Source: Modestobacter marinus
GTDB taxonomy: Bacteria > Actinomycetota > Actinomycetes > Mycobacteriales > Geodermatophilaceae
Length of the DNA stretch: 64,000 nt
Assembly (NCBI RefSeq): GCF_011758655.1
Contig: NZ_JAAMPA010000001.1
Location: forward strand, 434,001 to 498,000
Direction: 5' to 3'
In this document: in pieces, positions 1 to 64,000 of the stretch
Numbering within the stretch: the stretch's first letter is position 1
Layout of the letters: each line of letters opens with the position of its first letter
The notes under the pieces: generated by a model
What the model was told of the DNA's origin: nothing
The model's database searches: none
Seen by the model: the letters and a program-made list of their open reading frames with translations, nothing else
Position numbers and translations under genes: made by a program

Positions 1-139
1 CCCAGTGCGGCGGCCGGTCCTCCAGGTAGCGGCGGTCGTCGTCGTCGACGTCGGCCGGCCGCTCACCCCAGCCGACGTCGCTGTCGTCGGGAGCCCGCAC
101 GGGACGCGGCGAGGCGGGTCCTTCTTCGCGTTCTGACAC
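1..139 (-). CDS. Conserved hypothetical protein, N-terminal part only
   Basis: A GTG codon at 139 opens a frame that runs off the left edge of the window, giving about 46 residues. The visible part is acidic and includes DDSDVGWGE and DDDRRYLEDRPPHW. I associate this pattern with short actinobacterial proteins of unknown function, from memory only. No domain can be assigned. It lies downstream of the YbaK-like gene on the same strand with about 20 bp between them, so the two may be co-transcribed. The C-terminus is outside the window. Confidence 0.6.
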   Translation of the reverse strand, partial: MSEREEGPASPRPVRAPDDSDVGWGERPADVDDDDRRYLEDRPPHW

Positions 140-159
140 GCCCCCGAGGGTAGGCACGG

Positions 160-717
160 TCAGCCGATCGGCTGGCCCAGCCCCTCGAGCACCTCCGCGC
201 CCGGCAAGCCGGCCAGCACGGCGCCGGAGACGGCGAGCTTGCTCCCCCGGGTGCCCGAGCCGATCACGACGAGCTCGCTGGCGGCCACCGCGGCGTCGAC
301 CAGCACCGGCCAGGACGCCGGCAGCCCGACCGGCGTGATCCCGCCGTAGGCCATCCCGCTCTCGGCGACCGCGACGTCCTGCGGGGCGAACGAGGCCTTG
401 CGCGCACCCAGGTGCCGGCGGACCAGGCCGTTCACGTCGGCGCGGGTGGTGGCCAGCACCAGGCAGGCGGCGAGTGTCGTCTCCCCGGACCGCCGGGCGG
501 CGACCACCACGCAGTTGGCCGAGGCGGCGGCCGGGACCTCGTAGACGTCGTTGAACGCCGCGGTGTCGGCGGCCTCGTCGTCGATCGAGGCCACCCAGGC
601 CGGCCCGGTCAGCGACGGCAGCGCAGCGGCCACCGGCTCCCCGAGCAGCTCCCGGTGGTCGGCGGCCGGGAGCCAGGTCAACGTGCCGAGCTGCGGGGCG
701 GAGTCGGGTGCGGCCAT
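160..717 (-). CDS. YbaK/EbsC-family aminoacyl-tRNA deacylase-like protein
   Basis: About 185 residues from the ATG at 717; a GTG at 744 would add nine. The C-terminal two thirds match the YbaK/prolyl-tRNA editing fold: the stretch TRADVNGLVRRHLGARKASF, then GMAYGGITPVGLP and VIGSGTRGSKLAVSG. Family members hydrolyse mischarged aminoacyl-tRNA, such as Cys-tRNA(Pro), in the cytoplasm. The N-terminal 60 residues are more variable. It is divergent from the VOC gene at 825, leaving about 107 bp for two promoters. The family is clear, but the tRNA substrate cannot be read from sequence. Confidence 0.8.
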   Translation of the reverse strand: MAAPDSAPQLGTLTWLPAADHRELLGEPVAAALPSLTGPAWVASIDDEAADTAAFNDVYEVPAAASANCVVVAARRSGETTLAACLVLATTRADVNGLVRRHLGARKASFAPQDVAVAESGMAYGGITPVGLPASWPVLVDAAVAASELVVIGSGTRGSKLAVSGAVLAGLPGAEVLEGLGQPIG

Positions 718-824
718 GCGCTGATCGTGCGACACGGTGCGCACGGACCACCGCGCGGGGGTGGGCGCTCTCCGGCCGGACGCCTGCTGGTGGGCTCCCG
801 CGGGGCCGGGAGAGGATGGCCGCC

Positions 825-1184
825 ATGATCGGTCAGCTGCACTCCGTGGTCATCGACGCCCCCGACGCGCACGCCCTGGCGACGTTCTACGCCGGCCTGC
901 TCGGCATGGAGGTGCGAGGCGAGCCGGGCGACGACTGGGTGGTGGTCACCGGCGCCGGGTACCGGATCGCCTTCCAGCAGGCCCCGGACCTCCAGCCGCC
1001 GGACTGGCCGGACCCGGGCCGGCCGCAGCAGTTCCACCTCGACATCCGGGTCGCCGACGTCGACGTCGCGGAGCCGCAGGTCCTGGAGCTGGGCGCCCGG
1101 CGGCTGCCTGGCGGCGGTGGGGACTTCCGGGTCTACGCCGACCCGGTCGGGCACCCGTTCTGCCTGGTCTGGGACGCCGCGTGA
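825..1184 (+). CDS. VOC/glyoxalase-like domain protein
   Basis: A 119-residue single-domain protein of the vicinal oxygen chelate superfamily. It starts HSVVIDAPDAHALATFYAGL and ends DPVGHPFCLVW, the usual beta-alpha-beta-beta-beta layout with putative metal or ligand positions at both ends. The ATG at 825 is preferred over the in-frame ATG at 816 because the purine-rich site GGGAGAGG (808-815) is about 9 nt upstream of 825. The stop overlaps the next gene's GTG by four bases, so the pair is translationally coupled. Substrate unknown. Confidence 0.85.
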   Translation: MIGQLHSVVIDAPDAHALATFYAGLLGMEVRGEPGDDWVVVTGAGYRIAFQQAPDLQPPDWPDPGRPQQFHLDIRVADVDVAEPQVLELGARRLPGGGGDFRVYADPVGHPFCLVWDAA

Positions 1185-1582
1185 CGCCGGACCTGACGAC
1201 CGCCAGCGCGTTCGTCGCAGCGACCGGATTCGACCTGGCCGAGGTCACCGGCACCCGGGTCACCGGGCACGTCGAGGTGGGGCCGGCGCACCACACGCCC
1301 TGGGGCGTCGTGCACGGCGGCGTCTACTGCACGATCGTGGAGGGCGCGGCCAGCGTGGGGGCGAGCGCCGCGGTCGCCGACCGCGGCCAGTTCGCGGTCG
1401 GGGTGAACAACAGCACCGACTTCCTGCGCCCGATGACGGCCGGCCGGCTCGACGTGCTCGCCGAGCCGGTGCAGCAGGGGAAGACGCTGCAGCTGTGGCT
1501 GGTCACGCTCACCCGCGAGGACGGCAAGGTCGTCGCCCGCGGGCAGGTGCGCCTGCAGAACGTGCCACTGCCCGGGTCCTGA
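1181..1582 (+). CDS. PaaI-type hotdog-fold thioesterase
   Basis: 133 residues starting at a GTG that overlaps the preceding TGA (GTGA). It shows the hotdog thioesterase core: the helix motif WGVVHGGVYCTIVEGAA, with the HGG turn, followed by the NNSTDFLRP strand typical of PaaI/YbgC-like acyl-CoA thioesterases. It is expected to hydrolyse an acyl- or aroyl-CoA in the cytoplasm. It forms a two-gene unit with the upstream VOC gene, and a hairpin follows at 1622-1653. The substrate is not identifiable. Confidence 0.85.
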   Translation: MTPDLTTASAFVAATGFDLAEVTGTRVTGHVEVGPAHHTPWGVVHGGVYCTIVEGAASVGASAAVADRGQFAVGVNNSTDFLRPMTAGRLDVLAEPVQQGKTLQLWLVTLTREDGKVVARGQVRLQNVPLPGS

Positions 1583-1621
1583 CCGCATCGGCCGAGCAGG
1601 CGGTCGCGGCCGGTGGGTGTC

Positions 1622-1653
1622 GTCCTGGCGACATGTCGACGTGTCGCCAGGAC
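1622..1653. terminator. Hairpin between convergent genes
   Basis: Perfect 12-bp arms (1622-1633 and 1642-1653) enclose an 8-nt centre that is itself nearly palindromic. It sits between the convergent thioesterase and VOC genes (stops at 1582 and 1782). There is no U-tract, as is common in high-GC actinobacteria. It probably acts as a bidirectional terminator. Confidence 0.6.
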
Positions 1654-1781
1654 CACACGACGGCGGAGCAGGCCGGACGCCGACCGACCCGCATGAGGTG
1701 CCCGCCACCCTGCCGCCACGGGGGACGGCGTGCCGCTGGACCGACCGAGGAGATCGACGCCGCCCTGCGGTGACCCGCAGG

Positions 1782-2171
1782 TCAGTCCTTCATCGCGGCG
1801 ATCTGGATGAGGTTGCCGCACGTGTCGTCGAAGACCGCCGTCGTCACCACGCCCATGTCCGCCGGCGGCTGGGTGAACCGCACGCCCAGCGCCGTCAGCC
1901 GTTCGTGCTCCGCCGCCACGTCGGCGACGGCGAAGGACGTGAACGGGATGCCGTCGGCGACGAGCGCCTGCTTGAACGGTCGCGCCGCCGGGTGCTCGTC
2001 CGGCTCCAGCGAGAGCTCGACCCCGTCGGGGTCCTCGGGTGAGACGACGGTGAGCCAGGAGTGCTCCCCGAGCGGGATCTCCCGCTTGGGCTGGAAGCCG
2101 AGCACCTCGGTGTAGAAGCGCAGCGCCTTCGCCTGGTCGTCGACCAGAACGCTCATGACGTTGACCCTCAT
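1782..2171 (-). CDS. VOC/glyoxalase-like protein, ArsR-linked
   Basis: 129 residues of the vicinal oxygen chelate superfamily: VNVMSVLVDDQAKALRFYTE at the start, DGVELSLEP in the middle and VVTTAVFDDTCGNLIQI at the end. This matches the glyoxalase/bleomycin-resistance type often annotated as a lactoylglutathione lyase relative. The ATG at 2171 follows a strong purine-rich site and overlaps the ArsR stop codon by four bases, so expression is tied to the regulator at 2168-2455. The ArsR/VOC pairing suggests response to a toxic small molecule, but the ligand is unknown. Confidence 0.85.
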   Translation of the reverse strand: MRVNVMSVLVDDQAKALRFYTEVLGFQPKREIPLGEHSWLTVVSPEDPDGVELSLEPDEHPAARPFKQALVADGIPFTSFAVADVAAEHERLTALGVRFTQPPADMGVVTTAVFDDTCGNLIQIAAMKD

Positions 2172-2455
2172 GGGTCCTCCTCCGGGTCCGGGACCGACCA
2201 CCGGCGGGTGATCTCCCTCAGCGGTGCGGTGTCGAGGTGGTGGAACGTGTACCGGCCCTCCCGGCGTCGGCGCACGAGCCCCGCGGACTCGAGGACGTCG
2301 ACGTGCTGGGAGACCGCCTGCCTGCTCGACCCCAGCCCGTGCTTCGTGGCCAGCCGGGAGCAGAGCTCGAACAGCGTCTGCCCGTCCCGGTCCGTGAGCT
2401 CGTCGAGGATCGCCCTGCGCGTGGGATCGGCGAGCGCTCGGAACACGTCACCCAC
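2168..2455 (-). CDS. ArsR-family winged-helix repressor
   Basis: 95 residues from GTG at 2455. The N-terminus is the classic VFRALADPTRRAILDEL, followed by the recognition helix SRQAVSQHVDVLESAGLV and the wing RRRREGRYTFHHLD. No CxC metal site is present, so this is the metal-independent SdpR-like type. I chose 2455 over the in-frame TTG at 2473 because a -10 element (TAACGT, 2463-2468) lies 7 nt upstream, which suggests a leaderless transcript. The TTG would lie inside the operator. It overlaps the VOC gene (ATGA) and probably represses the pair and itself. Confidence 0.85.
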   Translation of the reverse strand: MGDVFRALADPTRRAILDELTDRDGQTLFELCSRLATKHGLGSSRQAVSQHVDVLESAGLVRRRREGRYTFHHLDTAPLREITRRWSVPDPEEDP

Positions 2456-2462
2456 GGCGGGA

Positions 2463-2492
2463 ACGTTAGGCAAGCAGCGACTTGCCTGTCAA
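2463..2492 (-). promoter_or_regulatory. Promoter with palindromic operator in the spacer (ArsR/VOC pair)
   Basis: Read on the minus strand: -35 TTGACA (2487-2492), an 18-bp spacer (2469-2486), -10 TAACGT (2463-2468), then 7 nt to the GTG start at 2455. The spacer is an inverted repeat, GGCAAG-N6-CTTGCC, extendable by one base pair. It is a textbook position for repressor occlusion and overlaps the 3' end of the upstream gene. A matching element precedes the second ArsR gene at 11439. Confidence 0.75.
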
Positions 2493-3416
2493 CGGGTCGC
2501 CGCGCCGGAGCCCGTCGGGGACGGCGTCGGGGTCGAGCACCACCCGGAACAGCGCCCGCGGGTCCTGCAGCGTGGCCGGGGGCCGGGCCGCCGACCGCGG
2601 CACCACCGAGGCGAACCGGGCCGGACGGCGGTGCGGGAGCAGCTCCCTCCCGGCGAAGGCGTAGTCGCCCACGACCTCACCGAGCAGCAGCCCGGCGCCG
2701 TGCTCGACCGGCAGCCCGACGAGGTCACCGGGCGCCACCTCGTCCAGGAACGCGGACAGCTGGCGCAGGTCCTTGGCGGGGCGGCGGCCGGAGAGCTCCT
2801 TGGACAGCGCCCGCAGCTCGGCCGCCGACTGGCCGGTCGCGTCGACGTCGATGCCGGACTGGGTGCCCAGCCCGACGACGCCGGTGGCCAGGGCGGCGCC
2901 GAGCTCGTTGTGGGCCCGCGGCCGCACCACCCAGACCGGCACCCCCTCGGGCTCGGGCGGCGGGGGGACGTCGTCGGCACCGGGCCAGCGGTAGGGCAGG
3001 TCGTCGGGCTCGCCGGGGAACCGGGAGCGGTAGAACGCCGGGTCCTTGGCCACCAGGTTGGACCGGTGCGAGCGGTGCAACTCCTCGTCGCCCACCCAGC
3101 TGGGCAGCAGCCCGGCGTCCGCGGCCTCGGCCTGGGTGAGCCGGGCGGCGTCCGGGGCGAACTCGGAGATCAGCGTCTCGGTGCTGTCAGCGAACCCCCG
3201 CCCCCGCCAGACGCGCACCATCGCCAGCGAGTAGACGACCAGCCCGGCGGTGTGCCCGCGCCACATGGTGACCACCGGGTGGTTGGCCCAGCCGTAGTCG
3301 GGCAGCTCGAGGGCGCGCAGCACCTGCAGGCACTCGACCCGCTGCTTGCCCAGCCGGGGGTTGTCCAGGAGCCGGGCGGACTCGGTGAAGTCGGCGACCG
3401 GCAGGAAGGTCTGCAT
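2466..3416 (-). CDS. MSMEG_6728-like protein with DNA-glycosylase-type N-terminus
   Basis: 316 residues from ATG at 3416. The N-terminal half carries the pattern of actinobacterial MSMEG_6728-type proteins, distantly related to pyrimidine-dimer DNA glycosylase/endonuclease V: MQTFLPVADFTESARLLDNP, LGKQRVECLQVLRAL, then HPVVTMWRGHTAGL. The C-terminal half (from about residue 160) is a separate domain with GDLVGLPVEHGAGLLLGEVV, a small beta-barrel look reminiscent of N-terminal modules of restriction enzymes. Function is inferred from the family only. Its 3' end contains the promoter of the ArsR gene. Confidence 0.65.
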   Translation of the reverse strand: MQTFLPVADFTESARLLDNPRLGKQRVECLQVLRALELPDYGWANHPVVTMWRGHTAGLVVYSLAMVRVWRGRGFADSTETLISEFAPDAARLTQAEAADAGLLPSWVGDEELHRSHRSNLVAKDPAFYRSRFPGEPDDLPYRWPGADDVPPPPEPEGVPVWVVRPRAHNELGAALATGVVGLGTQSGIDVDATGQSAAELRALSKELSGRRPAKDLRQLSAFLDEVAPGDLVGLPVEHGAGLLLGEVVGDYAFAGRELLPHRRPARFASVVPRSAARPPATLQDPRALFRVVLDPDAVPDGLRRGDPLTGKSLLA

Positions 3417-3471
3417 CGCCCGGCTTCCTGCCCGGCCCGGTCGGCGGCCAACCGCGCAGCCGACCTGCCTC

Positions 3472-3771
3472 TCAGGTCTCCAGCTGGGCCAGTGCGCTCT
3501 CCCAGCGGGCGCGGCGTTCGGCGTCGTCCTGGTCCCACCAGGCCGGGCCGCGCTCGCCGAGCCCGGTCTTGGCCAGCTGCACCCGGGCCCGGGCGGCGGC
3601 CACCGCGTCGTCGTCCCCACGACTGGTCCGCACCGCCGACCGGGCCACCCCCAGGTGGTGCAGCAGCCGGGCCCGGACGTCGTCCGGCAGCGCAGGGTCG
3701 GCGGTCCGCCACCGCCGCCCGTCGACGACGATCCAGCGGCCGTCGTCGGTGCGCTCGACCTCGCGGGTCAT
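3472..3771 (-). CDS. Small conserved actinobacterial protein of unknown function
   Basis: 99 residues, charged and soluble, starting MTREVERTDDGRWIVVDGRR and ending near RGPAWWDQDDAERRARWE. I recognise it as a widespread actinobacterial protein sometimes mislabelled 'biopolymer transporter Tol'. No signal peptide or membrane segment is visible, so that label is not supported. Its ATG overlaps the stop of the sirtuin gene by four bases, indicating co-translation with it. Confidence 0.7.
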   Translation of the reverse strand: MTREVERTDDGRWIVVDGRRWRTADPALPDDVRARLLHHLGVARSAVRTSRGDDDAVAAARARVQLAKTGLGERGPAWWDQDDAERRARWESALAQLET

Positions 3772-4613
3772 GCCAGCCGGCGGGCCAGCTCGGGCAGCAC
3801 GGCGCCCAGCGGGGCGTCGACCTTGAGCGAGGCCTTCGCATCGCCGCGGGTCGGCCCCGAGTTGACGATCGCGACCGGGATGCCGCGCTTGGCGGCGGCG
3901 ATGACGAACCGGTAGCCGCTCATCACGGTCAACGAGGAGCCGAGCACCAGCAGCGACCGCGCCGCGTCGACCAGGCCGAAGCAGGCGTCGACCCGGTCGC
4001 GGGGCACGGTCTCGCCGAAGAAGACGACGTCGGGCTTGAGCGGCCCCCCGCCGCAGGCCAGGCAGTCGACCATCACGAACCCGTCGAGCTCCTCCTCGGG
4101 CAGCTCCACGTCGCCGTCGGGGTTGACCTCATCGGTGGCCTCCGGGCGGAAGCCCGGGTTGGCCAGCCGCAGCCGGACGTCGAGGGCCGCCCGGTCGGCG
4201 ACGTCCCCGCAGGCCAGGCAGACCGTGCGGTCGAGCCCGCCGTGCAACTCCAGCACGTCGCGGGCGCCACCGGCCTGGTGCAGCCCGTCGACGTTCTGGG
4301 TGATCACCTCACCGACCGCCCCGCCCTGCTGCAGCGCCGCGACGGCGCGGTGCCCGGCGTTGGGGCGGGCGCGCTCGATCTGCCGCCAGCCGACGTAGCT
4401 GCGCGCCCAGTAGCGGTGCCGGCCGCGGGGGTCCCGGGTGAAGGTCTGGTAGGTCATCGGCGTGTGCCGGCGCAGCGAACCGGTGGCGCCGCGGTAGTCG
4501 GGGATGCCGGAGTCGGTGGACAGCCCGGCGCCGGACAGGACGACGGCGCCACCGTCAGCCAGCAGGTCGGCGAGCTCGGAGAGGCCCTCGACGGTGGGGG
4601 TCGCTGCGGTCAC
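3768..4613 (-). CDS. SIR2-family NAD-dependent protein deacylase (sirtuin)
   Basis: 281 residues with the complete sirtuin set: NAD-binding GAGLSTDSGIPDYRG (residues 28-42), TQNVDGLH (105-112), catalytic His124 in ELHGG, and zinc ligands Cys132/Cys135 and Cys184/Cys187. The enzyme removes acyl groups from lysine using NAD and releases nicotinamide and O-acyl-ADP-ribose in the cytoplasm. The spacer between the cysteine pairs is longer than in CobB and includes an acidic stretch. It is first in a unit with the small protein at 3472-3771. Substrates are unknown. Confidence 0.93.
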   Translation of the reverse strand: MTAATPTVEGLSELADLLADGGAVVLSGAGLSTDSGIPDYRGATGSLRRHTPMTYQTFTRDPRGRHRYWARSYVGWRQIERARPNAGHRAVAALQQGGAVGEVITQNVDGLHQAGGARDVLELHGGLDRTVCLACGDVADRAALDVRLRLANPGFRPEATDEVNPDGDVELPEEELDGFVMVDCLACGGGPLKPDVVFFGETVPRDRVDACFGLVDAARSLLVLGSSLTVMSGYRFVIAAAKRGIPVAIVNSGPTRGDAKASLKVDAPLGAVLPELARRLA

Positions 4614-4792
4614 TCCCCCATCGTCCCTGCCCGGCGGCCGATCCGCCGCGAGCCCGTGTGTAACCGAGCGCCCACCCGGTCACCCCCGTCCAGGAGTTCC
4701 CGTCCACCCAGCCCCCCGCGGGCCCGCCCGAGGAGGCCGACCGTCGTCGCACGCCTGCCCGACCGCACCACCGACCGCCGGCCCGGTGCCCG

Positions 4793-5800
4793 ATGACCGG
4801 GTGGTGGTGGGACGTCCTCGGCGTGGCCATCGTGGCGTTCGCCGTGGTCGACGAGGTGCGGACCACGCTCGCGGTGGCCAGCGGTCCCGGCCCGCTGACC
4901 CGGCTGCTCACCCGCGTCGCGTGGCGGCTGACCCGCCGGCCCGCCGTCGCGGAGTCGACCCTGGTGCGCTTCGTCGGCGGCCCCGGGGTGGTCCTGATCG
5001 GCGCGACGCTCGCGTCCTGGTTCTCGCTGCTCTGGATCGGCTGGTCTCTGGTCTTCCTCGGGGACGACGAGGCGGTGGTCGGCTCCTCGAGCGGTGCGCC
5101 GGCCTCGGTGTGGGAGCGGTTCTACTTCGCCGGCTACAACGTCGCCACCCTGGGCAACGGCGGTTTCCAGCCCGCCGGCGCGGGGTTCCAGCTGGCCACC
5201 ATGGCCTCCGCGCTCAGCGGGATGCTGCTGATCACGCTCGGGGTCTCCTACCTGACCTCGGTGATCTCCGCGGTGGTCGGCAAGCGGAGCTTCGCCTCGC
5301 AGGTCACCGGGTTCGGCAGCACCGGCGCCGAGATGGCCGCCGGCCTCGCCACGCCGGGGACGGCGTTCCCCGCCGTGGTCTCCCTGTCCTCGCTGTCCTC
5401 GGCGCTGACGACGCTGGGGCAGCAGCACCGCGCCTATCCCCTGCTGCACGCCTACCGCCCGCGGACGCCGGAGCTGGGCACGGCACCGGCGGTCGCGGTG
5501 CTGCTCGACGCGGTGCTGGCGCTCTCGTCCGCGGCCGACCCGGCCGACCGCCCCCCGGCGGGGCTGCGCCGATCGGTGCTCTCCTCGGTTCAGGTGTACG
5601 TCGCCCACGCGCCCACGGCCGGAGGCGACCAGGCGCCCCCGGCGCCGGCACTGGAGGCGGCCGAGCTGGACCGGCAGGGCCTGGCCGTCGACCCCGAGCG
5701 GCTCGCCGAGCAGACGGCGGCCTGCGCCGAGCTGCGCGACGAGCTGTCGCGACGGATCACCGCGGCCAGCTACGACTGGCCGGGCACCCGCCCGTCCTGA
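4793..5800 (+). CDS. Two-TM ion-channel-like membrane protein
   Basis: 335 residues. Hydrophobic segments lie near residues 5-22, 65-90 and 135-162, with a re-entrant pore-like sequence between the last two. Residues 119-125 (TLGNGGF) occupy the place of the TVGYG-like K+ channel filter, but with Asn-Gly-Gly instead of Gly-Tyr-Gly. The remaining 170 residues are soluble and alpha-helical. Architecture suggests a relative of the Ion_trans_2 family, and ion specificity is open. It is convergent with the SRPBCC gene (13 bp between stops). Confidence 0.65.
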   Translation: MTGWWWDVLGVAIVAFAVVDEVRTTLAVASGPGPLTRLLTRVAWRLTRRPAVAESTLVRFVGGPGVVLIGATLASWFSLLWIGWSLVFLGDDEAVVGSSSGAPASVWERFYFAGYNVATLGNGGFQPAGAGFQLATMASALSGMLLITLGVSYLTSVISAVVGKRSFASQVTGFGSTGAEMAAGLATPGTAFPAVVSLSSLSSALTTLGQQHRAYPLLHAYRPRTPELGTAPAVAVLLDAVLALSSAADPADRPPAGLRRSVLSSVQVYVAHAPTAGGDQAPPAPALEAAELDRQGLAVDPERLAEQTAACAELRDELSRRITAASYDWPGTRPS

Positions 5801-5813
5801 CCCCGCGGGCGGC

Positions 5814-6260
5814 TCAGCGGGCGGAGAGCTCCTGGTCCAGCCGGGTCAGCATGGCGCCCTGGATGCGGGCCAGCCCCTTGGGCGCGAAGGTGCGCTCGAA
5901 GAAGCCGCCGATGCCGCTCGCCCCGGTCCAGGTGGTGCGGCCGCGCACGGTGCTCGACCCGGCGTCGGCCGGGTGCACGGTCCAGGTGGTGACCATGCTG
6001 GAGTTCGCGTCGCTCTCCACCAGGGCGCCGTCCGGACCGGTGGTGACGACGACGTCCTGCTCGCGGACCCGCTTGGAGGTCGCCTGCAGGCGCCAGTGCA
6101 CCTTCGTGCCCGCGCCCTGCCCACCGGCGTCGACCCGGTACTGGCTGTACTGCTCGGGCAGCACCTTCGGGCGCGTGACCTCGTAGTCGGCGAGCGCCGC
6201 GCGGACGACGTCCGCCGGTGCGTGGACGAGCTGTTCTGCGGTGGCGACGACCTGACCCAT
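5814..6260 (-). CDS. SRPBCC-fold (polyketide cyclase/START-like) protein
   Basis: 148 residues. The stretch VHAPADVVRAALADYE at the N-terminus and a long C-terminal helix (GGFFERTFAPKGLARIQGAM) around a beta-sheet core are typical of the SRPBCC ligand-binding superfamily. Such proteins bind hydrophobic ligands in a central cavity, and no enzymatic residue can be assigned. It is the last gene before the convergent channel gene. Confidence 0.75.
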   Translation of the reverse strand: MGQVVATAEQLVHAPADVVRAALADYEVTRPKVLPEQYSQYRVDAGGQGAGTKVHWRLQATSKRVREQDVVVTTGPDGALVESDANSSMVTTWTVHPADAGSSTVRGRTTWTGASGIGGFFERTFAPKGLARIQGAMLTRLDQELSAR

Positions 6261-6288
6261 GGGCCCATCCTCCGCCTCGGCCGTGCGG

Positions 6289-6669
6289 CTACTCCAGCTG
6301 CCCCTCCTCGGTGTTGAGGTAGCGGCAGCGGAACCGGGCGTTGGCCATCGCCTCGGTGAAGCGGGCCTCCCACAGCGGGTCGTGCGCCGGGAAGCTGTCG
6401 AAGACCCGCTCCTCCAGCACGTCGGGCCGCCCGTCCGGGCCGATGCAGGTGCGCTGCAGGAGCACGCGGGTCACGCCGTCGACCTCGTCGTGGCCGACCG
6501 TCCAGCGCGCCGCGGCGAGCGCCGACCGGCGGCGGGCCCGCTCGCGGGGAGGCAGCCACCGACCCGCCGGGCCGGTCACCGAGGTCTGCGGCACCGACAT
6601 CGCCCAGGCCACGAGCCCGGCCAGCACGAGGACCAGCAGCGCAGCCGCCAGGATGCCGACCATGCTCAA
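6289..6669 (-). CDS. Single-pass membrane-anchored hypothetical protein
   Basis: 126 residues. One N-terminal hydrophobic segment (about residues 3-25, ILAAALLVLVLAGLVAWAM) is followed by a charged soluble domain containing TCIGPDGRPDVLEERVFDSF and ending NTEEGQLE. There is no cleavage or lipobox motif, so it is more likely an anchored protein than a secreted one. An in-frame ATG two codons downstream (6663) is an alternative start. I do not recognise the family. Confidence 0.6.
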   Translation of the reverse strand: MSMVGILAAALLVLVLAGLVAWAMSVPQTSVTGPAGRWLPPRERARRRSALAAARWTVGHDEVDGVTRVLLQRTCIGPDGRPDVLEERVFDSFPAHDPLWEARFTEAMANARFRCRYLNTEEGQLE

Positions 6670-6713
6670 AACGGTAGTCCTGGATCTGCCCGCCGGTCGG
6701 GGTGACGCCTCGG

Positions 6714-7424
6714 TCAGACGTCGGCCGGGGCCTCGGTGAGCCGGTGCGCACCACAGCTGCAGCCGGGGTTGCGGGCCGACAACACCAGGGAGACCGCGTG
6801 GGCCCGGTCGCGGGCACCCAGCTTGCGCAGGATCGCCTTCACGTGGGACTTCACCGTGTCCTCGGAGATGAACAGGTTCTTCCCGATCGCCCGGTTCGAC
6901 TGCCCCTGCAGCAACTCGTCCAGCACGTCGGACTCCCGGCGGGTCAACGGCACCTCCGGGGTCAGCTCCCGCGACACCGGCGCCTCAGCACCCTCACCGC
7001 GACGGATCTGCGGGTCCACCACCGTCCGCCCAGCACGCGCGGCCAGCACCGCCCAGCCCAGCAGCGTCGGGGAGGTGTTCATCAGCAGATACCCCCGCAC
7101 CCCCGCCGCCAGCGCCTCGTTGACCACACCCGGGTCCTCCGAGGTCGCCAGCGCCACCACCGCCAGCTGCGGGAACCGGCGGCGCAGATCCCGCACCGCG
7201 TTCAGCGTGGCCGCCCGGCCGGTGCCCAGCTCCACCACCACCGCATCCGGGCGGGCGGTCTCGGCCAGGGTCAGCGCGCGGCGCGGCTCCCCGGGGGTGC
7301 CCACCGCCTGCATGCCGGCGGTCTCGTTGATCATGCCGACCAGCCCACGGCGCAGCACCGGGGCGTCGGCCAGGATCAGGACGCGGGTGACGCCGCGGGG
7401 GGTGCTGGCCATCGGGGTGGACAC
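6714..7424 (-). CDS. BldM-like response regulator with atypical receiver domain
   Basis: About 236 residues from GTG at 7424, chosen because GGAG lies 7 nt upstream. An ATG at 7451 would add nine residues but has no visible site. The C-terminal LuxR helix-turn-helix (PLTRRESDVLDELLQGQSN, then ISEDTVKSHVKAILRKLGA) closely resembles BldM-type regulators. The receiver lacks the phospho-acceptor aspartate: the usual D-x-x-M-P position reads VVVELGTG. Control may be phosphorylation-independent, as known for some Streptomyces regulators. The tail ends with a CSC motif. No partner kinase is adjacent. Confidence 0.8.
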   Translation of the reverse strand: MSTPMASTPRGVTRVLILADAPVLRRGLVGMINETAGMQAVGTPGEPRRALTLAETARPDAVVVELGTGRAATLNAVRDLRRRFPQLAVVALATSEDPGVVNEALAAGVRGYLLMNTSPTLLGWAVLAARAGRTVVDPQIRRGEGAEAPVSRELTPEVPLTRRESDVLDELLQGQSNRAIGKNLFISEDTVKSHVKAILRKLGARDRAHAVSLVLSARNPGCSCGAHRLTEAPADV

Positions 7425-7556
7425 GTTCGGACTCCGCTCACTGTGGGTCATCGACTGACAACCCATAGATCGACCGGGTGAACGCGGTGCTTGAGGACTT
7501 TCTGTGCGCGACCTGCACGTTCGTCGGCCACACCCTCCGCGGGGCAGCACGGTGGG

Positions 7557-8368
<812 letters not shown>

Positions 8369-8372
<4 letters not shown>

Positions 8373-9436
8373 AGCGCCCGCCTCTTCCGCACCAGGATCA
8401 GCACGAAGGCCGGCACGCCCACCAGCGCCGTCCCGACCCCGACCGGCAGCGGCGTGGGCTGGAAGGCCACCCGGGAGACGGCGTCGACCCACACCATGAA
8501 GACGGCGCCGATCAGCGCCGTGGCCGGGATCAGCCCGGCGTGCCGGGGTCCGAACAGGAACCGCGCGGCGTGCGGGAGCACGAGGCCGACGAAGCCGATG
8601 GCGCCGGTGACGCTCACCAGCGTCGCGGTGATCAGCGCGGTGAGCACGAGCAGCCCCCACCGCACCCGGGTCACGGCGATGCCCAGCGACGCGGCGATCT
8701 CGTCACCGAAGGAGAAGGCGTCCAGGGCGTGGGCGTGGGCCAGGCACAGCGCGATGCCCACCAGCACGACGACGCCGCACAGGGCCACGTCGTCCCAGCG
8801 GACGCCCTCGAGCGAGCCCAGCAGCCAGAACAGCACACCGCGGGTCTCGTCGGCGTCGGCGAAGGCGAAGATGAGGAAGGAGGTCAGCGCGGAGAACAGC
8901 TGGGTGCTCGCCACGCCGGCCAGGATCACCCGGTCGGTGCCGCCGCCGGCCAGCCGGGCCAGCAGCATGACGAGCACGAACGCCACCAGCGCGCCGACGA
9001 ACGCCCCGCCGGACAGCCCGAGCACGGAACCACCGACGCCCAGGACGCCGATCACCACCGCGCCGGTCGAGGCGCCGGAGGAGATCCCCAGCAGGAACGG
9101 GTCGGCCAGCGGGTTGCGCAGCAGCGACTGCATCACCGCACCGCAGATGCCCAGGCCGGCACCGGCCGCCGCCGCGGTGAGCGCGCGGGGCAGCCGCTCC
9201 TCCCAGACGATCGCGTCCTTCACTACGCGCACCGGGACGTCCGCCAGCCCGAGGTGGTTGAGCAGCACGTCCCGCACGTTGACCAGCGAGACGTCCGCCG
9301 GCCCGAGCGTGATCGCCACCCCCACCGACAGCGCGACCGCGATGATGCCGACGGCGAGCAGCAGCACCACCCGGAGCGGGCTCCGGGTGGTGCGTGCACC
9401 CCCGGGGCCGGTCCCGTCGGTGACGGGCGACGTCAC
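8369..9436 (-). CDS. FecCD-family siderophore ABC permease
   Basis: 355 residues and about ten membrane segments, matching the FecCD/BtuC family. It contains the conserved RLPRALTAAAAGAGLGICGA region, then QSLLRNPLADPFLLGISSGA, and near the C-terminus GAIGFVGLVLPHAARFLFGP. Only one permease gene is present, so it probably works as a homodimer. It starts 5 bp after the binding-protein gene and overlaps the ATPase gene by four bases. Confidence 0.92.
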
Positions 9437-9441
9437 GGCGG

Positions 9442-10485
9442 TCAGGGTGCCTGCTCGATCTGGTCCAGGCCGTCGGCCAGCTTCTCCAGCGCGTCGACGA
9501 AGCGGATGGAGGGGTTCATCTCGGCCCCGTGCAGCGCGATGTAGGCCTCGTCCTGGACGGCGCCCATCGTGCTGGTCAGCGGGTCGGTGGCCAGGAACTC
9601 CTCCTTGTCCGCCAGCCGGTCCCCGGGGAACCGGTCGCGCTGCAGGTCGCCGAGGACCAGCACGTCCGGGTCCCGCTCGACCACCGTCTCCCAGCCGACC
9701 GCGGGCCAGTCGTCGTCCAGGTCGGCGAAGACGTTCTCCGCACCCACGGTGGTGGCGAGCAGGTTGGCCGAGCCCAGGCCACCGGCCACGTAGGGGCTCT
9801 TCGTGTCGGCGAACCAGAAGGCCATCGTGCGGTCGCTGGCCTCGATCCGGTCGGTCGCCGCGTCGGCCCGCTGCTGCAGCTCCGCGACCAGCTCCTCACC
9901 ACGGGCGGACACGTCGAAGACCTCCGCCAGCTCCCGGATCTCCTGGTAGAGCGAGTCGATCTCCAGGGGCGTCGTCCGGGTGCCCCCGCCGTTGATGACC
10001 AGCGGACCCTCGCAGTCGGTCGGCGAGAGGTACGAGTCGATCCCGCTCTCGGCCAACCGGGGTCGCTGCACCACACCGCCCTCCCGGAAGTGCCGGCCGA
10101 AGGAGGCGGTGACGAAGTCGGGGTCGGCACCGAGGAGCACCTCGTAGCTGGGCGCGTTGTCGGCCAGCCGGGGCACCGAGGCGTTCGCCTCCTCCAGCTC
10201 GGGCAGGACCGGGTCGGTCCAGGAGGCGGTGCCCACCAGGCGGTCGCCGAGGCCGAGCGCGAGGAGGATCTCCGTGGAGCCCTGGTCGAGGGAGACGACC
10301 CGCTGCGGCGCGGCCTCGATGGTCACCGACTCCCCGCAGTTCTCCACCACGAGCGGGTAGTCGGTGGCGTTCTCGCCGCCGCTGACCGCCTCGGCCACCG
10401 GCACCGGCTCGGAGGCACCACAGGCGGTGAGGGCGAGGACGGCGGCGACGGCGGTGAGGCCGGCCCGGCCGGAGGACGTGCGCAT
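9442..10485 (-). CDS. Siderophore-binding lipoprotein of iron ABC transporter
   Basis: 347 residues. The signal peptide ends in a lipobox LTAC (residues 19-22), so Cys22 is the likely lipidated anchor. The mature part has the periplasmic-binding-protein-2 pattern: RVVSLDQGSTEILLALGLGD, then a long alpha-helical linker and VVERDPDVLVLGD. It binds an iron-siderophore outside the membrane and delivers it to the permease encoded downstream. It is the first gene of the three-gene operon. The siderophore type cannot be inferred. Confidence 0.9.
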   Translation of the reverse strand: MRTSSGRAGLTAVAAVLALTACGASEPVPVAEAVSGGENATDYPLVVENCGESVTIEAAPQRVVSLDQGSTEILLALGLGDRLVGTASWTDPVLPELEEANASVPRLADNAPSYEVLLGADPDFVTASFGRHFREGGVVQRPRLAESGIDSYLSPTDCEGPLVINGGGTRTTPLEIDSLYQEIRELAEVFDVSARGEELVAELQQRADAATDRIEASDRTMAFWFADTKSPYVAGGLGSANLLATTVGAENVFADLDDDWPAVGWETVVERDPDVLVLGDLQRDRFPGDRLADKEEFLATDPLTSTMGAVQDEAYIALHGAEMNPSIRFVDALEKLADGLDQIEQAP

Positions 10486-10567
10486 GCGGGGAGGTCCCTG
10501 TCGGTGGATCCGGGTGCGCGGCCGTGGTCCGACGTGCCGTCAGGCGGCCGCACACACACCGGAGGCG

Positions 10568-10587
10568 TACTGAGGCTGGCCTAAGTT
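10568..10587 (-). promoter_or_regulatory. Probable DtxR/IdeR iron box
   Basis: An imperfect inverted repeat 83 bp upstream of the siderophore-binding-protein gene. On the minus strand the core reads TTAGGCCAGCCTCA and pairs TTAGGC with GCCTCA. It matches 11 of 14 positions of the second half of the IdeR consensus TTAGGCTAACCTAA. A TAACTT candidate -10 overlaps it. The position before an iron-uptake operon supports iron-dependent repression. Confidence 0.6.
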
Positions 10588-10621
10588 ACCTGTAGCCCCT
10601 CGGCGACCGGGAACCGGCTCG

Positions 10622-11104
10622 TCAGCTGCCCCGCGACACCAGGTCGGCGTACCAGGCCAGGTACAGCGGCCAGCCGGCGTCGTCGGCGACCCCGTCGCGG
10701 ACGGCCTCCCAGCCGTCGCCGTGCCGGTCGAGCCGGCGGTGCTCCAGCTCGACCCGGGTGCGCTCCGGCCCCTCGGCGAGGAACCGGATCTCCACCTCAC
10801 TGGTGCGCTCCGGATCTGTCTCCACCTGCCACTGCGGACTGATGTCCCAGCTGAAGACGACCCGGTCGGGCGGGTCGAAGGCCAGGACACGCGCCCAGCG
10901 GCACTCACTGCCGTCGACGCCCCGGTCGGTGATGTGGCCGCCGACCACCGGGTCGAACACGGTCTCGGCGATCGGCACACCGAGCAGGTTGTGCTCCGGT
11001 GGCTTGAAGTCACCGAACCGCTCGGTGAACGTCGCGAAGGCCCGGTCGATCGGCGCCTGCACGACGATCTGCCTGCGGACCACCCGGGCGGCTGTCTCGG
11101 TCAT
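10622..11104 (-). CDS. AHSA1-type SRPBCC protein, ArsR-linked
   Basis: 160 residues of the SRPBCC/AHSA1 type: IVVQAPIDRAFATFTERFGD at the N-terminus, VVGGHITDRGVDGSECRWA and RVVFSWDIS in the core, and a C-terminal helix DAGWPLYLAWYADLV. Such proteins are frequently encoded beside ArsR-type repressors. The ATG overlaps the ArsR stop by four bases, giving a coupled repressor/SRPBCC unit driven from the promoter at 11446-11474. Ligand unknown. Confidence 0.85.
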   Translation of the reverse strand: MTETAARVVRRQIVVQAPIDRAFATFTERFGDFKPPEHNLLGVPIAETVFDPVVGGHITDRGVDGSECRWARVLAFDPPDRVVFSWDISPQWQVETDPERTSEVEIRFLAEGPERTRVELEHRRLDRHGDGWEAVRDGVADDAGWPLYLAWYADLVSRGS

Positions 11105-11439
11105 GGGTCCTCCAGCGTCGGGTGTCCATCGGGCTCCTGTTCGACCGAGCCCTGGTAGCCCTCCAGCGCGCGGCGCCAGAACGCGTCGAGCTGGTCCCGC
11201 AGCGCACCGAGTCCCTCGGGGCTGAGCCGGTAGACCCGGCGAGTGCCGGCGGCCCGGTCGATGACGAGTCCGGCGTCCTTGAGGACCTTCAGGTGCTGGG
11301 AGACCGCCGGACGGCTGATCGGCAGCGCGTCGGCGAGCTCCCCCACGGCCTGTGGTCGCTCGGCCAGCGAGGCGACGATGGCGCGCCGGGTGGGGTCACC
11401 CAGGGCCTCCCAGCCGTCGCGCTCTTGGTGAGCAGCCAC
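11101..11439 (-). CDS. ArsR-family winged-helix repressor
   Basis: 112 residues from a GTG at 11439. Core motifs are GDPTRRAIVASLAERP, the helix-turn-helix SRPAVSQHLKVLKDAGLV and the wing RAAGTRRVYRLSPEGL. No metal-binding cysteines are present. The start is supported by a -10 element TAGCTT six nt upstream, so the mRNA is probably leaderless. It is coupled to the SRPBCC gene. Its operator core resembles that of the other ArsR gene at 2168-2455, although the proteins differ clearly in sequence. Confidence 0.88.
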   Translation of the reverse strand: MAAHQERDGWEALGDPTRRAIVASLAERPQAVGELADALPISRPAVSQHLKVLKDAGLVIDRAAGTRRVYRLSPEGLGALRDQLDAFWRRALEGYQGSVEQEPDGHPTLEDP

Positions 11440-11442
11440 GAA

Positions 11443-11474
11443 CGTAAGCTACGACTTACGCTTCGACCGGTCAA
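11443..11474 (-). promoter_or_regulatory. Promoter overlapped by palindromic operator (ArsR/SRPBCC pair)
   Basis: Minus-strand -35 TTGACC (11469-11474), 17-bp spacer, -10 TAGCTT (11446-11451), then 6 nt to the GTG at 11439. A perfect inverted repeat CGTAAG-N6-CTTACG (11443-11460) covers the -10 region. On the plus strand its centre reads AAGCTACGACTT, against AAGCAGCGACTT in the operator at 2469-2486. Confidence 0.75.
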
Positions 11475-11487
11475 GCCCTGCAGCCGC

Positions 11488-11784
11488 TCAGGGGCGGGGA
11501 TCGGTCCGCGTCCAGCCGCGCTCGTCCCGGCGGCCGCCCTGGGCCGCGCGGCAGCGACGGCAGACGGCCTGGACGCCCTCCGCGTGCCGGCCGGACTCCG
11601 GGAGCACGTCGGCCCAGCCCACGTGCGGGAACCGGGCCAGCCGCGACCTGCTCAGGGACAGCCCGCAGACGGTCTCGTTCTGCCCCTGCAGCCAGGCGTG
11701 CACCTCGCCGGCGGGGTAGCGGATGCCGTCGTCGGGGTCGGTCCACTGGTCGGCGGCTGCGACCGCCGCGCTGCGCCCTCGCAC
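11488..11784 (-). CDS. Conserved hypothetical protein with Cys/His positions
   Basis: 98 residues from GTG at 11784, with AGGAG about 7 nt upstream. Visible elements are YPAGEVHAWLQGQNETVCGL, FPHVGWADVLPESGRHAEG and a C-terminal VCRRCRAA. The pattern His, Cys, His, His and CxxC could bind zinc, but no known domain is recognised. The C-terminus is basic. It is unrelated to its neighbours, and GC3 is typical of a real gene. Confidence 0.6.
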   Translation of the reverse strand: MRGRSAAVAAADQWTDPDDGIRYPAGEVHAWLQGQNETVCGLSLSRSRLARFPHVGWADVLPESGRHAEGVQAVCRRCRAAQGGRRDERGWTRTDPRP

Positions 11785-11823
11785 GCGCCGCTCCTACCCG
11801 CCGGAGCCGGTCGTGACGCGGCC

Positions 11824-12267
11824 TCAGTCCGACCGGCCGCGCCGGAACCGGGCGGGCCGCCGCACCGTGTCCTCGCCCGCCCACCGGGTGGGGCCCCAGG
11901 TGACCTGATCGGGAGAGGGCAGCGGCAGCGGGTCGCCGTGGGAGGTGACGTCCAGCCGGCTGAGCCGACCCTCCTCGACGAACAGCAGCACCCCGCCCAC
12001 CGGCGACCCGTCGGCACCGACGACGGTGCCCTCGACCGGCGCCGGACCGCTGGCCGGTGCGGCCGGGACGTCGTCGGGCACCTGCAGGTCCAGCGTCCCG
12101 CACCCGCAGCGGCAACCCGGCGTCGAGGTCGCCCGCGCGACCTGGGCCCGCAGCTCGGCGACGCCGAGGAACTCGTGGGCGAGGAGGGCGCCGAGGAGCT
12201 CGCGCGCGTCGTCGGTCAGGGGCCGGGGGCTCTGGTCGGCCCGCGGCCCGGCATCAGCAGCGGTCAT
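11824..12267 (-). CDS. Hypothetical protein with Cys-rich CRCGCG segment
   Basis: 147 residues from ATG at 12267. The N-terminal half has a helical segment (ARELLGALLAHEFLGVAELR) followed by TPGCRCGCGTLDLQV. The C-terminal half is beta-rich and contains VEGTVVGADGSPVGGVLLFV and VTWGPTRWAGEDTV. The family is not recognised. The three clustered cysteines may bind a metal. It is divergent from the potassium transporter gene at 12406. Confidence 0.6.
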   Translation of the reverse strand: MTAADAGPRADQSPRPLTDDARELLGALLAHEFLGVAELRAQVARATSTPGCRCGCGTLDLQVPDDVPAAPASGPAPVEGTVVGADGSPVGGVLLFVEEGRLSRLDVTSHGDPLPLPSPDQVTWGPTRWAGEDTVRRPARFRRGRSD

Positions 12268-12405
12268 GTCCCCAGTGTCGCCCGGACGCCGGCGAGTGAC
12301 GCGACCGGCGTGGCGTGGCTCGCCCGTCCGGGGCCGGGGCGCCGGACAGGTGTGGCACGGTGTCGCAGTGCCCGCCCGCCGCCGTCCCCACCGGAGGGGC
12401 CCGCG

Positions 12406-13776
12406 GTGACGCAGGGCATCCGCAGCCCGGCCGGCCGGCCGACGCCGACCCGCGGGTTCCACCACCCGGGGCGGGTCATCGCCGGCGCCTTTGCCGTGGC
12501 CGTCGCGGTCGGGACCGCGCTGCTGTCCCTGCCGATCGCCGTCGCCGGCCCCGGGCGCGCCGACCTGCTCACCGCGCTGTTCCACGCCACGTCCGCGGTG
12601 TGCGTGACCGGGCTGGTGACCGTCGACACCGGCACCTACTGGTCGGGCTTCGGCCAGGCGGTGATCCTGCTGCTCATCCAGGCCGGCGGCCTCGGGATCA
12701 TGACGCTGGCCACCCTGCTCGCCCTGGTGCTCTCCCGCCGGCTGGGGCTGCGCGCCCGGCTCATCGCCCAGGCGGAGACCAAGGCGCTCTCCGCCGCGGA
12801 CGTCCGCCGGGTCGTCCGCCGGGTGGTGCTCTTCAGCCTCGCGGTCGAGGCGGTGGTCGCCGTCGTCCTCGGGATCCGGTTCGCGGTCGGCTACGACCAG
12901 TCGCTGCCGTCGGCGGCCTACCACGGGGTCTTCCACGCCATCTCGGCGTTCAACAACGCGGGCTTCGGGCTGGACCCGCAGAACCTCATCCCCTACGTGG
13001 CCGACCCGTGGATCAGCCTGACGATCTGCGCCGCCGTCATCCTCGGTGGTCTGGGGTTCCCGGTGGTCTTCGAGCTGGCCCGCGAGTGGCGGACGCCGAA
13101 GAGCTGGTCGGTGCTCACCCGGATCACCGTCATCGTCACCGCCGTACTGCTCGTCGGCGGGACGCTCGTGTTCCTGCTCGCCGAGGCCGGCAACCCCGGC
13201 ACCCTCGGCCCGCTGGGCGCCGGCGCCAAGCTGCTGGCCGCGTTCACCGCGGCGGTGATGCCGCGTACCGCAGGGTTCAACAACCTCGACATCGCCGCCT
13301 ACCAGCCCGAGACGCTGCTGCTCACCGATGCGCTCATGTTCATCGGTGGCGGCAGCGCCGGCACGGCCGGCGGGATCAAGGTGACCACGTTCGGGCTGCT
13401 GGCCTACGTCCTGTGGGCGGAGATGCGCGGTGACCCCGACGTCGAGGTCGGCCGCCGCCGGGTGCCGGCGACGAACCAGCGCCAGGCGCTGGCGGTCGCA
13501 CTGCTCGGCATCGGCGTGATCGCCGTCTCCACCTTCGTCCTGGAGGCGCTCACCGACTTCGGCTTCGACCTGGTGCTCTTCGAGGTCGTCTCCGCGTTCT
13601 CCACCGTCGGCCTGTCCGCGGGCATCACCGCCGACCTCCCGCCTGCCGGGCAGGTGCTGATCGTGCTGCTCATGTACATCGGCCGGATCGGGCCGCTCAC
13701 CCTGGCCTCGGGGCTGGCGCTCCGCGACCGCGCCCGCCGGCACCAGCTCCCCGAGGAGAGGACCATCGTTGGCTAG
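12406..13776 (+). CDS. TrkH/KtrB-type potassium uptake channel subunit
   Basis: 456 residues from a GTG preceded by GGAGGGG. The four pore loops of the superfamily of K+ transporters are visible in order: AVCVTGLVTVDTG, AISAFNNAGFG, MPRTAGFNNLD and AFSTVGLSAG, each with the conserved glycine. Eight M1-P-M2 helices make up the rest. It forms a membrane dimer that imports K+ under control of the RCK protein encoded next. The gene overlaps ktrA by 8 bp. The Ktr assignment, rather than Trk, rests on the single-RCK partner. Confidence 0.92.
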   Translation: MTQGIRSPAGRPTPTRGFHHPGRVIAGAFAVAVAVGTALLSLPIAVAGPGRADLLTALFHATSAVCVTGLVTVDTGTYWSGFGQAVILLLIQAGGLGIMTLATLLALVLSRRLGLRARLIAQAETKALSAADVRRVVRRVVLFSLAVEAVVAVVLGIRFAVGYDQSLPSAAYHGVFHAISAFNNAGFGLDPQNLIPYVADPWISLTICAAVILGGLGFPVVFELAREWRTPKSWSVLTRITVIVTAVLLVGGTLVFLLAEAGNPGTLGPLGAGAKLLAAFTAAVMPRTAGFNNLDIAAYQPETLLLTDALMFIGGGSAGTAGGIKVTTFGLLAYVLWAEMRGDPDVEVGRRRVPATNQRQALAVALLGIGVIAVSTFVLEALTDFGFDLVLFEVVSAFSTVGLSAGITADLPPAGQVLIVLLMYIGRIGPLTLASGLALRDRARRHQLPEERTIVG

Positions 13777-14431
13777 CCACAAGGACCCCGTCGCCGTGCT
13801 CGGCCTGGGGCGGTTCGGCACCGCGCTCGCCCTGGAACTGGCCCGCGGTGGCACCGAGGTGCTCGCCGTGGACAACCGGCCCGACATCGTCCAGCGGCTG
13901 TCCGGGCAGCTGGGGCAGGTCGTCATCGCCGACGCCACCGACGCCGACGCGCTGGGCGAGATCGGCATCGCCGACTTCAGCCGCGTCGTCGTGGCCATCG
14001 GCGGCCACCTCGAGGCCAGCATCCTCGCCACGGCGCTGCTGTCCGAGCTCGGCATCCGCGACATCTGGGCCAAGGCCGTGACCCGGCAGCAGGCGACCAT
14101 CCTCAGCCGCATCGGCGCCCATCACGTCGTCTTCCCCGAGCAGGAGATGGGCGAGCGGATCGCCCACCTGGTCGCCGGCCGGCTGCTGGACTGGGTGGAG
14201 CTGGACCCGCAGTGGGTGTTCGCCAAGACCAAGCCGCCGAGGGAGATCGTCGGCGTCCCGCTCGGCCAGACCGGCCTGCGCAAGAAGCACCACGTCACGG
14301 TGGTGTCGGTGAAGCCGGAGAACTCGTCGAGCTACACGCACGCCGACTACGACACCGTGCTCACCTACGGCGCCGAGATCGTCATCGCCGGGCGGCCGGC
14401 CGAGGTGGAGCGCTTCGTCGAGCTGCAGTGA
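13769..14431 (+). CDS. KtrA/TrkA-type RCK regulatory subunit
   Basis: 220 residues starting at TTG (13769), inside the end of the channel gene, with GAGGAGAG 8 nt upstream. The N-terminal RCK_N domain shows the nucleotide-binding GLGRFGTALALELA and acidic VLAVDNRPD. The C-terminal RCK_C domain starts around residue 140. The octameric ring binds ATP/ADP, and in some species c-di-AMP, to gate the KtrB pore. Its stop faces the PepSY gene across about 115 bp. Confidence 0.92.
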   Translation: MASHKDPVAVLGLGRFGTALALELARGGTEVLAVDNRPDIVQRLSGQLGQVVIADATDADALGEIGIADFSRVVVAIGGHLEASILATALLSELGIRDIWAKAVTRQQATILSRIGAHHVVFPEQEMGERIAHLVAGRLLDWVELDPQWVFAKTKPPREIVGVPLGQTGLRKKHHVTVVSVKPENSSSYTHADYDTVLTYGAEIVIAGRPAEVERFVELQ

Positions 14432-14449
14432 CCACCGGCCACGCGCGGA

Positions 14450-14486
14450 GGTGCCCCCGGCAGGACCCGGGCCTCCGGCACGTGGT
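14450..14486 (+). other. Degenerate copy of the tRNA-Arg 3' end (possible attachment-site remnant)
   Basis: The first 16 bases are identical to the complement of the tRNA-Arg acceptor/T-arm at 17565-17580, and about 30 of 37 bases match overall, in direct orientation. The intervening 3.1 kb holds only the PepSY gene and a two-component system. This could be a scar of tRNA-directed integration. It could instead be part of a GC-rich terminator hairpin downstream of ktrA. Confidence 0.35.
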
Positions 14487-14545
14487 CCGTGGTCCCGATC
14501 GGAGCAGGTCCGCGCCTGCTGCCTGACCCCGCCGGCCTGCGCGGG

Positions 14546-15247
14546 TCAGTCGTCGTCCCCGTCAGCGTCGTCGTCCCGGTCGGTCCCCAGCACGCTGCCA
14601 TCGCCGGCGTCCACGGTGACCTCGTGGAAGGAACCGTCGGCCGCGCGGACCCCCACCTCCCAGACGACGGACCCGTTCTCCTCCTCCAGGTGGCTCCACG
14701 CCACCTCTCCGCCATCGACCGCCTCGACCGCCGCGGTGGCCGCGGCGTCCTCGTCGACGGAGGCCAGCTCGGCCAGCGCCGTCTGCTCGGCTGCGTCGTC
14801 CGCGGGGAGGGTGGACTCGTCCACGGTGACCGTGCCCGCCTGGCGCAGTTCGTCCTCGTCATCGTCGTCGTCACGCTCGGTGCCCAGGACGCTCGCGTCC
14901 CCGGCGTCGACGGTGACCTCGTGGACCGACCCGTCGTCGGCGCGGACGGCGACCTCCCAGACGACGAACCCGTCCTCCTCCTCCAGCTCGCTCCCGGCGA
15001 CCTCCCCGCTGCCGACCGCCTCGACCGCCGCGACGCCCGCGGCGTCCTCGTCGACGGAGGCCAGCTCGGCCAGGGCCTCCTGCTCCGCCGCGTCGTCCTC
15101 GGGCAGGGCCGACTCCTCCACGGGGATCGTGCCGGGCAGACCCAGCTCGTCGTCGCCGCCCGTGGTGGCGAGTGCGACACCGCCGGCGGCGGCGAGCGCC
15201 AGGGCGGTCGCGGCGGTGATGACGGTGGCTCGCTTGCGAAGGCGCAT
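14546..15247 (-). CDS. Exported protein with two tandem PepSY domains
   Basis: 233 residues from ATG at 15247 with an AGGAGAGGAA site. An N-terminal signal/anchor (ATVITAATALALAAAGGVAL) is followed by two PepSY units, each with AALxE-like helices, EVTVDAGDxSVLGT and VVWEVxVRAxDGS. The two units are nearly the same, pointing to a recent internal duplication. The protein is very acidic and ends in an Asp run. PepSY proteins are extracytoplasmic, often modulating peptidases or acting with sensor kinases. It is divergent from the OmpR-type regulator, so joint control is likely. Confidence 0.85.
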   Translation of the reverse strand: MRLRKRATVITAATALALAAAGGVALATTGGDDELGLPGTIPVEESALPEDDAAEQEALAELASVDEDAAGVAAVEAVGSGEVAGSELEEEDGFVVWEVAVRADDGSVHEVTVDAGDASVLGTERDDDDDEDELRQAGTVTVDESTLPADDAAEQTALAELASVDEDAAATAAVEAVDGGEVAWSHLEEENGSVVWEVGVRAADGSFHEVTVDAGDGSVLGTDRDDDADGDDD

Positions 15248-15310
15248 CGGGTGTTCCTCTCCTACGGGACCGGCCGGGTGCTGGTCTCTCCTCCTCCACG
15301 CTCCCGGCCG

Positions 15311-15378
15311 TCGGTGAGAGGACGATGAGCTGGAAGTGGCAGCCCGTCTCACCGTCGTCTCACCGTCGTCCCACCGGG
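15311..15378. promoter_or_regulatory. 11-bp direct repeats in the PepSY/response-regulator intergenic region
   Basis: Three head-to-tail units, GTCTCACCGTC (15346-15356), the same again (15357-15367) and GTCCCACCGGG (15368-15378), lie 18 bp before the regulator ATG. An inverted half-site, CGGTGAG, occurs at about 15312. Direct repeats with 11-bp spacing are typical of OmpR/PhoP-family binding sites, suggesting the regulator encoded next binds here. Confidence 0.55.
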
Positions 15379-15396
15379 TCGTGCGAGGCTCGGTGC

Positions 15397-16080
15397 ATGC
15401 GCGTGCTGGTCGTCGAGGACCACGACAAGATGCGCGACGTCCTCCAGCGGGGGCTGACCGAGGCGGGCTATGCCGTCGACGCCGTCGGCGACGGGGTCGC
15501 CGCGGTGTCCCACGCCGCGTCGCGGACGTACGACGCGATCGTGCTCGACGTGATGCTGCCGGGCATGGACGGCGTGGAGGTCTGCCGGACGTTGCGGGAC
15601 CGGGGGGTCTGGACGCCGGTGATCATGCTCACCGCCCGGGACTCGATCACCGACCGGGTCCGAGGGCTCGACCACGGGGCGGACGACTACCTGGTCAAGC
15701 CGTTCGCCTTCACCGAGCTGCTCGGTCGTCTCCGGGCCCTGCTGCGGCGTGGCGGGTCGCCGCGGCCCGCGGTGTTGCGGTGCGGGCCGCTGTCGCTGGA
15801 CCCGGCGACCCGCATGGTCGAGTGCCGCGGCGAGCCCGTCGAGCTGTCCGCGCGCGAGCTCGCGCTGCTGGAGTTCCTGCTGCGCAACCCGGAGCGGGTC
15901 CTGTCGCGAGCGGTGCTCGTGGAGCACGTGTGGGGCCTCGACTACGACGGTGCCTCCAACGTCGTCGACGTCTACGTGAAGTACCTGCGCGACAAGATCG
16001 ACCGGCGGTTCGACGTCGACCTGTTGCGCACCGTCCGAGGCGCCGGCTATCGGCTGGCCTGTGCGGATCCGGGTCGTTGA
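15397..16080 (+). CDS. OmpR/PhoB-family response regulator
   Basis: 227 residues. The receiver domain has the acidic pair in VVEDHD, phospho-acceptor Asp51 (VLDVMLPG), Thr79 and Lys101 (YLVKPF). The C-terminal winged helix has LSARELALLEFLLRNPERVL and ends TVRGAGYRL. It should be phosphorylated by the kinase encoded immediately downstream. The 11-bp direct repeats in front of the gene suggest autoregulation and control of the divergent PepSY gene. Confidence 0.93.
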   Translation: MRVLVVEDHDKMRDVLQRGLTEAGYAVDAVGDGVAAVSHAASRTYDAIVLDVMLPGMDGVEVCRTLRDRGVWTPVIMLTARDSITDRVRGLDHGADDYLVKPFAFTELLGRLRALLRRGGSPRPAVLRCGPLSLDPATRMVECRGEPVELSARELALLEFLLRNPERVLSRAVLVEHVWGLDYDGASNVVDVYVKYLRDKIDRRFDVDLLRTVRGAGYRLACADPGR

Positions 16081-16085
16081 GGCCG

Positions 16086-17450
16086 GTGCCCCGGCTGCCG
16101 ATCAGTGCACGACTCGCGCTCCTGTCGGCCGCATCGCTGACCGCGCTGCTGGCCCTCGTCGGCCTCGTGGTGTACCTGCAGCTCGGTGCCGGACTCCGCT
16201 CGGGCATCGATCAGCAGCTCGCCGACCTCGCCGGGTCCCTGCCGCCTCGCCTCGCCGAGGACGGGTTCCCGGAGGAGGAGGACGACGTCGACCAGCTGGA
16301 GCTCAGTGACCGCCTCGTCCAGCTCGTGGACGGGAGCGGGCAGCTGGTCGCAGCGAGCGACGACGTCGATGCCGCTGGACCCCTCCTCGGACCGGCCGAC
16401 CTCGATCGGGCCCGGAACGGCGACGTCGTGCTGCGGACGGTCCCCGAGAGCGCGGACGAGGACGATCCGCTGCGCGTGCTGGCCGTGCCCTACGGCGACG
16501 ACGGCCTCGTCGCGGTCCTCGCCGCGGAGCTCGACGAGGTCCAGGACGCGCAGCGCGCCCTGCTCGCCGTCTACGGCCCGGTGGCGCTGTTCGGGGTGGC
16601 CGTGGCCGGCCTGCTGGGGTTCCTCATCGCCCGGCGCGGTCTGGCGCCGCTCCGCCGGATGACCGGCGAGGCGGAGGTCATCGGCGGGTCGGACCTGTCC
16701 CGCCGGCTGTCGGCTCCTGCCCGCCTCGACGAGATCGGCCGACTCGCCCGCACGCTGAACGGGATGCTCGCCCGCCTCGACGCGGCCATCTGCCGCGAAC
16801 GTGCCTTCACCGCCGACGCCAGCCACGAACTCCGCACCCCGCTGGCCATCCTCCGGGCCGAGGTCGAGCTGGTCCGCGATCGGGCGGACGACCCGTCCGT
16901 CCGTGCGGCACTCGACACGGCCCTGGCAGAAGCCACCCGCCTGTCCGGGCTCGTCGACGACCTGCTCGTGCTCGCGCGGGCGGACTCCGGTGACCTCGAG
17001 GACCGCCGTCCGGTCGACCTCGATGAGCTGGTCGGCGTCGTCCTGGCCCGGTTCGCCACCCTGGCGGGCCGGCGTGGCGTGCGGCTGGAGTCCACCGGGG
17101 TGGCGGTCGTCCGGTGCGACTCCTCCGGCCTGGAACGGGCCCTGACCAACCTGGTCGACAACGCGCTGCGGCACACCCCCGACGGTGGTCTCATCACCGT
17201 CGGGGTCCGCCCGGTCGGCGAGGCCGGAGCGGTCATCGCCGTGAGCGACACCGGCCCCGGCGTTCCGCCCGAACGGCTCGACACGCTCTTCGACCGCTTC
17301 ACCCGCGTCGATGACGCACGGCACGAACCCGGCGGAGCCGGACTCGGACTCGCCATCGTCTCCGCCGTCGCCACCGCGCACTCCGGCAGCGTCAGCGCCG
17401 ACAACCGCACCGAGGGCGGCCTCCGCGTCGAGCTCACGCTGGGCGGATGA
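16086..17450 (+). CDS. Sensor histidine kinase
   Basis: 454 residues from GTG at 16086; a TTG at 16077 overlapping the regulator stop (TTGA) is an alternative. Two membrane segments (about residues 8-28 and 155-178) bracket an acidic extracytoplasmic sensor domain. Then come HAMP, the H-box ASHELRTPL, N-box NLVDNALRHTP, G1 DTGPGVP and G2 GGAGLGLAIV. The adjacent regulator is the probable partner. The acidic sensor domain and the PepSY neighbour suggest a cation or envelope signal, which is speculation. Confidence 0.92.
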   Translation: MPRLPISARLALLSAASLTALLALVGLVVYLQLGAGLRSGIDQQLADLAGSLPPRLAEDGFPEEEDDVDQLELSDRLVQLVDGSGQLVAASDDVDAAGPLLGPADLDRARNGDVVLRTVPESADEDDPLRVLAVPYGDDGLVAVLAAELDEVQDAQRALLAVYGPVALFGVAVAGLLGFLIARRGLAPLRRMTGEAEVIGGSDLSRRLSAPARLDEIGRLARTLNGMLARLDAAICRERAFTADASHELRTPLAILRAEVELVRDRADDPSVRAALDTALAEATRLSGLVDDLLVLARADSGDLEDRRPVDLDELVGVVLARFATLAGRRGVRLESTGVAVVRCDSSGLERALTNLVDNALRHTPDGGLITVGVRPVGEAGAVIAVSDTGPGVPPERLDTLFDRFTRVDDARHEPGGAGLGLAIVSAVATAHSGSVSADNRTEGGLRVELTLGG

Positions 17451-17562
17451 GCCCGGGCGGCGGAGCGGCAGGCGATGACCGCCCGGCCGGAGTCATGAGC
17501 CACCGTCACCCGCAGCCGGGTCCGACGAAGACACTCGGCGGAGGTCCGACCTGCGGTACTGC

Positions 17563-17638
17563 TGGTGCCCCCGGCAGGATTCGAACCTGCGGCACACGGT
17601 TTAGGAAACCGATGCTCTATCCCCTGAGCTACGGGGGC
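17563..17638 (-). tRNA. tRNA-Arg (anticodon CCT)
   Basis: The minus strand folds as a standard cloverleaf: the acceptor pairs GCCCCCG with CGGGGGC, the D-arm contains AGCTCAGGGGATAGAGC, the anticodon loop TTCCTAA sits on a five-bp stem, and the T-arm contains GGTTCGAATCC. The CCA end is encoded (17563-17565). Anticodon CCU reads the rare codon AGG. Arg-CCT genes are frequent integration targets; see the partial copy at 14450. Confidence 0.97.
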
Positions 17639-17711
17639 CGTGGCGGTGCGGTTGCACCACCACCGGGCCGCTGCGCGCGGGCCCGGTTGCCGTCGAGAGG
17701 GTATCGGACGG

Positions 17712-17749
17712 CCGAGGGGCCCGACGGCACGTGCCGTCGGGCCCCTCGG
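17712..17749 (-). terminator. Terminator hairpin downstream of the betaine ABC operon
   Basis: A perfect 38-bp palindrome (19-bp arms) starts 41 bp after the binding-protein stop codon and before the tRNA. There is no U-tract. It probably ends the minus-strand operon and insulates the tRNA. Confidence 0.8.
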
Positions 17750-17790
17750 GTGTGTGCTCCGTTCACTCAGCGAGCGCCGGTGTGCACCGA

Positions 17791-18717
17791 TCAGGCCTGC
17801 AGGGACTCCATGAAGTCCGGGTTCTCCTCGAGCCAGGCGTCGACGGCCTCGTCGTACCGGCCCTCGCCGTACTCGTTGACGACCAGGTTCTCCAGCGAGC
17901 CGTACTGCTCGTCGGTGAGGGTCGCGGCCTCCATCATCGAGGCCACGTCGGCGCAGTCGGCGGCGAAGCCCTCACGCGCCAGCGTGTGCAGCGCCTCGGA
18001 GTCACCCAGCGCGCCCTCGGGGTCGGCGAGGTCCTTGACCGGGAACTCGCTGTTGGCCCAGAACGGACGCCAGAGGGTGACGACGATGTCCTCGTTGGCG
18101 TCGGTCGCCGCCTGCAGCTCGGCCAGCATCGCGGTGGTGGAGGACTCGACCAGCGTGTAGTCCTCCTCCAGCCCGTAGGCCGGCATGACGCTGTCCTTGG
18201 TGGTCGCGGTGAGGCCCGCGCCGGGCTCGATCCCGACGATCCGGCCGTCGAACATCTCCGCGTTGCCGGCCAGGTCGGCGATCGACTCGATGTCGGTGTA
18301 CTCCGGGACGGCGAAGGTCAGCTTGGCGCCCTCGTACCAGGCACCGAGGTCCTCGATCTGGTCGCCGTACTCCTCCATGTAGGCCGCGTGCGTGACCTCC
18401 GACCACGCCGAGGGGTAGACGTCGACGTCCCCGCCGGCCAGGCCGGCGTAGAGCGGCGCGGCGTCGGCGATCTCGGTCATCTCGACCTCGATGCCCTGCT
18501 CGGTGAGGACGTTGTCCCAGAGGTGGGCCATGCTCAGGCCGTCGGTCCAGGACGGGATGAAGCCCAGGTTGACGCTCTCGCAGTCGCCGCCGGCCGACGT
18601 CCCGCCGGCGGCGGTGGCGGCCTCCTCGGCGTCCCCACCGCAGGCGGTGGCGGTGAGTGCGACGGCGGCGAGGCCGGCGGCCAGGCGTGCGCCTCGGGTG
18701 GTCAGGTGCTTGTTCAT
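17791..18717 (-). CDS. Glycine betaine/proline-type ABC substrate-binding lipoprotein
   Basis: 308 residues with an N-terminal lipoprotein signal (ATAC, Cys26). The body matches OpuAC/ProX-type binding proteins: ESVNLGFIPSWTDGL, PSAWSEVTHAAYMEEYGD and VVTLWRPFWANSEF. The aromatic residues resemble those that cage quaternary ammonium groups. It is the last gene in the ATPase, permease, binding-protein operon and is followed by a strong hairpin. Choline, carnitine or ectoine are possible alternatives to betaine. Confidence 0.9.
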   Translation of the reverse strand: MNKHLTTRGARLAAGLAAVALTATACGGDAEEAATAAGGTSAGGDCESVNLGFIPSWTDGLSMAHLWDNVLTEQGIEVEMTEIADAAPLYAGLAGGDVDVYPSAWSEVTHAAYMEEYGDQIEDLGAWYEGAKLTFAVPEYTDIESIADLAGNAEMFDGRIVGIEPGAGLTATTKDSVMPAYGLEEDYTLVESSTTAMLAELQAATDANEDIVVTLWRPFWANSEFPVKDLADPEGALGDSEALHTLAREGFAADCADVASMMEAATLTDEQYGSLENLVVNEYGEGRYDEAVDAWLEENPDFMESLQA

Positions 18718-18815
18718 GCGGTCGTTCCTCTCCTGCATCTGGTGGCGGTCGACTGCCCCGCGCACCGTTGGGCTCCGGTCCCGCGGCGACGGCCCGGGAG
18801 GGCCGCGCCGGTCGG

Positions 18816-19790
18816 CTACCGGGCTGGTCCGGACAGTGCGTCCTGGTCGCTCGCGGCGGGCCGCCCCGGGGCGGGGGCTCCCCCGGTGGCCGTGCTGCCA
18901 CGGCTGAGGAGGGACGGGAAGCGGCGAGGCCCGCGTCGCTGGCCGAAGGCCGAGGTCAGCCGGTCCAGGTAGATGGCGAGGACGACGACCGCGAGGCCGG
19001 CCTCCACCCCCAGTCCGAGGTCGAGCCGGGAGATGCTGGTGACCACCAGGCCACCCAGCCCGCCGGCGCCGACGAAGCCCGCGATCACGGCCATGGACAG
19101 CGCCAGCATGATCACCTGGTTGATCCCGGCCATGATCGTCGGGAGCGCCAGGGGCAGCTGGATGCCGCGCAGGATCCGGCCGGGCGGGCTGCCGAAGGCG
19201 TGGCCGGCCTCCACCAGCTCCGGGTCGACCTGCCGGATGCCCAGCTCGGTCAGCCGCACCCCCGGCGGCAGCGCGAAGATGATCGTCATCACGACGCCCG
19301 GCACGACGCCGATCCCGAAGAACACCACGGCGGGGATCAGGTAGACCAGCGCCGGCATGGTCTGCATGAAGTCCAGCACCGGCCGGACGACGGCGCTGAC
19401 CCGGTCGCTCTTGGCGGCGGCGATACCGACGGGGATGCCGATCGCGACGGCGATCAGCGTGGCCACCAGGATCAGCGCCAGCGTCTCCATGGCCGGCTCC
19501 CACATGCGCATGCTGATCAGCAGCAGCAGGCCGAGCAGCGACGCGACGCCGAACCGCACCGAGCGAACCACCCCGCCGAGCACGGCGAGCAGCACGGCGA
19601 AGACGACCGGCGGCAGCACCAGCAGGCCCTCCGTCAGGCCGTCCACACCGGCCTCGCTCACCGTGCTGATCGCCTCGAGCACGGGGTCGAAGTTCTCGGT
19701 CACCCAGTCGAAGCCGGTGTCGACCCAGTCCCCCACCGGGATCTGCGGCAGGGCGGCGTCCTCGGCGGCCCGGAACACGGTCTCAGCCAC
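18816..19790 (-). CDS. Glycine betaine/proline-type ABC permease
   Basis: 324 residues. The N-terminal amphipathic region precedes about six membrane helices of the BPD_transp_1 domain. The cytoplasmic EAA loop reads EAGHAFGSPPGRILRGIQLP, where it docks on the ATPase, and QTMPALVYLIPAVVFFG is a family hallmark of ProW/OpuAB. The last 50 residues are a disordered Pro/Ala/Ser tail. The gene overlaps the ATPase gene by 8 bp. Confidence 0.92.
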   Translation of the reverse strand: MAETVFRAAEDAALPQIPVGDWVDTGFDWVTENFDPVLEAISTVSEAGVDGLTEGLLVLPPVVFAVLLAVLGGVVRSVRFGVASLLGLLLLISMRMWEPAMETLALILVATLIAVAIGIPVGIAAAKSDRVSAVVRPVLDFMQTMPALVYLIPAVVFFGIGVVPGVVMTIIFALPPGVRLTELGIRQVDPELVEAGHAFGSPPGRILRGIQLPLALPTIMAGINQVIMLALSMAVIAGFVGAGGLGGLVVTSISRLDLGLGVEAGLAVVVLAIYLDRLTSAFGQRRGPRRFPSLLSRGSTATGGAPAPGRPAASDQDALSGPAR

Positions 19791-21042
19791 GGATGGTCTC
19801 CTTCGTCGCCACGGCGGTGGCGCCCACCGGCTCGGCCGGTGCGGGCGCAGCGGACGGCGTGGGGCGCGGGATGCCGCCCAGCGCGGCCAGGACCGCGCCG
19901 CGGGGCACCACCCCCAGCAGCCGACCGTCGTCGTCCACGACGGTCACCGGCACCTCGTCCTGGGCGGCGGGGGCGAGCAGGTCGCTCAGCGTCGTGGTCG
20001 CCCGGACGTCGACCGGGGGCAGGAGGGCCAGCCCGGCCAGCGACGGCGACCCGGACGTGACGGCGGCCCGGACGGCGTCCTCGGTGGCGACCCCGGCCAC
20101 CCGGCCGTCGCCGTCCCCGACGAGCACGGAACCGGAGCGGTGCTCCTGCATCGCCTGGAGCACGTGCGCGGGCGCAGCCGACGGGGAGACCAGGGTGGGC
20201 GCCTCGACCATCACGTGCCGGGCGGTGAACACCCGCCCACGGTCGACGTCGGCGAGGAACTGCCGGACGTAGTCGTCGGCCGGGGTGTCGAGGATCCGGT
20301 CCGGCGTGCCGATCTGCACCACCCGGCCGTCGCGCATGATCGCGATCCGGTCACCGAGGCGCATGGCCTCGTTCAGGTCGTGGGTGATGAAGACGATCGT
20401 CTTGCCCAGCGAGGCCTGCAGCTCCAGCAGCTGGTCCTGCATCTCGCGGCGGATCAACGGATCGAGCGCGCTGAACGCCTCGTCCATGAGCAGCAGGTCG
20501 GTGTCGGCGGCGAGCGCGCGGGCCAGGCCGACGCGCTGCTTCATGCCGCCGGAGAGCTGCCCGGGCTTCTGGTCGGCCCACTGGTCCAGGCCGACGAGTG
20601 CGAGGGCCTCCTGCGCCCTGGCCCGGCGGGTGGCGCGGTCGACGCCGCGCACCTCGAGGGCGTAGGCCGCGTTGTCCAGCACGCTGCGGTGCGGGAAGAG
20701 CGCGAAGTGCTGGAACACCATGCTCATCTGCTCCTGCCGGAGCCGGCGCAGCGCCGTGTCGTCCAGCGCGGTCAGCTCGGCCTCGGCCACCCGCACGGTC
20801 CCGGCGGTGACCTCCAGCAGCCCGTTGAGCATCCGCAGCAGCGTCGACTTGCCCGAGCCGGACAACCCCATGACCACGAAGATCTCGCCCGGCTCGACGG
20901 TGAAGCTGACGTCGATGACGGCCGGGGTCGCGCCGTGCTCCCGCACCTCGGCGACGGAGGCGCCGTCCCGGAGCCGGTCGACCGCCTCAGCGGTGCGCCG
21001 GCCGAAGACCTTGAACAACCCCTCGGCATGTACTGCGGGCAC
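19783..21042 (-). CDS. Glycine betaine/proline-type ABC ATPase with C-terminal CBS pair
   Basis: 419 residues from GTG at 21042, chosen because GAGAGG lies 6 nt upstream; longer in-frame starts lack a site. It contains Walker A GLSGSGKSTLLRML, signature LSGGMKQRVGLARAL and Walker B LLLMDEAFSALDP, as in OpuAA/ProV. The C-terminal 150 residues hold two CBS-like repeats, which sense ionic strength or nucleotides in related osmoregulated transporters. First gene of the operon. The long upstream region (21043-21729) probably carries its promoter. Confidence 0.92.
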   Translation of the reverse strand: MPAVHAEGLFKVFGRRTAEAVDRLRDGASVAEVREHGATPAVIDVSFTVEPGEIFVVMGLSGSGKSTLLRMLNGLLEVTAGTVRVAEAELTALDDTALRRLRQEQMSMVFQHFALFPHRSVLDNAAYALEVRGVDRATRRARAQEALALVGLDQWADQKPGQLSGGMKQRVGLARALAADTDLLLMDEAFSALDPLIRREMQDQLLELQASLGKTIVFITHDLNEAMRLGDRIAIMRDGRVVQIGTPDRILDTPADDYVRQFLADVDRGRVFTARHVMVEAPTLVSPSAAPAHVLQAMQEHRSGSVLVGDGDGRVAGVATEDAVRAAVTSGSPSLAGLALLPPVDVRATTTLSDLLAPAAQDEVPVTVVDDDGRLLGVVPRGAVLAALGGIPRPTPSAAPAPAEPVGATAVATKETIRG

Positions 21043-21729
21043 GGGCAACCTCTCGTCGGCGGACAGGACCCCGGCCGGGCGGCACGACGGGCGGGGAGGC
21101 ACCGCTCCGGGGAGCGCGCATCACCTGCCGTGTCGCGCCGTTGGGCGCACCGCCCCTGAGGCGGACGCCACGGGGCGCGGGTGCGGCTCGCCGGCCATGA
21201 CGCCAGGGCGTCGGCACGCACATCGCGGTGCGCCGGTCAGCGAGCCGGGGTGGGGCGGGCACGGCCCGTCCCCTCTCGGAACATGAACCTAACAGGGAAT
21301 GCAGAGCGCTAATGCCATTCTCAGCCGATCCGGGAATTCCGTTATCCGGTCGTGACGCGCCCGGGGTGTCGAAGAACACGATGGGCATTCAGCCGGCCAA
21401 TGCGGATTGGCGAGACTCCCAGGTGTCGACGACCTGAGCTGCGGGTATGCATCTGACGCGCGCTCACAGAACGGCCAGGGAATGTGTTGCCGAGTCGTCA
21501 TGGAATCGTCACGCGATCTCCATGTGGAACGAGAGGGGCGCGATGTCCACCACCACGGATCGCGGCGCGACAGCCGCACCGGCACCTGCGGCGCGGGCGG
21601 GCCGGGGAACCTCCGGGCCCGCCGACGCGTGAGGGAGATGCGGGCGGCACCGTGTCGCAACCGTTACCTTGTGTCAGCACGTACGAGCCCCGGCAACGGC
21701 GCCGGTGGCGCGGGAGGTGGAGAGCACAG
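21043..21729. other. Long intergenic region between divergent genes
   Basis: 687 bp with a noticeably AT-richer stretch (about 21280-21420). Candidate promoter elements are a minus-strand -10 TAGGTT (21286-21291) for the betaine operon and a plus-strand -10 TACCTT (21665-21670) for the GNAT gene. Neither has a good -35. No riboswitch or long hairpin is recognised. A 29-codon frame at 21543-21632 is listed separately. Confidence 0.6.
21543..21632 (+). CDS. Possible 29-residue small protein
   Basis: ATG at 21543 has GAGAGGGG about 5 nt upstream. It encodes a Thr-, Ala- and Arg-rich peptide beginning MSTTTDRGATAAPAPAARA and stops at TGA 21632. Third-position GC is high, but so is that of all local DNA. 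No family is recognised, and it may be spurious or a leader peptide for the GNAT gene about 100 bp downstream. Confidence 0.25.
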   Translation: MSTTTDRGATAAPAPAARAGRGTSGPADA

Positions 21730-22050
21730 ATGGAGATCACGGTCGTCGACGTCCCCGAGCGGGGCCGCTTCGAGATCCGGGACGGCGAGCGAGTCGTCGG
21801 CCTGGCCAGCTATCACGTCCACGAGGGCGTGATGACCCTGCCGCACACCGAGATCGACCCGACGATGGGCGGTCGGGGCCTGGGCACCCAGCTGGTGGCC
21901 ACCGTCCTCACCGCCGCGCGCGAACGTGGCCTGCACGTGCTCCCCTACTGCTCGTTCATCCGCAAGTACCTGGTCGACCACCCCGAGCAGCTGGACCTCG
22001 TCGCCGACGCCGACCGGCCCACGTTCGGCCTGGCACCCGCCCACAGCTGA
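21730..22050 (+). CDS. GNAT-like N-acetyltransferase of the YidJ/GNAT_2 type
   Basis: 106 residues. The short GNAT variant is recognisable by LASYHVHEGVMTLPHTEID, the acetyl-CoA loop GGRGLGTQLV and LPYCSFIRKYLVDHPE. Members (Yjdj family) acetylate unknown small substrates. The ATG is preceded by GGGAGGTGGAG. It lies 41 bp before the photolyase gene on the same strand and may be co-transcribed with it. Confidence 0.85.
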   Translation: MEITVVDVPERGRFEIRDGERVVGLASYHVHEGVMTLPHTEIDPTMGGRGLGTQLVATVLTAARERGLHVLPYCSFIRKYLVDHPEQLDLVADADRPTFGLAPAHS

Positions 22051-22091
22051 TCCACCCAGCGGCGCCGGCGGCGTCTTCCTAGGCTCGGCCG

Positions 22092-23459
22092 GTGCCCACC
22101 GCGTTGCTCTGGTTCCGCCGCGACCTGCGGCTCAGCGACCACCCGGCCCTGCTCGCCGCCGTCGACGCCGCCGGGCCCGGGGGCAGCGTCGTCCCCGTCT
22201 TCGTCTTCGACGACCGGCTCTACGGCCCGTCGGGCGAGCCACGGCGGCGGTTCCTGCTCGACTGCCTCGCCGAGCTCGACGCCTCGACCGGCGGTGCCCT
22301 CGTCACCCGCACCGGCGACCCGGCCGCCGTCCTGCCCCAGCTGGTCGCCGAGCTGGACGCGGTGAGCGTGCACGTCACCGCCGACGCCGGCCCGTACGGA
22401 CGGCGGCGCGACCAGGCGGTGGAGCGGGCGCTGGGCGACGTCCCGCTGGTGCGCACCGGCTCGCCGTACGCGGTCGCCCCCGGGCGGGTGGTCAAACGCG
22501 ACGGCACGCCGTTCCAGGTGTTCACCCCGTTCGCCCGCGCCTGGCGCGAGCACGGCTGGCACTCCCCCGCCGTCCGCCCCGACCCGGTCCCCTGGCAGGG
22601 CGACGTCCGTTCCGATGACCGCCCACCGCCCCCGGACCTGGGCGACGTCCAGCTGCCCCCGGCCGGTGAGGCGGCGGCCCTGGAGGCCTGGCACCGGTTC
22701 CGCGACGAGCGCCTGCTCGGCTACGACGAGGGCCGCAACACCCCGGGGACGAACGGGACCAGCCGGTTGTCGGCGTACCTCAAGTACGGCTGCATCCACC
22801 CGCGCACGCTGCTCGCCGACCTGGCCGCCGAGCAGGGCTCGGAGTCGGTGCGCCGCTACACCGACGAGCTCGCCTGGCGCGACTTCTACGCCGACGTGCT
22901 GTGGCACCGGCCCGACTCCGCCCGCGAGTACCTCAAGCCCGAGCTGCAGGGCATGGGCTACGACTCCGGGCCGGACGCCGAGCAGCTGGTGCGCGCCTGG
23001 GAGACCGGCCGCACCGGCTTCCCGATCGTCGACGCCGGGATGCGGCAGCTGCTCGGCGAGGCCTACGTGCACAACCGGGTGCGGATGATCGTCGCCTCCT
23101 TCCTGGTCAAGGACCTGCACCAGGAGTGGACGCTGGGCGCCCGGTACTTCATGCAGCATCTGGTCGACGGCGACCTGGCCAGCAACAACCACGGCTGGCA
23201 GTGGGTCGCCGGTACCGGCACCGACGCCTCGCCGTACTACCGGGTGTTCAACCCGATCACCCAGGGCAAGAAGTTCGACCCGGACGGCAGCTACGTGAAG
23301 CGCTGGGTGCCCGAGCTGCGCGACCTGGACGCCAAGTACGTGCACGAGCCGTGGACCGCACCCGGCGGCGTCCCGGCCGGCTACCCCGAGCCGATCGTCG
23401 ACCACGCCCACGAGCGCCAGGTGTCCCTGGACCGCTACGCCGCCGTCCGCGCCCGCTGA
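22092..23459 (+). CDS. phr: Deoxyribodipyrimidine photolyase (cryptochrome/photolyase family)
   Basis: 455 residues from GTG. The N-terminal alpha/beta antenna domain starts LLWFRRDLRLSDHPAL. The FAD domain has ELAWRDFYADVLW, TGFPIVDAGMRQL, NRVRMIVASFLVKDL and WQWVAGTGTDASPYYRVFNP, the last containing the Trp and Asn/Asp residues around FAD. It repairs cyclobutane pyrimidine dimers using blue light. It is followed by a Nei-like glycosylase gene, making a small DNA-repair group. The antenna cofactor type is not certain. Confidence 0.93.
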   Translation: MPTALLWFRRDLRLSDHPALLAAVDAAGPGGSVVPVFVFDDRLYGPSGEPRRRFLLDCLAELDASTGGALVTRTGDPAAVLPQLVAELDAVSVHVTADAGPYGRRRDQAVERALGDVPLVRTGSPYAVAPGRVVKRDGTPFQVFTPFARAWREHGWHSPAVRPDPVPWQGDVRSDDRPPPPDLGDVQLPPAGEAAALEAWHRFRDERLLGYDEGRNTPGTNGTSRLSAYLKYGCIHPRTLLADLAAEQGSESVRRYTDELAWRDFYADVLWHRPDSAREYLKPELQGMGYDSGPDAEQLVRAWETGRTGFPIVDAGMRQLLGEAYVHNRVRMIVASFLVKDLHQEWTLGARYFMQHLVDGDLASNNHGWQWVAGTGTDASPYYRVFNPITQGKKFDPDGSYVKRWVPELRDLDAKYVHEPWTAPGGVPAGYPEPIVDHAHERQVSLDRYAAVRAR

Positions 23460-23471
23460 GGACCGGCGTCG

Positions 23472-23486
23472 CGACACCGGGTGTCG
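23472..23486. terminator. Short hairpin after the photolyase gene
   Basis: Perfect 7-bp arms (CGACACC and GGTGTCG) around a single G, 13 bp after the photolyase stop. It is short and lacks a U-tract, so terminator function is tentative. Confidence 0.3.
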
Positions 23487-23553
23487 GCTGGGTCACGGCG
23501 CCCGTCGTGGCGGAGGTGGCCGGCGCGGGTGAAGCTGGACGGCGTGATCGCCG

Positions 23554-24363
23554 GTGCCTGAGGGCCACACCCTGTTCCGACTGGCCCGCGAGCAGCAGGC
23601 CGCGTTCGCCGGTCGTGAGGTGCACGTGACCAGCCCGCAGGGCCGCTTCGCCGCTCAGGCCGAGCTGCTCAACGGCCGGGTGCTCGACGAGGTGACCTCC
23701 TACGGCAAGCACCTGTTCGCCTTCTTCGGCCCGGACGTCGTCCACGTGCACCTGGGCCTGTACGGGAAGTTCACCTCCGGCACCGGCCTGCCGCCCGAGC
23801 CCCGCGGTGCCCTGCGGATGCGCTGGGAGGGGCCGGGCGAGGACGGCGAGGGCGTCTGGACCGACCTGCGCGGCGCCACCGCCTGTGACCTGATCACCGA
23901 CGGCGAGGTGCAGCTGATCCTCGACCGGCTGGGCCCGGACCCGCTGCGCCGGCGGTCGGACCCGGCGAAGGCCTTCGCCCGCATCTCCCGCAGCCGGACC
24001 ACCATCGGCCAGCTGCTGATGGACCAGGCCGTGCTCGCCGGCGTCGGGAACGTCTACCGGGCCGAGGTGCTGTTCCGGCAGCGGCTGAGCCCCTTCCGGC
24101 TGGGCCGGGACGTCGACGCCGCGCTCTGGGGCCGGTTGTGGGCCGATCTGGCGACCCTGATGAAGGACGGGGTCAAGGCCGGCCGGATCGTCACCACCGA
24201 GCGCGCCGACCGGGAGCGCCGGCGGGGCCCGGCGCTCCGCGAGGACGCGCACTACGTCTACCGGCGCGCCGGGCTGCCCTGCCGGATCTGCGGCACCGAG
24301 GTGCGCACCGAGGTCATGGTCGGCCGCAACCTCTTCTGGTGCCCCACCTGCCAGGCCGTCTGA
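23554..24363 (+). CDS. Fpg/Nei-family DNA glycosylase
   Basis: 269 residues. The catalytic N-terminus is MPEGHTL, giving Pro2 and Glu3 as nucleophile and acid, and SYGKHLF supplies the beta-hairpin lysine. The helix-two-turn-helix region is around LMDQAVLAGVGNVYRAEVLF. The C-terminal zinc finger has CRICGTE and FWCPTC. The MPEGHT start is typical of Nei2-like enzymes of Actinobacteria, which excise oxidised pyrimidines. Its stop abuts, without overlap, the stop of the convergent ABM gene. Confidence 0.92.
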   Translation: MPEGHTLFRLAREQQAAFAGREVHVTSPQGRFAAQAELLNGRVLDEVTSYGKHLFAFFGPDVVHVHLGLYGKFTSGTGLPPEPRGALRMRWEGPGEDGEGVWTDLRGATACDLITDGEVQLILDRLGPDPLRRRSDPAKAFARISRSRTTIGQLLMDQAVLAGVGNVYRAEVLFRQRLSPFRLGRDVDAALWGRLWADLATLMKDGVKAGRIVTTERADRERRRGPALREDAHYVYRRAGLPCRICGTEVRTEVMVGRNLFWCPTCQAV

Positions 24364-24672
24364 TCAGAGGGTGCCCTTGGCGTCGTCGCCGGCGGGCACG
24401 GCCTGCAGCAGCCGGACGCCGAGCGGCTCGGCCAGGTCCTCCTTCACGCTCTGGGTGAGCTGGTTGAACGTCTCGCCGGCGCCGTGGGCCTTCACGTCGT
24501 CCTGGGTGGCCCAGCGCTCGATCATCACGAAGCCGTAGCCGTCCTCGTGCAGCGCGTAGAGCTCGCAGCCGGGCTCCTCGTGCACCTTCGGGATCGCGGC
24601 GGTGAACGCCTCCCGGACGGCGTCGGCCCGGCCGGGCTTGGGCGAGATGGTGGCGACGATCGTGATGGACAC
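24364..24672 (-). CDS. ABM-domain monooxygenase-like protein (YgiN type)
   Basis: 102 residues from GTG at 24672. It shows the ferredoxin-like ABM fold: SITIVATISPKPGRADAVRE, EPGCELYALHED and FVMIERWATQDDVKAH, close to YgiN/quinol monooxygenase-like proteins. These act on quinols or polyketide-like aromatics without a bound cofactor. It is the only minus-strand gene in this stretch, with no intergenic space to the Nei gene. Confidence 0.85.
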   Translation of the reverse strand: MSITIVATISPKPGRADAVREAFTAAIPKVHEEPGCELYALHEDGYGFVMIERWATQDDVKAHGAGETFNQLTQSVKEDLAEPLGVRLLQAVPAGDDAKGTL

Positions 24673-24754
24673 GCAGGGCTCCTCAACGGTGGTCGGGCAA
24701 CGGCTGCCCGGGCTCACCCTGGCGCGTACCCGCCATCGGGACGACGATGCGGGC

Positions 24755-26152
24755 GTGGCCGAACCAGCCGTGCGCAATCCATCGGTGCCCGCACGACCGC
24801 TGCGCGTCGCCGTCGTGGGCGCCGGCCCGGCGGGCATCTACGCCGCCGACGCGCTCGCCGGGCAGGACGACGTCCCGGTCGCCGTCGACCTGATCGACCG
24901 GCTGCCCACCCCGTTCGGCCTGGTGCGGCACGGCATCGCCCCGGACCACCTGAAGATGCGGGCGCTGCGCGAGACACTGCACCACACCCTGGACCACGCG
25001 CGGGTGCGCTTCGTCGGCAACGTGGAGATCGGCACCGACCTGGGCCTGGACGAGCTGCGCCGGCACGTCGACGCCGTCGTCTACACCTACGGCGCGGCCG
25101 GTGACCGCGCGCTGGGCATCCCCGGCGAGGAGCTGCCCGGCAGCCTCGCCGCCACCGACGTCGTCGCCTGGTACTGCGGGCACCCCGACGCCGACCGGGC
25201 GCGGGTCGAGGAGCTGGTCGCCCGCGCCCGGGACGTCGTGGTCGTCGGCGTGGGCAACGTGGCCCTCGACGTGGCCCGCGTGCTGGCCCGCTCCCCCGCC
25301 GAGCTGCACCCCACCGACATGCCGCACCACGTGCTGGACGCCCTGGCCGCGGCCCCGGTCGAGCGGATCACCGTGCTCGGCCGCCGCGGCCCGGCCCAGG
25401 CCAGCTTCACCACCCAGGAACTGCGGGAGCTCGGCCACCTCGCCGCGGCCACCGTGCTCGTCGACCCGGCCGACCTCACCGACGCCGGGGACGCGGCGCT
25501 GGCCGCCGAGGACCGGCACGTCGCCCGCAACCTCGCCGCGCTGGCCGACTACGCCGGCCACGAGGCCGCGCCCGGCACGGTGAGCGTGCGGCTGCGCTTC
25601 CACGCCCGCCCGGTGCGGCTGCTGGGCACCGACCGGGTGATCGGGGTTGAGGTGGAGCGGACGACGGTGGACGCCGAGGGCCGGGCGGTGGGCACTGGGG
25701 AGCTCGACGTCGTCCCGGCCGACCTGGTGGTGCGCTCGGTCGGCTACCGCGGGCACGCGCTGCCCGGGCTGCCGCTGGACGGCGGCACCGTGCCGCACGA
25801 CGCCGGCCGGGTGCTCCGGGACGGCGAGGTCAGCCGGGGTGAGTACGTGGCCGGGTGGATCAAGCGGGGGCCCACCGGCGTCGTCGGCACCAACAAGCAC
25901 GACGCCCGGGAGACCGTCGCCTCCCTGCTGGCCGACGTCGCGTCCGGGGTGCTGCGGCCGGGCGGGGACGACGACTGGGTCGACACCCTGCGGACCCGGG
26001 GCGGGCACCCGGTCCTGCTGGCCGACTGGCGGGCCATCGACGCCGCGGAGATCGCCCTCGGCGCGGTGCACGGCCGGGCCCGCACCACGCTGCACGAGCG
26101 GGAGTCGCTGCTCGCCGCCGTCCGGGCCGCCGCGGCAGCGCAGGAGGGCTGA
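24755..26152 (+). CDS. FprA-type ferredoxin/adrenodoxin-NADP reductase
   Basis: 465 residues from GTG at 24755; another in-frame GTG exists at 24770. The FAD-binding GAGPAGIYAADAL and the NADP-binding VVGVGNVALDVARVL are present, and PTPFGLVRHGIAPDH and GWIKRGPTGVVGTNK are hallmarks of the adrenodoxin-reductase family (mycobacterial FprA). It transfers electrons from NADPH to ferredoxin, for example for cytochrome P450s or Fe-S biogenesis. No ferredoxin or P450 gene lies nearby. Confidence 0.92.
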   Translation: MAEPAVRNPSVPARPLRVAVVGAGPAGIYAADALAGQDDVPVAVDLIDRLPTPFGLVRHGIAPDHLKMRALRETLHHTLDHARVRFVGNVEIGTDLGLDELRRHVDAVVYTYGAAGDRALGIPGEELPGSLAATDVVAWYCGHPDADRARVEELVARARDVVVVGVGNVALDVARVLARSPAELHPTDMPHHVLDALAAAPVERITVLGRRGPAQASFTTQELRELGHLAAATVLVDPADLTDAGDAALAAEDRHVARNLAALADYAGHEAAPGTVSVRLRFHARPVRLLGTDRVIGVEVERTTVDAEGRAVGTGELDVVPADLVVRSVGYRGHALPGLPLDGGTVPHDAGRVLRDGEVSRGEYVAGWIKRGPTGVVGTNKHDARETVASLLADVASGVLRPGGDDDWVDTLRTRGGHPVLLADWRAIDAAEIALGAVHGRARTTLHERESLLAAVRAAAAAQEG

Positions 26153-26186
26153 GCCCGCGGCGTCCGGGTACGGCAGACTCGTCCAC

Positions 26187-27317
26187 GTGACCGGCTCAGC
26201 GCAGACCTCGCCCGCCACCTCGATGATCTCCTTCGCCCGCGGGGCCCCGTCGACCGACATCGTCGACGTCGAGGGCCTCAAGCAGGCCGCCGTCGCCGCC
26301 TTCGACGCCGACCCGGCCGGGATGACCGGCTACGGGACGGCGGTCGGCTACGTCCCGCTGCGCAAGTGGATCGCCGAGAAGCACGGCGTCCCGGTCGAGC
26401 ACGTGCTGGTGACCAACGGCTCGATGCAGGCCGACGCCTTCCTCTTCGACGAGCTGGCGACCGAGGGCTCGGCCGTGATCACCGAGCGGCCCACCTACGA
26501 CCGCACGCTGCTCGGGCTGCGCTCGCGCGGCGCCGACGTGCGCCTGGTGACGCTGGAAGAGGACGGCATCGCCGTCGACGAGGTCGCCGAGCTGCTCGAG
26601 GGCGGGCTGCGCCCGACGCTGGCGCACGTCATCCCCAACTTCCAGAACCCGGCCGGCTACACGCTCTCGCTGGCCAAGCGGCAGCGGCTGCTGGAGCTGG
26701 CCCGGGAGCACGACTTCGTGGTGTTCGAGGACGACCCGTACGTCGACATCCGGTTCAGCGGCGAGACGTTGCCGCGGATGCTGGAGCTGGACGGCGGTGC
26801 GGCCAGCGAGCACGTCGTCTACGCCTCGTCGTTCTCGAAGACGGTGTGCCCGGGCATCCGGGTGGGCTACCTGGTCGGGCCGCCGGCGATCATCGAGCGG
26901 ATCCGGGTGCGGGCCACCAACACCTACATCGCGCCGAACATGGTCGCCCAGGGCACGGTCTACGCCTACCTGCAGGGCGACCGGTTCCCGGCCGCGCTGG
27001 AGCGGGTGAAGTCGGCGCTGGCCGAGCGGGTCGGGCTGCTGGACGACGCGCTGCGCGAGCACCTGCCGCAGGCGACCTTCCGCCGTCCCGAGGGCGGCTA
27101 CTTCCTGTGGGTGTCCCTGCCCGAGGGCGAGGGCCACGACGTCGCCCGGATCACCACCGAGGCGGCCGCCCGCGGGGTGGCGATCGTGCCGGGCACCGAC
27201 TTCCTGCTGGAGGGCGGGGAGAACTCCTTCCGGCTGGCCTACTCGGCCGTGCAGCCCGGCGACGTCGACGAGGGCGTCCGCCGCCTGGCCGCCGCCATCG
27301 AGGCCGCCCGCGGCTGA
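26187..27317 (+). CDS. PLP-dependent aminotransferase (class I/II, 2-aminoadipate-transaminase-like)
   Basis: 376 residues from GTG at 26187. Fold type I features are GYGTAVGYVPLRKWIAEKHG, the PLP region VTNGSMQADAFLFDEL, NFQNPAGYTL, the Asp/Tyr pair in VVFEDDPYVDIRF and the Schiff-base lysine in SSFSKTVCPGIRVGY. It resembles the LysN/ARO8-like group related to MocR domains but lacks the GntR DNA-binding part. It transaminates a branched, aromatic or aminoadipate substrate. Two repeated palindromes follow it. Confidence 0.88.
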   Translation: MTGSAQTSPATSMISFARGAPSTDIVDVEGLKQAAVAAFDADPAGMTGYGTAVGYVPLRKWIAEKHGVPVEHVLVTNGSMQADAFLFDELATEGSAVITERPTYDRTLLGLRSRGADVRLVTLEEDGIAVDEVAELLEGGLRPTLAHVIPNFQNPAGYTLSLAKRQRLLELAREHDFVVFEDDPYVDIRFSGETLPRMLELDGGAASEHVVYASSFSKTVCPGIRVGYLVGPPAIIERIRVRATNTYIAPNMVAQGTVYAYLQGDRFPAALERVKSALAERVGLLDDALREHLPQATFRRPEGGYFLWVSLPEGEGHDVARITTEAAARGVAIVPGTDFLLEGGENSFRLAYSAVQPGDVDEGVRRLAAAIEAARG

Positions 27318-27341
27318 GCCCGCTGGCGGCCACCGCCGCCC

Positions 27342-27504
27342 GCGGTGGGCACTGTGCGGCGAGAGCCCACTCCCGAGAGGGAACGGGCTGTCAGCGCACA
27401 GTGCTCGCCGTCCGCCGGCTCGGCGCCCCGCCTGCGGTGGGCAGTGTGCGCTGAGAGCCCACTCCCGACGGGGAACGGGCTCTCAGCGCACAGTGCTCGC
27501 CGTC
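27342..27504. repeat. Tandem pair of long palindromic units between convergent genes
   Basis: Two copies of a roughly 71-bp unit (27342-27412 and 27434-27504), about 88 percent identical and spaced 92 bp apart. Each contains 20-bp inverted arms around a 16-bp loop (27349-27404 and 27441-27496). In the second copy the arms differ at only one base pair. They separate the aminotransferase and PEP carboxylase stops. They could be a double bidirectional terminator or a REP-like element. Confidence 0.75.
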
Positions 27505-27517
27505 GGTCGGCTCCGCC

Positions 27518-30322
27518 TCAGCCGGAGTTGCGGAGGGCGGTGGCGACGCCGTTGACGGACAGCTGGATGCAGCGGCGCACCAGCTCGTCGTCGTCCCCCT
27601 CGCGGCGGCGGCGCAGCATCTCCACCTGCAGGTGGTGCAGCGGCTCCAGGTAGGGGAACCGGTTGCGGATCGACCGGGCCAGTGACGGGTTGTCGGCCAG
27701 CAGCTCCGCGTCGCCGGTGACCGCCAGCAGCATCCGCACCGTCCGCTCGTGCTCGGCGGTGATCTGGCTGAACACCCGGTCGCGCAGCTCGGGGTCGGGC
27801 ACCAGCTCGGCGTAGCGGGCGGCCAGCTCCAGGTCGGTCTTGGCCAGCACCATGCCCATGTTGGACAGCACGGTGCGGAAGAACGGCCACCGCGCGTGCA
27901 GGTCCTGCAGCTGGGCGAGGCGCTCCGGCGAGCCGTCGACCCACGACTCGAGCGCCGTCCCGGTGCCGTACCAGCCGGGCAGCATGATCCGGGCCTGCGA
28001 CCAGCTGAACACCCACGGGATCGCCCGCAGGTCGGCGATCTTGTCCCCGGCCTTGCGGGACGGCGGCCGGCTGCCGATGTTCAGCTCGGCGAGCTCCCGG
28101 ATCGGGGTCGCGGCGCGGAACCACTCGACGAAGCCGGGCGTCTCGTGCACCAGCGCCCGGTAGGCGCCCTGGGCCCGGGCCGCCAGGTCGTCGAACAGCG
28201 CGTAGACCTCCTCGGCGTCGGCACCCAGGCCCTCGATGTCCAGCAGCGTCGACTCCAGGGTGGCCGCGACCAGCGCCTCGAGGTTGCGGCGGGCCAGGTC
28301 CGGGGAGGCGTACTTGGCCGCGATCACCTCGCCCTGCTCGGTGATCCGCAGCGCCCCGGCGACCGAACCGGGCGGCTGGGCCCGGATCGCCTCGTAGCTG
28401 GGGCCACCGCCCCGGCCGACGGTGCCGCCGCGGCCGTGGAAGAGCCGCAGCCGGACGCCGTTGGCCCGGGCGACCTCGACCAGCGCCAGCTCGGCCCGGT
28501 ACAGCGCCCAGTTGGCGGCCAGGTAACCGCCGTCCTTGTTGCTGTCGCTGTACCCGAGCATCACCTCCTGGGCGTCGCCGCGGTTGGCCACCAGCGCCCG
28601 GTACAGCGGCTGGTCGAGCATGGCGGCCAGGATCGTGCCGCCGGCCTGCAGGTCGCCGATCGTCTCGAACAGCGGGGAGATGCCCACCGGGCAGCGGGGG
28701 CCCCCGTCGGCGCCCGGGTCGAGCAACCCGACCTCCTTGAGCAGGACGGCGACCTCCAGCACGTCGCTGACCGACTCGCACATGCTGATCACGTAGTTCG
28801 GGATCGCCCGCGGGCCGAGCAGCGCCACCTGCTCGGCGGCGGCCACGAGCAGGTCCAGCTCGCCGCGGGCCAGCTCGGAGAGCTCGGCGCCCGGGCGCAC
28901 CAGCGGACGGCGCAACTGCAGTTCACCGGTCAGCAGCTCGACCCGCGCCGCCTCGTCCAGCGCCGCGTAGTCCTCGCACACCCCGGCCCAGGCCAGCAGC
29001 TCGCCCAGCACCTCCTCGTGCACGGAGGAGTTCTGCCGCATGTCCAGCCCGCACAGGTGGAAGCCGAAGACCTCCACCGCGTCGCGCAGCCGGGCCAGCC
29101 GGTCGTCGGCCAGTGCGCCGGCCCCGTGGCTGCGCAGCGAGGCGTCGACCGTCGTGAGGTCGGCGATCAGCTCCTCGGGCAGCTCGTAGGGCGGCAGCTC
29201 GACGTCCGGCGCCTCCCCCGGCACCGAGCCGAGGACCCGCCGCGCGGTCGCGGCCAGCCGCCGGTAGACCCCGCGCAGCGCCCGCCGGTACGGCTCGTCG
29301 CCGCGGAACGGGGAGTCGTCGCCGGAGGCCTCGGCCAGCGCGTAGAGCTCGTCGGTGGGCGTCACCAGCCGGTCGGACATCGACAGCTCGTCGGCCAGGC
29401 AGATGAGCTCGGCGAGGTGGTGGCGCAGCGCCGTCTCCGCCTGCCGGGTGGTGGCCCGGCGGACGGCGTCGGCGGTGACGAACGGGTTGCCGTCCCGGTC
29501 GCCGCCGATCCAGGAGCCCGGCTGCAGCATCGGGGTCTCCAGCAGGCCGGCGTCCGGCCAGCGCTCGCGCAGCGCCTGGCGGAGCTCGGTGTTGATCGCC
29601 GGGACGACGTCGAACAGCGACAGGTCGTAGTACCGCAGCGCCTCGTCGATCTCGTCGGCCAGCCGCAGCCGGGACAGCCGCAGCAGCGCCGTCTGCCAGA
29701 GGGTGAGCACCTCGCGGGACAGGTGCGCCGACCAGGCCCGCTCGTCGATCCCGTCCGGCCCGGCGTTGTCGCGCTGCCGGATCAGGTCGGTGACCTGCTG
29801 CTGCACCTGGGAGATCGTGCGGCGGCGCACCTCGGTCGGGTGTGCGGTGACCACCGGGACGACGAGCGCGCCGGCCAGTTCCCGGGCCACCACGTCGCCG
29901 TCCAGGCCGGCGGCGTCCAGCAGGGCCAGCGACGCCGCGAGGCTGCCCTTCTGCGGCGGGGAGCCCTCCCGGCGGTGGTGCCGGCGGCGGCGCTCGTGGT
30001 GCACGTCCTCGGCGATGTTGGCCAGCAGCGAGAAGTGGCTGAACGCCCGGACGACGTGGTTGGCCTCGCGCAGGTCGAGCTGGGCCAGCCGGTCGGCGAG
30101 CTCTGAGCGGCCCACCTCGGAGCGTCGGATGCGGAAGGCCTCGACCCGGGTGGCCTCGACCAGCTCCAGGACGTCGGGGCCGGCCTGCTCGCCGATCACC
30201 TCCCCGAGCACCCGGCCGAGCAGTCGGATGTCGGCCCGCAAGGGCTCGTCGGTGCGGTCGTCCGGGTCGGTGGGACCCCCCGGGGTGCGCAGGTCGGCAA
30301 CGTCGACGGTGGCTTCGGACAC
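27518..30322 (-). CDS. ppc: Phosphoenolpyruvate carboxylase
   Basis: 934 residues from GTG at 30322, the usual length for bacterial PEPC. Catalytic regions are [38 protein letters not shown] and the C-terminal [12 protein letters not shown], which closes over the active site. It fixes bicarbonate on PEP to give oxaloacetate, replenishing the citric acid cycle. A -10 GATACT (30330-30335) lies 7 nt upstream of the GTG with no purine-rich site, suggesting a leaderless mRNA. It is divergent from the SMP-30 gene. Confidence 0.97.
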
Positions 30323-30378
30323 GGGGAGGAGTATCCGCAACCCGTGTGACGGTCCGGTGTCCCGGGGAGGATGAACCG

Positions 30379-31296
30379 GTGATCCGACTCCAGGCGACAC
30401 CCACCAGCCCCGAACCGGCCGAGCACGGGGAGGGCCCGGTCTTCGACGCCGCCGCGCAGGAACTGGTCTGGGTGGACATCACCGCGGGGCTGGTCCGCCG
30501 CGGCACGATCGCCGGCGACGACGTCGTCCCGGTGGCCGCGCACCGCGGGGGTGACACGGTGGGCTTCGTCGCCCCGGCGGCCGCCGGCGGCTGGCTGCTG
30601 GGCGCCGGGGCGGGCATCACCCGGCTGACCGCTGAGGGCGAGGCGCAGGTGCTGATCGTGCTCACCGGTGAGGGCGGCTCGGAGTCCACCGGCGGCACCC
30701 GGATGAACGACGGCGCCTGCGACCGGGCGGGCCGGTTCTTCGCCGGCACCATGGCCTTCGACGAGCAGCTAGGGGCCGGCAGCCTCTACCGGCTCGACCT
30801 GGACGGGACGGTCAGCACCGTGCTCGACGGGCTCACCATCTCCAACGGGCTGGGCTGGTCCCCCGACGACCGCACCGTGTACCTCTCCGACTCCGGCGCG
30901 TCGACGGTGTGGGCGTTCGACTACGACCTGGACACCGGGTCCTTCGGCGACCGCCGGGTGCTGCTCGACTTCAGCGACGACCCGGCCGGCGTCGCCGACG
31001 GGCTCACCGTCGACGACGAGGGCTGCCTCTGGACGGCGCTGTGGGGCGGGGCCCAGGTGCGGCGGTGGTCGCCGGAGGGCGAGCTGCTCGCCGTCGTCGA
31101 GGTCGCCGCGCAGAACACCACCAGCTGCGCGTTCGTCGGCGACCTGCTGGTGATCAGCACCTCGGTGCACGGCATGGACGACGCCGCCCGGGCCGCCCAG
31201 CCCGACGCCGGGAAGCTCTTCACCGTGCGCCCCGGGGTGAGCGGCCCGCCGGCCCACCCCTACCGCGGCCCCCTCGGCGCCCTCCGCCAGCGCTGA
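30379..31296 (+). CDS. SMP-30/gluconolactonase-family protein
   Basis: 305 residues from GTG at 30379 with GGGGAGG 8 nt upstream. Six-bladed propeller signatures are [18 protein letters not shown] (metal-binding Glu), [38 protein letters not shown] and [14 protein letters not shown], supplying the Glu, Asn, Asn and Asp ligands of the family. It probably hydrolyses a sugar lactone in the cytoplasm using a divalent metal. It converges on the ABC exporter across a large palindrome. Confidence 0.9.
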
Positions 31297-31320
31297 CCCC
31301 GGCAGCCGCCGTCCTGCCGC

Positions 31321-31406
31321 GGTGATCAGGTCACCTGATCGAAGACTGGCCTACCGCACCAACGTTGGTGCGGTAGGCCAGCCGGTGATCAGGTGACCTG
31401 ATCACC
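31321..31406. terminator. Nested palindrome between convergent genes
   Basis: Outer arms of 20 bp (31321-31340 and 31387-31406) pair perfectly, and each arm is itself a near-perfect palindrome around GATCAGGT. In the middle is a perfect 34-bp palindrome (31347-31380). It fills the gap between the SMP-30 gene and the ABC exporter gene, so it probably terminates transcription from both sides. Confidence 0.75.
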
Positions 31407-31422
31407 GGCTCGGCGACGGCCG

Positions 31423-32655
31423 TCAGGCCTTCTCCGCCGCCAGGGCCTCGCGCAGCTTGATCCGGCCGCCGGTGCGCAGCAGCGCCCCGGCGTAGATCCG
31501 CCCACCGATCCGGACGATGACGGCGATCGCGATCAGCATCAGCGCCGCGGACACGCCCACCTCCCACCACTCGGCGCCGCCGGCGGCCTGCCGCACCGGC
31601 ATGACCAGCGGCGAGAGGCCCGGGACGAACGAGGTGACGGTCGAGAGCGTGCCGGTCGGGTCCTGGGCCGCCTGCACGGAGACGACGAAGCCGACGACCA
31701 GCAGCAGCGACGCCGGGGTGATCACGCTGCCGAGGTCCTCCTGCCGGCTCACCAGCGACGCCGCCGCGGCGAACACCGAGGCGTAGAAGGCGTACCCGAG
31801 CACGAACCAGGCGATCACCGTGACCACGGTGCCGATCAGCCGGCCGGGGAGGTCGACGACGTCGAAGGCCAGGGCGCCGGCCACGCCGACCACCGCGATG
31901 ACCATCATCTGCATCAGCCCCAGCAGGCCGAGCCCGAGGATCTTGCCGGCCAGCAGCTGCCAGGGCCGCATCGTCGCCAGCAGCAGCTCGACGACCCGGC
32001 TCGACTTCTCCTCCACCACGCCCTGGGCGACGAACTGGCCGAAGAGGATCAGCAGGCTGTAGAGCACGACCACCCCGACCAGGGCCACGACCGCCGCCTC
32101 CACGTCGGCGTCCGCGTCGGCCTCCAGTGCGACGACCTCCACCGTGGGCGGCGGGTCGAGCTGCACCCCGGCGTCGGCCAGCTGGCTGGCGAGCGACAGG
32201 TTCTGCAGCGCGCCCTGCACGAGGGTGTCGATCTGCCCGCCACCGTTCTCCACCAGCAGCTGCGGCTGGGCGTCCGACGGCCCGATCAGCGCGCCCTCGA
32301 CGTCGCCGTCCTCGACCGCGGCACGGGCCGTCGCCTCGTCCTCGAAGGCGACGACGTCGACGTCGGTGCCCAGCGCCTGGCCCTGGCTCCGCAGCGCCTC
32401 GCTGACGGTGGAGTCGCCGTCGACGAGCCCGACCCGGGTGTCGTCGGACCCACTGTTGATCACGACCTGGAAGACCAGCAACCCCAGGATCAGCAGGATG
32501 ATGACGGCCGAGCCGACCAGGAAGCCCTTGTCCCGGATCCGGGTGGAGATCTCCCGGCCGGCCACGAGACGGACCAGCTGCGCCGGGCTGTGCGGCTTGA
32601 CCTCCGAGCGCGCCGGCGCGGAGGTGCTGACGTCGCGGTGTGCGGTCGCGGTCAT
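31423..32655 (-). CDS. ABC-2-type exporter permease (NatB-like)
   Basis: 410 residues. One N-terminal membrane helix (about 45-65) is followed by a large extracytoplasmic domain and then five to six helices from about residue 180 on, as in NatB/YhaP permeases. The stretch VVEEKSSRVVELLLATMRPW is characteristic of the ABC2_membrane_3 family. It overlaps the ATPase gene by four bases. The exported substrate may be Na+, a drug or a peptide, and sequence does not decide. Confidence 0.88.
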   Translation of the reverse strand: MTATAHRDVSTSAPARSEVKPHSPAQLVRLVAGREISTRIRDKGFLVGSAVIILLILGLLVFQVVINSGSDDTRVGLVDGDSTVSEALRSQGQALGTDVDVVAFEDEATARAAVEDGDVEGALIGPSDAQPQLLVENGGGQIDTLVQGALQNLSLASQLADAGVQLDPPPTVEVVALEADADADVEAAVVALVGVVVLYSLLILFGQFVAQGVVEEKSSRVVELLLATMRPWQLLAGKILGLGLLGLMQMMVIAVVGVAGALAFDVVDLPGRLIGTVVTVIAWFVLGYAFYASVFAAAASLVSRQEDLGSVITPASLLLVVGFVVSVQAAQDPTGTLSTVTSFVPGLSPLVMPVRQAAGGAEWWEVGVSAALMLIAIAVIVRIGGRIYAGALLRTGGRIKLREALAAEKA

Positions 32656-33560
32656 GCCGCCACCTCCTGAGGGGTCGTGACGGCGTCGCGGAACAGCTCG
32701 ACCAGGGTCGGCTCCCGCCAGGCGAAGTGGGTGACCCGGCCGGTGGCCAGGGCGGCGGCGAGCACCTGCTGGTCGTCGGTGCCGGGGGCGAGCTCGAGCA
32801 CGGTGTCGCCGCGCTGCTCGGAGACGATCCGCGCACCGGGCACCCCGGTGGCCCAGCCGGGCGACGCGTCGGGGACGACCACCCGCAGCTGCCGGCCGGC
32901 GGTCGTGGACCGCAGCTCGGCGACGGTGCCACTGGCCACGATCGAGCCGCGGGCGAGGATGCCCACGGCGTCGCAGAGCCGCTCGACCAGGTCGAGCTGG
33001 TGGCTGGAGAAGACGACGGGGACGCCGCGGCGGCACTGCTCGAGCAGCGCCTCGGCCAGGGAGTCCACGCCCACCGGGTCCAGCCCGGAGAACGGCTCGT
33101 CCAGGATCAGCACGTCGGGCTCGCTGACCAGCGCGGCGGCCAGCTGCACCCGCTGCTGGTTGCCCAGCGACAGCTTCTCCACCCGGTCCCCGCGGCGCTC
33201 GCCCAGCCCCATCCGCTCGGCCCAGGTCTCGGCGGCGCGGTTGGCGGGCCCGGCGTCCATGCCGTGCAGGCGCGCGAAGTAGGCCAGCTGCTCGCCGACC
33301 TTCATCTTCGGGTAGAGGCCACGCTCCTCGGGCATGTAGCCGATCCGGCGACGGACCGCCTCGTCGACCGGCTGACCCGACCAGCGCACCTGCCCCGCAT
33401 CAGCCCGCGCCAGGCCCATCGCGATCCGCATGGTGGTGGTCTTCCCGGCACCGTTGGAGCCGCAGAAGCCGAACATCTGCCCCGGGGCGACGGTGAAGCT
33501 CACCCCCTTGAGCACCTGGTTGCTGTCGTAGGCCTTGTACAGGCCGTCGAACTCGAGCAC
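32652..33560 (-). CDS. ABC exporter ATPase (NatA-like)
   Basis: 302 residues. Walker A GSNGAGKTTTMRI, the signature in the variant form LSLGNQQRVQLAAAL and Walker B VLILDEPFSGLDP. The GNQQR signature is typical of NatA/YhaQ-type ATPases rather than of importers. The C-terminal 80 residues form an accessory domain. It is the first gene of the two-gene exporter operon, divergent from the UdgX gene with about 140 bp between starts. Confidence 0.9.
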   Translation of the reverse strand: MLEFDGLYKAYDSNQVLKGVSFTVAPGQMFGFCGSNGAGKTTTMRIAMGLARADAGQVRWSGQPVDEAVRRRIGYMPEERGLYPKMKVGEQLAYFARLHGMDAGPANRAAETWAERMGLGERRGDRVEKLSLGNQQRVQLAAALVSEPDVLILDEPFSGLDPVGVDSLAEALLEQCRRGVPVVFSSHQLDLVERLCDAVGILARGSIVASGTVAELRSTTAGRQLRVVVPDASPGWATGVPGARIVSEQRGDTVLELAPGTDDQQVLAAALATGRVTHFAWREPTLVELFRDAVTTPQEVAA

Positions 33561-33699
33561 TGGTCCTCCGGTGTCCGTCCTCTGCGAGCAGCCCTTGCCA
33601 TCCGCAACGACTGGGAGCCTCGCGCATCACTTTCCAGATCGTCAAGTGAACAGCCGGTCTCGGGCTGCGGTGGCGACCCCGGTCGGGTGGGATCGACCC

Positions 33700-34392
33700 A
33701 TGAGCGCACACGACCACCCCGCCCAGGTGCCCTCCGGCGTGGGCCTGACCGGGTTGCGGGAGGCGGCAGCCGGCTGCCGGGCGTGCGAGCTGTGGGAGCC
33801 GGCCACCCAGACCGTCTTCGGCGAGGGGCCGGAGACGGCGCGGATCGTCTTCGTCGGCGAGCAGCCCGGCGACCAGGAGGACCGCGCGGGCGAGCCGTTC
33901 GTCGGCCCGGCCGGGAAGCTGCTGGACCGGGCGCTCACCGACGCCGGCATCGACCGGCGCGACGCCTACGTGACGAACGCGGTGAAGCACTTCCGGTTCA
34001 CGCCCACCCCGAAGCGGCGGATCCACCAGTCCCCCGGCGCCGAGCACATCCGCGCCTGCAAACCGTGGCTGGAGGCGGAGTTCTCCGTGCTGCAGCCGGA
34101 GATCGTCGTCTGCCTCGGGGCGGTCGCCGCCAAGGCGCTCATCTCGCCGTCGTTCCGGATCACCAAGGAACGCGGTCAGCTCCTGCCCTGGACGCCGCCG
34201 GGGCGGCAGCTCACCATGCCCACCGAGCCCGACGCCGACGGCGACGAGCCGGAGGAGGAGGTACCGGCACAGACCTGGATGCTCGCCACCGCACACCCCT
34301 CGGCCGTCCTGCGGACGCCGGACGACGCCCGCGCCGCCGCATACGACGCCCTCGTGGCCGACCTGTCGGTGGTCGCCACCGCCCTCGCCTGA
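33700..34392 (+). CDS. udgX: UdgX-type uracil-DNA glycosylase
   Basis: 230 residues from ATG at 33700. The family-4-like motif 1 is GEQPGDQED, and the UdgX-specific loop KRRIHQSPG follows at residues 105-113. His109 corresponds in position to the histidine that, in the characterised mycobacterial UdgX, forms a covalent bond to DNA after uracil excision. Four cysteines (26, 29, 120, 138) fit the 4Fe-4S cluster. Motif 3 is HPSAVLR. There is an acidic insertion near residue 180. It probably acts in an RecA-linked repair route. Confidence 0.93.
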   Translation: MSAHDHPAQVPSGVGLTGLREAAAGCRACELWEPATQTVFGEGPETARIVFVGEQPGDQEDRAGEPFVGPAGKLLDRALTDAGIDRRDAYVTNAVKHFRFTPTPKRRIHQSPGAEHIRACKPWLEAEFSVLQPEIVVCLGAVAAKALISPSFRITKERGQLLPWTPPGRQLTMPTEPDADGDEPEEEVPAQTWMLATAHPSAVLRTPDDARAAAYDALVADLSVVATALA

Positions 34393-34393
34393 C

Positions 34394-34452
34394 GCCGTTG
34401 TGCACCGGATGTCGTCCCGGAGCCGCTGGGACGACCTCCGGTGCACAACGGC
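34394..34452. terminator. Hairpin between convergent udgX and glgC
   Basis: Outer 16-bp arms (34394-34409, 34437-34452) and inner 8-bp arms (34411-34418, 34428-34435) pair perfectly, separated by a single mismatch, with a 9-nt loop. It starts at the udgX stop codon and fills the gap to glgC, a likely bidirectional terminator. Confidence 0.75.
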
Positions 34453-34480
34453 GGCGGGTCTGGCCGCCCGGGCCGGCGGG

Positions 34481-35662
34481 TCAGTCGCGCTCGGGCTCGG
34501 GGAAGCGCGCCCCGGCCGCGAGCTCGGTGCCGGCCTCGACCGTGGCCCGCCGGCCGACCAGGGTGATCGCGCCCTCCCCACCGACCGTGGCCCGCTCCCC
34601 CACCGTCACCCCGTCGTCCAGGACGGTGCAGGTGACCGTGGCCCCGGCGCGCACCCGGGAGCCGGGCAGCAGCACGGAGTCGATGACGGTCGCCCCCGGC
34701 TCGACGACCACCCCCGGCGACAGCACGGAACCGCGCACCTCCCCGGCCACCCGGGTGCCGCCGGAGACCAGGGAGTCCTCGACGACCGCCCCGCGGAGCA
34801 GCCGCGCCGCGCTGTGCCGGCCGCCGCGGGTGTGGATGGGCCAGCTGGCCTCGTCCAGGTCGATCGGCGGGTCCTCGCAGCGGAACTCCCGGTGCGCCTC
34901 CCAGTAGGACTCGACGGTGCCGACGTCCCGCCAGTAGCCGTCCAGCGGGTACGCCCGGGCCAGGCCGTCCTTCGTCTGCCCCGGCAGCAGGTGGGTGCCC
35001 AGGTCCTCCAGCCCGTCCTCGCCGACCTGGTCGCTGATCGCCTCGAGCCGGTCCAGGGTCTCCTCCGGGGAGAAGACGAAGACCTCGTTGGTGGCCGTCG
35101 TCGTCGCCGGCTCGTCGGGCTTGTAGGCGTAGTCGGTGACCCTGCCGTCGTCCGCGGCCTGGACGATCCCGTAGCGGGAGGCGTCCTCGGCCTCCACCTC
35201 CGTGGTGACCATGGTGACCTCGGCGCCGGAGCCCAGGTGGGCGTCGACGACGGCGCGGTAGTCGAGCTTGTAGACCGCGTCGGAGCTGACCACCACGAGC
35301 GCGTCGGCGCCGAACTGCCGGATGAGCTCGGCCTGCCGCCACAGCCCGTCGGCGGTGCCCATGGTGAACCCGCCGCGGTCGCTGCCCTGGAACGGCGGCA
35401 GCATCATCAGCCCGCCGGTGGTGCGGTCCAGGTCCCACGGGCGGCCGTTGGCCAGGTGCTCGTTCACCGACTGCGGCTGGTACTGCTCGGACACCCACAC
35501 GTCGGGCAGCTGGGAGTGCTCGCAGTTGGACAGCGGGAAGTCGATCAGCCGGTAGACCCCGGCGAACGGGACGGCGGGCTTGGCCCGCGTCTCGGTCAGC
35601 AGTTCGAGGCGGCTGCCCTTGCCACCGGCGAGGACGAGGACGAGGACCCGCGGGAGCGCCAT
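34481..35662 (-). CDS. glgC: Glucose-1-phosphate adenylyltransferase
   Basis: 393 residues. The nucleotidyltransferase domain begins VLVLVLAGGKGSRLELLTE with RAKPAVPFAG, and then has YRLIDFPLSNC and the substrate region DGYWRDVGTVESYWEAH. The C-terminal part is a left-handed beta-helix with hexapeptide-like repeats (about residues 285-375). It makes ADP-glucose from glucose-1-phosphate and ATP for glycogen or trehalose synthesis. No other glg gene is in the window. The ATG at 35662 was chosen over upstream in-frame codons that lack conservation. Confidence 0.94.
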   Translation of the reverse strand: MALPRVLVLVLAGGKGSRLELLTETRAKPAVPFAGVYRLIDFPLSNCEHSQLPDVWVSEQYQPQSVNEHLANGRPWDLDRTTGGLMMLPPFQGSDRGGFTMGTADGLWRQAELIRQFGADALVVVSSDAVYKLDYRAVVDAHLGSGAEVTMVTTEVEAEDASRYGIVQAADDGRVTDYAYKPDEPATTTATNEVFVFSPEETLDRLEAISDQVGEDGLEDLGTHLLPGQTKDGLARAYPLDGYWRDVGTVESYWEAHREFRCEDPPIDLDEASWPIHTRGGRHSAARLLRGAVVEDSLVSGGTRVAGEVRGSVLSPGVVVEPGATVIDSVLLPGSRVRAGATVTCTVLDDGVTVGERATVGGEGAITLVGRRATVEAGTELAAGARFPEPERD

Positions 35663-35690
35663 GCCGCCCACGTACCCGCCACCGCGCGGC

Positions 35691-37169
35691 TCACCCCTCG
35701 GTCGGTGCGGCGTGCTCCTCGGCCAGCCGGCGGCGGGCGTCACGCGCCACCTCGTCGGCCCGCGATGCCCGGAACAGCCAGAAGGACGGCACCGCGACGG
35801 CCACCACCGCCATGGCCACCACGATCACCACGCCGCCGGAGACCATCGCGGCGGTGACGCCGACGCTGCTGGCCATCAGGCCGGCACGCAGGTCGCCCAG
35901 CCGCGGCCCGCCGGCGACGACCACGATGAACACGCCCTGCATCCGGCCGCGCATCTCGTCCGGCGCCGCCGTCTGCAGCATCGCCGACCGGAGCACCGCG
36001 CTGACCATGTCGCCGGCGCCCGCGACGGCGAGGCAGAGCACCGCCAGCCACAGCGTCGAGGCCAGCCCGAAGCCGATGATCGCCACGCCCCACACCGCGA
36101 TGGCGGCCAGCACGACCGCACCCTGCCGGTCGACCCGGCTGACCCAGCCCGAGGTCAGCCCCATCAGCAGCGAGCCGATCGACACCCCGGCGAACAACCA
36201 GCCCAGGCTGTTCGCGTCGCCGAGGTAGACCGTCTGCGACAGCTCGGGGAAGACCGCGTGCGGCCAGGCGAAGAGCATCGCGATGACGTCGACGACGAAG
36301 GTCATCAGCAGCACCGGCTGGGTGCGCAGGAAGGCGAAGCCCTCCCCGACCCCGCGGACCGCGGCGCCGAGCCGCAGCGGACCGGCGACGCCCTCCGGCG
36401 GCAGCGCGGGCAGCCCCCGCAGCAGCAGCACGGCGGCGACGAAGCCCAGCGCGTCGATCGTGTAGACGATCGACAGGTCGCCCAGGCCGATGAGCAGGCC
36501 GGCCAGCAGCGGCCCGACGATCACCCCCGCCTGACGCACCGTCATCGCCAGCGCGTTGGCCGCCGCGACCTGGTCCCGCCCGACCAGCGCGGGGATCACC
36601 GCACTGCGCGCGGGCTGGTTGACCGCGGCGAATCCGGAGACGGCGGCGGCCAGCACCCACAGCACGCTGATGTGCCCGTCGCCGGGCAGCAGCGCCTGCA
36701 CGGCCAGCAGCGCGCTGGTGACCGCAGCACCCGCGGAGCTGATCAGCATCAGCCGACGGCGGTCCATGGCGTCGGCGATCGCCCCGCCGAGCAGGCCGAA
36801 GACGACCAGCGGCACGAGCGCGACCACCGAGGTGAGCCCGACCATCAGGGAGGAGCCGGTCAGCTCGTAGACCTGGTACGGGACGGCGACCAGCGTCATC
36901 TGCTGGCCGAGCATCGTCACCGCGACCCCGCCGAAGACCCGGCGGTAGGCGCGGTTGCGCAGCGGCGTGGTGTCCAGCGCCCAGCCGCGGCGGCGGGTCA
37001 CCGGCTGCGGCTGCTCGACCGGCAGACCCCCCTCGACCGGATCCACCGGATCGACCCCGCCACCGCCACCGCCACCGCCACCGCCACCGCCACCAAGATG
37101 GCCATTTTGGTGGCGCGGGGGGTGAGGGTGCGGGGAGTCCGGGTCGTGGGGGGCGACGGGGTCCTTCAC
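35691..37169 (-). CDS. MFS transporter with poly-glycine N-terminal extension
   Basis: 492 residues from GTG at 37169, whose TGA overlap with pdxH (GTGA) supports translational coupling. A GTG at 37001 would give a conventional start just before RGWALDTTPLRNRAYRR. About 12 membrane helices follow, with the MFS loop AIADAMDRRRLML and NQPARSAVIPALVG, typical of the MFS_3/enterobactin-exporter-like group. The extension contains 13 consecutive glycines. Substrate unknown. Confidence 0.85.
   Translation of the reverse strand: MKDPVAPHDPDSPHPHPPRHQNGHLGGGGGGGGGGGGGVDPVDPVEGGLPVEQPQPVTRRRGWALDTTPLRNRAYRRVFGGVAVTMLGQQMTLVAVPYQVYELTGSSLMVGLTSVVALVPLVVFGLLGGAIADAMDRRRLMLISSAGAAVTSALLAVQALLPGDGHISVLWVLAAAVSGFAAVNQPARSAVIPALVGRDQVAAANALAMTVRQAGVIVGPLLAGLLIGLGDLSIVYTIDALGFVAAVLLLRGLPALPPEGVAGPLRLGAAVRGVGEGFAFLRTQPVLLMTFVVDVIAMLFAWPHAVFPELSQTVYLGDANSLGWLFAGVSIGSLLMGLTSGWVSRVDRQGAVVLAAIAVWGVAIIGFGLASTLWLAVLCLAVAGAGDMVSAVLRSAMLQTAAPDEMRGRMQGVFIVVVAGGPRLGDLRAGLMASSVGVTAAMVSGGVVIVVAMAVVAVAVPSFWLFRASRADEVARDARRRLAEEHAAPTEG
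37056..37115. repeat. Hexanucleotide microsatellite and palindrome inside the MFS gene start
   Basis: A run of CCACCG units (37056-37094) encodes the 13-glycine tract. It adjoins an imperfect 28-bp palindrome (37088-37115, one mismatch pair) centred on ATGGCCAT. Being made of 6-bp units, the tract could change length without a frameshift. Confidence 0.8.
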
Positions 37170-37813
37170 GGGGCGAGGCGCTGCACGACCCAGCCGCCGC
37201 CTTCCTCGTCGTCGCGCACGAACAGCAGCCGGTCGTGCAGGCGGTCATGGCCGCCCTGCCAGAACTCCACCCGCTCGGGCAGCACCCGGTAGCCGCCCCA
37301 GTTCTCCGGGCGCGGCAGCTGCCCGGGCGGGGTCTGGGCGTCCAGCTCGGCCACCCGGGTGCGCAGCAGCTCCCGCGACTCCACGACCGTCGACTGGATC
37401 GAGGCGGCGGCGGCCAGCTGGGAGCCGCGCGGCCGCGGGTCCCAGAGCAGGTCCGAGGCGGTGGGCCCGGCCTTCTCCACCGCACCGGAGACCCGGACCT
37501 GCCGCTGCTGCGCGTGCCAGGGGAAGACCAGGGTGGCCCGCGGGTTGACCGCCAGCTGGGCACCCTTGGCCGAGGCGTAGTTGGTGCCGAAGAGGAACCC
37601 GTCGGCGTCGTAGCCCTTCATCAGCACGATGCGGGCGTCCGGTGCGCCGTCGGCGTCGGCGGTGGCCACCACCATGGCGTTGGGCTCGGGCAGCTCGGCG
37701 GCGACGGCGTCGGCGAACCAGCGGTCGAACTGCTCCACCCAGGTGGCCGCGAGGCCCTCCTCGCCGAAGCCGCTGTCGTCGTAGTCCCTGCGCATGCGGA
37801 TCAGGTCGGCCAC
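37166..37813 (-). CDS. pdxH: Pyridoxamine 5'-phosphate oxidase
   Basis: 215 residues. FMN- and substrate-binding stretches are RIVLMKGYDADGFLFGTNY, then KGAQLAVNPRATLVFPWHAQQRQVRV. The C-terminal dimerisation part is PENWGGYRVLPERVEFWQGG followed by RLHDRL, all diagnostic for PdxH. It oxidises pyridoxine or pyridoxamine phosphate to PLP with FMN and oxygen. It is co-translated with the MFS gene and divergent from citrate synthase. Confidence 0.95.
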   Translation of the reverse strand: MADLIRMRRDYDDSGFGEEGLAATWVEQFDRWFADAVAAELPEPNAMVVATADADGAPDARIVLMKGYDADGFLFGTNYASAKGAQLAVNPRATLVFPWHAQQRQVRVSGAVEKAGPTASDLLWDPRPRGSQLAAAASIQSTVVESRELLRTRVAELDAQTPPGQLPRPENWGGYRVLPERVEFWQGGHDRLHDRLLFVRDDEEGGGWVVQRLAP

Positions 37814-37873
37814 CGGACCATGCTGTCACCGTTGCAGCGCGCACCGCCCGCTGGCCGGGAGCCAGGGTGCACC

Positions 37874-37906
37874 ACGGGCCCGGTCAGCCCCTAAGTTGGG
37901 GCCCGT
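37874..37906. promoter_or_regulatory. Inverted repeat between pdxH and citrate synthase genes
   Basis: Arms ACGGGCCC (37874-37881) and GGGCCCGT (37899-37906) are separated by 17 bp that contain a smaller GCCCC-N6-GGGGC repeat. It lies in the 143-bp divergent intergenic region, 51 bp before the citrate synthase start. It could be an operator or an RNA hairpin, and no known consensus is recognised. Confidence 0.35.
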
Positions 37907-37956
37907 CGTGCGCTGACCAGCGTCCGTCCCCACCCGCGCGCAGAGGAGCATGCGAG

Positions 37957-39075
37957 ATGGCCGACGACTTCGTACCGGGCCTGGAGGGCGTCACCGCCTT
38001 CGAGACCACCATCGCGGAGCCGGACAAGGACGGTGGGGCGCTCCGGTACCGCGGCGTCGACATCGAGGACCTGGTCGGGAAGGTCACCTTCGGCAACGTC
38101 TGGGCACTGCTGGTCGACGGGGAGTTCGGCCCCGGCCTGCCGCCGGCCGAGCCGTTCCCGATCCCGGTGCACACCGGCGACGTCCGGGTCGACGTGCAGG
38201 CCGCGCTGGCGATGCTGACGCCGATCTGGGGCTACCGCCCGCTGCTGGACATCTCGGCCCAGGAGGCCCGCGACGAGCTGGCCCGGGCCGCCGTCATGGC
38301 GCTGTCCTACGTGGCGCAGTCGGCCCGCGGCATCGGCGTCCCGGCCGTTCCGCAGACGCGGGTCGACGAGGCGTCCACCATCGTCGAGCGGTTCATGGTC
38401 CGCTGGCGCGGTGAGCCCGACCCGCGGCACGTCGCCGCCGTCGACGCCTACTGGACCTCGGCCGCCGAGCACGGCATGAACGCCTCGACGTTCACCGCCC
38501 GGGTCATCGCCTCCACCGGCGCCGACGTCGCCGCCGCGCTGTCCGGCGCGATCGGCGCGATGTCCGGCCCGCTGCACGGCGGCGCCCCCTCCCGGGTGCT
38601 GCACATGCTGGACGGCGTCGAGGCCTCCGGGGACGCCGAGAAGTACGTCAAGGACCTGCTCGACTCCGGTGACCGGCTGATGGGCTTCGGGCACCGCGTC
38701 TACCGCGCCGAGGACCCCCGCGCCCGGGTGCTGCGCCGGGCCGCGGAGGAGCTGGGCGCACCCCGCTTCGAGGCCGCGCTCGCCCTGGAGAAGGCCGCCC
38801 TCGCCGAGCTGCGCGAGCGCCGTCCGGACCGTCCGATCGAGACCAACGTCGAGTTCTGGGCCGCGATCGTGCTGGACTTCGCCGAGGTGCCCAGCCACAT
38901 GTTCACCTCGATGTTCAGCTGCGCGCGCACCGCCGGCTGGAGCGCGCACATCCTCGAGCAGAAGAACACCGGGCGACTGGTGCGCCCGTCGGCCCGCTAC
39001 ATCGGCCCCGACCCGCGCAAGCCCGAGGACGTCGCGGGCTGGGACACCATCCAGCCCACCTCGATCACCGCGTAG
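37957..39075 (+). CDS. citA: Citrate synthase 2
   Basis: 372 residues with GAGGAG upstream of the ATG. Active-site regions are SGPLHGGAPSRVLHML (His), GFGHRVYRAEDPRARVL (His) and AIVLDFAEVPSHMFTSMF (Asp), in the order of type I citrate synthases. The short length and start FVPGLEGVTAFETTIAEPD match the actinobacterial citrate synthase 2. It condenses oxaloacetate and acetyl-CoA. A hairpin separates it from serC. Confidence 0.93.
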   Translation: MADDFVPGLEGVTAFETTIAEPDKDGGALRYRGVDIEDLVGKVTFGNVWALLVDGEFGPGLPPAEPFPIPVHTGDVRVDVQAALAMLTPIWGYRPLLDISAQEARDELARAAVMALSYVAQSARGIGVPAVPQTRVDEASTIVERFMVRWRGEPDPRHVAAVDAYWTSAAEHGMNASTFTARVIASTGADVAAALSGAIGAMSGPLHGGAPSRVLHMLDGVEASGDAEKYVKDLLDSGDRLMGFGHRVYRAEDPRARVLRRAAEELGAPRFEAALALEKAALAELRERRPDRPIETNVEFWAAIVLDFAEVPSHMFTSMFSCARTAGWSAHILEQKNTGRLVRPSARYIGPDPRKPEDVAGWDTIQPTSITA

Positions 39076-40272
<1,197 letters not shown>

Positions 40273-40824
40273 CCCCGGGGCCGGCTCGCCCCTCCCGGGC
40301 GCGGGCCGGCCCGCTCGACCGACCCGGCGCACGGCAGCCCCGACGCTGCCCTGCGCCTGCGACTGCCCTGCGCCGCTGACTGCCCTGCGCCGCTGACTGC
40401 CCTGCGCCTCGGAGCGGGCCGCACCTCCGCGCTGCCCCCACCTCACGGCTGCCCCGCCCCTACAGCGGCCCGCACCTCATGGCGGCCCCGCACCCCCGCG
40501 CCTGCAGCTGCCCCGCGCCCCGGGCCCCGGGCCCCGGGCGAACCCCACATCCCCACGCTGTCCCGCGCCTCGAGGCCGCCCGCGCCTCCCGCTGCCCTGC
40601 GCCTCAGGGGACGTCCCGCGTCTCGGAGTGCCGAGCCGACGAGCGCGCCGGAACCACCCGTGACCGGCTGTGCGGTCCCGGTTCCGGCGTGTCGTCGGAT
40701 GGGCGTGTCGGTCGACCGGCCGGCCTGCGGCCGCACCGGCGTCCGGCGCCGCGCACGCCGCTCACCTGCGGTCATGCCCCGGGAACGAGGTGCGGCACCC
40801 TCCAGACGTGGGGCGAGCGTCGCG
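40273..40824. repeat. C-rich non-coding region with degenerate short tandem repeats
   Basis: Between 40344 and about 40412 a 17-18 bp unit built on CTGCCCTGCGCC occurs four times in a row. Related GCTGCCC and GCGCC words then recur irregularly to about 40620. One strand is strongly C-biased. No open frame with convincing codon use is found on either strand. The rest (40620-40824) shows no clear element. Unit-to-unit spacing is too short for CRISPR spacers. Confidence 0.65.
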
Positions 40825-40929
40825 GTGACCGACGACGACGCCACTCGATTGCGCGCCATCTTCTGGTCGCACCATCCGGTTGGCCGTGTGAGTCTCGGCA
40901 CAGGCCCCGGGACGCAGCCGGAGCCCTGA
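40825..40929 (+). CDS. Possible small ORF before the ten-gene cluster
   Basis: GTG at 40825 encodes 34 residues starting VTDDDATRLRAIFWSHHPVG and ending GTQPEP, stopping 16 bp before the inositol-phosphate synthase start. There is no convincing ribosome site, and third-position GC is about 79 percent, lower than in neighbours. It could be a leader peptide, chance, or a precursor peptide for the YcaO enzyme, though it has no cysteine. Confidence 0.2.
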   Translation: MTDDDATRLRAIFWSHHPVGRVSLGTGPGTQPEP

Positions 40930-40945
40930 TCGCCGAGGAGCTCCC

Positions 40946-42196
40946 GTGACACAGTCCCCCCGCCGCGTCGGCATCGCCATCGTCGGGCTCGGAGGTGCGG
41001 TCGCGACCACCGCGGTCGCCGGCCTCGAGCTGCTCCGGCTGGGCGCCGTCGCCGCCGACGGCCTCCCGCTGGCCGGCCTGACCATCGGCGACGTCCCCGT
41101 GGAGGAGGCCACCGGCCTGGCCCACTACGACGACCTGGTCGTCGGCGGCTGGGACCTCGACGGCTCCGACCTCTACAAGGCCGCCGAGCAGCACGGCGTG
41201 CTCGACGCCCGCCAGCTGCAGCAGGCCGAGCCGCTGCTGTCGACGCTCACCCCGTGGCCGGCCGCCGGTGACGCCGACTTCTGCCGCAACGTGACCGGCG
41301 GCAACGTCGTGCTGGCCGAGGGCCGGCGCGCCCAGGCCGACGCCGTCCGCGCCGACCTGCGTCGGTTCCGCGAGGAGCAGCAGCTCGACGGGCTGGTGCT
41401 GATGAACCTCGCCTCCACCGAGCGCTGGCCCGACCCGGCGGCGGCCGCCCTGCAGACGCCGGAGGCCTTCGAGGCCGGGCTGGACGCCGACGACCGGTCG
41501 ATCACCCCCTCGATGGTCTACGCCTACGCGGCCATCTGCGAGGGCGTCGGCTACGCCAACTTCACCCCGTCGCTGTCGGCCGACGTACCGGCCCTGGTGC
41601 AGCTGTCCGAGCAGCGCGGCGTGCCGATCGCGGGCAAGGACGGCAAGACCGGCCAGACGATGATGAAGACGGTGCTCGCGCCGGCCTTCCGCAGCCGCGC
41701 GCTGACCGTCGAGGGCTGGTACTCGACGAACATCCTGGGCAACCGGGACGGCCTGGCCCTCGACGACCCGGCGTCCCTGGAGAGCAAGCTGCAGACCAAG
41801 GGCAAGGTGCTGGACTCGATCCTGGGCTACCCGGTCGAGGACCACGTCGTCCGGATCGACTACTACCGGCCGCGGGGTGACCAGAAGGAGGCCTGGGACG
41901 CCATCGACCTGGTCGGCTTCCTCGGCCAGCGGATGCAGATCAAGGTCGACTTCCAGTGCCGGGACTCGATCCTGGCCGCGCCGCTCGCGGTCGAGATCGC
42001 CCGGCTGGTCGACCTCGCCCAGCAGCGTGGCGAGGGCGGTGTGCAGGACCACCTGGGCTGGTTCTTCAAGGCGCCGATCACCGCCGACGGCAGCACCCCG
42101 GAGCACGCGATGCACCGGCAGGAGTCGGTCCTGATGGACTGGCTGAGCAGCGGTGCGGCGCAGGCGGGGAGCGACGCGGACCCCGGCTCCCGGTGA
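40946..42196 (+). CDS. Inositol-3-phosphate synthase-like enzyme
   Basis: 416 residues from GTG with GAGGAG upstream. It has the NAD-binding IVGLGGAVATTAVAG, then LVLMNLASTERWPD, and the family hallmark ITPSMVYAYAAICEG followed by AGKDGKTGQTMMKTVLAPAF. Ino1 enzymes convert glucose-6-phosphate to myo-inositol-3-phosphate through an NAD redox cycle. First gene of a ten-gene cluster in which every downstream start overlaps the previous stop. Whether it is the cell's housekeeping Ino1 or a pathway-specific copy cannot be told from this window. Confidence 0.9.
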   Translation: MTQSPRRVGIAIVGLGGAVATTAVAGLELLRLGAVAADGLPLAGLTIGDVPVEEATGLAHYDDLVVGGWDLDGSDLYKAAEQHGVLDARQLQQAEPLLSTLTPWPAAGDADFCRNVTGGNVVLAEGRRAQADAVRADLRRFREEQQLDGLVLMNLASTERWPDPAAAALQTPEAFEAGLDADDRSITPSMVYAYAAICEGVGYANFTPSLSADVPALVQLSEQRGVPIAGKDGKTGQTMMKTVLAPAFRSRALTVEGWYSTNILGNRDGLALDDPASLESKLQTKGKVLDSILGYPVEDHVVRIDYYRPRGDQKEAWDAIDLVGFLGQRMQIKVDFQCRDSILAAPLAVEIARLVDLAQQRGEGGVQDHLGWFFKAPITADGSTPEHAMHRQESVLMDWLSSGAAQAGSDADPGSR

Positions 42197-43113
42197 CGGC
42201 GACGACGACGGGGACGGCGGTCGGGCTGTCGTCCCTCGGGGCGCTGCGTCCCCTGCTGGCCGGGATCGGTGACGCCAAGCGGGTCCGCACGGCCACGGCC
42301 CCCGGCTCGCTGGCCGAGCAGGCGTTCTCCCGGTCCTGGGCCCGGCTGGTGGCCGGCGAGGACGCCGGGTCGGTGGCGCTGACCGAGACCGCGGCCGCCG
42401 TCGCCCGGGTGCGGCTGGCCGGCGTCGACGCGTCGGTGCTGACCTCCGCCGGGCTGTCGGACGACGAGGCCGTGACGGTGCTGCGGCGGGCGTTCGACGA
42501 GGTCGCCGGGCCGCTCGACGGCGACCTGGCCGGCCGGCTGCGCGAGTGCCTGGCCCCGCTGCCCGGCGGGGGTGCGCCGCCGTCCCTGGTGGTGTCGCTG
42601 AACGCCCAACCGCGGGCGGGGGCCACCAGCCCCGGCAAGCCTCGGGTGGTCGTCGAGCCGCCGGAGAGCCACGGCGACCACTGCTTCACCGTCGCCGTCT
42701 ACGGCTGCCTGCTGGCCCCGCTCGTGGGCGCGGACCCGGTCGCCCCGTTCCTGGTCGGTCTGGCCCACCACCTGCACAACGTGGTGCTGCCCGACGCCGG
42801 TTTCGCCGGGGAGGTGCTGCTGGGCAGCGCGCTGGACCGGGTGATCGGCACGCTGGAGGAGCGGGAGCTCGCCGGGCTGCCGGCTCCGCTGGCGGACCGG
42901 CTGCGAGAGGTGCTGCGGCTGCGGGCCAACGCCGTCGCGCCCGGGTCGCAGGCCTTCCACGCCGCCGACGTGCTCGACCGGGTGCTGCAGGTGCACCACC
43001 ACGCCCGGGCGGCGGCGTTCACCGCCGCGCAGGCGCTCGACGACCTGGAGCTCGTGCACGCCGGGCCGGTGCAGTCCTTCCACCTCGACGTGCTCGCCGC
43101 GGCCGGGTTGTGA
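42193..43113 (+). CDS. HD-like helical protein of the inositol/YcaO cluster
   Basis: 306 residues from a GTG overlapping the preceding stop (GTGA). The middle holds an HD-superfamily-like arrangement: ESHGDHCFTVAVYGCLLAP, then FLVGLAHHLHNVVLPDAGF, and later ADVLDRVLQVHHHARA. The usual His-Asp pair reads His-His. Such folds are metal-dependent phosphohydrolases or inositol oxygenase-like enzymes, and either would fit the cluster. N-terminal 150 residues are unassigned. The specific family is not recognised. Confidence 0.6.
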   Translation: MTATTTGTAVGLSSLGALRPLLAGIGDAKRVRTATAPGSLAEQAFSRSWARLVAGEDAGSVALTETAAAVARVRLAGVDASVLTSAGLSDDEAVTVLRRAFDEVAGPLDGDLAGRLRECLAPLPGGGAPPSLVVSLNAQPRAGATSPGKPRVVVEPPESHGDHCFTVAVYGCLLAPLVGADPVAPFLVGLAHHLHNVVLPDAGFAGEVLLGSALDRVIGTLEERELAGLPAPLADRLREVLRLRANAVAPGSQAFHAADVLDRVLQVHHHARAAAFTAAQALDDLELVHAGPVQSFHLDVLAAAGL

Positions 43114-44168
43114 ACACGAAGGCGGCTCCGGTGCCCACCGGCGTGACCACGGCCGGGGTGCCGGTCGTGGACGGCATCCCGTTCGCCCGCGCGGGCCGGG
43201 AGGAGCTGCGCGACCGGGTCGCCGGGCTGCTCGCCGCCGGGGAGGTCGACCGGGCCCGGGTCGCCCTGTTCGCCGACGCCGACGACTGGTGGTCCGAGCC
43301 GCCACCGCCGGAGGCCCAGCTGGCGCGGGTGCCGGCGGCACGGAGCCTCCGTGAGGCGATGGACCTGCTCGGCATGGGCCGGGTCGGCGACTACTTCGCC
43401 CACCGCTGGTCGGATCCGACCCACCTCGCCGGCCTGGCACTGCTCGGCCAGCACTGGCCCGGGGACCGGCCGGTGGTGGACGTGGCCTGCGGGGTCGGCA
43501 CCCAGCTGCGCGAGCTCTCCCGCCGCGGGGTGCGCGACCTCCTCGGCCTGGACGTCGTCTGGTCCAAGCTGTGGCTGGCCCAGCGCTTCGTCTGCCCCGG
43601 GGCCCGCTACGTCTGCGCCGACCTGACCGCCCTACCGGACCTGCAGGTGCCCCGTCCCGCGTACGTCACCTGCCACGACGCCTTCTACTTCCTGCGCGAC
43701 AAGCCCGCGGCCGCGGCTGCGATGCACGCGCTGGCCGGCCCGGGCGGGACGGTCGTCGTCGGCCACGCCCACGTCGCCGACACGGTCTCCGCGGGCGAGC
43801 CCCTGGCCCCGGCCGAGTACGCCCGGCTGCTCGGGGCCACCGTGCTCTACGACGACGCCGAGCTCACCGCCGCGCTGCTGGCCGGGCGCCCGCCGCGCCC
43901 GGCCGCGGCCCGGGAGCTGACCCGGAGCGAGGCCATCGGCCTGGTCGCCGGCGACCTCCGCGGGCCGGCCCCGCAGGACCTGGGCGACCCGCTCGGTCCG
44001 CTGCGGCCCAACCCGCTCTACGTCGACGGCGAGCTCCGCTGGCCCAGCGAGCGCTACGCCGCCGAGTACGGCCCCCGGTCGGGGCACCTGCCGGCCCGCT
44101 GGCCCGAGCCGCTGCCCGCCGACGCCGCCCGCCGCCGGCTGCTCGTCGACCTGCCGGAGCAGTGGTGA
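43110..44168 (+). CDS. Class I SAM-dependent methyltransferase
   Basis: 352 residues from a GTG overlapping the previous TGA. The SAM-binding motif I is VVDVACGVGTQLRELSRRG, followed by LLGLDVVWSKLWLAQRFV and YVCADLTALPDL, with CHDAFYFLRDKPAAAAAMHA as the post-motif region. About 110 N-terminal residues and a C-terminal extension of 100 are additional. The methyl acceptor is presumably an intermediate of the cluster product. Confidence 0.8.
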   Translation: MNTKAAPVPTGVTTAGVPVVDGIPFARAGREELRDRVAGLLAAGEVDRARVALFADADDWWSEPPPPEAQLARVPAARSLREAMDLLGMGRVGDYFAHRWSDPTHLAGLALLGQHWPGDRPVVDVACGVGTQLRELSRRGVRDLLGLDVVWSKLWLAQRFVCPGARYVCADLTALPDLQVPRPAYVTCHDAFYFLRDKPAAAAAMHALAGPGGTVVVGHAHVADTVSAGEPLAPAEYARLLGATVLYDDAELTAALLAGRPPRPAAARELTRSEAIGLVAGDLRGPAPQDLGDPLGPLRPNPLYVDGELRWPSERYAAEYGPRSGHLPARWPEPLPADAARRRLLVDLPEQW

Positions 44169-45187
44169 GCAGCGTCGGTTGGGGGGTGGCCGGCTGCGGC
44201 TGGGTGGCGCGCGACCACGCCGTCCCCGCGCTGCGGCAGGTGCCCGGCGCCCGGCTGGTGGCCCTGCACGACCGGGACCCGGGCGCGATGGCCCGGATGC
44301 CCACCGACGCACCCGCGACGACCGACCTGGCCGCCTTCCTGGCCACCCCCGGGCTCGACGCGGTCTACGTGGCGGTGCCCAACTCCGCGCACCGGCAGGT
44401 CGTCGAGGCCGCGGCCGCCGCCGGGGTGGCGGTGCTGTGCGAGAAGCCGCTGGCCGCCGACCTCGCCGACGCCGAGGCCGCCGTCGCCGCGGCCGACCGG
44501 GCCGGCGTGCTGCTCGGCACCGCCTACGACCAGCGCTGGCACCCGGCGCACGTCCGGCTGCGCGAGCTGGTGCCCGAGCTCGGCACGGTCACCGCCGTCC
44601 GGGTCGTGTACTGCTGCTGGCTGCCGGCCGACTGGTCACCCGACGGCCGGCCGCACGACAACTGGCGCATCGACCCCGCCCGCGCCGGGGGCGGCGCCGC
44701 GATCGACCTGGCGCCGCACGGCCTGGACCTGGCCGGCGTCCTGCTCGGCGAGGACGTCGCCGAGCTCACCGCGCTGCTGCAGCGCCGGGTGCAGCGCTAC
44801 CCGGTCGACGACGGCGCGCTGCTCATCGGCCGCACCGCCGGCGGCGTGCTGGTCGACCTGCACGTGGCCTACAACTGCCCCGACGCCCTCCCCCGCCGCC
44901 GGCTGGAGGTCGTCGGGACCCGGGGCACGGCCGTCGCCGTGGACACGATGGGCCAGACCCCCGGCGGGTCGCTGACGCTGTTCCGCCCCGAGCCGGTCGA
45001 CGTCCCGTTCGCCGGCACCGACCCGTTCAGCGCGCAGTTCGCCGGCTTCGGCGCCGCGGTCGCCGGCACCGGCCCCTGGCCGTACCCGGCCGCCCGCGAC
45101 CTGGCCCTCCACCGGCTGCTGGTCACCGCGCTGGGCCGGGCCACCGCACGCCCGTCGACGACGATCCGAGAGGAGCTGCCCGCGTGA
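44165..45187 (+). CDS. Gfo/Idh/MocA-family oxidoreductase
   Basis: 340 residues from a GTG overlapping the previous stop. The N-terminal Rossmann domain has GVAGCGWVARDHAVPAL and the conserved VLCEKPLAADLADAEAA with the catalytic-region lysine of EKP. The C-terminal part contains PHDNWRIDPARAGGGAAIDL, as in sugar and inositol dehydrogenases. It probably oxidises or reduces an inositol or sugar hydroxyl with NAD(P). The neighbouring TIM-barrel gene supports an inosose-like intermediate. Confidence 0.85.
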   Translation: MSSVGWGVAGCGWVARDHAVPALRQVPGARLVALHDRDPGAMARMPTDAPATTDLAAFLATPGLDAVYVAVPNSAHRQVVEAAAAAGVAVLCEKPLAADLADAEAAVAAADRAGVLLGTAYDQRWHPAHVRLRELVPELGTVTAVRVVYCCWLPADWSPDGRPHDNWRIDPARAGGGAAIDLAPHGLDLAGVLLGEDVAELTALLQRRVQRYPVDDGALLIGRTAGGVLVDLHVAYNCPDALPRRRLEVVGTRGTAVAVDTMGQTPGGSLTLFRPEPVDVPFAGTDPFSAQFAGFGAAVAGTGPWPYPAARDLALHRLLVTALGRATARPSTTIREELPA

Positions 45188-46071
45188 ACCCCGAACCCGC
45201 CACCAACCCCTACCGCGGCCTGCTGCCCGACCTGCCCGCCTTCGCCTGTACCCACTGCGGGCACTGGCAGCGCTGGCCGGCGCCCGGCCCGCAGGTCTGC
45301 CCGGTGTGCGCCGACGTGCGCAACGCCCTGCCCGAGCACGGCTTCGAGTTCGTGACGCCGAAGCAGGCCGACGAGCTGGTGATCGGCTCCTGGCGGCCCA
45401 CCGCGGTCGCCGGCATCACCGAGTTCTTCACCGAGCCGCGGTTCGGGCTGGACAGCCGCGGCTGGGTGATCGAGACCGACGCCGGGCTGGTCGGCTTCGA
45501 GTGCGCCCCCTGGTACACGCCCGAGATGCTGGCCGAGCTGCGCCGGATGGCACGTGAGTTGGGCGGCTTCGATGTGCTGGCGTCCAGCCACGTGCACGGC
45601 TACGGCGCGCTGTGGCAGCTGCAGCTGGAGCTGGAGCCGGGCACCGTGTGCGTCGGGGTGCGCGACCTGGAGTGGACCAAGGCCTTCCGGGTCACCTGGC
45701 CGGCCGACGACGTGCTGGAGCTGGCCCCCGACCTCACCCTGCACCGCACCGGCGGCCACTTCCCCGGGCACTCGGTGCTGCACGACACCCGCCGCGGGGT
45801 GCTGTTCTGCGGCGACTCGCTGAAGGTCGACCTGGACGGCGACGGCCACCCCGTCGGGCTGAGCGCGCACAAGGCGTTCCACGCGCAGATCCCCCTGTCG
45901 CACGGGGAACTGCGGGAGTACCTGGCGGTGGTCGCCGAGCTGGAGTTCGGCACCGTCGCCACGCCGTTCGAGCTGGTGCCGGGCGTGACCACCGACCACG
46001 TCGTCCACCTGGTGCAGCGGCTGCTGTCCCGGCGGCCGGACGCCGCGCCGATCCCGCTGGCCGAGCTGTGA
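45184..46071 (+). CDS. Zinc-ribbon plus metallo-beta-lactamase-fold protein
   Basis: 295 residues from a GTG overlapping the previous stop. The N-terminus is a zinc ribbon, CTHCGHWQRW then CPVC (residues about 22-40). The rest is an MBL-fold domain: LASSHVHGYGALWQL in place of the HxHxDH motif (Asp-His missing), then HRTGGHFPGHSVLHD and LFCGDSLKVD. Some metal ligands are present, so activity may be preserved in modified form. Role in the cluster unknown. Confidence 0.75.
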   Translation: MNPEPATNPYRGLLPDLPAFACTHCGHWQRWPAPGPQVCPVCADVRNALPEHGFEFVTPKQADELVIGSWRPTAVAGITEFFTEPRFGLDSRGWVIETDAGLVGFECAPWYTPEMLAELRRMARELGGFDVLASSHVHGYGALWQLQLELEPGTVCVGVRDLEWTKAFRVTWPADDVLELAPDLTLHRTGGHFPGHSVLHDTRRGVLFCGDSLKVDLDGDGHPVGLSAHKAFHAQIPLSHGELREYLAVVAELEFGTVATPFELVPGVTTDHVVHLVQRLLSRRPDAAPIPLAEL

Positions 46072-47510
46072 GCACCGCGCAGCGTTACCTGGACTCGTTC
46101 CCACCGGGGGTCGAGGAGTTCGCCATCGAGGGGCTGGACTCCCTCGACGTGCCGCTGCACAGCGCCTTCCTCAGCTCCTCCCCGGCACACCCCGGCGGCA
46201 GCGGGCTGGGCTACGGCGCGACCCGGGAGGAGGCGCGCACCGGTGCGCTGGGCGAGATGGCGGAGATGGCGCTGTCCATCCGCGCCCACGCCGGGCTGGA
46301 CCGGGTGCACGGCTCCTACCGCGAGCTGGCCCGCACCGAGGGCCGCGACCGGGTGGCCGACCCGCGCACGCTGTGCCTGGAAGCCGGCAGCCTCTACGAC
46401 GACGACCGGCCGCTGCAGTGGCTGCCGATGACGCGCACCCGGGACGGCGAGCAGGTGCTCGTCCCCGCCGAGCTGGTGGTCTCCGCCCCCGAGGAGCTCC
46501 CCGGCGACCCGCCCCCCGGCGGCTGGCTCACCACGGTCCTCACCAACGGGCAGGGCGCCGCCTTCGACGCCGACCGGGCGGTCTCGCACGCGCTGCTGGA
46601 GCTGCTGCAGCGCGACGGCAACGCCACCACCTTCCGGGCGCTGGACCAGGGCGTGGTGCTGGACCTGGCCGGGCTGCGCGACCCGGATGCGCTGGCGTTG
46701 CTCGACCGGCTGGACGCCGCGGGCATCGACGTCCTGGTCAAGCTGGCGAGCACCGAGCACGGCGTCGTCGACGTCTACGCGGTCGGCTGCTCGCGGGACG
46801 GCTCGGAGCCGGCCCCGATGATGGTCACCGCCTGTGGAGAGGCCGCCTCCCCCGACCGGGACGCCGCCGTCCGCAAGGCGCTGTTCGAGTTCGCCGCCGC
46901 CCGCAGCCGCAAGGCCTTCATGCACGGGCCGCTGGACGCCGTCGCGGCCGCGACCCCGCCGGGCTACCTGGACCAGTGGCTGCGCGGGCACCCGCCGGAG
47001 CGGATGGTCGAGGAGGACCGGGCGCTGCAGGCGATGCTGGCCTGGACCCGGCTGGGCACCGACCGGCTGGTCGAGCTGCTGCAGGGGTCGGTGCTGTCCC
47101 GGCGGCGCACCGTGGCGCTCACCGACCTGCCCACCCGCAGCGCCGGGGACCCCGTCGGCGCGCTCACCGCCGAGGGGTTCGACGTGCTGGTCGACCTGCA
47201 GCCCTCGCGGGGCGAGGCGGTCGCGGCGAAGGTGCTGGTGCCGGGGCTGGAGGCCGAGACGATGTCCTACGGCCGGATCGGCGAGCGCGGCGTGCAGCGG
47301 CTGCTGGAGCGGGAGGGCCCCGGCGCCGGGCTCGCCGTCGTGGGCGCCGACCCGGGCGGCTGGGCGCGGGTGCACCTGACCGCGGCGGCCGAGGAGCGGC
47401 TCGGCGGGCCGGCCTGGTTCGACCGGGCCGGCGCCGACCGGGTGGTGGGCGCGCTGTACGCGCTCTACCGCGAGCCCGGCCGGCACGTCGCGGCCCTGGC
47501 GGCAGCATGA
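46068..47510 (+). CDS. YcaO-like protein
   Basis: 480 residues from a GTG overlapping the previous stop. YcaO signatures are GYGATREEARTGALGEMAEM (the ExxE ATP-binding helix) and TTVLTNGQGAAFDADRAVSH then ALLELLQRD, corresponding to the NGxAxG and ExxERD motifs, with Q replacing one Glu. The C-terminal VLVDLQPSRGEAVAAKVLVPGLE also fits. YcaO enzymes phosphorylate an amide oxygen with ATP to install azolines, thioamides or amidines. No TfuA or McbC-type partner is in the window, so a non-peptide or novel substrate is possible. Confidence 0.85.
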   Translation: MSTAQRYLDSFPPGVEEFAIEGLDSLDVPLHSAFLSSSPAHPGGSGLGYGATREEARTGALGEMAEMALSIRAHAGLDRVHGSYRELARTEGRDRVADPRTLCLEAGSLYDDDRPLQWLPMTRTRDGEQVLVPAELVVSAPEELPGDPPPGGWLTTVLTNGQGAAFDADRAVSHALLELLQRDGNATTFRALDQGVVLDLAGLRDPDALALLDRLDAAGIDVLVKLASTEHGVVDVYAVGCSRDGSEPAPMMVTACGEAASPDRDAAVRKALFEFAAARSRKAFMHGPLDAVAAATPPGYLDQWLRGHPPERMVEEDRALQAMLAWTRLGTDRLVELLQGSVLSRRRTVALTDLPTRSAGDPVGALTAEGFDVLVDLQPSRGEAVAAKVLVPGLEAETMSYGRIGERGVQRLLEREGPGAGLAVVGADPGGWARVHLTAAAEERLGGPAWFDRAGADRVVGALYALYREPGRHVAALAAA

Positions 47511-48337
47511 AGCTGCGCTACGCCTACAACACCAACGGGCTGACCTCCCACCGGCTGGACGACGCGCTGTCCTTCCTCGCCGACACGGGCTACGCCGGGG
47601 TGGCCCTGACCCTCGACGTGGTGCACCTGGACCCCTTCGCCGACGACGCGTTCGCCCAGGCCGAGCGGGTGCGGGCGCGCTGCGACGCCCTCGGGCTCGG
47701 CGTGGTCGTGGAGACCGGCGCCCGGTTCCTGCTCGACCCGCGGGTGAAGCACGAGCCGACCCTGGTCAACCCCACCGCCGAGGGCCGCGCCCGCCGGCTG
47801 GCCTACCTGCGGCTGGCCTGCGACCTGGCCGAGGTGCTGCAGGCCGAGGCGGTGAGCTTCTGGGCCGGCGTGCCCCAGCCGGGGGTCGGCCGGGACGACG
47901 CGGAGCGCTGGCTGGTCGACGGCGTCCGGGCCCTGGTCGACAGCCACGGCGGGCGCTCCTACGACCTGGCCGTCGAGCCGGAGCCGGGGATGCTCGTCGA
48001 GGACGCCGACGACTGGGCCCGGCTCGCCGCCGAGGTGCCCGGGCTGACCCTGGCGCTGGACACGGGGCACTGCGTGGTCAGCGGCCGGTACGCCCCCGAG
48101 GAGGCGGTGACCGCCTTCGCCGGGCAGCTCGGGACGGTCGCCGTCGAGGGGATGCGCCGCGGCGTGCACGACCACCTGCCCCTGGACGAGGGCGACGTCG
48201 ACCTGCCCGCCGTGCTCGGCGCGCTCCGCGACACCGGCTACGACCGGCTGGTGACGCTCGAGCTGTCCCGGGACGGCCACCGGGCGCACCACATGGTGCC
48301 CCGCTCCATCGAGCTCCTGCGGAAGGCCGAGTCATGA
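47507..48337 (+). CDS. Sugar-phosphate isomerase/epimerase-like TIM barrel (AP_endonuc_2 fold)
   Basis: 276 residues from an ATG overlapping the YcaO stop (ATGA). Fold features of xylose-isomerase-like enzymes are YAYNTNGLTSHRLDDALSFL, VEPEPGMLVEDADDW, LALDTGHCVVSGRYAPE and LVTLELSRDGHRAHHM. The Glu, Asp/His and Glu ligands match the metal site of inosose isomerase or hydroxypyruvate isomerase types. It could isomerise the keto product of the Gfo/Idh enzyme, but the substrate is not certain. Confidence 0.8.
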   Translation: MKLRYAYNTNGLTSHRLDDALSFLADTGYAGVALTLDVVHLDPFADDAFAQAERVRARCDALGLGVVVETGARFLLDPRVKHEPTLVNPTAEGRARRLAYLRLACDLAEVLQAEAVSFWAGVPQPGVGRDDAERWLVDGVRALVDSHGGRSYDLAVEPEPGMLVEDADDWARLAAEVPGLTLALDTGHCVVSGRYAPEEAVTAFAGQLGTVAVEGMRRGVHDHLPLDEGDVDLPAVLGALRDTGYDRLVTLELSRDGHRAHHMVPRSIELLRKAES

Positions 48338-49542
48338 GGATCTGCTTCGTCAGCCGCCGCTACTGGCCGGCGGTCAGCGGGATGAGCGTCTACGCGGAGA
48401 ACCTGCTCCGCGAGCTCGTGGCGCTCGGCCACGAGGTGACGCTGGTCAGCCAGTACCGGGACGACGAGGCGGGCACCCGGGTCTACGGCGGCGGCCTGCC
48501 GCCGGCCGACCGGGTGCCGGCGGGCGTCGAGGTGCACGCCCTGCCCAGCCGGGGCGAGACCGTCGTCCCGGCCGACTGGGAGGGCGACATCGCCGAGATC
48601 GTGCGCACCGTCGTCGAGCTGCACGAGCAGCGGCCCTTCGACGTGCTGCACGCCCAGTACGGCTACCCGCCCGGCCTGGCGGTGCTGGAGGCGTCCCGGC
48701 GGACCGGCCTGCCGAACCTGGTCAGCATCCAGGGCGGGGACGGGCACTGGGTGGGCACCTGCTGCACCACGCACGCCGAGGCCATGCGCACCGTGCTGGA
48801 CCACGCCGGCGCGGTGCTGATCGGCAGCGCCAGCTTCCGCGACGAGGTCGTGGGCAACCTGGGCACCGACCCGGCGCGGTTCACGATCGTGCCCGGCGCG
48901 ACCGACACCACCCGGTTCACCCCGGGCGACCGGCCGCTCGGCAGCCTGGCCGACCCGCCGGTGCTGCTGTTCCACGGCCGGGTCGACCGGCGCAAGGGCG
49001 TGCTGGACCTGCTCGAGGCGCTGCCCGACGGCGTCCGGCTGGTGGTGTCCGGCATCGGCCCGGACCTGGACGAGGCGAAGGCCCGCGCCGACGGGCGCAC
49101 CACCTTCCTCGGCTACGTGCCCCCGGACGAGGCGCCGGCGGTCTACCGGACCGCCGACGTCTTCGTCAGCCCGACCTACAGCGAGGGGTTCAGCAACACC
49201 CTGCTGGAGGCGATGGCCAGCGGCCTGCCCACGGTGAGCACCGACAGCGTCGGCGTCGTGGACTGCCTGCGGCACGAGGAGAACGGGCTGCTGCACGAAC
49301 CCGGGGACGTCGCGGGCCTGCGCAAGGAGCTGGACCGGCTGCTCACCGACGCCGACCTGCGCGCCCGGCTGGCCACCACCGCGCTGGAGGAGGTGCGCCG
49401 GCTGTACTCCTGGCCGGTGCTGGCGCGCAGCATCGACGCCGTCTGCACCGAGCTGGCCGGCACCGCACCGGACCTGGACTGGAGCGCGCCGGCCACGGTG
49501 GACCCGTCCTGCCGGTTCCGGTCCGCGGCACACCTGCTCTGA
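48334..49542 (+). CDS. GT-B glycosyltransferase (family 4, MshA-like)
   Basis: 402 residues from an ATG overlapping the previous stop. N-terminal MRICFVSRRYWPAVSGMSVY and C-terminal FVSPTYSEGFSNTLLEAMAS with the E-x7-E nucleotide-sugar site define GT-B family 4. In mycothiol synthesis MshA joins GlcNAc to inositol-3-phosphate. The inositol-phosphate synthase and PIG-L deacetylase genes in the same cluster make an analogous glycosyl-inositol a good guess. Donor sugar unknown, possibly supplied by the epimerase at 50264. Confidence 0.88.
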   Translation: MRICFVSRRYWPAVSGMSVYAENLLRELVALGHEVTLVSQYRDDEAGTRVYGGGLPPADRVPAGVEVHALPSRGETVVPADWEGDIAEIVRTVVELHEQRPFDVLHAQYGYPPGLAVLEASRRTGLPNLVSIQGGDGHWVGTCCTTHAEAMRTVLDHAGAVLIGSASFRDEVVGNLGTDPARFTIVPGATDTTRFTPGDRPLGSLADPPVLLFHGRVDRRKGVLDLLEALPDGVRLVVSGIGPDLDEAKARADGRTTFLGYVPPDEAPAVYRTADVFVSPTYSEGFSNTLLEAMASGLPTVSTDSVGVVDCLRHEENGLLHEPGDVAGLRKELDRLLTDADLRARLATTALEEVRRLYSWPVLARSIDAVCTELAGTAPDLDWSAPATVDPSCRFRSAAHLL

Positions 49543-50267
49543 TGCGCGTGCTCGCGGTCAGCCCGCACCTGGACGACGCCGCATTCTCCGCCGGCGCCAC
49601 GCTGGCGGCGCTGGCCGACGCGGGCCACGAGGTCACCGTGCTCACCTGCTTCACCCGCAGCGTGCCCGACCCGACGGGCTTCGCACTGGCCTGCCAGCTG
49701 GACAAGGGGCTTCCCCCCGACGTCGACTACCTGGCGCTGCGCCGGGCGGAGAACGCCGCGGCGGTCGCCGTGCTCGGGGCGACGGCGGTCGACCTGGACC
49801 TGCCCGAGGCACCGCACCGCGGCTACACCAGCGCACCGGACCTGTTCGCCGGCGTGCACCCCGGGGACGACGTCTGGCGCGACGTCGCCGATCAGCTCGC
49901 CGGCCGGGACGCCGACCTGTGGCTGGCCCCGCAGGCGCTCGGTGGCCACGTCGACCACCTGCAGGTGCTGCGCGCGGTGGCCTCGCTGGACCGGCCGGTG
50001 CTGTGGTGGCGGGACAGCCCCTACGTGCTGCGGGAGCCCGACGCCGTCCCCGGTGCCGCGCTCCCCGCCGGGCTGTCACCGGTCGCGCTGCCGCAGCTGC
50101 CCGATCGGCGAGCCGACGCGTGCGCCTGCTACCGGACGCAGCTGGGCTTCCAGTTCGGCGGCGAGGCCGGGATGCGCACCGCCCTGGCGGAGCTGCTCGA
50201 GGTGCTGCTGGCCGGGCCGGCGGCGCGCTCGGTGCTGCCCGCGGAGCTCGCGGCGGGCCGGGCATGA
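49542..50267 (+). CDS. PIG-L-family deacetylase (MshB-like)
   Basis: 241 residues; its ATG shares the last base of the glycosyltransferase stop (TGATG). The metal motif PHLDDAAFSAGATL replaces the usual PHPDDE but keeps His and Asp residues, and the second motif GGHVDHLQVLRAV provides the other histidines. These enzymes deacetylate GlcNAc-inositol compounds in mycothiol and GPI synthesis. Placement after the glycosyltransferase argues for removal of an N-acetyl from the product. Confidence 0.88.
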   Translation: MRVLAVSPHLDDAAFSAGATLAALADAGHEVTVLTCFTRSVPDPTGFALACQLDKGLPPDVDYLALRRAENAAAVAVLGATAVDLDLPEAPHRGYTSAPDLFAGVHPGDDVWRDVADQLAGRDADLWLAPQALGGHVDHLQVLRAVASLDRPVLWWRDSPYVLREPDAVPGAALPAGLSPVALPQLPDRRADACACYRTQLGFQFGGEAGMRTALAELLEVLLAGPAARSVLPAELAAGRA

Positions 50268-51235
50268 CCTGGCTGGTCACCGGCGGCGCCGGGTACATCG
50301 GGTCGCACGTGGTGCAGGCGATGGCCGCCGCGGGTGAGTCGCTGGTGGTGCTCGACGACCTGTCCAGCGGGGACGCCGGCCGACTGGAGCAGCTGCCCGG
50401 GGTGCCGCTGGTCGTCGGGACCGTCCGCGACCGCGCGCTGGTGGACCGGGTGCTGGGCGAGCACGCGGTGCAGGGCGTGGTGCACGTGGCCGGCAAGAAG
50501 GCGGTGGCGGAGTCGGTCGCCGACCCGCTGCGGTACTTCGCCGAGAACGTCGAGGGCCTGGTCTCGCTGCTGGAGAGCTGCCGGTCCGCGGGCGTGGGCC
50601 GGATCGTCTTCTCCAGCAGCGCCGCGGTCTACGGCGCCCCCGACACCGACCCGGTGACCGAGGACGTCCCGTGCCGGCCGCTGTCGCCCTACGGGCAGAC
50701 CAAGCTGGTCAGCGAGTGGGTGCTGCGCGACTGCGCCACCGCCCACGGGCTGGCGGCCACCTCGCTGCGGTACTTCAACGTGGCCGGCGCCGTGCAGCCC
50801 CGGCTCGGCGACACCGGTGCGGCCAACCTGGTGCCGATGGTCTTCGCCGCCCTGGACGCCGGCCGGGCGCCGGTGGTGTTCGGCGACGACCACGCCACCC
50901 CCGACGGCACCGGGGTGCGGGACTACGTGCACGTCTCCGACGTCGCCGCCGCGCACCTGGCCGCGGCGCGGGCGCTGACCGCCGGCTCGCCGGGCGGCAC
51001 CTACAACGTCGGCACCGGGACCGGCTGCAGCGTCCGCGACGTGCTCCGCGTGGTCGCCGAGGTGACCGGGGCCGACACCACCCCCGAGGTGGCCGGCCGC
51101 CGGCCCGGGGACCCGGCCAGCGTGGTCGCCGCGGTCGGCCGGATCGAGCGCGAGCTGGGCTTCCGGGCCCGGTTCGACCTGCACGACATGGTCAGCAGCG
51201 CCTGGACCGCCTGGCGCCTGCTCCAACCGCGGTGA
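50264..51235 (+). CDS. UDP-glucose 4-epimerase-like NAD-dependent epimerase
   Basis: 323 residues from an ATG overlapping the previous stop. The extended SDR features are TGGAGYIGSHVV, FSSSAAVYG, the catalytic YGQTK and the C-terminal GVRDYVHVSDVAAAHL then TYNVGTGTGCSVRDV. This matches GalE-type enzymes, which interconvert UDP-glucose and UDP-galactose or their GlcNAc forms. As last gene of the cluster it probably supplies the donor sugar. It converges on the ATP-grasp gene with only 28 bp between stops. Confidence 0.9.
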   Translation: MTWLVTGGAGYIGSHVVQAMAAAGESLVVLDDLSSGDAGRLEQLPGVPLVVGTVRDRALVDRVLGEHAVQGVVHVAGKKAVAESVADPLRYFAENVEGLVSLLESCRSAGVGRIVFSSSAAVYGAPDTDPVTEDVPCRPLSPYGQTKLVSEWVLRDCATAHGLAATSLRYFNVAGAVQPRLGDTGAANLVPMVFAALDAGRAPVVFGDDHATPDGTGVRDYVHVSDVAAAHLAAARALTAGSPGGTYNVGTGTGCSVRDVLRVVAEVTGADTTPEVAGRRPGDPASVVAAVGRIERELGFRARFDLHDMVSSAWTAWRLLQPR

Positions 51236-51263
51236 ACACCACGTGCGAGGCGCCGACCGCTCC

Positions 51264-52733
51264 TCAGCCAGGCGGCAGGAGCCAGGTGTCCTTGCTGCCG
51301 TCCAGTGCGGTGGACCCCTCGGTCAGCGCCACCCGGGTCCACGGCGCGGGCAGCGCGCGGGTGACCGCACCGGCGACGGTGGACACCCGCAGCCCGGCCT
51401 CCCGCGGCACCAGGGCGCCGTCGACGAGGGTGGGCACCGTGGAGACCTCGAGGGGCTCCTGGGCGATGAAGCGGTGCGGGGTGGCGGCCACCTCCGCCTG
51501 CAGCTCGGCGAGCTCGGCCGCCGAGCAGCGGGGCCCGACCACCGTTCCGCGCCCGCCGTACCCGCGGACCGGCGTCACGACGAGCTCGTGCAGCCGGTCG
51601 CGCACCTCGGCGAGGTCCGCCTCGTCGGCCAGCAGCCAGGTGCGCACGGTGCCCAGCACCGGCTCCTCACCGAGGTGGAACCGGATCAGCTCCGGCACGT
51701 ACCGGTAGGCGGCCTCGTCGTCGGCCACCCCGTTGCCGGGGACGTTGGCCAGCGCCAGCTGCCCGTCGCGCACGGCGGCCCGGAGCAGCACGCCCAGCGG
51801 CGTGCCGCACGGCGTCAGGTGCGCGGCCAGCCCCGCCTCGTCGATCCGCAGGTGCAGGACGTCGACCCGCAGCCGCTGCCCGTCCACCTGCACCTCGACC
51901 CCACCACCACGCGCCGGCCAGAGCGCGTCGGGCGTGGCGACCGGGACGCCCAGCGCCTCGGCCAGCACCCGGTGCTCGAACCAGCCCGGGCTCTGCGGCC
52001 CCTCGGAGAGCAGGGCCAGCTGCGGGACGCCCGAGCACGCCGGCGGTGCGGCCTCGGCCAGTGCCGCCCGCAGCAGCGGCACCGCCGCGGCCGGGTCGAC
52101 GAGCCCATCGGCCGCGGCGTGCAGCTCCGGCAGGGCAGCACGGCCGCTGACCCGGTCGCTGAGCGCGTGCCCCAGGCCGGACGGCGTCCGCAGGCTGTCC
52201 CGCACCGCCACCCAGCCCCGCGGACCGTGCACCAGGTCCAGACCAGCGACGGTGACCCGCTGCTGGCCGGGCACGGCGAGGTCCGCCGCCGACGCGCGGA
52301 ACGCGGGGCTGGCCGCGACGACCCACGCCGGGACGATCCCGGCGCGCACGGCCTCGGGGTGCCGGTCGGGGTCGGTGCGCCGCCGTCCGGCCGGGCGGTG
52401 GACATCGGCGAGGAAGGCGTTCAGCGCGCGGTGCCGCTGCTCGGCGCCGCGGGCCACGTGCGCCCAGTCGGCGGCCGGGAGGACGCGGGGCACCGGGCAG
52501 AACGGCAACGGCCGCTCCATCAGCCGGCCGTCGACGTAGCTGCCGGTCACCACCCCGCGCGACCGGCGTTCCCGGTCCACCGCGTCGACGACCGCGCCGA
52601 TCCCGGCGGCGCCCAGCCCGTCGAACGCCGGGACGACGGAGCGGTAGGCCGGCCGGAGCGCCCCGGCGGCGCCCACCGCCTCGTCGTCCGCCGAGCCCGG
52701 GTAGCGCGCGAAGACGCCGGAGGCGTCGTTCAT
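51264..52733 (-). CDS. Circularly permuted ATP-grasp ligase (CP_ATPgrasp_2 type)
   Basis: 489 residues. Family landmarks are ANVPGNGVADDEAAYRYVPE, LIRFHLGEEPVLGTVRTW, VTPVRGYGGRGTVVGPRC and PHRFIAQEPLEVSTVPTL, in the order of circularly permuted type 2 ATP-grasp proteins. These form amide bonds using ATP. They are usually found with alpha-E and transglutaminase-like genes, which are absent here. It is the third gene of the asnO, S9, ATP-grasp unit, 7 bp after the S9 gene, so a peptide ligase role in the same pathway is likely. Confidence 0.88.
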   Translation of the reverse strand: MNDASGVFARYPGSADDEAVGAAGALRPAYRSVVPAFDGLGAAGIGAVVDAVDRERRSRGVVTGSYVDGRLMERPLPFCPVPRVLPAADWAHVARGAEQRHRALNAFLADVHRPAGRRRTDPDRHPEAVRAGIVPAWVVAASPAFRASAADLAVPGQQRVTVAGLDLVHGPRGWVAVRDSLRTPSGLGHALSDRVSGRAALPELHAAADGLVDPAAAVPLLRAALAEAAPPACSGVPQLALLSEGPQSPGWFEHRVLAEALGVPVATPDALWPARGGGVEVQVDGQRLRVDVLHLRIDEAGLAAHLTPCGTPLGVLLRAAVRDGQLALANVPGNGVADDEAAYRYVPELIRFHLGEEPVLGTVRTWLLADEADLAEVRDRLHELVVTPVRGYGGRGTVVGPRCSAAELAELQAEVAATPHRFIAQEPLEVSTVPTLVDGALVPREAGLRVSTVAGAVTRALPAPWTRVALTEGSTALDGSKDTWLLPPG

Positions 52734-52740
52734 CGCGGGG

Positions 52741-54600
52741 TCACAGCCAGCGATCGAACCACTCCGCGACCCGCTCCGACAGGTGCAGCACGTTCTCCCG
52801 TCCCACGATCGTGTGACCCTCGCCCCGGAGGAGGAGCAGTTCGGCCGGCGCGCCCAGCGCGGTCAGCTCCTGGTGCGCCTGGATCGACTCCAGCACCGGC
52901 ACGTTGGTGTCCCGGTCGCCGTGGGTGAGCAGCACCGGCGACCGCAGCCGGTCCAGCACGGTCATCGGGGAGATCGCGGCCAGCATGTCCCGGTCGGTCA
53001 CCGGGTCGCCGTACTCGGTGACCGAGGCCGCTGCCATCCACGGCTCGGTGCCCGCGAAGAACGTGCGGAGGTCGCTCATCCCGGCCAGCGTGGCGCCGGC
53101 GGCGAACAGGTCCGGCCAGCGGGTGAGCGCCACCAGCGTCAGGTAGCCGCCGTAGGACCAGCCGTGCGCGCCGACCCGGCCGGGCAGCGCGATCCCCTCG
53201 GCCACCAGGTGCTCGACGGTGGCGACGACGTCGGTGAACGACCCCTCCCGGGCGGCGAGGTCGTCGGCGGCCATGAACGCGGCACCGTGCCCGCCCGAGC
53301 CGCGCACGTTCGGGGCGAAGACGGTCAGCCCGGCCGCGACCAGCGACTGCGCCACCGGGTGGTAGTCCGGGCGCTCCTGCCCCTCCGGGCCGCCGTGGAA
53401 GCTCACCACCGTGCGGTTGGGGCCGGCGGCCTCCGGCGGGGTGTAGAGCCAGCCGTCCAGCTCGGTGCCGTCGGCGGCCGCGTAGCGCAGCCGGACCGGC
53501 GTCACCAGCAGGTGCGGGTCGGGGCGGCGGGGCGTGCTCGGGAGCGGCACCGGCTCCCGGTCGGCGTCCAGCGCGACCGACCACAGCGACCGGGGCGAGG
53601 TCGGGCCGCTCAGCTCGGCCAGCAGCGTGCCGCCGTCGGCCGACAGCGACCAGCCGGGCATGACCGGCTGCGGCAGCGGCACGGCGCGCACCAGGCCGCC
53701 GCCGGCGAGGTCCCGCAGCTCCAGCTCGGTGACCCCGTCGGCGTTCCAGACGCACAGCACCGTGCCGTCGGCGCGCGCCGCGTAGGACTCCAGGTCGGCG
53801 TCGGGGCGGGCGACGAGCACCTGAGCCGGGCCCGGCTGCCGATCGGCGTCCAGCGGGACGCGGACCAGCCCGGTGCGGTCACTGCGCGGCAGCCCGGGCC
53901 GGGCCGGGAGCGCGGCGCGGAGGAAGACCGCGGAGCCGTCCGGGGCGAACCGGCCGTCCTCGGAGGCGCCGCCGCCGGGGGCGCCGAGCGGGATGACCCG
54001 CCGCTGGGTGCCGGTGGCGACGTCGACCAGCACGACGTGCCGGTGCCCGCGCGGACCCCGCCGGGCCAGCACCGTCCGTTCGTCGGCGGAGACGGCGGTG
54101 ACGGCGAGGAAGCCGCCGGTGGCCAGGGTGCGGTGCGCCCCGCTGACCACGTCGACCAGGACGACGTCGGCGCCCGGGCCGTCGCCGGGGGCGATCGAGC
54201 AGACGTAGTGGCCCGCCGCCGCGGTCCACCCGCCGGCGAAGACGGTGGCCCGCGGGTCCTCCCCGGCGACCAGGTGCCGCTCGGTGCCGTCGGGCCGGAC
54301 GGCCCACAGCTGCGCGCAGATCGACCCGCCGGGGCTGACCAGGTAGGCCAGCCACCCGCCGTCCGGGGACCAGGCGACCGAGACGACCTCCTCCTCGGCA
54401 CCCGACAGCACCGCCGGCGGGGTCTGCTGGTCCAGCGCGGCGACCTCCAGCCGGGGGACGCCGGAGCGGTCGCTGACGTAGGCCACCCGGTCCCCGGTCG
54501 GCGCCAGGGTGGGGCACCAGGCGCCGGGGGCACCGGCGATCTCGGCGACGGCGAGGCGCACCTCGGTGGGCAGCCCGGTGGGGCGCAGGACGTCGGTCAT
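52741..54600 (-). CDS. S9-family prolyl-oligopeptidase-like peptidase
   Basis: 619 residues. An N-terminal beta-propeller (about 1-350) with VAYVSDRSGVPRLEV-type repeats caps a C-terminal alpha/beta hydrolase. The nucleophile is Ser482 in HGWSYGGYL, with Asp564 in HGDRDTNVP and His596 in GEGHTI. S9 enzymes cleave small peptides and amino-acyl amides. No signal peptide is visible, so it acts in the cytoplasm. Located between an amidotransferase and an ATP-grasp ligase, it may degrade the product they make. Confidence 0.92.
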   Translation of the reverse strand: MTDVLRPTGLPTEVRLAVAEIAGAPGAWCPTLAPTGDRVAYVSDRSGVPRLEVAALDQQTPPAVLSGAEEEVVSVAWSPDGGWLAYLVSPGGSICAQLWAVRPDGTERHLVAGEDPRATVFAGGWTAAAGHYVCSIAPGDGPGADVVLVDVVSGAHRTLATGGFLAVTAVSADERTVLARRGPRGHRHVVLVDVATGTQRRVIPLGAPGGGASEDGRFAPDGSAVFLRAALPARPGLPRSDRTGLVRVPLDADRQPGPAQVLVARPDADLESYAARADGTVLCVWNADGVTELELRDLAGGGLVRAVPLPQPVMPGWSLSADGGTLLAELSGPTSPRSLWSVALDADREPVPLPSTPRRPDPHLLVTPVRLRYAAADGTELDGWLYTPPEAAGPNRTVVSFHGGPEGQERPDYHPVAQSLVAAGLTVFAPNVRGSGGHGAAFMAADDLAAREGSFTDVVATVEHLVAEGIALPGRVGAHGWSYGGYLTLVALTRWPDLFAAGATLAGMSDLRTFFAGTEPWMAAASVTEYGDPVTDRDMLAAISPMTVLDRLRSPVLLTHGDRDTNVPVLESIQAHQELTALGAPAELLLLRGEGHTIVGRENVLHLSERVAEWFDRWL

Positions 54601-54742
54601 GGCACCTCCTCGGTCGGGGACGGGGACGGGGGCGGGCGGCGCGGCGGGGTGCCGCGCCGGACCACGCCGTCCGTCGGTCCCGAGTGGAGCAGACGCCTCG
54701 GAGGTGCCGTCCTCCGCCGCGCCGTGCGCGCGGCCCGCCGGG

Positions 54743-56527
54743 TCAGCGGATGCCGTGCCGCTGCAGCCAGAGCTCCAGCAGCCCGGCCTGCCACAGCTGG
54801 TTGGCGCCCAGCGTCGTGCGGTGGCCGTTCGGGTCGGCGAGCAGCTGCTCCACGTAGTCGGCGCGGAACAGGCCGCGCTCCCGGGCCTCGGGTGCGTGCA
54901 GCGCCGCGCGCACCGTCTCCAGGTAGTCGCCGTGCAGGTCGGTGATCGCCGGCACCGGGAAGTAGCCCTTCGGCCGGTCGATCACGTCGGCGGGGATGAC
55001 CCTGCGAGCGGCGTCCTTGAGCACGCCCTTGCCGCCGTGGGCGAGCTTGAGCTCCGGCGGGACGGCGGCGGCGAGCTCCACGAACTCGTGGTCCAGGAAC
55101 GGCACGCGGGCCTCCAGGCCCCAGGCCATCGTCATGTTGTCCACCCGCTTGACCGGGTCGTCGACCAGCATGATCGTCGAGTCCAGGCGCAGCGCCTTGT
55201 CCAGCGTCGTCTCCGCCCCGGGCCGGGCGAAGTGCTCGGCGATCAGCGCCCGGCTGACGTCGTCGGTCACCATCCAGCGGTCGGCGAGCTGGGTGGCCAG
55301 CTCGGCGTGCGACCGGTCGACGAAGACCCGCGCGTAGGCGTCGACGGCCTGCTCGGCCGGGACGCCCTGCAGCGGCGGGTACCAGTCGTAGCCGGCGAGC
55401 ACCTCGTCGGCGCCCTGGCCGCTCTGCACCACCTTGACGTGCTGGCTGACCTGCTGGGAGAGCAGGTAGAAGGCGACCGCGTCGTGGCTGACCTGCGGCT
55501 CGCTCATCGCCGCGACCGCGCCGTCGAGGCCGGCGTGCACGTCGGCGCTGGGCACCATCAGCCGGTGGTGGTCGGTGCCGAAGGTCTCGGCGACGACGTC
55601 GGAGTAGGCGAACTCGTCCCCGGACCGCTCGCCCACGGCCTCGAAGCCGATGGAGAACGTGGCCAGGCCCTTCTGCCCCTCCTCGGCGAGCAGGCCGACG
55701 ACGAGGCTGGAGTCGATGCCGCCGGACAGCAGCACGCCCACCGGGACGTCGGCGACCATCCGCCGGCGCACCGCCACGCGCAGCTGCTCCAGCACGCGCT
55801 CCTGCCACTCCCCGGCGTCCAGACCGGCGAACTCGGCCCGCCGCTCGTGCACCGGGCGCCAGTACTCCCAGTCGGACTCCCGGCCGTCGGGCTCGTAGGT
55901 GCGCACCGTGGCCGGCGGCAGCTTGCCCACCCCGGCCAGGATCGTGCGCGGCGCCGGGACGACGGCGTGGAAGGACATGTAGTGGTGCAGGGCGACCGGG
56001 TCGATGCTGGTGTCCACCCCGCCGGCGCGCACCAGCGCGGGCAGCGAGGAGGCGAAGCGCAGCCGCCCGGGCCCGCGGCTGAGGTACAGCGGCTTGATGC
56101 CGAACCGGTCACGGGCCAGCACCACCCGGCCGGACTCCCGCTCGACGACGGCGAACGCGAACATCCCCAGGAAGCGCTCGACGCAGGCCGCACCCCACCG
56201 GTGGTAGGCCTTGAGCACCACCTCGGTGTCGGAGGTGGAGAAGAACCGGTAGCCGGCGCCCTGCAGCTCGGCGCGCAGCTCCTTGTAGTTGTAGATGATC
56301 CCGTTGAAGACCATCGTCAGCCCGAGCTCCGCGTCGACCATCGGCTGCGCGCCCGCGTCGGTCAGGTCGATGATCTTCAGCCGCCGGTGCCCGAGCGCCA
56401 CCGGCCCGGCCTGCCACCCGCCCGAGCCGTCGGGCCCCCGTCGCTGCAGCTGGTCGCACATGGCGCTGACCGCCGCCATGTCGGCGATGCCTCCGTCGAA
56501 CCGGACCTCACCCGAGATGCCGCACAC
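54743..56527 (-). CDS. asnO: Asparagine-synthase-like amidotransferase, N-acetylglutaminylglutamine-amide type
   Basis: 594 residues from GTG with GGGGAGGGG upstream. The class II glutaminase has Cys2 (MCGISGEVRFDG) and LQRRGPDGSGGW. The synthetase domain has the pyrophosphatase loop LLSGGIDSSLVVGL. The segment RLRFASSLPALVRAGGVD then SFHAVVPAPRTILAGV is what I recall from the amidotransferase of the N-acetylglutaminylglutamine-amide (NAGGN) osmolyte trio. It amidates a carboxylate with glutamine-derived ammonia and ATP. First gene of a three-gene unit. Confidence 0.88.
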   Translation of the reverse strand: MCGISGEVRFDGGIADMAAVSAMCDQLQRRGPDGSGGWQAGPVALGHRRLKIIDLTDAGAQPMVDAELGLTMVFNGIIYNYKELRAELQGAGYRFFSTSDTEVVLKAYHRWGAACVERFLGMFAFAVVERESGRVVLARDRFGIKPLYLSRGPGRLRFASSLPALVRAGGVDTSIDPVALHHYMSFHAVVPAPRTILAGVGKLPPATVRTYEPDGRESDWEYWRPVHERRAEFAGLDAGEWQERVLEQLRVAVRRRMVADVPVGVLLSGGIDSSLVVGLLAEEGQKGLATFSIGFEAVGERSGDEFAYSDVVAETFGTDHHRLMVPSADVHAGLDGAVAAMSEPQVSHDAVAFYLLSQQVSQHVKVVQSGQGADEVLAGYDWYPPLQGVPAEQAVDAYARVFVDRSHAELATQLADRWMVTDDVSRALIAEHFARPGAETTLDKALRLDSTIMLVDDPVKRVDNMTMAWGLEARVPFLDHEFVELAAAVPPELKLAHGGKGVLKDAARRVIPADVIDRPKGYFPVPAITDLHGDYLETVRAALHAPEARERGLFRADYVEQLLADPNGHRTTLGANQLWQAGLLELWLQRHGIR

Positions 56528-56839
56528 GTGTGCCCCTCCCCTGTCCTGTGGTGCGGCGCCGCGCTGCGCCGGCTCGCTGTCCCGCCGTCCCCGCGGCTCG
56601 TGGCCGGGCGGGTCCGCAGGCTGCCGAGGTGACCATTCTGGTCGCTGCGGCGGGACGCGGCGACCGGGCCTCCCGGTGAGCGAGAGGACGCCCCGGCCCT
56701 CGTTGTCGAGCCGACGCGCCGTACCGGGCGTGTCGGCGGCGCGGGCCCGCGGCTGCGCCGTTAGCGTTGCCCCGGTCTGCGAACCGCGCCGAACCCCGCG
56801 CCGAACCCTCCGCGCCGGACTCCCCTGGAGGTCGCTCCC
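56528..56839. other. Divergent intergenic region (asnO / sepH)
   Basis: 312 bp. It carries the purine-rich ribosome site of asnO at the left and GGAGG before sepH at the right. A candidate -10, TAGCGT, lies at 56762-56767 on the plus strand, without a good -35. No repeat or RNA element is recognised. Confidence 0.5.
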
Positions 56840-57865
56840 ATGCGCTCACTGCGCCTCGTGGCGCTCTCCGAGGACGGCACGCACCTGGTGCTCGCCGCGG
56901 ACGCGCCCGACTCGACGGACGGCGAGCGCTTCGAGCTGCCCGTGGACGACCGGTTGCGGCAGGCGCTCCGCGTGGAGGCCCCGCGCCCGGCCCCGGCCGA
57001 GGTGGCCGACGACCTGCCCCCGCGGGTCATCCAGGCCCGGATCCGGGGCGGCGAGACCCCCGAGCAGGTGGCGCACGCCTCCGGCACCCGGGTCGAGCGG
57101 ATCATGCGCTTCGCCCACCCGGTGCTGCAGGAGCGCGCCCGGGTCGCCGAGCAGGCCCGCAGCGCCCGGGTGCGGCTGTCCGAGGGCACGCCCAGCGTGC
57201 CCCTGGAGCAGTTCCTGACCGAGCGGCTGCGGCTGCTCGGCGCCGACCTCGAGGCCGTCAGCTGGGACGCCCACCGCACGGAGGACGGCACCTGGCAGGT
57301 CCAGGCCGACTGGCAGGCCGGCGCGAAGTCCGGCAGCACCCGCTGGACCCACGACATCCCGGCCCGCACGGTGACGCCGGTCGACGCCACCACGATGGAC
57401 TTCGCCGAGGGCACCCGGCTGGTCCGGGTCGTCCCGGACGTCCCGGCCGGCCCGCCCGCCGCACCGGTCTCCCGACGGGGCATCTCCGTGGTCCCCGGCT
57501 CCGCGGCCCCCGGCTCCGACGCCGCGGGTGCGGCGCAGCCCGACGCCGCCCCGGCCGACGAGGACGAGCAGGGACCGGACGCCGAGGCACGGGACGACGC
57601 GGTGCCCGGTGACGAGACGAGCCACGACGCGGCACGGGACGACGAGGCACGGGACGCCGTCCCCGCCGACGGCGACCCGGTCGACGACGTCCCGGTCGAG
57701 GGCCCCGCCGGCGGGCCCCCGCGCCGCAGCGCCTACGACGACGTCGACCCCGACAGCCAGGACACCGCGGTGCTGGGCTCGCTGCTCGACGGCGAGGCCG
57801 AGGACCCGCGGGCCCGCATCCCGGCCTGGGAGGACATCGTCTTCGGGGTCCGCCGCAACCGCTGA
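56840..57865 (+). CDS. sepH: Septation protein SepH
   Basis: 341 residues with GGAGG 9 nt before the ATG. The conserved N-terminal domain (about 1-170) starts MRSLRLVALSEDGTHLVL and includes a helix-turn-helix-like RIRGGETPEQVAHASGTRVE followed by RIMRFAHPVLQERARVAEQA. The middle (about 210-310) is a low-complexity acidic linker rich in Asp-Ala-Arg repeats. The C-terminus RIPAWEDIVFGVRRNR is conserved. In Streptomyces and mycobacteria SepH binds FtsZ and promotes its assembly. No other division gene is adjacent. Confidence 0.92.
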   Translation: MRSLRLVALSEDGTHLVLAADAPDSTDGERFELPVDDRLRQALRVEAPRPAPAEVADDLPPRVIQARIRGGETPEQVAHASGTRVERIMRFAHPVLQERARVAEQARSARVRLSEGTPSVPLEQFLTERLRLLGADLEAVSWDAHRTEDGTWQVQADWQAGAKSGSTRWTHDIPARTVTPVDATTMDFAEGTRLVRVVPDVPAGPPAAPVSRRGISVVPGSAAPGSDAAGAAQPDAAPADEDEQGPDAEARDDAVPGDETSHDAARDDEARDAVPADGDPVDDVPVEGPAGGPPRRSAYDDVDPDSQDTAVLGSLLDGEAEDPRARIPAWEDIVFGVRRNR

Positions 57866-57907
57866 GCCCGACAGCGGCGCCTCGCATCGTCATCCTGTCG
57901 GTCTTCC

Positions 57908-57913
57908 TTGACT
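57908..57913 (+). promoter_or_regulatory. Candidate -35 element for the subtilase gene
   Basis: A TTGACT hexamer lies 100 bp before the subtilase ATG, in an AT-richer stretch. A matching -10 about 17 bp downstream is weak. It is the only sigma-A-like -35 in this intergenic region. Confidence 0.3.
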
Positions 57914-58012
57914 CCTCGTTCGAGTGAGATCACACAGCGTCGCTGGCCATTCACGCTGCGCTCCAACGACTGTTCCTCCCGTAACGCGACACCTACGGAC
58001 AGGACAGCGTGC

Positions 58013-59866
58013 ATGGACACAGGCCCACAGCTCTCGGGTGCATGGCGGCGGCGAGCCGCCCGCGGCGCCGCGCTGACGGTGGCATCGGCCACCGTGATCG
58101 GGATGACCGGAGCTCCCCCCGCCGCCGCGGACACCGGTGCACTGGTGCCGGTCATCGTCGAGGGGGCCGCAGATGCCACCGCGGCCGAGGTCGTGCGCCT
58201 CGGCGGCGTGGTCGACCAGCAGCTCGGCGTCATCGGCGGGCTGCGGGCCCGGGTGCCGGCGGCACGGCTGGCGACGCTCGCAGCCGTGGACGGCGTGCGG
58301 GCCGTCACCCCGGACGGGGAGCTGGTCTCGCTGGACCAGGAGTGGGGCGACGACGACACCCACGAGGACGAGCAGGCGTCGTCGGCCACCGGCAGGTGGG
58401 AGGCCGACCACGACCTGGGTTCCACGCACAGCATCGCCAAGGCCACCGGCGCGGAGAACGTCTGGAGCCAGAACGACCCGGACAACGGCAGGCAGAAGCT
58501 CACCGGCCACGGGGTGGGCATCGCCCTCATCGACACCGGGGTGACCCCGGTGCCCGGCCTGGACGGAGCCGGCAAGGTCGTCAACGGGCCGGACCTGTCG
58601 CTGGACTCGCAGGCCGAGAACACCCGGTACCTCGACGGCTACGGGCACGGCACCCACATGGCCGGCATCATCGCCGGCCGGGACGCGGCGATGCCGGTCG
58701 GCGCCGAGAACGACAAGCAGTACTTCGTCGGGATGGCACCCGACGCGCGGATCGTCAACGTCAAGGCCGGCGCGGCCGACGGTGCGGTCGACGTCTCCCA
58801 GGTGATCGCCGGGATCGACTGGGTGGTCACCAACCGGGCCAGCCACGACATCCGGGTGCTCAACCTGTCCTACGGGACCGAGTCGACGCAGTCGGCGCTC
58901 CTGGACCCGCTGGCCCACGCGGTGGAGAACGCCTGGCGGGCCGGCATCGTGGTCGTGGTCGCCGCCGGGAACGACGGGGAGAGCGGCCCGCAGCCGTTGA
59001 CCATGCCGGCGATCGACCCGTACGTCATCGCAGTCGGGTCCAGCGACCACCGCGGCAGCGACAACCGCGACCAGCACGTGGTCGGCGCCTGGACGAACTC
59101 CGGCACCGACGCACGCCGGCCCGACGTGCTCGCCCCGGGCAAGTCGGTGGTCAGCCTGCGCGTCCCGGGCTCCTCCGCCGACGTCGGCCACCCCGAGGGC
59201 CTGGTCACCGGCGACGCCGCCGGCCGCCTGTTCCGGGGCAGCGGCACCTCGCAGTCGGCAGCGGTGGTCTCCGGCGCCGCGGCCCTGCTGCTGCAGCAGG
59301 ACCCCGGGCTGACCCCCGACCAGGTCAAGGGCGTGCTCCGGGCCAACGCCGATCGGCTGCGCGCCGACGGCAGCCCCGTGCAGGGCGCCGGCGTCCTGGA
59401 CGTCAAGGGCGCGATGGAGCAGGTGAAGGACGGCCGGGTGCCGAGCTACGCCCAGCAGCACCCGCGTTCCACGGGCACGGGTTCGCTCGACGCCGCGCGC
59501 GGCGGCGGCTTCATCGCCGACCCGGACGCCGGGATCCCGCTGACCGGGGAGCGTGACATCTTCGGCCTCCCCTGGCACGCCGCGACCTGGGCCGCGGACT
59601 CCTCGGCAGGGACGGCGTGGTCCGGGGGCACCTGGCGCGGCACGGCCTGGGCCGGCGACACCTGGGTCGACGGCGCCTGGCCGGCCGTCCCGTGGACGCA
59701 GGCGTCCTGGACCGGCATCGCGTGGTCGGACCGGGAGTGGTCCCGCATGCGCTGGCGGGCCGACGAGTGGTCCCGGATGCGCTGGCGTGACGACGACTGG
59801 TCCCGGATGCGCTGGCGGTCCGACCACTGGTCCGCGAGCGGCTGGGGGGTCGCCGAGGCCCGGTGA
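58013..59866 (+). CDS. Secreted S8 subtilisin-like serine protease with Trp-rich tail
   Basis: 617 residues. The N-terminus has twin arginines (WRRRAARG) before a hydrophobic signal, with cleavage probably near APPAAA. A propeptide-like region precedes the catalytic domain, with Asp174 (IALIDTGV), His212 (GHGTHMAG) and Ser413 (GSGTSQSAAVVSG). The last 80 residues are tryptophan repeats of W-x6-8 spacing (EWSRMRW, DWSRMRW). I recall such tails in other actinobacterial S8 proteases, with unknown role. Expected outside the membrane. Confidence 0.9.
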   Translation: MDTGPQLSGAWRRRAARGAALTVASATVIGMTGAPPAAADTGALVPVIVEGAADATAAEVVRLGGVVDQQLGVIGGLRARVPAARLATLAAVDGVRAVTPDGELVSLDQEWGDDDTHEDEQASSATGRWEADHDLGSTHSIAKATGAENVWSQNDPDNGRQKLTGHGVGIALIDTGVTPVPGLDGAGKVVNGPDLSLDSQAENTRYLDGYGHGTHMAGIIAGRDAAMPVGAENDKQYFVGMAPDARIVNVKAGAADGAVDVSQVIAGIDWVVTNRASHDIRVLNLSYGTESTQSALLDPLAHAVENAWRAGIVVVVAAGNDGESGPQPLTMPAIDPYVIAVGSSDHRGSDNRDQHVVGAWTNSGTDARRPDVLAPGKSVVSLRVPGSSADVGHPEGLVTGDAAGRLFRGSGTSQSAAVVSGAAALLLQQDPGLTPDQVKGVLRANADRLRADGSPVQGAGVLDVKGAMEQVKDGRVPSYAQQHPRSTGTGSLDAARGGGFIADPDAGIPLTGERDIFGLPWHAATWAADSSAGTAWSGGTWRGTAWAGDTWVDGAWPAVPWTQASWTGIAWSDREWSRMRWRADEWSRMRWRDDDWSRMRWRSDHWSASGWGVAEAR

Positions 59867-59884
59867 TCCCACCGGCACGGCTGC

Positions 59885-59920
59885 GGAGGGCGTGGGGGTC
59901 TGCCGACTCCCACGCCCTCC
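59885..59920 (+). terminator. Terminator hairpin after the subtilase gene
   Basis: 12-bp arms (59885-59896 and 59909-59920) pair perfectly around a 12-nt loop, 18 bp after the stop. It is followed by an AT-richer C/T run (CATCTCATCCCTTCCTC), the best match to an intrinsic terminator tail in this window. Confidence 0.7.
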
Positions 59921-60028
59921 ACGCATCTCATCCCTTCCTCACCCCCGGGCACCGCATCGCTCAAGTCGGCCCGGGCGGGAGCCGATGACCGGCGCAGGAC
60001 CGGACCTGGCGGAGAGGGAGGTGGGCAC

Positions 60029-62512
60029 GTGCCCGGACAGGAACGCTGGCGGGACGTGGCGGTCGCCCTGCTGTGCGCGGCGCTCGCCGCCGGGGCGATC
60101 GCGCTCGTCACCGGCCCGCTGCAGGACGAGTCGGTCGCCGTCCCCACCTTCGAGGTGCCGTGGTGGGCGCTCATGCCGCTGTTCACCGCCACCGAGCTGC
60201 TCGTCGTGCACCTCCAGATCCGGCGCGAGTCGATCTCGATCTCCTTCGCCGAGATCCCGCTCGTCCTGGGCCTGGCCTTCTGCGACCCCCAGGGGTACGT
60301 GCTGGCCAGCGTCCTCGGCTCGGCCGCCGGCCTGCTGTGGCACCGTCGGCTGGGCCTGGAGCTGCCGTTCAACCTCTCGCTGTTCGCCCTCGAGGCAGCC
60401 CTGGCGCAGACCCTCTTCCACGCGCTCCTCGCCGACGGGAACCCGACCGGCACCACGGGGATCGTCGCCGCGCTGGTGACGATCGTGGCCGCCCACGCGG
60501 TCAGTGCGATGGCGCTGACCGCGGTCATCTTCCTCACCTCCGGCCGGTTCGACGGTGGCGTGCTCACCGAGGCCGTGACGTCGGCCCTGTTCGCCGCGCT
60601 CGCCAACAGCAGCGTCGGCCTGCTGGTCGTCGTCCTGCTGGTGACCCGGCCCGGGGCCCTGGTCCTGGTGCTCGCCGTCGTCGCCACGCTGGCACTGGCC
60701 TACCGCGGCTACTCCGGGCTCAGCCGCGGCCATGCCCGGCTCGAGTCGCTCTACCGCTTCACCGACGGCCTCGGCGACGCCGTCCGCACCGACGCCGTCG
60801 TCGAGGCGGTGCTGGGACAGGCCCGCGACGTCCTCGGGGCAGAGACCGCCGAGATCGTCGTGCTGCCCGGTGGACCGGCGCCGGCGATGCACCTGCGGCT
60901 GGGCAGCGGCGAGGTCGACCGCCTGGACCCCGGTGACCTGCCGGGCTGGTGGGCGGCCGCCGTCGAGGGCACCCCCGTGCTGCGCCGCCGGGGGACGGAG
61001 GACCCGACCGGTCCCCGCGACGGCCTGGCCGCACCGCTGCGGGTCGACGACGCCGTCGTCGGCGTGCTGCTGGTCACCGACCGCCCGCACCACCTGGACA
61101 CCTTCAGCGACACCGACCTCCGGCTGTTCACCTCCCTGGCCAACCACGCCGGTCTCTCGCTGCACAAGGCGCAGTTGGTCGACCAGCTGGCCACGGAGGC
61201 CGCCGCCCAGGAGCACCGGTCGCTGCACGACCCGCTCACCGGCCTGCCCAACCGCCGCAAGTTCCTGCAGCTGCTCGGCGCCCGGCTGGCCGACCACCCG
61301 CAGACCGCTGTGGTGATGCTCGACGTCGACGGTTTCAAGGACGTCAACGACGCCCTGGGGCACCCCACCGGGGACCTCCTGCTGGTGGAGGTGGGCCGGC
61401 GGCTGGCCCAGCGGCTCGGGACGGAGGCGGTGGCCCGCCTCGGCAACGACGAGTTCGCGGTCCTGCTCCCCGCCGGCACGGGGGCCGCCGGCGCGCCCGC
61501 GCTGACCAGCGCCCTCATCGCCGCGCTGTCGGTGCCGTTCCCCTTCGACGGGGTGGACGTCGACGTGCGGCTCAGCGCCGGTCTGGCGCAGGCCCCTGAC
61601 CACGGCGACGACGCCGCCACCCTGCTGCAGCACGCCGACACCGCCCTCTACGCCGCCAAGCAGACGGGCCAGACCCTCTCGGCCTACGACCCGGCCACCG
61701 ACGGCGCCAGCGCGCGGCTGCGCATGACCGGTGATCTGCGGGACGCGATCGCGGCCGGGCTCCTGGAGGTGCACTACCAGCCCAAGGTGGACCCGGTCAC
61801 CGGTGACCCGCTGGGTGCGGAGGCCCTGGTGCGGTGGGAGCACCCGGCGCACGGCCGGGTGAGCCCGGAGGAGTTCGTCCCCCTCGCCGAGCACACCGGC
61901 CTGATCCGCCCGCTGACCGCGCTGGTGCTCGACGCCGCCCTGACCGCGTGCGCCGGCTGGCGCCACCTCGGGCACGACCTCGGCGTGGCGGTCAACCTGT
62001 CCGCCCGCAGCCTCACCGACCCGGGCCTGCCCGCCCAGGTGCGCGCTGCCCTGACCGCCGCGGGGCTGCCCCCCGACGTGCTCACCCTCGAGATCACCGA
62101 GACGGCGGTGATGAGCGACCTCCGCCGGTCCTCCGGTGTGCTGCGGGAGCTGCGCGGCCTGGGCGTCCGGCTGTCCGTGGACGACTTCGGCACCGGGCAG
62201 TCCTCGCTGGCGTACCTGAAACAGCTGCCGGTGCACGAGGTCAAGATCGACAAGTCCTTCGTCATGGGGATGGCCGACGACCGCGCGGACGCCGCCATCG
62301 TCCGGGCCACCATCGACCTCGGGCACGCGCTCGGGCTGCGGGTGGTGGCCGAGGGCGTCGAGGACCTGACCACCCAGTCGCTGCTCGCCGGCTGGGGCTG
62401 CGACCTGGTGCAGGGCTACCACGTCAGCCGCCCGGTGCCTGCACCCGCGCTGAGCCAGTGGCTGGCCGCACGCTCCACGTCCCTGGCGTCCCATGCGGTC
62501 CCCATCGCCTGA
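60029..62512 (+). CDS. Membrane-bound GGDEF/EAL protein with GAF-like domain
   Basis: 827 residues from GTG with GGAGAGGGAG upstream. The N-terminal 230 residues hold seven or eight hydrophobic helices (MASE-like). A GAF-like domain follows (about 240-390). The GGDEF domain begins SLHDPLTGLPNRRKFL, but its signature reads RLGNDEF, so cyclase activity is doubtful. The EAL domain is intact: EALVRWEHP, ITETAVM, DDFGTGQSSL, KIDKSFV and VAEGVED. It is probably a c-di-GMP phosphodiesterase with a regulatory GGDEF domain. Confidence 0.9.
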   Translation: MPGQERWRDVAVALLCAALAAGAIALVTGPLQDESVAVPTFEVPWWALMPLFTATELLVVHLQIRRESISISFAEIPLVLGLAFCDPQGYVLASVLGSAAGLLWHRRLGLELPFNLSLFALEAALAQTLFHALLADGNPTGTTGIVAALVTIVAAHAVSAMALTAVIFLTSGRFDGGVLTEAVTSALFAALANSSVGLLVVVLLVTRPGALVLVLAVVATLALAYRGYSGLSRGHARLESLYRFTDGLGDAVRTDAVVEAVLGQARDVLGAETAEIVVLPGGPAPAMHLRLGSGEVDRLDPGDLPGWWAAAVEGTPVLRRRGTEDPTGPRDGLAAPLRVDDAVVGVLLVTDRPHHLDTFSDTDLRLFTSLANHAGLSLHKAQLVDQLATEAAAQEHRSLHDPLTGLPNRRKFLQLLGARLADHPQTAVVMLDVDGFKDVNDALGHPTGDLLLVEVGRRLAQRLGTEAVARLGNDEFAVLLPAGTGAAGAPALTSALIAALSVPFPFDGVDVDVRLSAGLAQAPDHGDDAATLLQHADTALYAAKQTGQTLSAYDPATDGASARLRMTGDLRDAIAAGLLEVHYQPKVDPVTGDPLGAEALVRWEHPAHGRVSPEEFVPLAEHTGLIRPLTALVLDAALTACAGWRHLGHDLGVAVNLSARSLTDPGLPAQVRAALTAAGLPPDVLTLEITETAVMSDLRRSSGVLRELRGLGVRLSVDDFGTGQSSLAYLKQLPVHEVKIDKSFVMGMADDRADAAIVRATIDLGHALGLRVVAEGVEDLTTQSLLAGWGCDLVQGYHVSRPVPAPALSQWLAARSTSLASHAVPIA

Positions 62513-62581
62513 CGCCGTCGACCCGGGTCGCCGGAAAATGGCTCTCGGGACGTCGGTCCCCCGGCATAGCCTGACCCGGCC

Positions 62582-64000
62582 ATGACCGAGACCGCCGCCC
62601 CTCCCGACGACTCCCGGGGCCGGCTCTCCGCGCTGGCCCGGCTGCTGCCCTTCGCCCGCCCCTACCGCGGGCTGATCGCGCTGACCTTCACCGGCGCCCT
62701 GCTCGCCACCCTCGCCCAGCTGGCCGTCCCGCTGCTCACGCCGGCCATCGTGGAGGGGCCGATCGCCAGCGGTGACCGCGGCGCGCTGGTGCCGCTGCTC
62801 GGGCTGGCGCTGCTGTTCGGCGTCGCCGAGGCGGCCCTGTTCTTCCTGCGCCGCTGGGCGATGAACATCAGCAGCCTGCAGCTCGAACGCGACCTCCGCG
62901 ACACCCTGTACCAGCGGCTGCAGCGACTGCCGGTCGCCTTCCACGACCACTGGTCCTCCGGTCAGCTGCTCTCCCGCGCGACCTCCGACGTCTCCACCAT
63001 CCGGCGCTTCATCGGCTTCGGCGCCGTCTTCCTGGTCGTCAACCTGCTCACCTGCGTCGTCGTCGGCGTGCTGCTGGTCCTCACCTGGTGGCCGCTGGGC
63101 ATCGCGGTGCTGGCCACGACCCTGCCGCTGGTGTTCTTCGGGATGCGGCTGGAGAAGCAGTACAACGTCGAGTCCCGGCTGATCCAGGACGAGCAGGGCG
63201 AGCTGGCCACCGACGTGGAGGAGGCCGTCCAGGGCATCCGGGTGGTCAAGTCCCTCGGCCGCAGCCGGATGGTGTTCGGCCGCTACGACCGCAAGGCCCT
63301 GCGGCTGCGCGACCTGGAGCTGGGCAGGGTCCGCACCCTGGCGCTGATCTGGTGCCTGTTCGAGTTCCAGCCGCAGATCACCCTGGCGGTGATCCTGGTC
63401 GGCGGCGCGCTGGCGGTCAGCAGCGGCGCCCTGACCGTCGGCGGGCTGATCGGGTTCGTCGCGCTGTTCACCGTGCTGCTGTGGCCGATCCTGTCGCTGG
63501 GCTTCCTGCTCGCCCAGGCGCAGGAGACGGCCAGCGCCTGCGACCGGATCGGCGAGCTGCTCGACGCCCCGCTGACCGTCCGGGACTCCCCCGGCGCCCG
63601 GCCCGCCGCGGTGGCCACGCCGGCCCGGCTGCGCTTCGAGCACGTCGGCTTCCGCTTCCCCGGCGCCGGCGGGCCGGTGCTCACCGACGTCGACCTCGAG
63701 GTGGAGCCCGGCGAGACGATGGCGCTGGTCGGCGCCACCGGGTCGGGCAAGACGACGATGACCGCCCTGGTCGCCCGGCTCTACGACGTCACCGGCGGGC
63801 GGGTCACCCTCGACGGGCACGACGTCCGTGACCTCCCGCTCGCCCAGCTGCGCACCGTGGTGGCCACGGCGTTCGAGGAGGCGACGCTGTTCTCGATGAG
63901 CGTCCGGGAGAACGTCACGCTGGGCCGCCCGGACGCCGGGGACGACGAGGTGGCCGAGGCGCTGCGGGTGGCCCAGGCCGACTTCGTGCACGACCTGCCC
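62582..64000 (+). CDS. ABC transporter, fused membrane and ATPase domains (partial)
   Basis: The first 473 residues are visible and the 3' end lies outside the window. The exporter membrane domain (about residues 25-300, six helices) has QLERDLRDTLYQRLQRLPVA and FHDHWSSGQLLSRATSDVS, standard for MsbA-like half-transporters. The ATPase domain shows Walker A GATGSGKTTMTAL. A -10-like TAGCCT lies 9 nt before the ATG with no ribosome site, hinting at a leaderless start. It may pair with another half-transporter downstream. Confidence 0.92.
   Translation, partial: MTETAAPPDDSRGRLSALARLLPFARPYRGLIALTFTGALLATLAQLAVPLLTPAIVEGPIASGDRGALVPLLGLALLFGVAEAALFFLRRWAMNISSLQLERDLRDTLYQRLQRLPVAFHDHWSSGQLLSRATSDVSTIRRFIGFGAVFLVVNLLTCVVVGVLLVLTWWPLGIAVLATTLPLVFFGMRLEKQYNVESRLIQDEQGELATDVEEAVQGIRVVKSLGRSRMVFGRYDRKALRLRDLELGRVRTLALIWCLFEFQPQITLAVILVGGALAVSSGALTVGGLIGFVALFTVLLWPILSLGFLLAQAQETASACDRIGELLDAPLTVRDSPGARPAAVATPARLRFEHVGFRFPGAGGPVLTDVDLEVEPGETMALVGATGSGKTTMTALVARLYDVTGGRVTLDGHDVRDLPLAQLRTVVATAFEEATLFSMSVRENVTLGRPDAGDDEVAEALRVAQADFVHDLP

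Follow-up and report, generated by a model that had tools for sequence, protein, structure and literature searches.

The analysed window, a stretch of 64,000 nucleotides of the Modestobacter marinus genome, possesses ten reading frames on the same (+) strand at 40946-51235, and their place and strand were confirmed when the frames were read again (Table 1). Eight of the nine gene junctions overlap by 4 bases (GTGA or ATGA) and the remaining one by 1 base. As all nine junctions overlap, there is no space for an additional gene within this block. The overlapping stops and starts of ten same-strand genes, as described in the first-pass annotation, were thus borne out, and its list of families was supported by Pfam and TIGRFAM matches for Ino1, methyltransferase, Gfo/Idh, MBL, YcaO, TIM barrel, GT4, PIG-L and GalE. 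Gaps up to 305 bases occur inside the blocks of some relatives, and the overlap argument applies to the block of the window only. Compared with another Modestobacter locus (L014), each of the ten genes showed a dN/dS between 0.13 and 0.38. These values, together with the recurrence of the gene order across three phyla, place the block beyond chance.

Table 1. Genes of the block in the window, with their coordinates and the matches on which the assignments are based.
Gene	Assignment	Position	Strand	Match
g1	Inositol-3-phosphate synthase (Ino1), not mycothiol type	40946..42196	+	PF07994, E 1.1e-63
g2	HD-fold protein, N-terminal part helical; possible metal phosphohydrolase	42193..43113	+	HD_3, predicted fold
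g3	SAM-dependent methyltransferase	43110..44168	+	PF13649, 32.5 bits (cut-off 27)
g4	Gfo/Idh/MocA oxidoreductase, sugar or cyclitol	44165..45187	+	PF01408, PF22725
g5	Four-cysteine ribbon + metallo-beta-lactamase (MBL) fold	45184..46071	+	PF00753, 27.0 bits (cut-off 22.7)
g6	YcaO-family ATP-dependent enzyme, stand-alone form	46068..47510	+	PF02624, 168 bits (cut-off 25.7)
g7	Xylose-isomerase-like TIM barrel	47507..48337	+	PF01261, E 2.6e-32
g8	GT4 (GT-B) glycosyltransferase, retaining by family	48334..49542	+	PF00534, E 1.1e-30
g9	PIG-L family N-deacetylase	49542..50267	+	PF02585, 53.8 bits (cut-off 28.2)
g10	UDP-glucose 4-epimerase GalE	50264..51235	+	TIGR01179, 348.7 bits (cut-off 262.3)

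Conservation, distribution and genomic site of the block

Gene order in relatives, which was named beforehand as one of two tests that could refute the cluster, was found to be conserved. The order g1-g9 is intact in 23 of the 27 loci of the genome collection. In three of the others (L013, L022 and L034) the contigs end at the block, and in the fourth (L035) Ino1 is missing. Four distant actinobacterial genomes hold all nine genes, two of them with YcaO and the TIM barrel swapped in order, while a fifth has g4-g8 on a short contig. A limitation to Actinobacteria was not upheld, as plasmids of Roseomonas, Methylobacterium and Hymenobacter also carry the block. The Roseomonas plasmid has 9/9 genes. 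Two Methylobacterium plasmid blocks (L054, L055) have 8/9 each, with no match to the MBL protein g5, and the Hymenobacter plasmid block (L053) has 8/9, two of these split, with no match to the methyltransferase g3. The absence of g3 or g5 from some blocks counts against the pathway proposed below. The block with YcaO spans three phyla and is situated on plasmids in two of these. The HD-fold protein g2 was never found without YcaO: all 32 g2-positive genomes of the family sample and all five of the class sample possess YcaO, and of 72,556 plasmid records, the four with g2 are also the four with YcaO. A remote relative of the MBL protein (28% identical) was observed in Pantoea, with neither a YcaO nor an inositol gene annotated in the 8 kb on either side, and no relative was found in the viral contigs scanned with g5.

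Residue invariance and distances were analyzed in the window plus 22 chosen loci. The orthologue sets contained best hits only, with >70% query coverage in a single frame and no inner stops. Because of this filter, the correlations and residue alignments lack the Gfo of Hymenobacter and contain a fragment of the Hymenobacter GT4. Distances of YcaO correlated with those of the other block genes at r 0.94-0.98. Little weight is given to these values, because shared ancestry confounds them and the correlation for distant pairs is weak for three genes (0.25-0.35).

On the basis of sequence comparison, the conserved unit is the nine genes g1-g9 (40946-50267), since GalE is separable from the block. 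The block-less site was sought in 10 of 15 same-genus YcaO-negative genomes and in two of another genus, and was fetched from seven same-genus relatives, all of which lack the block. GalE is present at this site in two of the seven (L074 and L075), which rules out a ten-gene unit with GalE. It is missing in the other five, so the history of GalE is not simple. Elsewhere GalE lies directly downstream of the block in some loci, is inverted in others and is absent from the remaining loci. The ten-gene cluster proposed in the first-pass annotation therefore stands in its gene content and operon structure, and its size is reduced to nine.

The flanks were compared through genes predicted by a codon-based program. 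This program had been trained on the window and likely misses genes in low-GC or foreign loci. It predicted no gene in the Hymenobacter locus, so 39 and not 40 places were compared. GalE aside, flank families recur at 8 of the 39 places at most. At six of the 39 places, a divergent ABC-2 transporter and a two-component system are situated immediately upstream of the block. Since this transporter adjoins the block, the product may be exported, at least at those six loci, and the idea of an intracellular product for want of a conserved exporter was dropped. In the 700 bases upstream of g1, no small ORF was common to more than three loci.

Predicted folds and conserved residues

The putative catalytic residues of the block enzymes are invariant across the aligned loci. 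In g4, K94, D181 and H185 are invariant in 20/20 sequences; its best solved match is 2glx, and DgpA is also among its structural matches. In g5, C22, C25, C39, C42, H136, H138, H192 and D211 are invariant in 16 sequences. E157, D185, H188 and E252 of g7 are invariant in 23/23, with IolE 9zmu as the best solved match (29 bits), while H9, D11, D12, H136 and H139 of g9 are invariant in 22/22, with 3dfi as the best solved match. The glycosyltransferase g8 has E284 and E292 in an EX7E-like spacing, invariant in 23 sequences of which one is the Hymenobacter fragment. Its solved matches include MshA, PimA and Tll1590, and these relatives do not fix the donor or the acceptor. Ino1 (g1) also matches PF01658, and its nearest solved structure is 7nwr (283 bits).

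The HD-fold protein g2 showed no Pfam match at E up to 0.001, and Foldseek gave no match at E < 0.001. In the g2 alignment, HD_3 was matched by 14 of 17 sequences with E values of 0.1 or lower (best 7.4e-5); the protein of the window reached E 0.061, below the cut-off. The predicted structure matches HD phosphohydrolases (VIA-align), and from this model g2 is assigned an HD fold. At the positions expected for the H...HD...D metal ligands, H163, H192 and D259 are invariant. The partner of H192 is H193, in a register estimated from the aligned ranges and not from coordinates, and the position of the HD aspartate appears to be taken by histidine. No MIOX or other HD-oxygenase chain is among the structural matches listed for g2.

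The g6 protein has the YcaO fold with the conserved acidic and arginine residues, which we presume to serve the nucleotide site as in other members. Its model most resembles stand-alone YcaO structures of archaea, the best structural match being a peptide-bound YcaO, and about 60 residues lie beyond the part (1-416) aligned to the archaeal proteins. Scores were below cut-off for both the McrA-glycine thioamidation model TIGR03266 (64.7 bits, cut-off 365) and the SagD model (72.7 bits, cut-off 219). YcaO relatives without g2 were found in 12 sampled genomes (three of the class sample and nine of genus g145) and are 44-54% identical to g6. Six of these loci were read and possess no further block gene except a 26%-identical epimerase. 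In 11 of the 12 genomes, which were searched, no close orthologue of MBL (≤29% identical) or GT4 (≤39% identical) was found. In the YcaO tree, these lone proteins fall among the block YcaOs. Their occurrence without the block weakens the idea that the YcaO substrate is always the product of the pathway. At one lone locus (L039), YcaO adjoins an adenosine deaminase by gene call.

Relation to known systems and the proposed product

Mycothiol biosynthesis uses Ino1, MshA, a phosphatase, MshB, MshC and MshD. The block likewise has an inositol-phosphate synthase, a GT4 and a PIG-L deacetylase, hinting at perhaps the same skeleton logic. However, its Ino1 (42.1 bits against TIGR03450, cut-off 638) and GT4 (65.9 bits against the MshA model TIGR03449, cut-off 462.5) are far below the mycothiol models, MshC and MshD are lacking, and YcaO, HD, Gfo/Idh, TIM-barrel and MBL proteins are present instead. 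The genome possesses a canonical MshC on contig C2 (638.9 bits), a sub-threshold second match at C1:564997-566181 (290 bits), both outside the block, and a canonical mycothiol Ino1 elsewhere. A mycothiol duplicate was ruled out by these scores and by the canonical MshC and Ino1. Quite improbable, too, is a pathway to a low-molecular-weight thiol resembling mycothiol, or to another sulfur metabolite, in which the ATP-using YcaO would take the place of MshC. The resemblance of Ino1, GT4 and PIG-L to families of mycothiol and bacillithiol synthesis and the weak matches to MshA, BshA, Mca and BshB1 are consistent with such a product, but these matches are far under their cut-offs, canonical genes already exist in the genome, and no cysteine ligase or acetyltransferase is among the ten proteins. 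Moreover, we know of no YcaO enzyme that joins an acid to an amine.

The known YcaO substrates of which we are aware are peptides or proteins. With YcaO-dependent RiPP clusters (azoline, thioamide, amidine), g6 shares the conserved acidic and arginine residues, whereas its SagD score is sub-threshold and no TfuA, E1-like or PqqD-type RRE partner is among the ten proteins (Pfam, E up to 0.001). A RiPP cluster was rejected on this ground and for the lack of a precursor inside the window's block and of a shared one in the 700 bases upstream of g1, although a precursor gene may lie farther away. The protein-thioamidating YcaOs (archaeal McrA YcaO and E. coli YcaO acting on uL16) differ in that g6 falls outside the McrA model, has no TfuA in its block and sits in a sugar-inositol operon. 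The target of YcaO may nevertheless be a peptide or protein whose gene lies elsewhere, as has been reported for E. coli YcaO and ribosomal protein uL16, with the sugar-inositol genes decorating the same target or being merely linked. The nesting of block-less relatives among the block YcaOs and the peptide-bound best structural match argue for this, and a 2026 paper treats YcaO as the uL16-modifying enzyme (PMC13063428). Such a target is still unlikely in our estimate, as g2 was never found without YcaO, no peptide gene lies inside the window's block and none is shared just upstream, and block and YcaO occur together in three phyla, two of these on plasmids.

Gfo/Idh and TIM-barrel pairs occur in glycoside breakdown, and GT4 and PIG-L enzymes also act in envelope glycans. 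An operon for salvage or for a cell-envelope glycan, and not for a free small molecule, would agree with these roles, with the DgpA match of g4 and with the upstream ABC-2 transporter at six loci, since transporters of this type also export glycans. The dedicated Ino1 and glycosyltransferase point instead to synthesis, and the flanks share little except GalE, which makes this explanation very improbable. Inositol-derived aminocyclitol antibiotics of the kasugamycin, fortimicin and hygromycin A types likewise pair Gfo/Idh and sugar genes with the chemistry of inositol or aminocyclitols. In those pathways an aminotransferase makes the inosamine, whereas no aminotransferase is among the ten proteins here. 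Among the papers listed in a search of mostly open literature, none linked YcaO with an aminocyclitol-type pathway and none described a counterpart of the block, in agreement with the earlier view that no described pathway has this gene content.

The nine genes resemble a full set of instructions, not yet described, for making a modified inositol sugar. With slightly better than even confidence, we consider g1-g9 to form a horizontally mobile cassette that is self-contained and directs the biosynthesis of a small modified glycosyl-inositol, and in which YcaO activates a carbonyl or amide of a small molecule. For this cassette we infer, from knowledge of the enzyme families, the step order, the donor of the sugar, the substrate of YcaO, the group finally installed and any retention of the product in the cell. 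As the first-pass annotation had suggested, the product would be a methylated glycosyl-inositol and YcaO would act on a non-ribosomal amide. Glucose-6-phosphate would be converted to inositol-3-phosphate by g1, the sugar attached by g8 would probably be an N-acetylated hexosamine, g2 would take off the phosphate and g9 would liberate the amine. Oxidation and isomerisation of one ring may be carried out by g4 and g7. With ATP, g6 would then activate the carbonyl or amide, whereupon sulfur, nitrogen or an adjacent hydroxyl could replace the oxygen or close on it. The g5 protein may help g6, for example in sulfur handling or hydrolysis, and g3 would methylate.

A more tentative and rather doubtful extension is that the product is a free glycosyl-inositol with a YcaO-installed thioamide, amidine or sugar-fused oxazoline. 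This would be the first non-peptide small-molecule YcaO pathway, and perhaps a protective sulfur metabolite of sun- and drought-exposed bacteria in three phyla. Because YcaO is retained beside Ino1, GT4 and PIG-L across three phyla and no peptide gene was found, a direct test of YcaO chemistry on carbohydrates becomes possible. If carbohydrates prove to be within its reach, this would establish a new class of modification for small molecules, together with a new metabolite common to these bacteria. Should the YcaO target be a protein instead, there would still be no explanation for a sugar-inositol operon travelling with the enzyme.

The nine-gene unit and its surroundings

The window belongs to a genome of 5.1 Mb and possesses a run of ten same-strand genes encoding inositol-3-phosphate synthase (g1, Ino1), an HD-fold protein (g2), a methyltransferase (g3), a Gfo/Idh protein (g4), a zinc-ribbon/MBL protein (g5), a YcaO-family ATP-dependent enzyme (g6), a TIM barrel (g7), a GT4 protein (g8), PIG-L (g9) and GalE (g10). 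All nine junctions overlap, by 4 bases at eight and by 1 base at one, which indicates one tightly coupled operon. The serine-pathway gene serC directly precedes g1, and between them is a repetitive, very GC-rich stretch with GGGCCC runs.

Using YcaO, 27 loci were retrieved from the genome collection; 26 were titled as Geodermatophilaceae genera or strain and one as a Pseudonocardia MAG. The nearest by YcaO were from Modestobacter strains and a Geodermatophilaceae strain (91-92% identical). The gene order is kept in relatives, as the first-pass annotation had required, with g1-g9 in order in 23 of the 27. L013 and L022 begin within the block, L034 is a MAG contig (g2-g8 and a short Ino1 piece, opposite strand) and L035 has the block without Ino1. 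Outside the family, four genomes (L040, L042, L043 and L044) contain all nine genes, with YcaO and TIM swapped in L042 and L043, while a fifth (L041) shows g4-g8 on a 4.9-kb contig. The block is also found on plasmids, in the same order and at 39-64% identity to the window proteins: complete in Roseomonas haemaphysalidis, without MBL in Methylobacterium aquaticum and bullatum, and without the methyltransferase in Hymenobacter volaticus. In the last, Gfo and GT4 are each in two frames, and this copy may be decaying or may contain sequencing errors. A split YcaO was also seen in a same-genus genome, and two genes annotated as spore-photoproduct-lyase family follow mdoH beyond the Roseomonas block.

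The serC site was located in ten YcaO-negative genomes of the same genus and fetched from seven, none of which has g1-g9 there. In four, the gene situated past the block in the window comes within about 65 bases after serC; in two, GalE is situated between them; in one, the neighbourhood is altered otherwise. Thus g1-g9 come and go as a unit. As GalE is present at this site without the block, it is separable, and of the ten-gene cluster proposed earlier the overlapping same-strand genes stand while the unit is nine. Of the 27 loci, a minority have GalE directly after the block; others have it inverted, and the remainder lack it. It is in the flanks of 16 of 39 places with predicted genes, where no other flank family was common to more than 8. 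Two genes past GalE is an N-acetylglutaminylglutamine amidotransferase gene, which serves osmolyte synthesis and is at the same site in six of the seven block-less relatives.

No transporter was common to all compared loci. Six loci of Geodermatophilus/Blastococcus (L016, L018, L026, L027, L029 and L033) carry, directly upstream of g1, divergent genes for an ABC ATPase and an ABC-2 membrane protein together with a histidine kinase and a response regulator (families from flank comparison, one member of each named). They might serve to export and sense the product; hence product export is possible and retention in the cell is not claimed.

Coordinates of features in the window and in compared loci
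Feature	Position	Strand	Remark
GC-rich stretch between serC and g1	40400-40640		left block edge
Ten-gene run	40946-51235	+	
N-acetylglutaminylglutamine amidotransferase	54743-56527	-	TIGR03104 981 bits, cut-off 570
ABC-2 transporter, histidine kinase, response regulator	L018:1185-4769	-	divergent from block
Lone YcaO and adenosine deaminase gene	L039:8113-10631	-	genes overlap; deaminase 593 bits, above cut-off
Spore-photoproduct-lyase family genes, Roseomonas plasmid	L052:17747-19868	-	
Split Gfo/Idh and GT4 genes, Hymenobacter plasmid	L053:10045-11093 and 14314-15545		
Split YcaO, genome G480	L067:9133-10567	-	two frames near C-terminus; block otherwise complete

YcaO with and without the block

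In the class sample of 394 genomes, YcaO (counted at E up to 1e-20) was present in 9 and g2 in 5, all five also YcaO-positive; in G370 the block is present on a contig which stops before g2. In the family sample YcaO was found in 41 of 112 genomes and g2 in 32, all within the 41, and the nine genomes with YcaO only are all from one genus, g145. Among 72,556 plasmid records YcaO and g2 occurred in the identical four.

Together with three class-sample genomes of other families, these nine make twelve genomes with a lone YcaO. At six of their loci (L064, L065 and L066 of g145; L039, L045 and L046 of the class sample) no other block gene was found except a 26%-identical epimerase in L039. MBL and GT4, searched in 11 of the 12, gave remote matches only (29% and at most 39%); both reached 93% in G480, a control genome that carries the block. 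In the YcaO tree the lone copies are placed among block YcaOs, with four label changes by parsimony, at least two forced by well-supported branches. So this YcaO type can be retained without the pathway. The lone enzyme may act on something common to many cells, possibly a protein.

Proposed pathway and its alternatives

From knowledge of the families, g1 would form inositol-phosphate, g8 would transfer a sugar, g2 would dephosphorylate and g9 deacetylate, g4 and g7 would carry out oxidation and isomerisation, g6, with or without g5, would activate a carbonyl by ATP and g3 would methylate. Invariant residues mean only that the block enzymes are kept intact. Because the YcaO type occurs without the pathway, action on a small molecule is judged about as likely as not. 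A thioamide is the favoured outcome, since the closest structural matches are stand-alone YcaOs of archaea, which are reported to thioamidate McrA (PMC5589413); an amidine or a sugar-fused oxazoline is a possible alternative. Matches of TfuA, E1-like or PqqD type were absent among the ten proteins of the run. The missing TfuA is no bar to thioamidation: according to PMC13063428, E. coli lacks a TfuA homologue as well, and how sulfide is delivered in that species is an open question.

A RiPP cluster was rejected, as the window block leaves no space for a precursor gene; no small ORF upstream of the block was common to more than three loci, inter-gene gaps of up to 305 bases in some relatives' blocks being outside this search. 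The mycothiol pathway was also rejected: canonical MshC (638.9 bits) and mycothiol Ino1 (679 bits) are elsewhere in the genome, and the block Ino1 scores 42 bits on the mycothiol Ino1 model.

The literature searched gave no description of a gene set like this, MIBiG and most subscription papers being outside the scope, and the pathway is undescribed as far as searched. The nine-gene pathway is real and cross-phylum, carrying a YcaO and no peptide gene that was found, and there is a fair chance that it is something categorically new.
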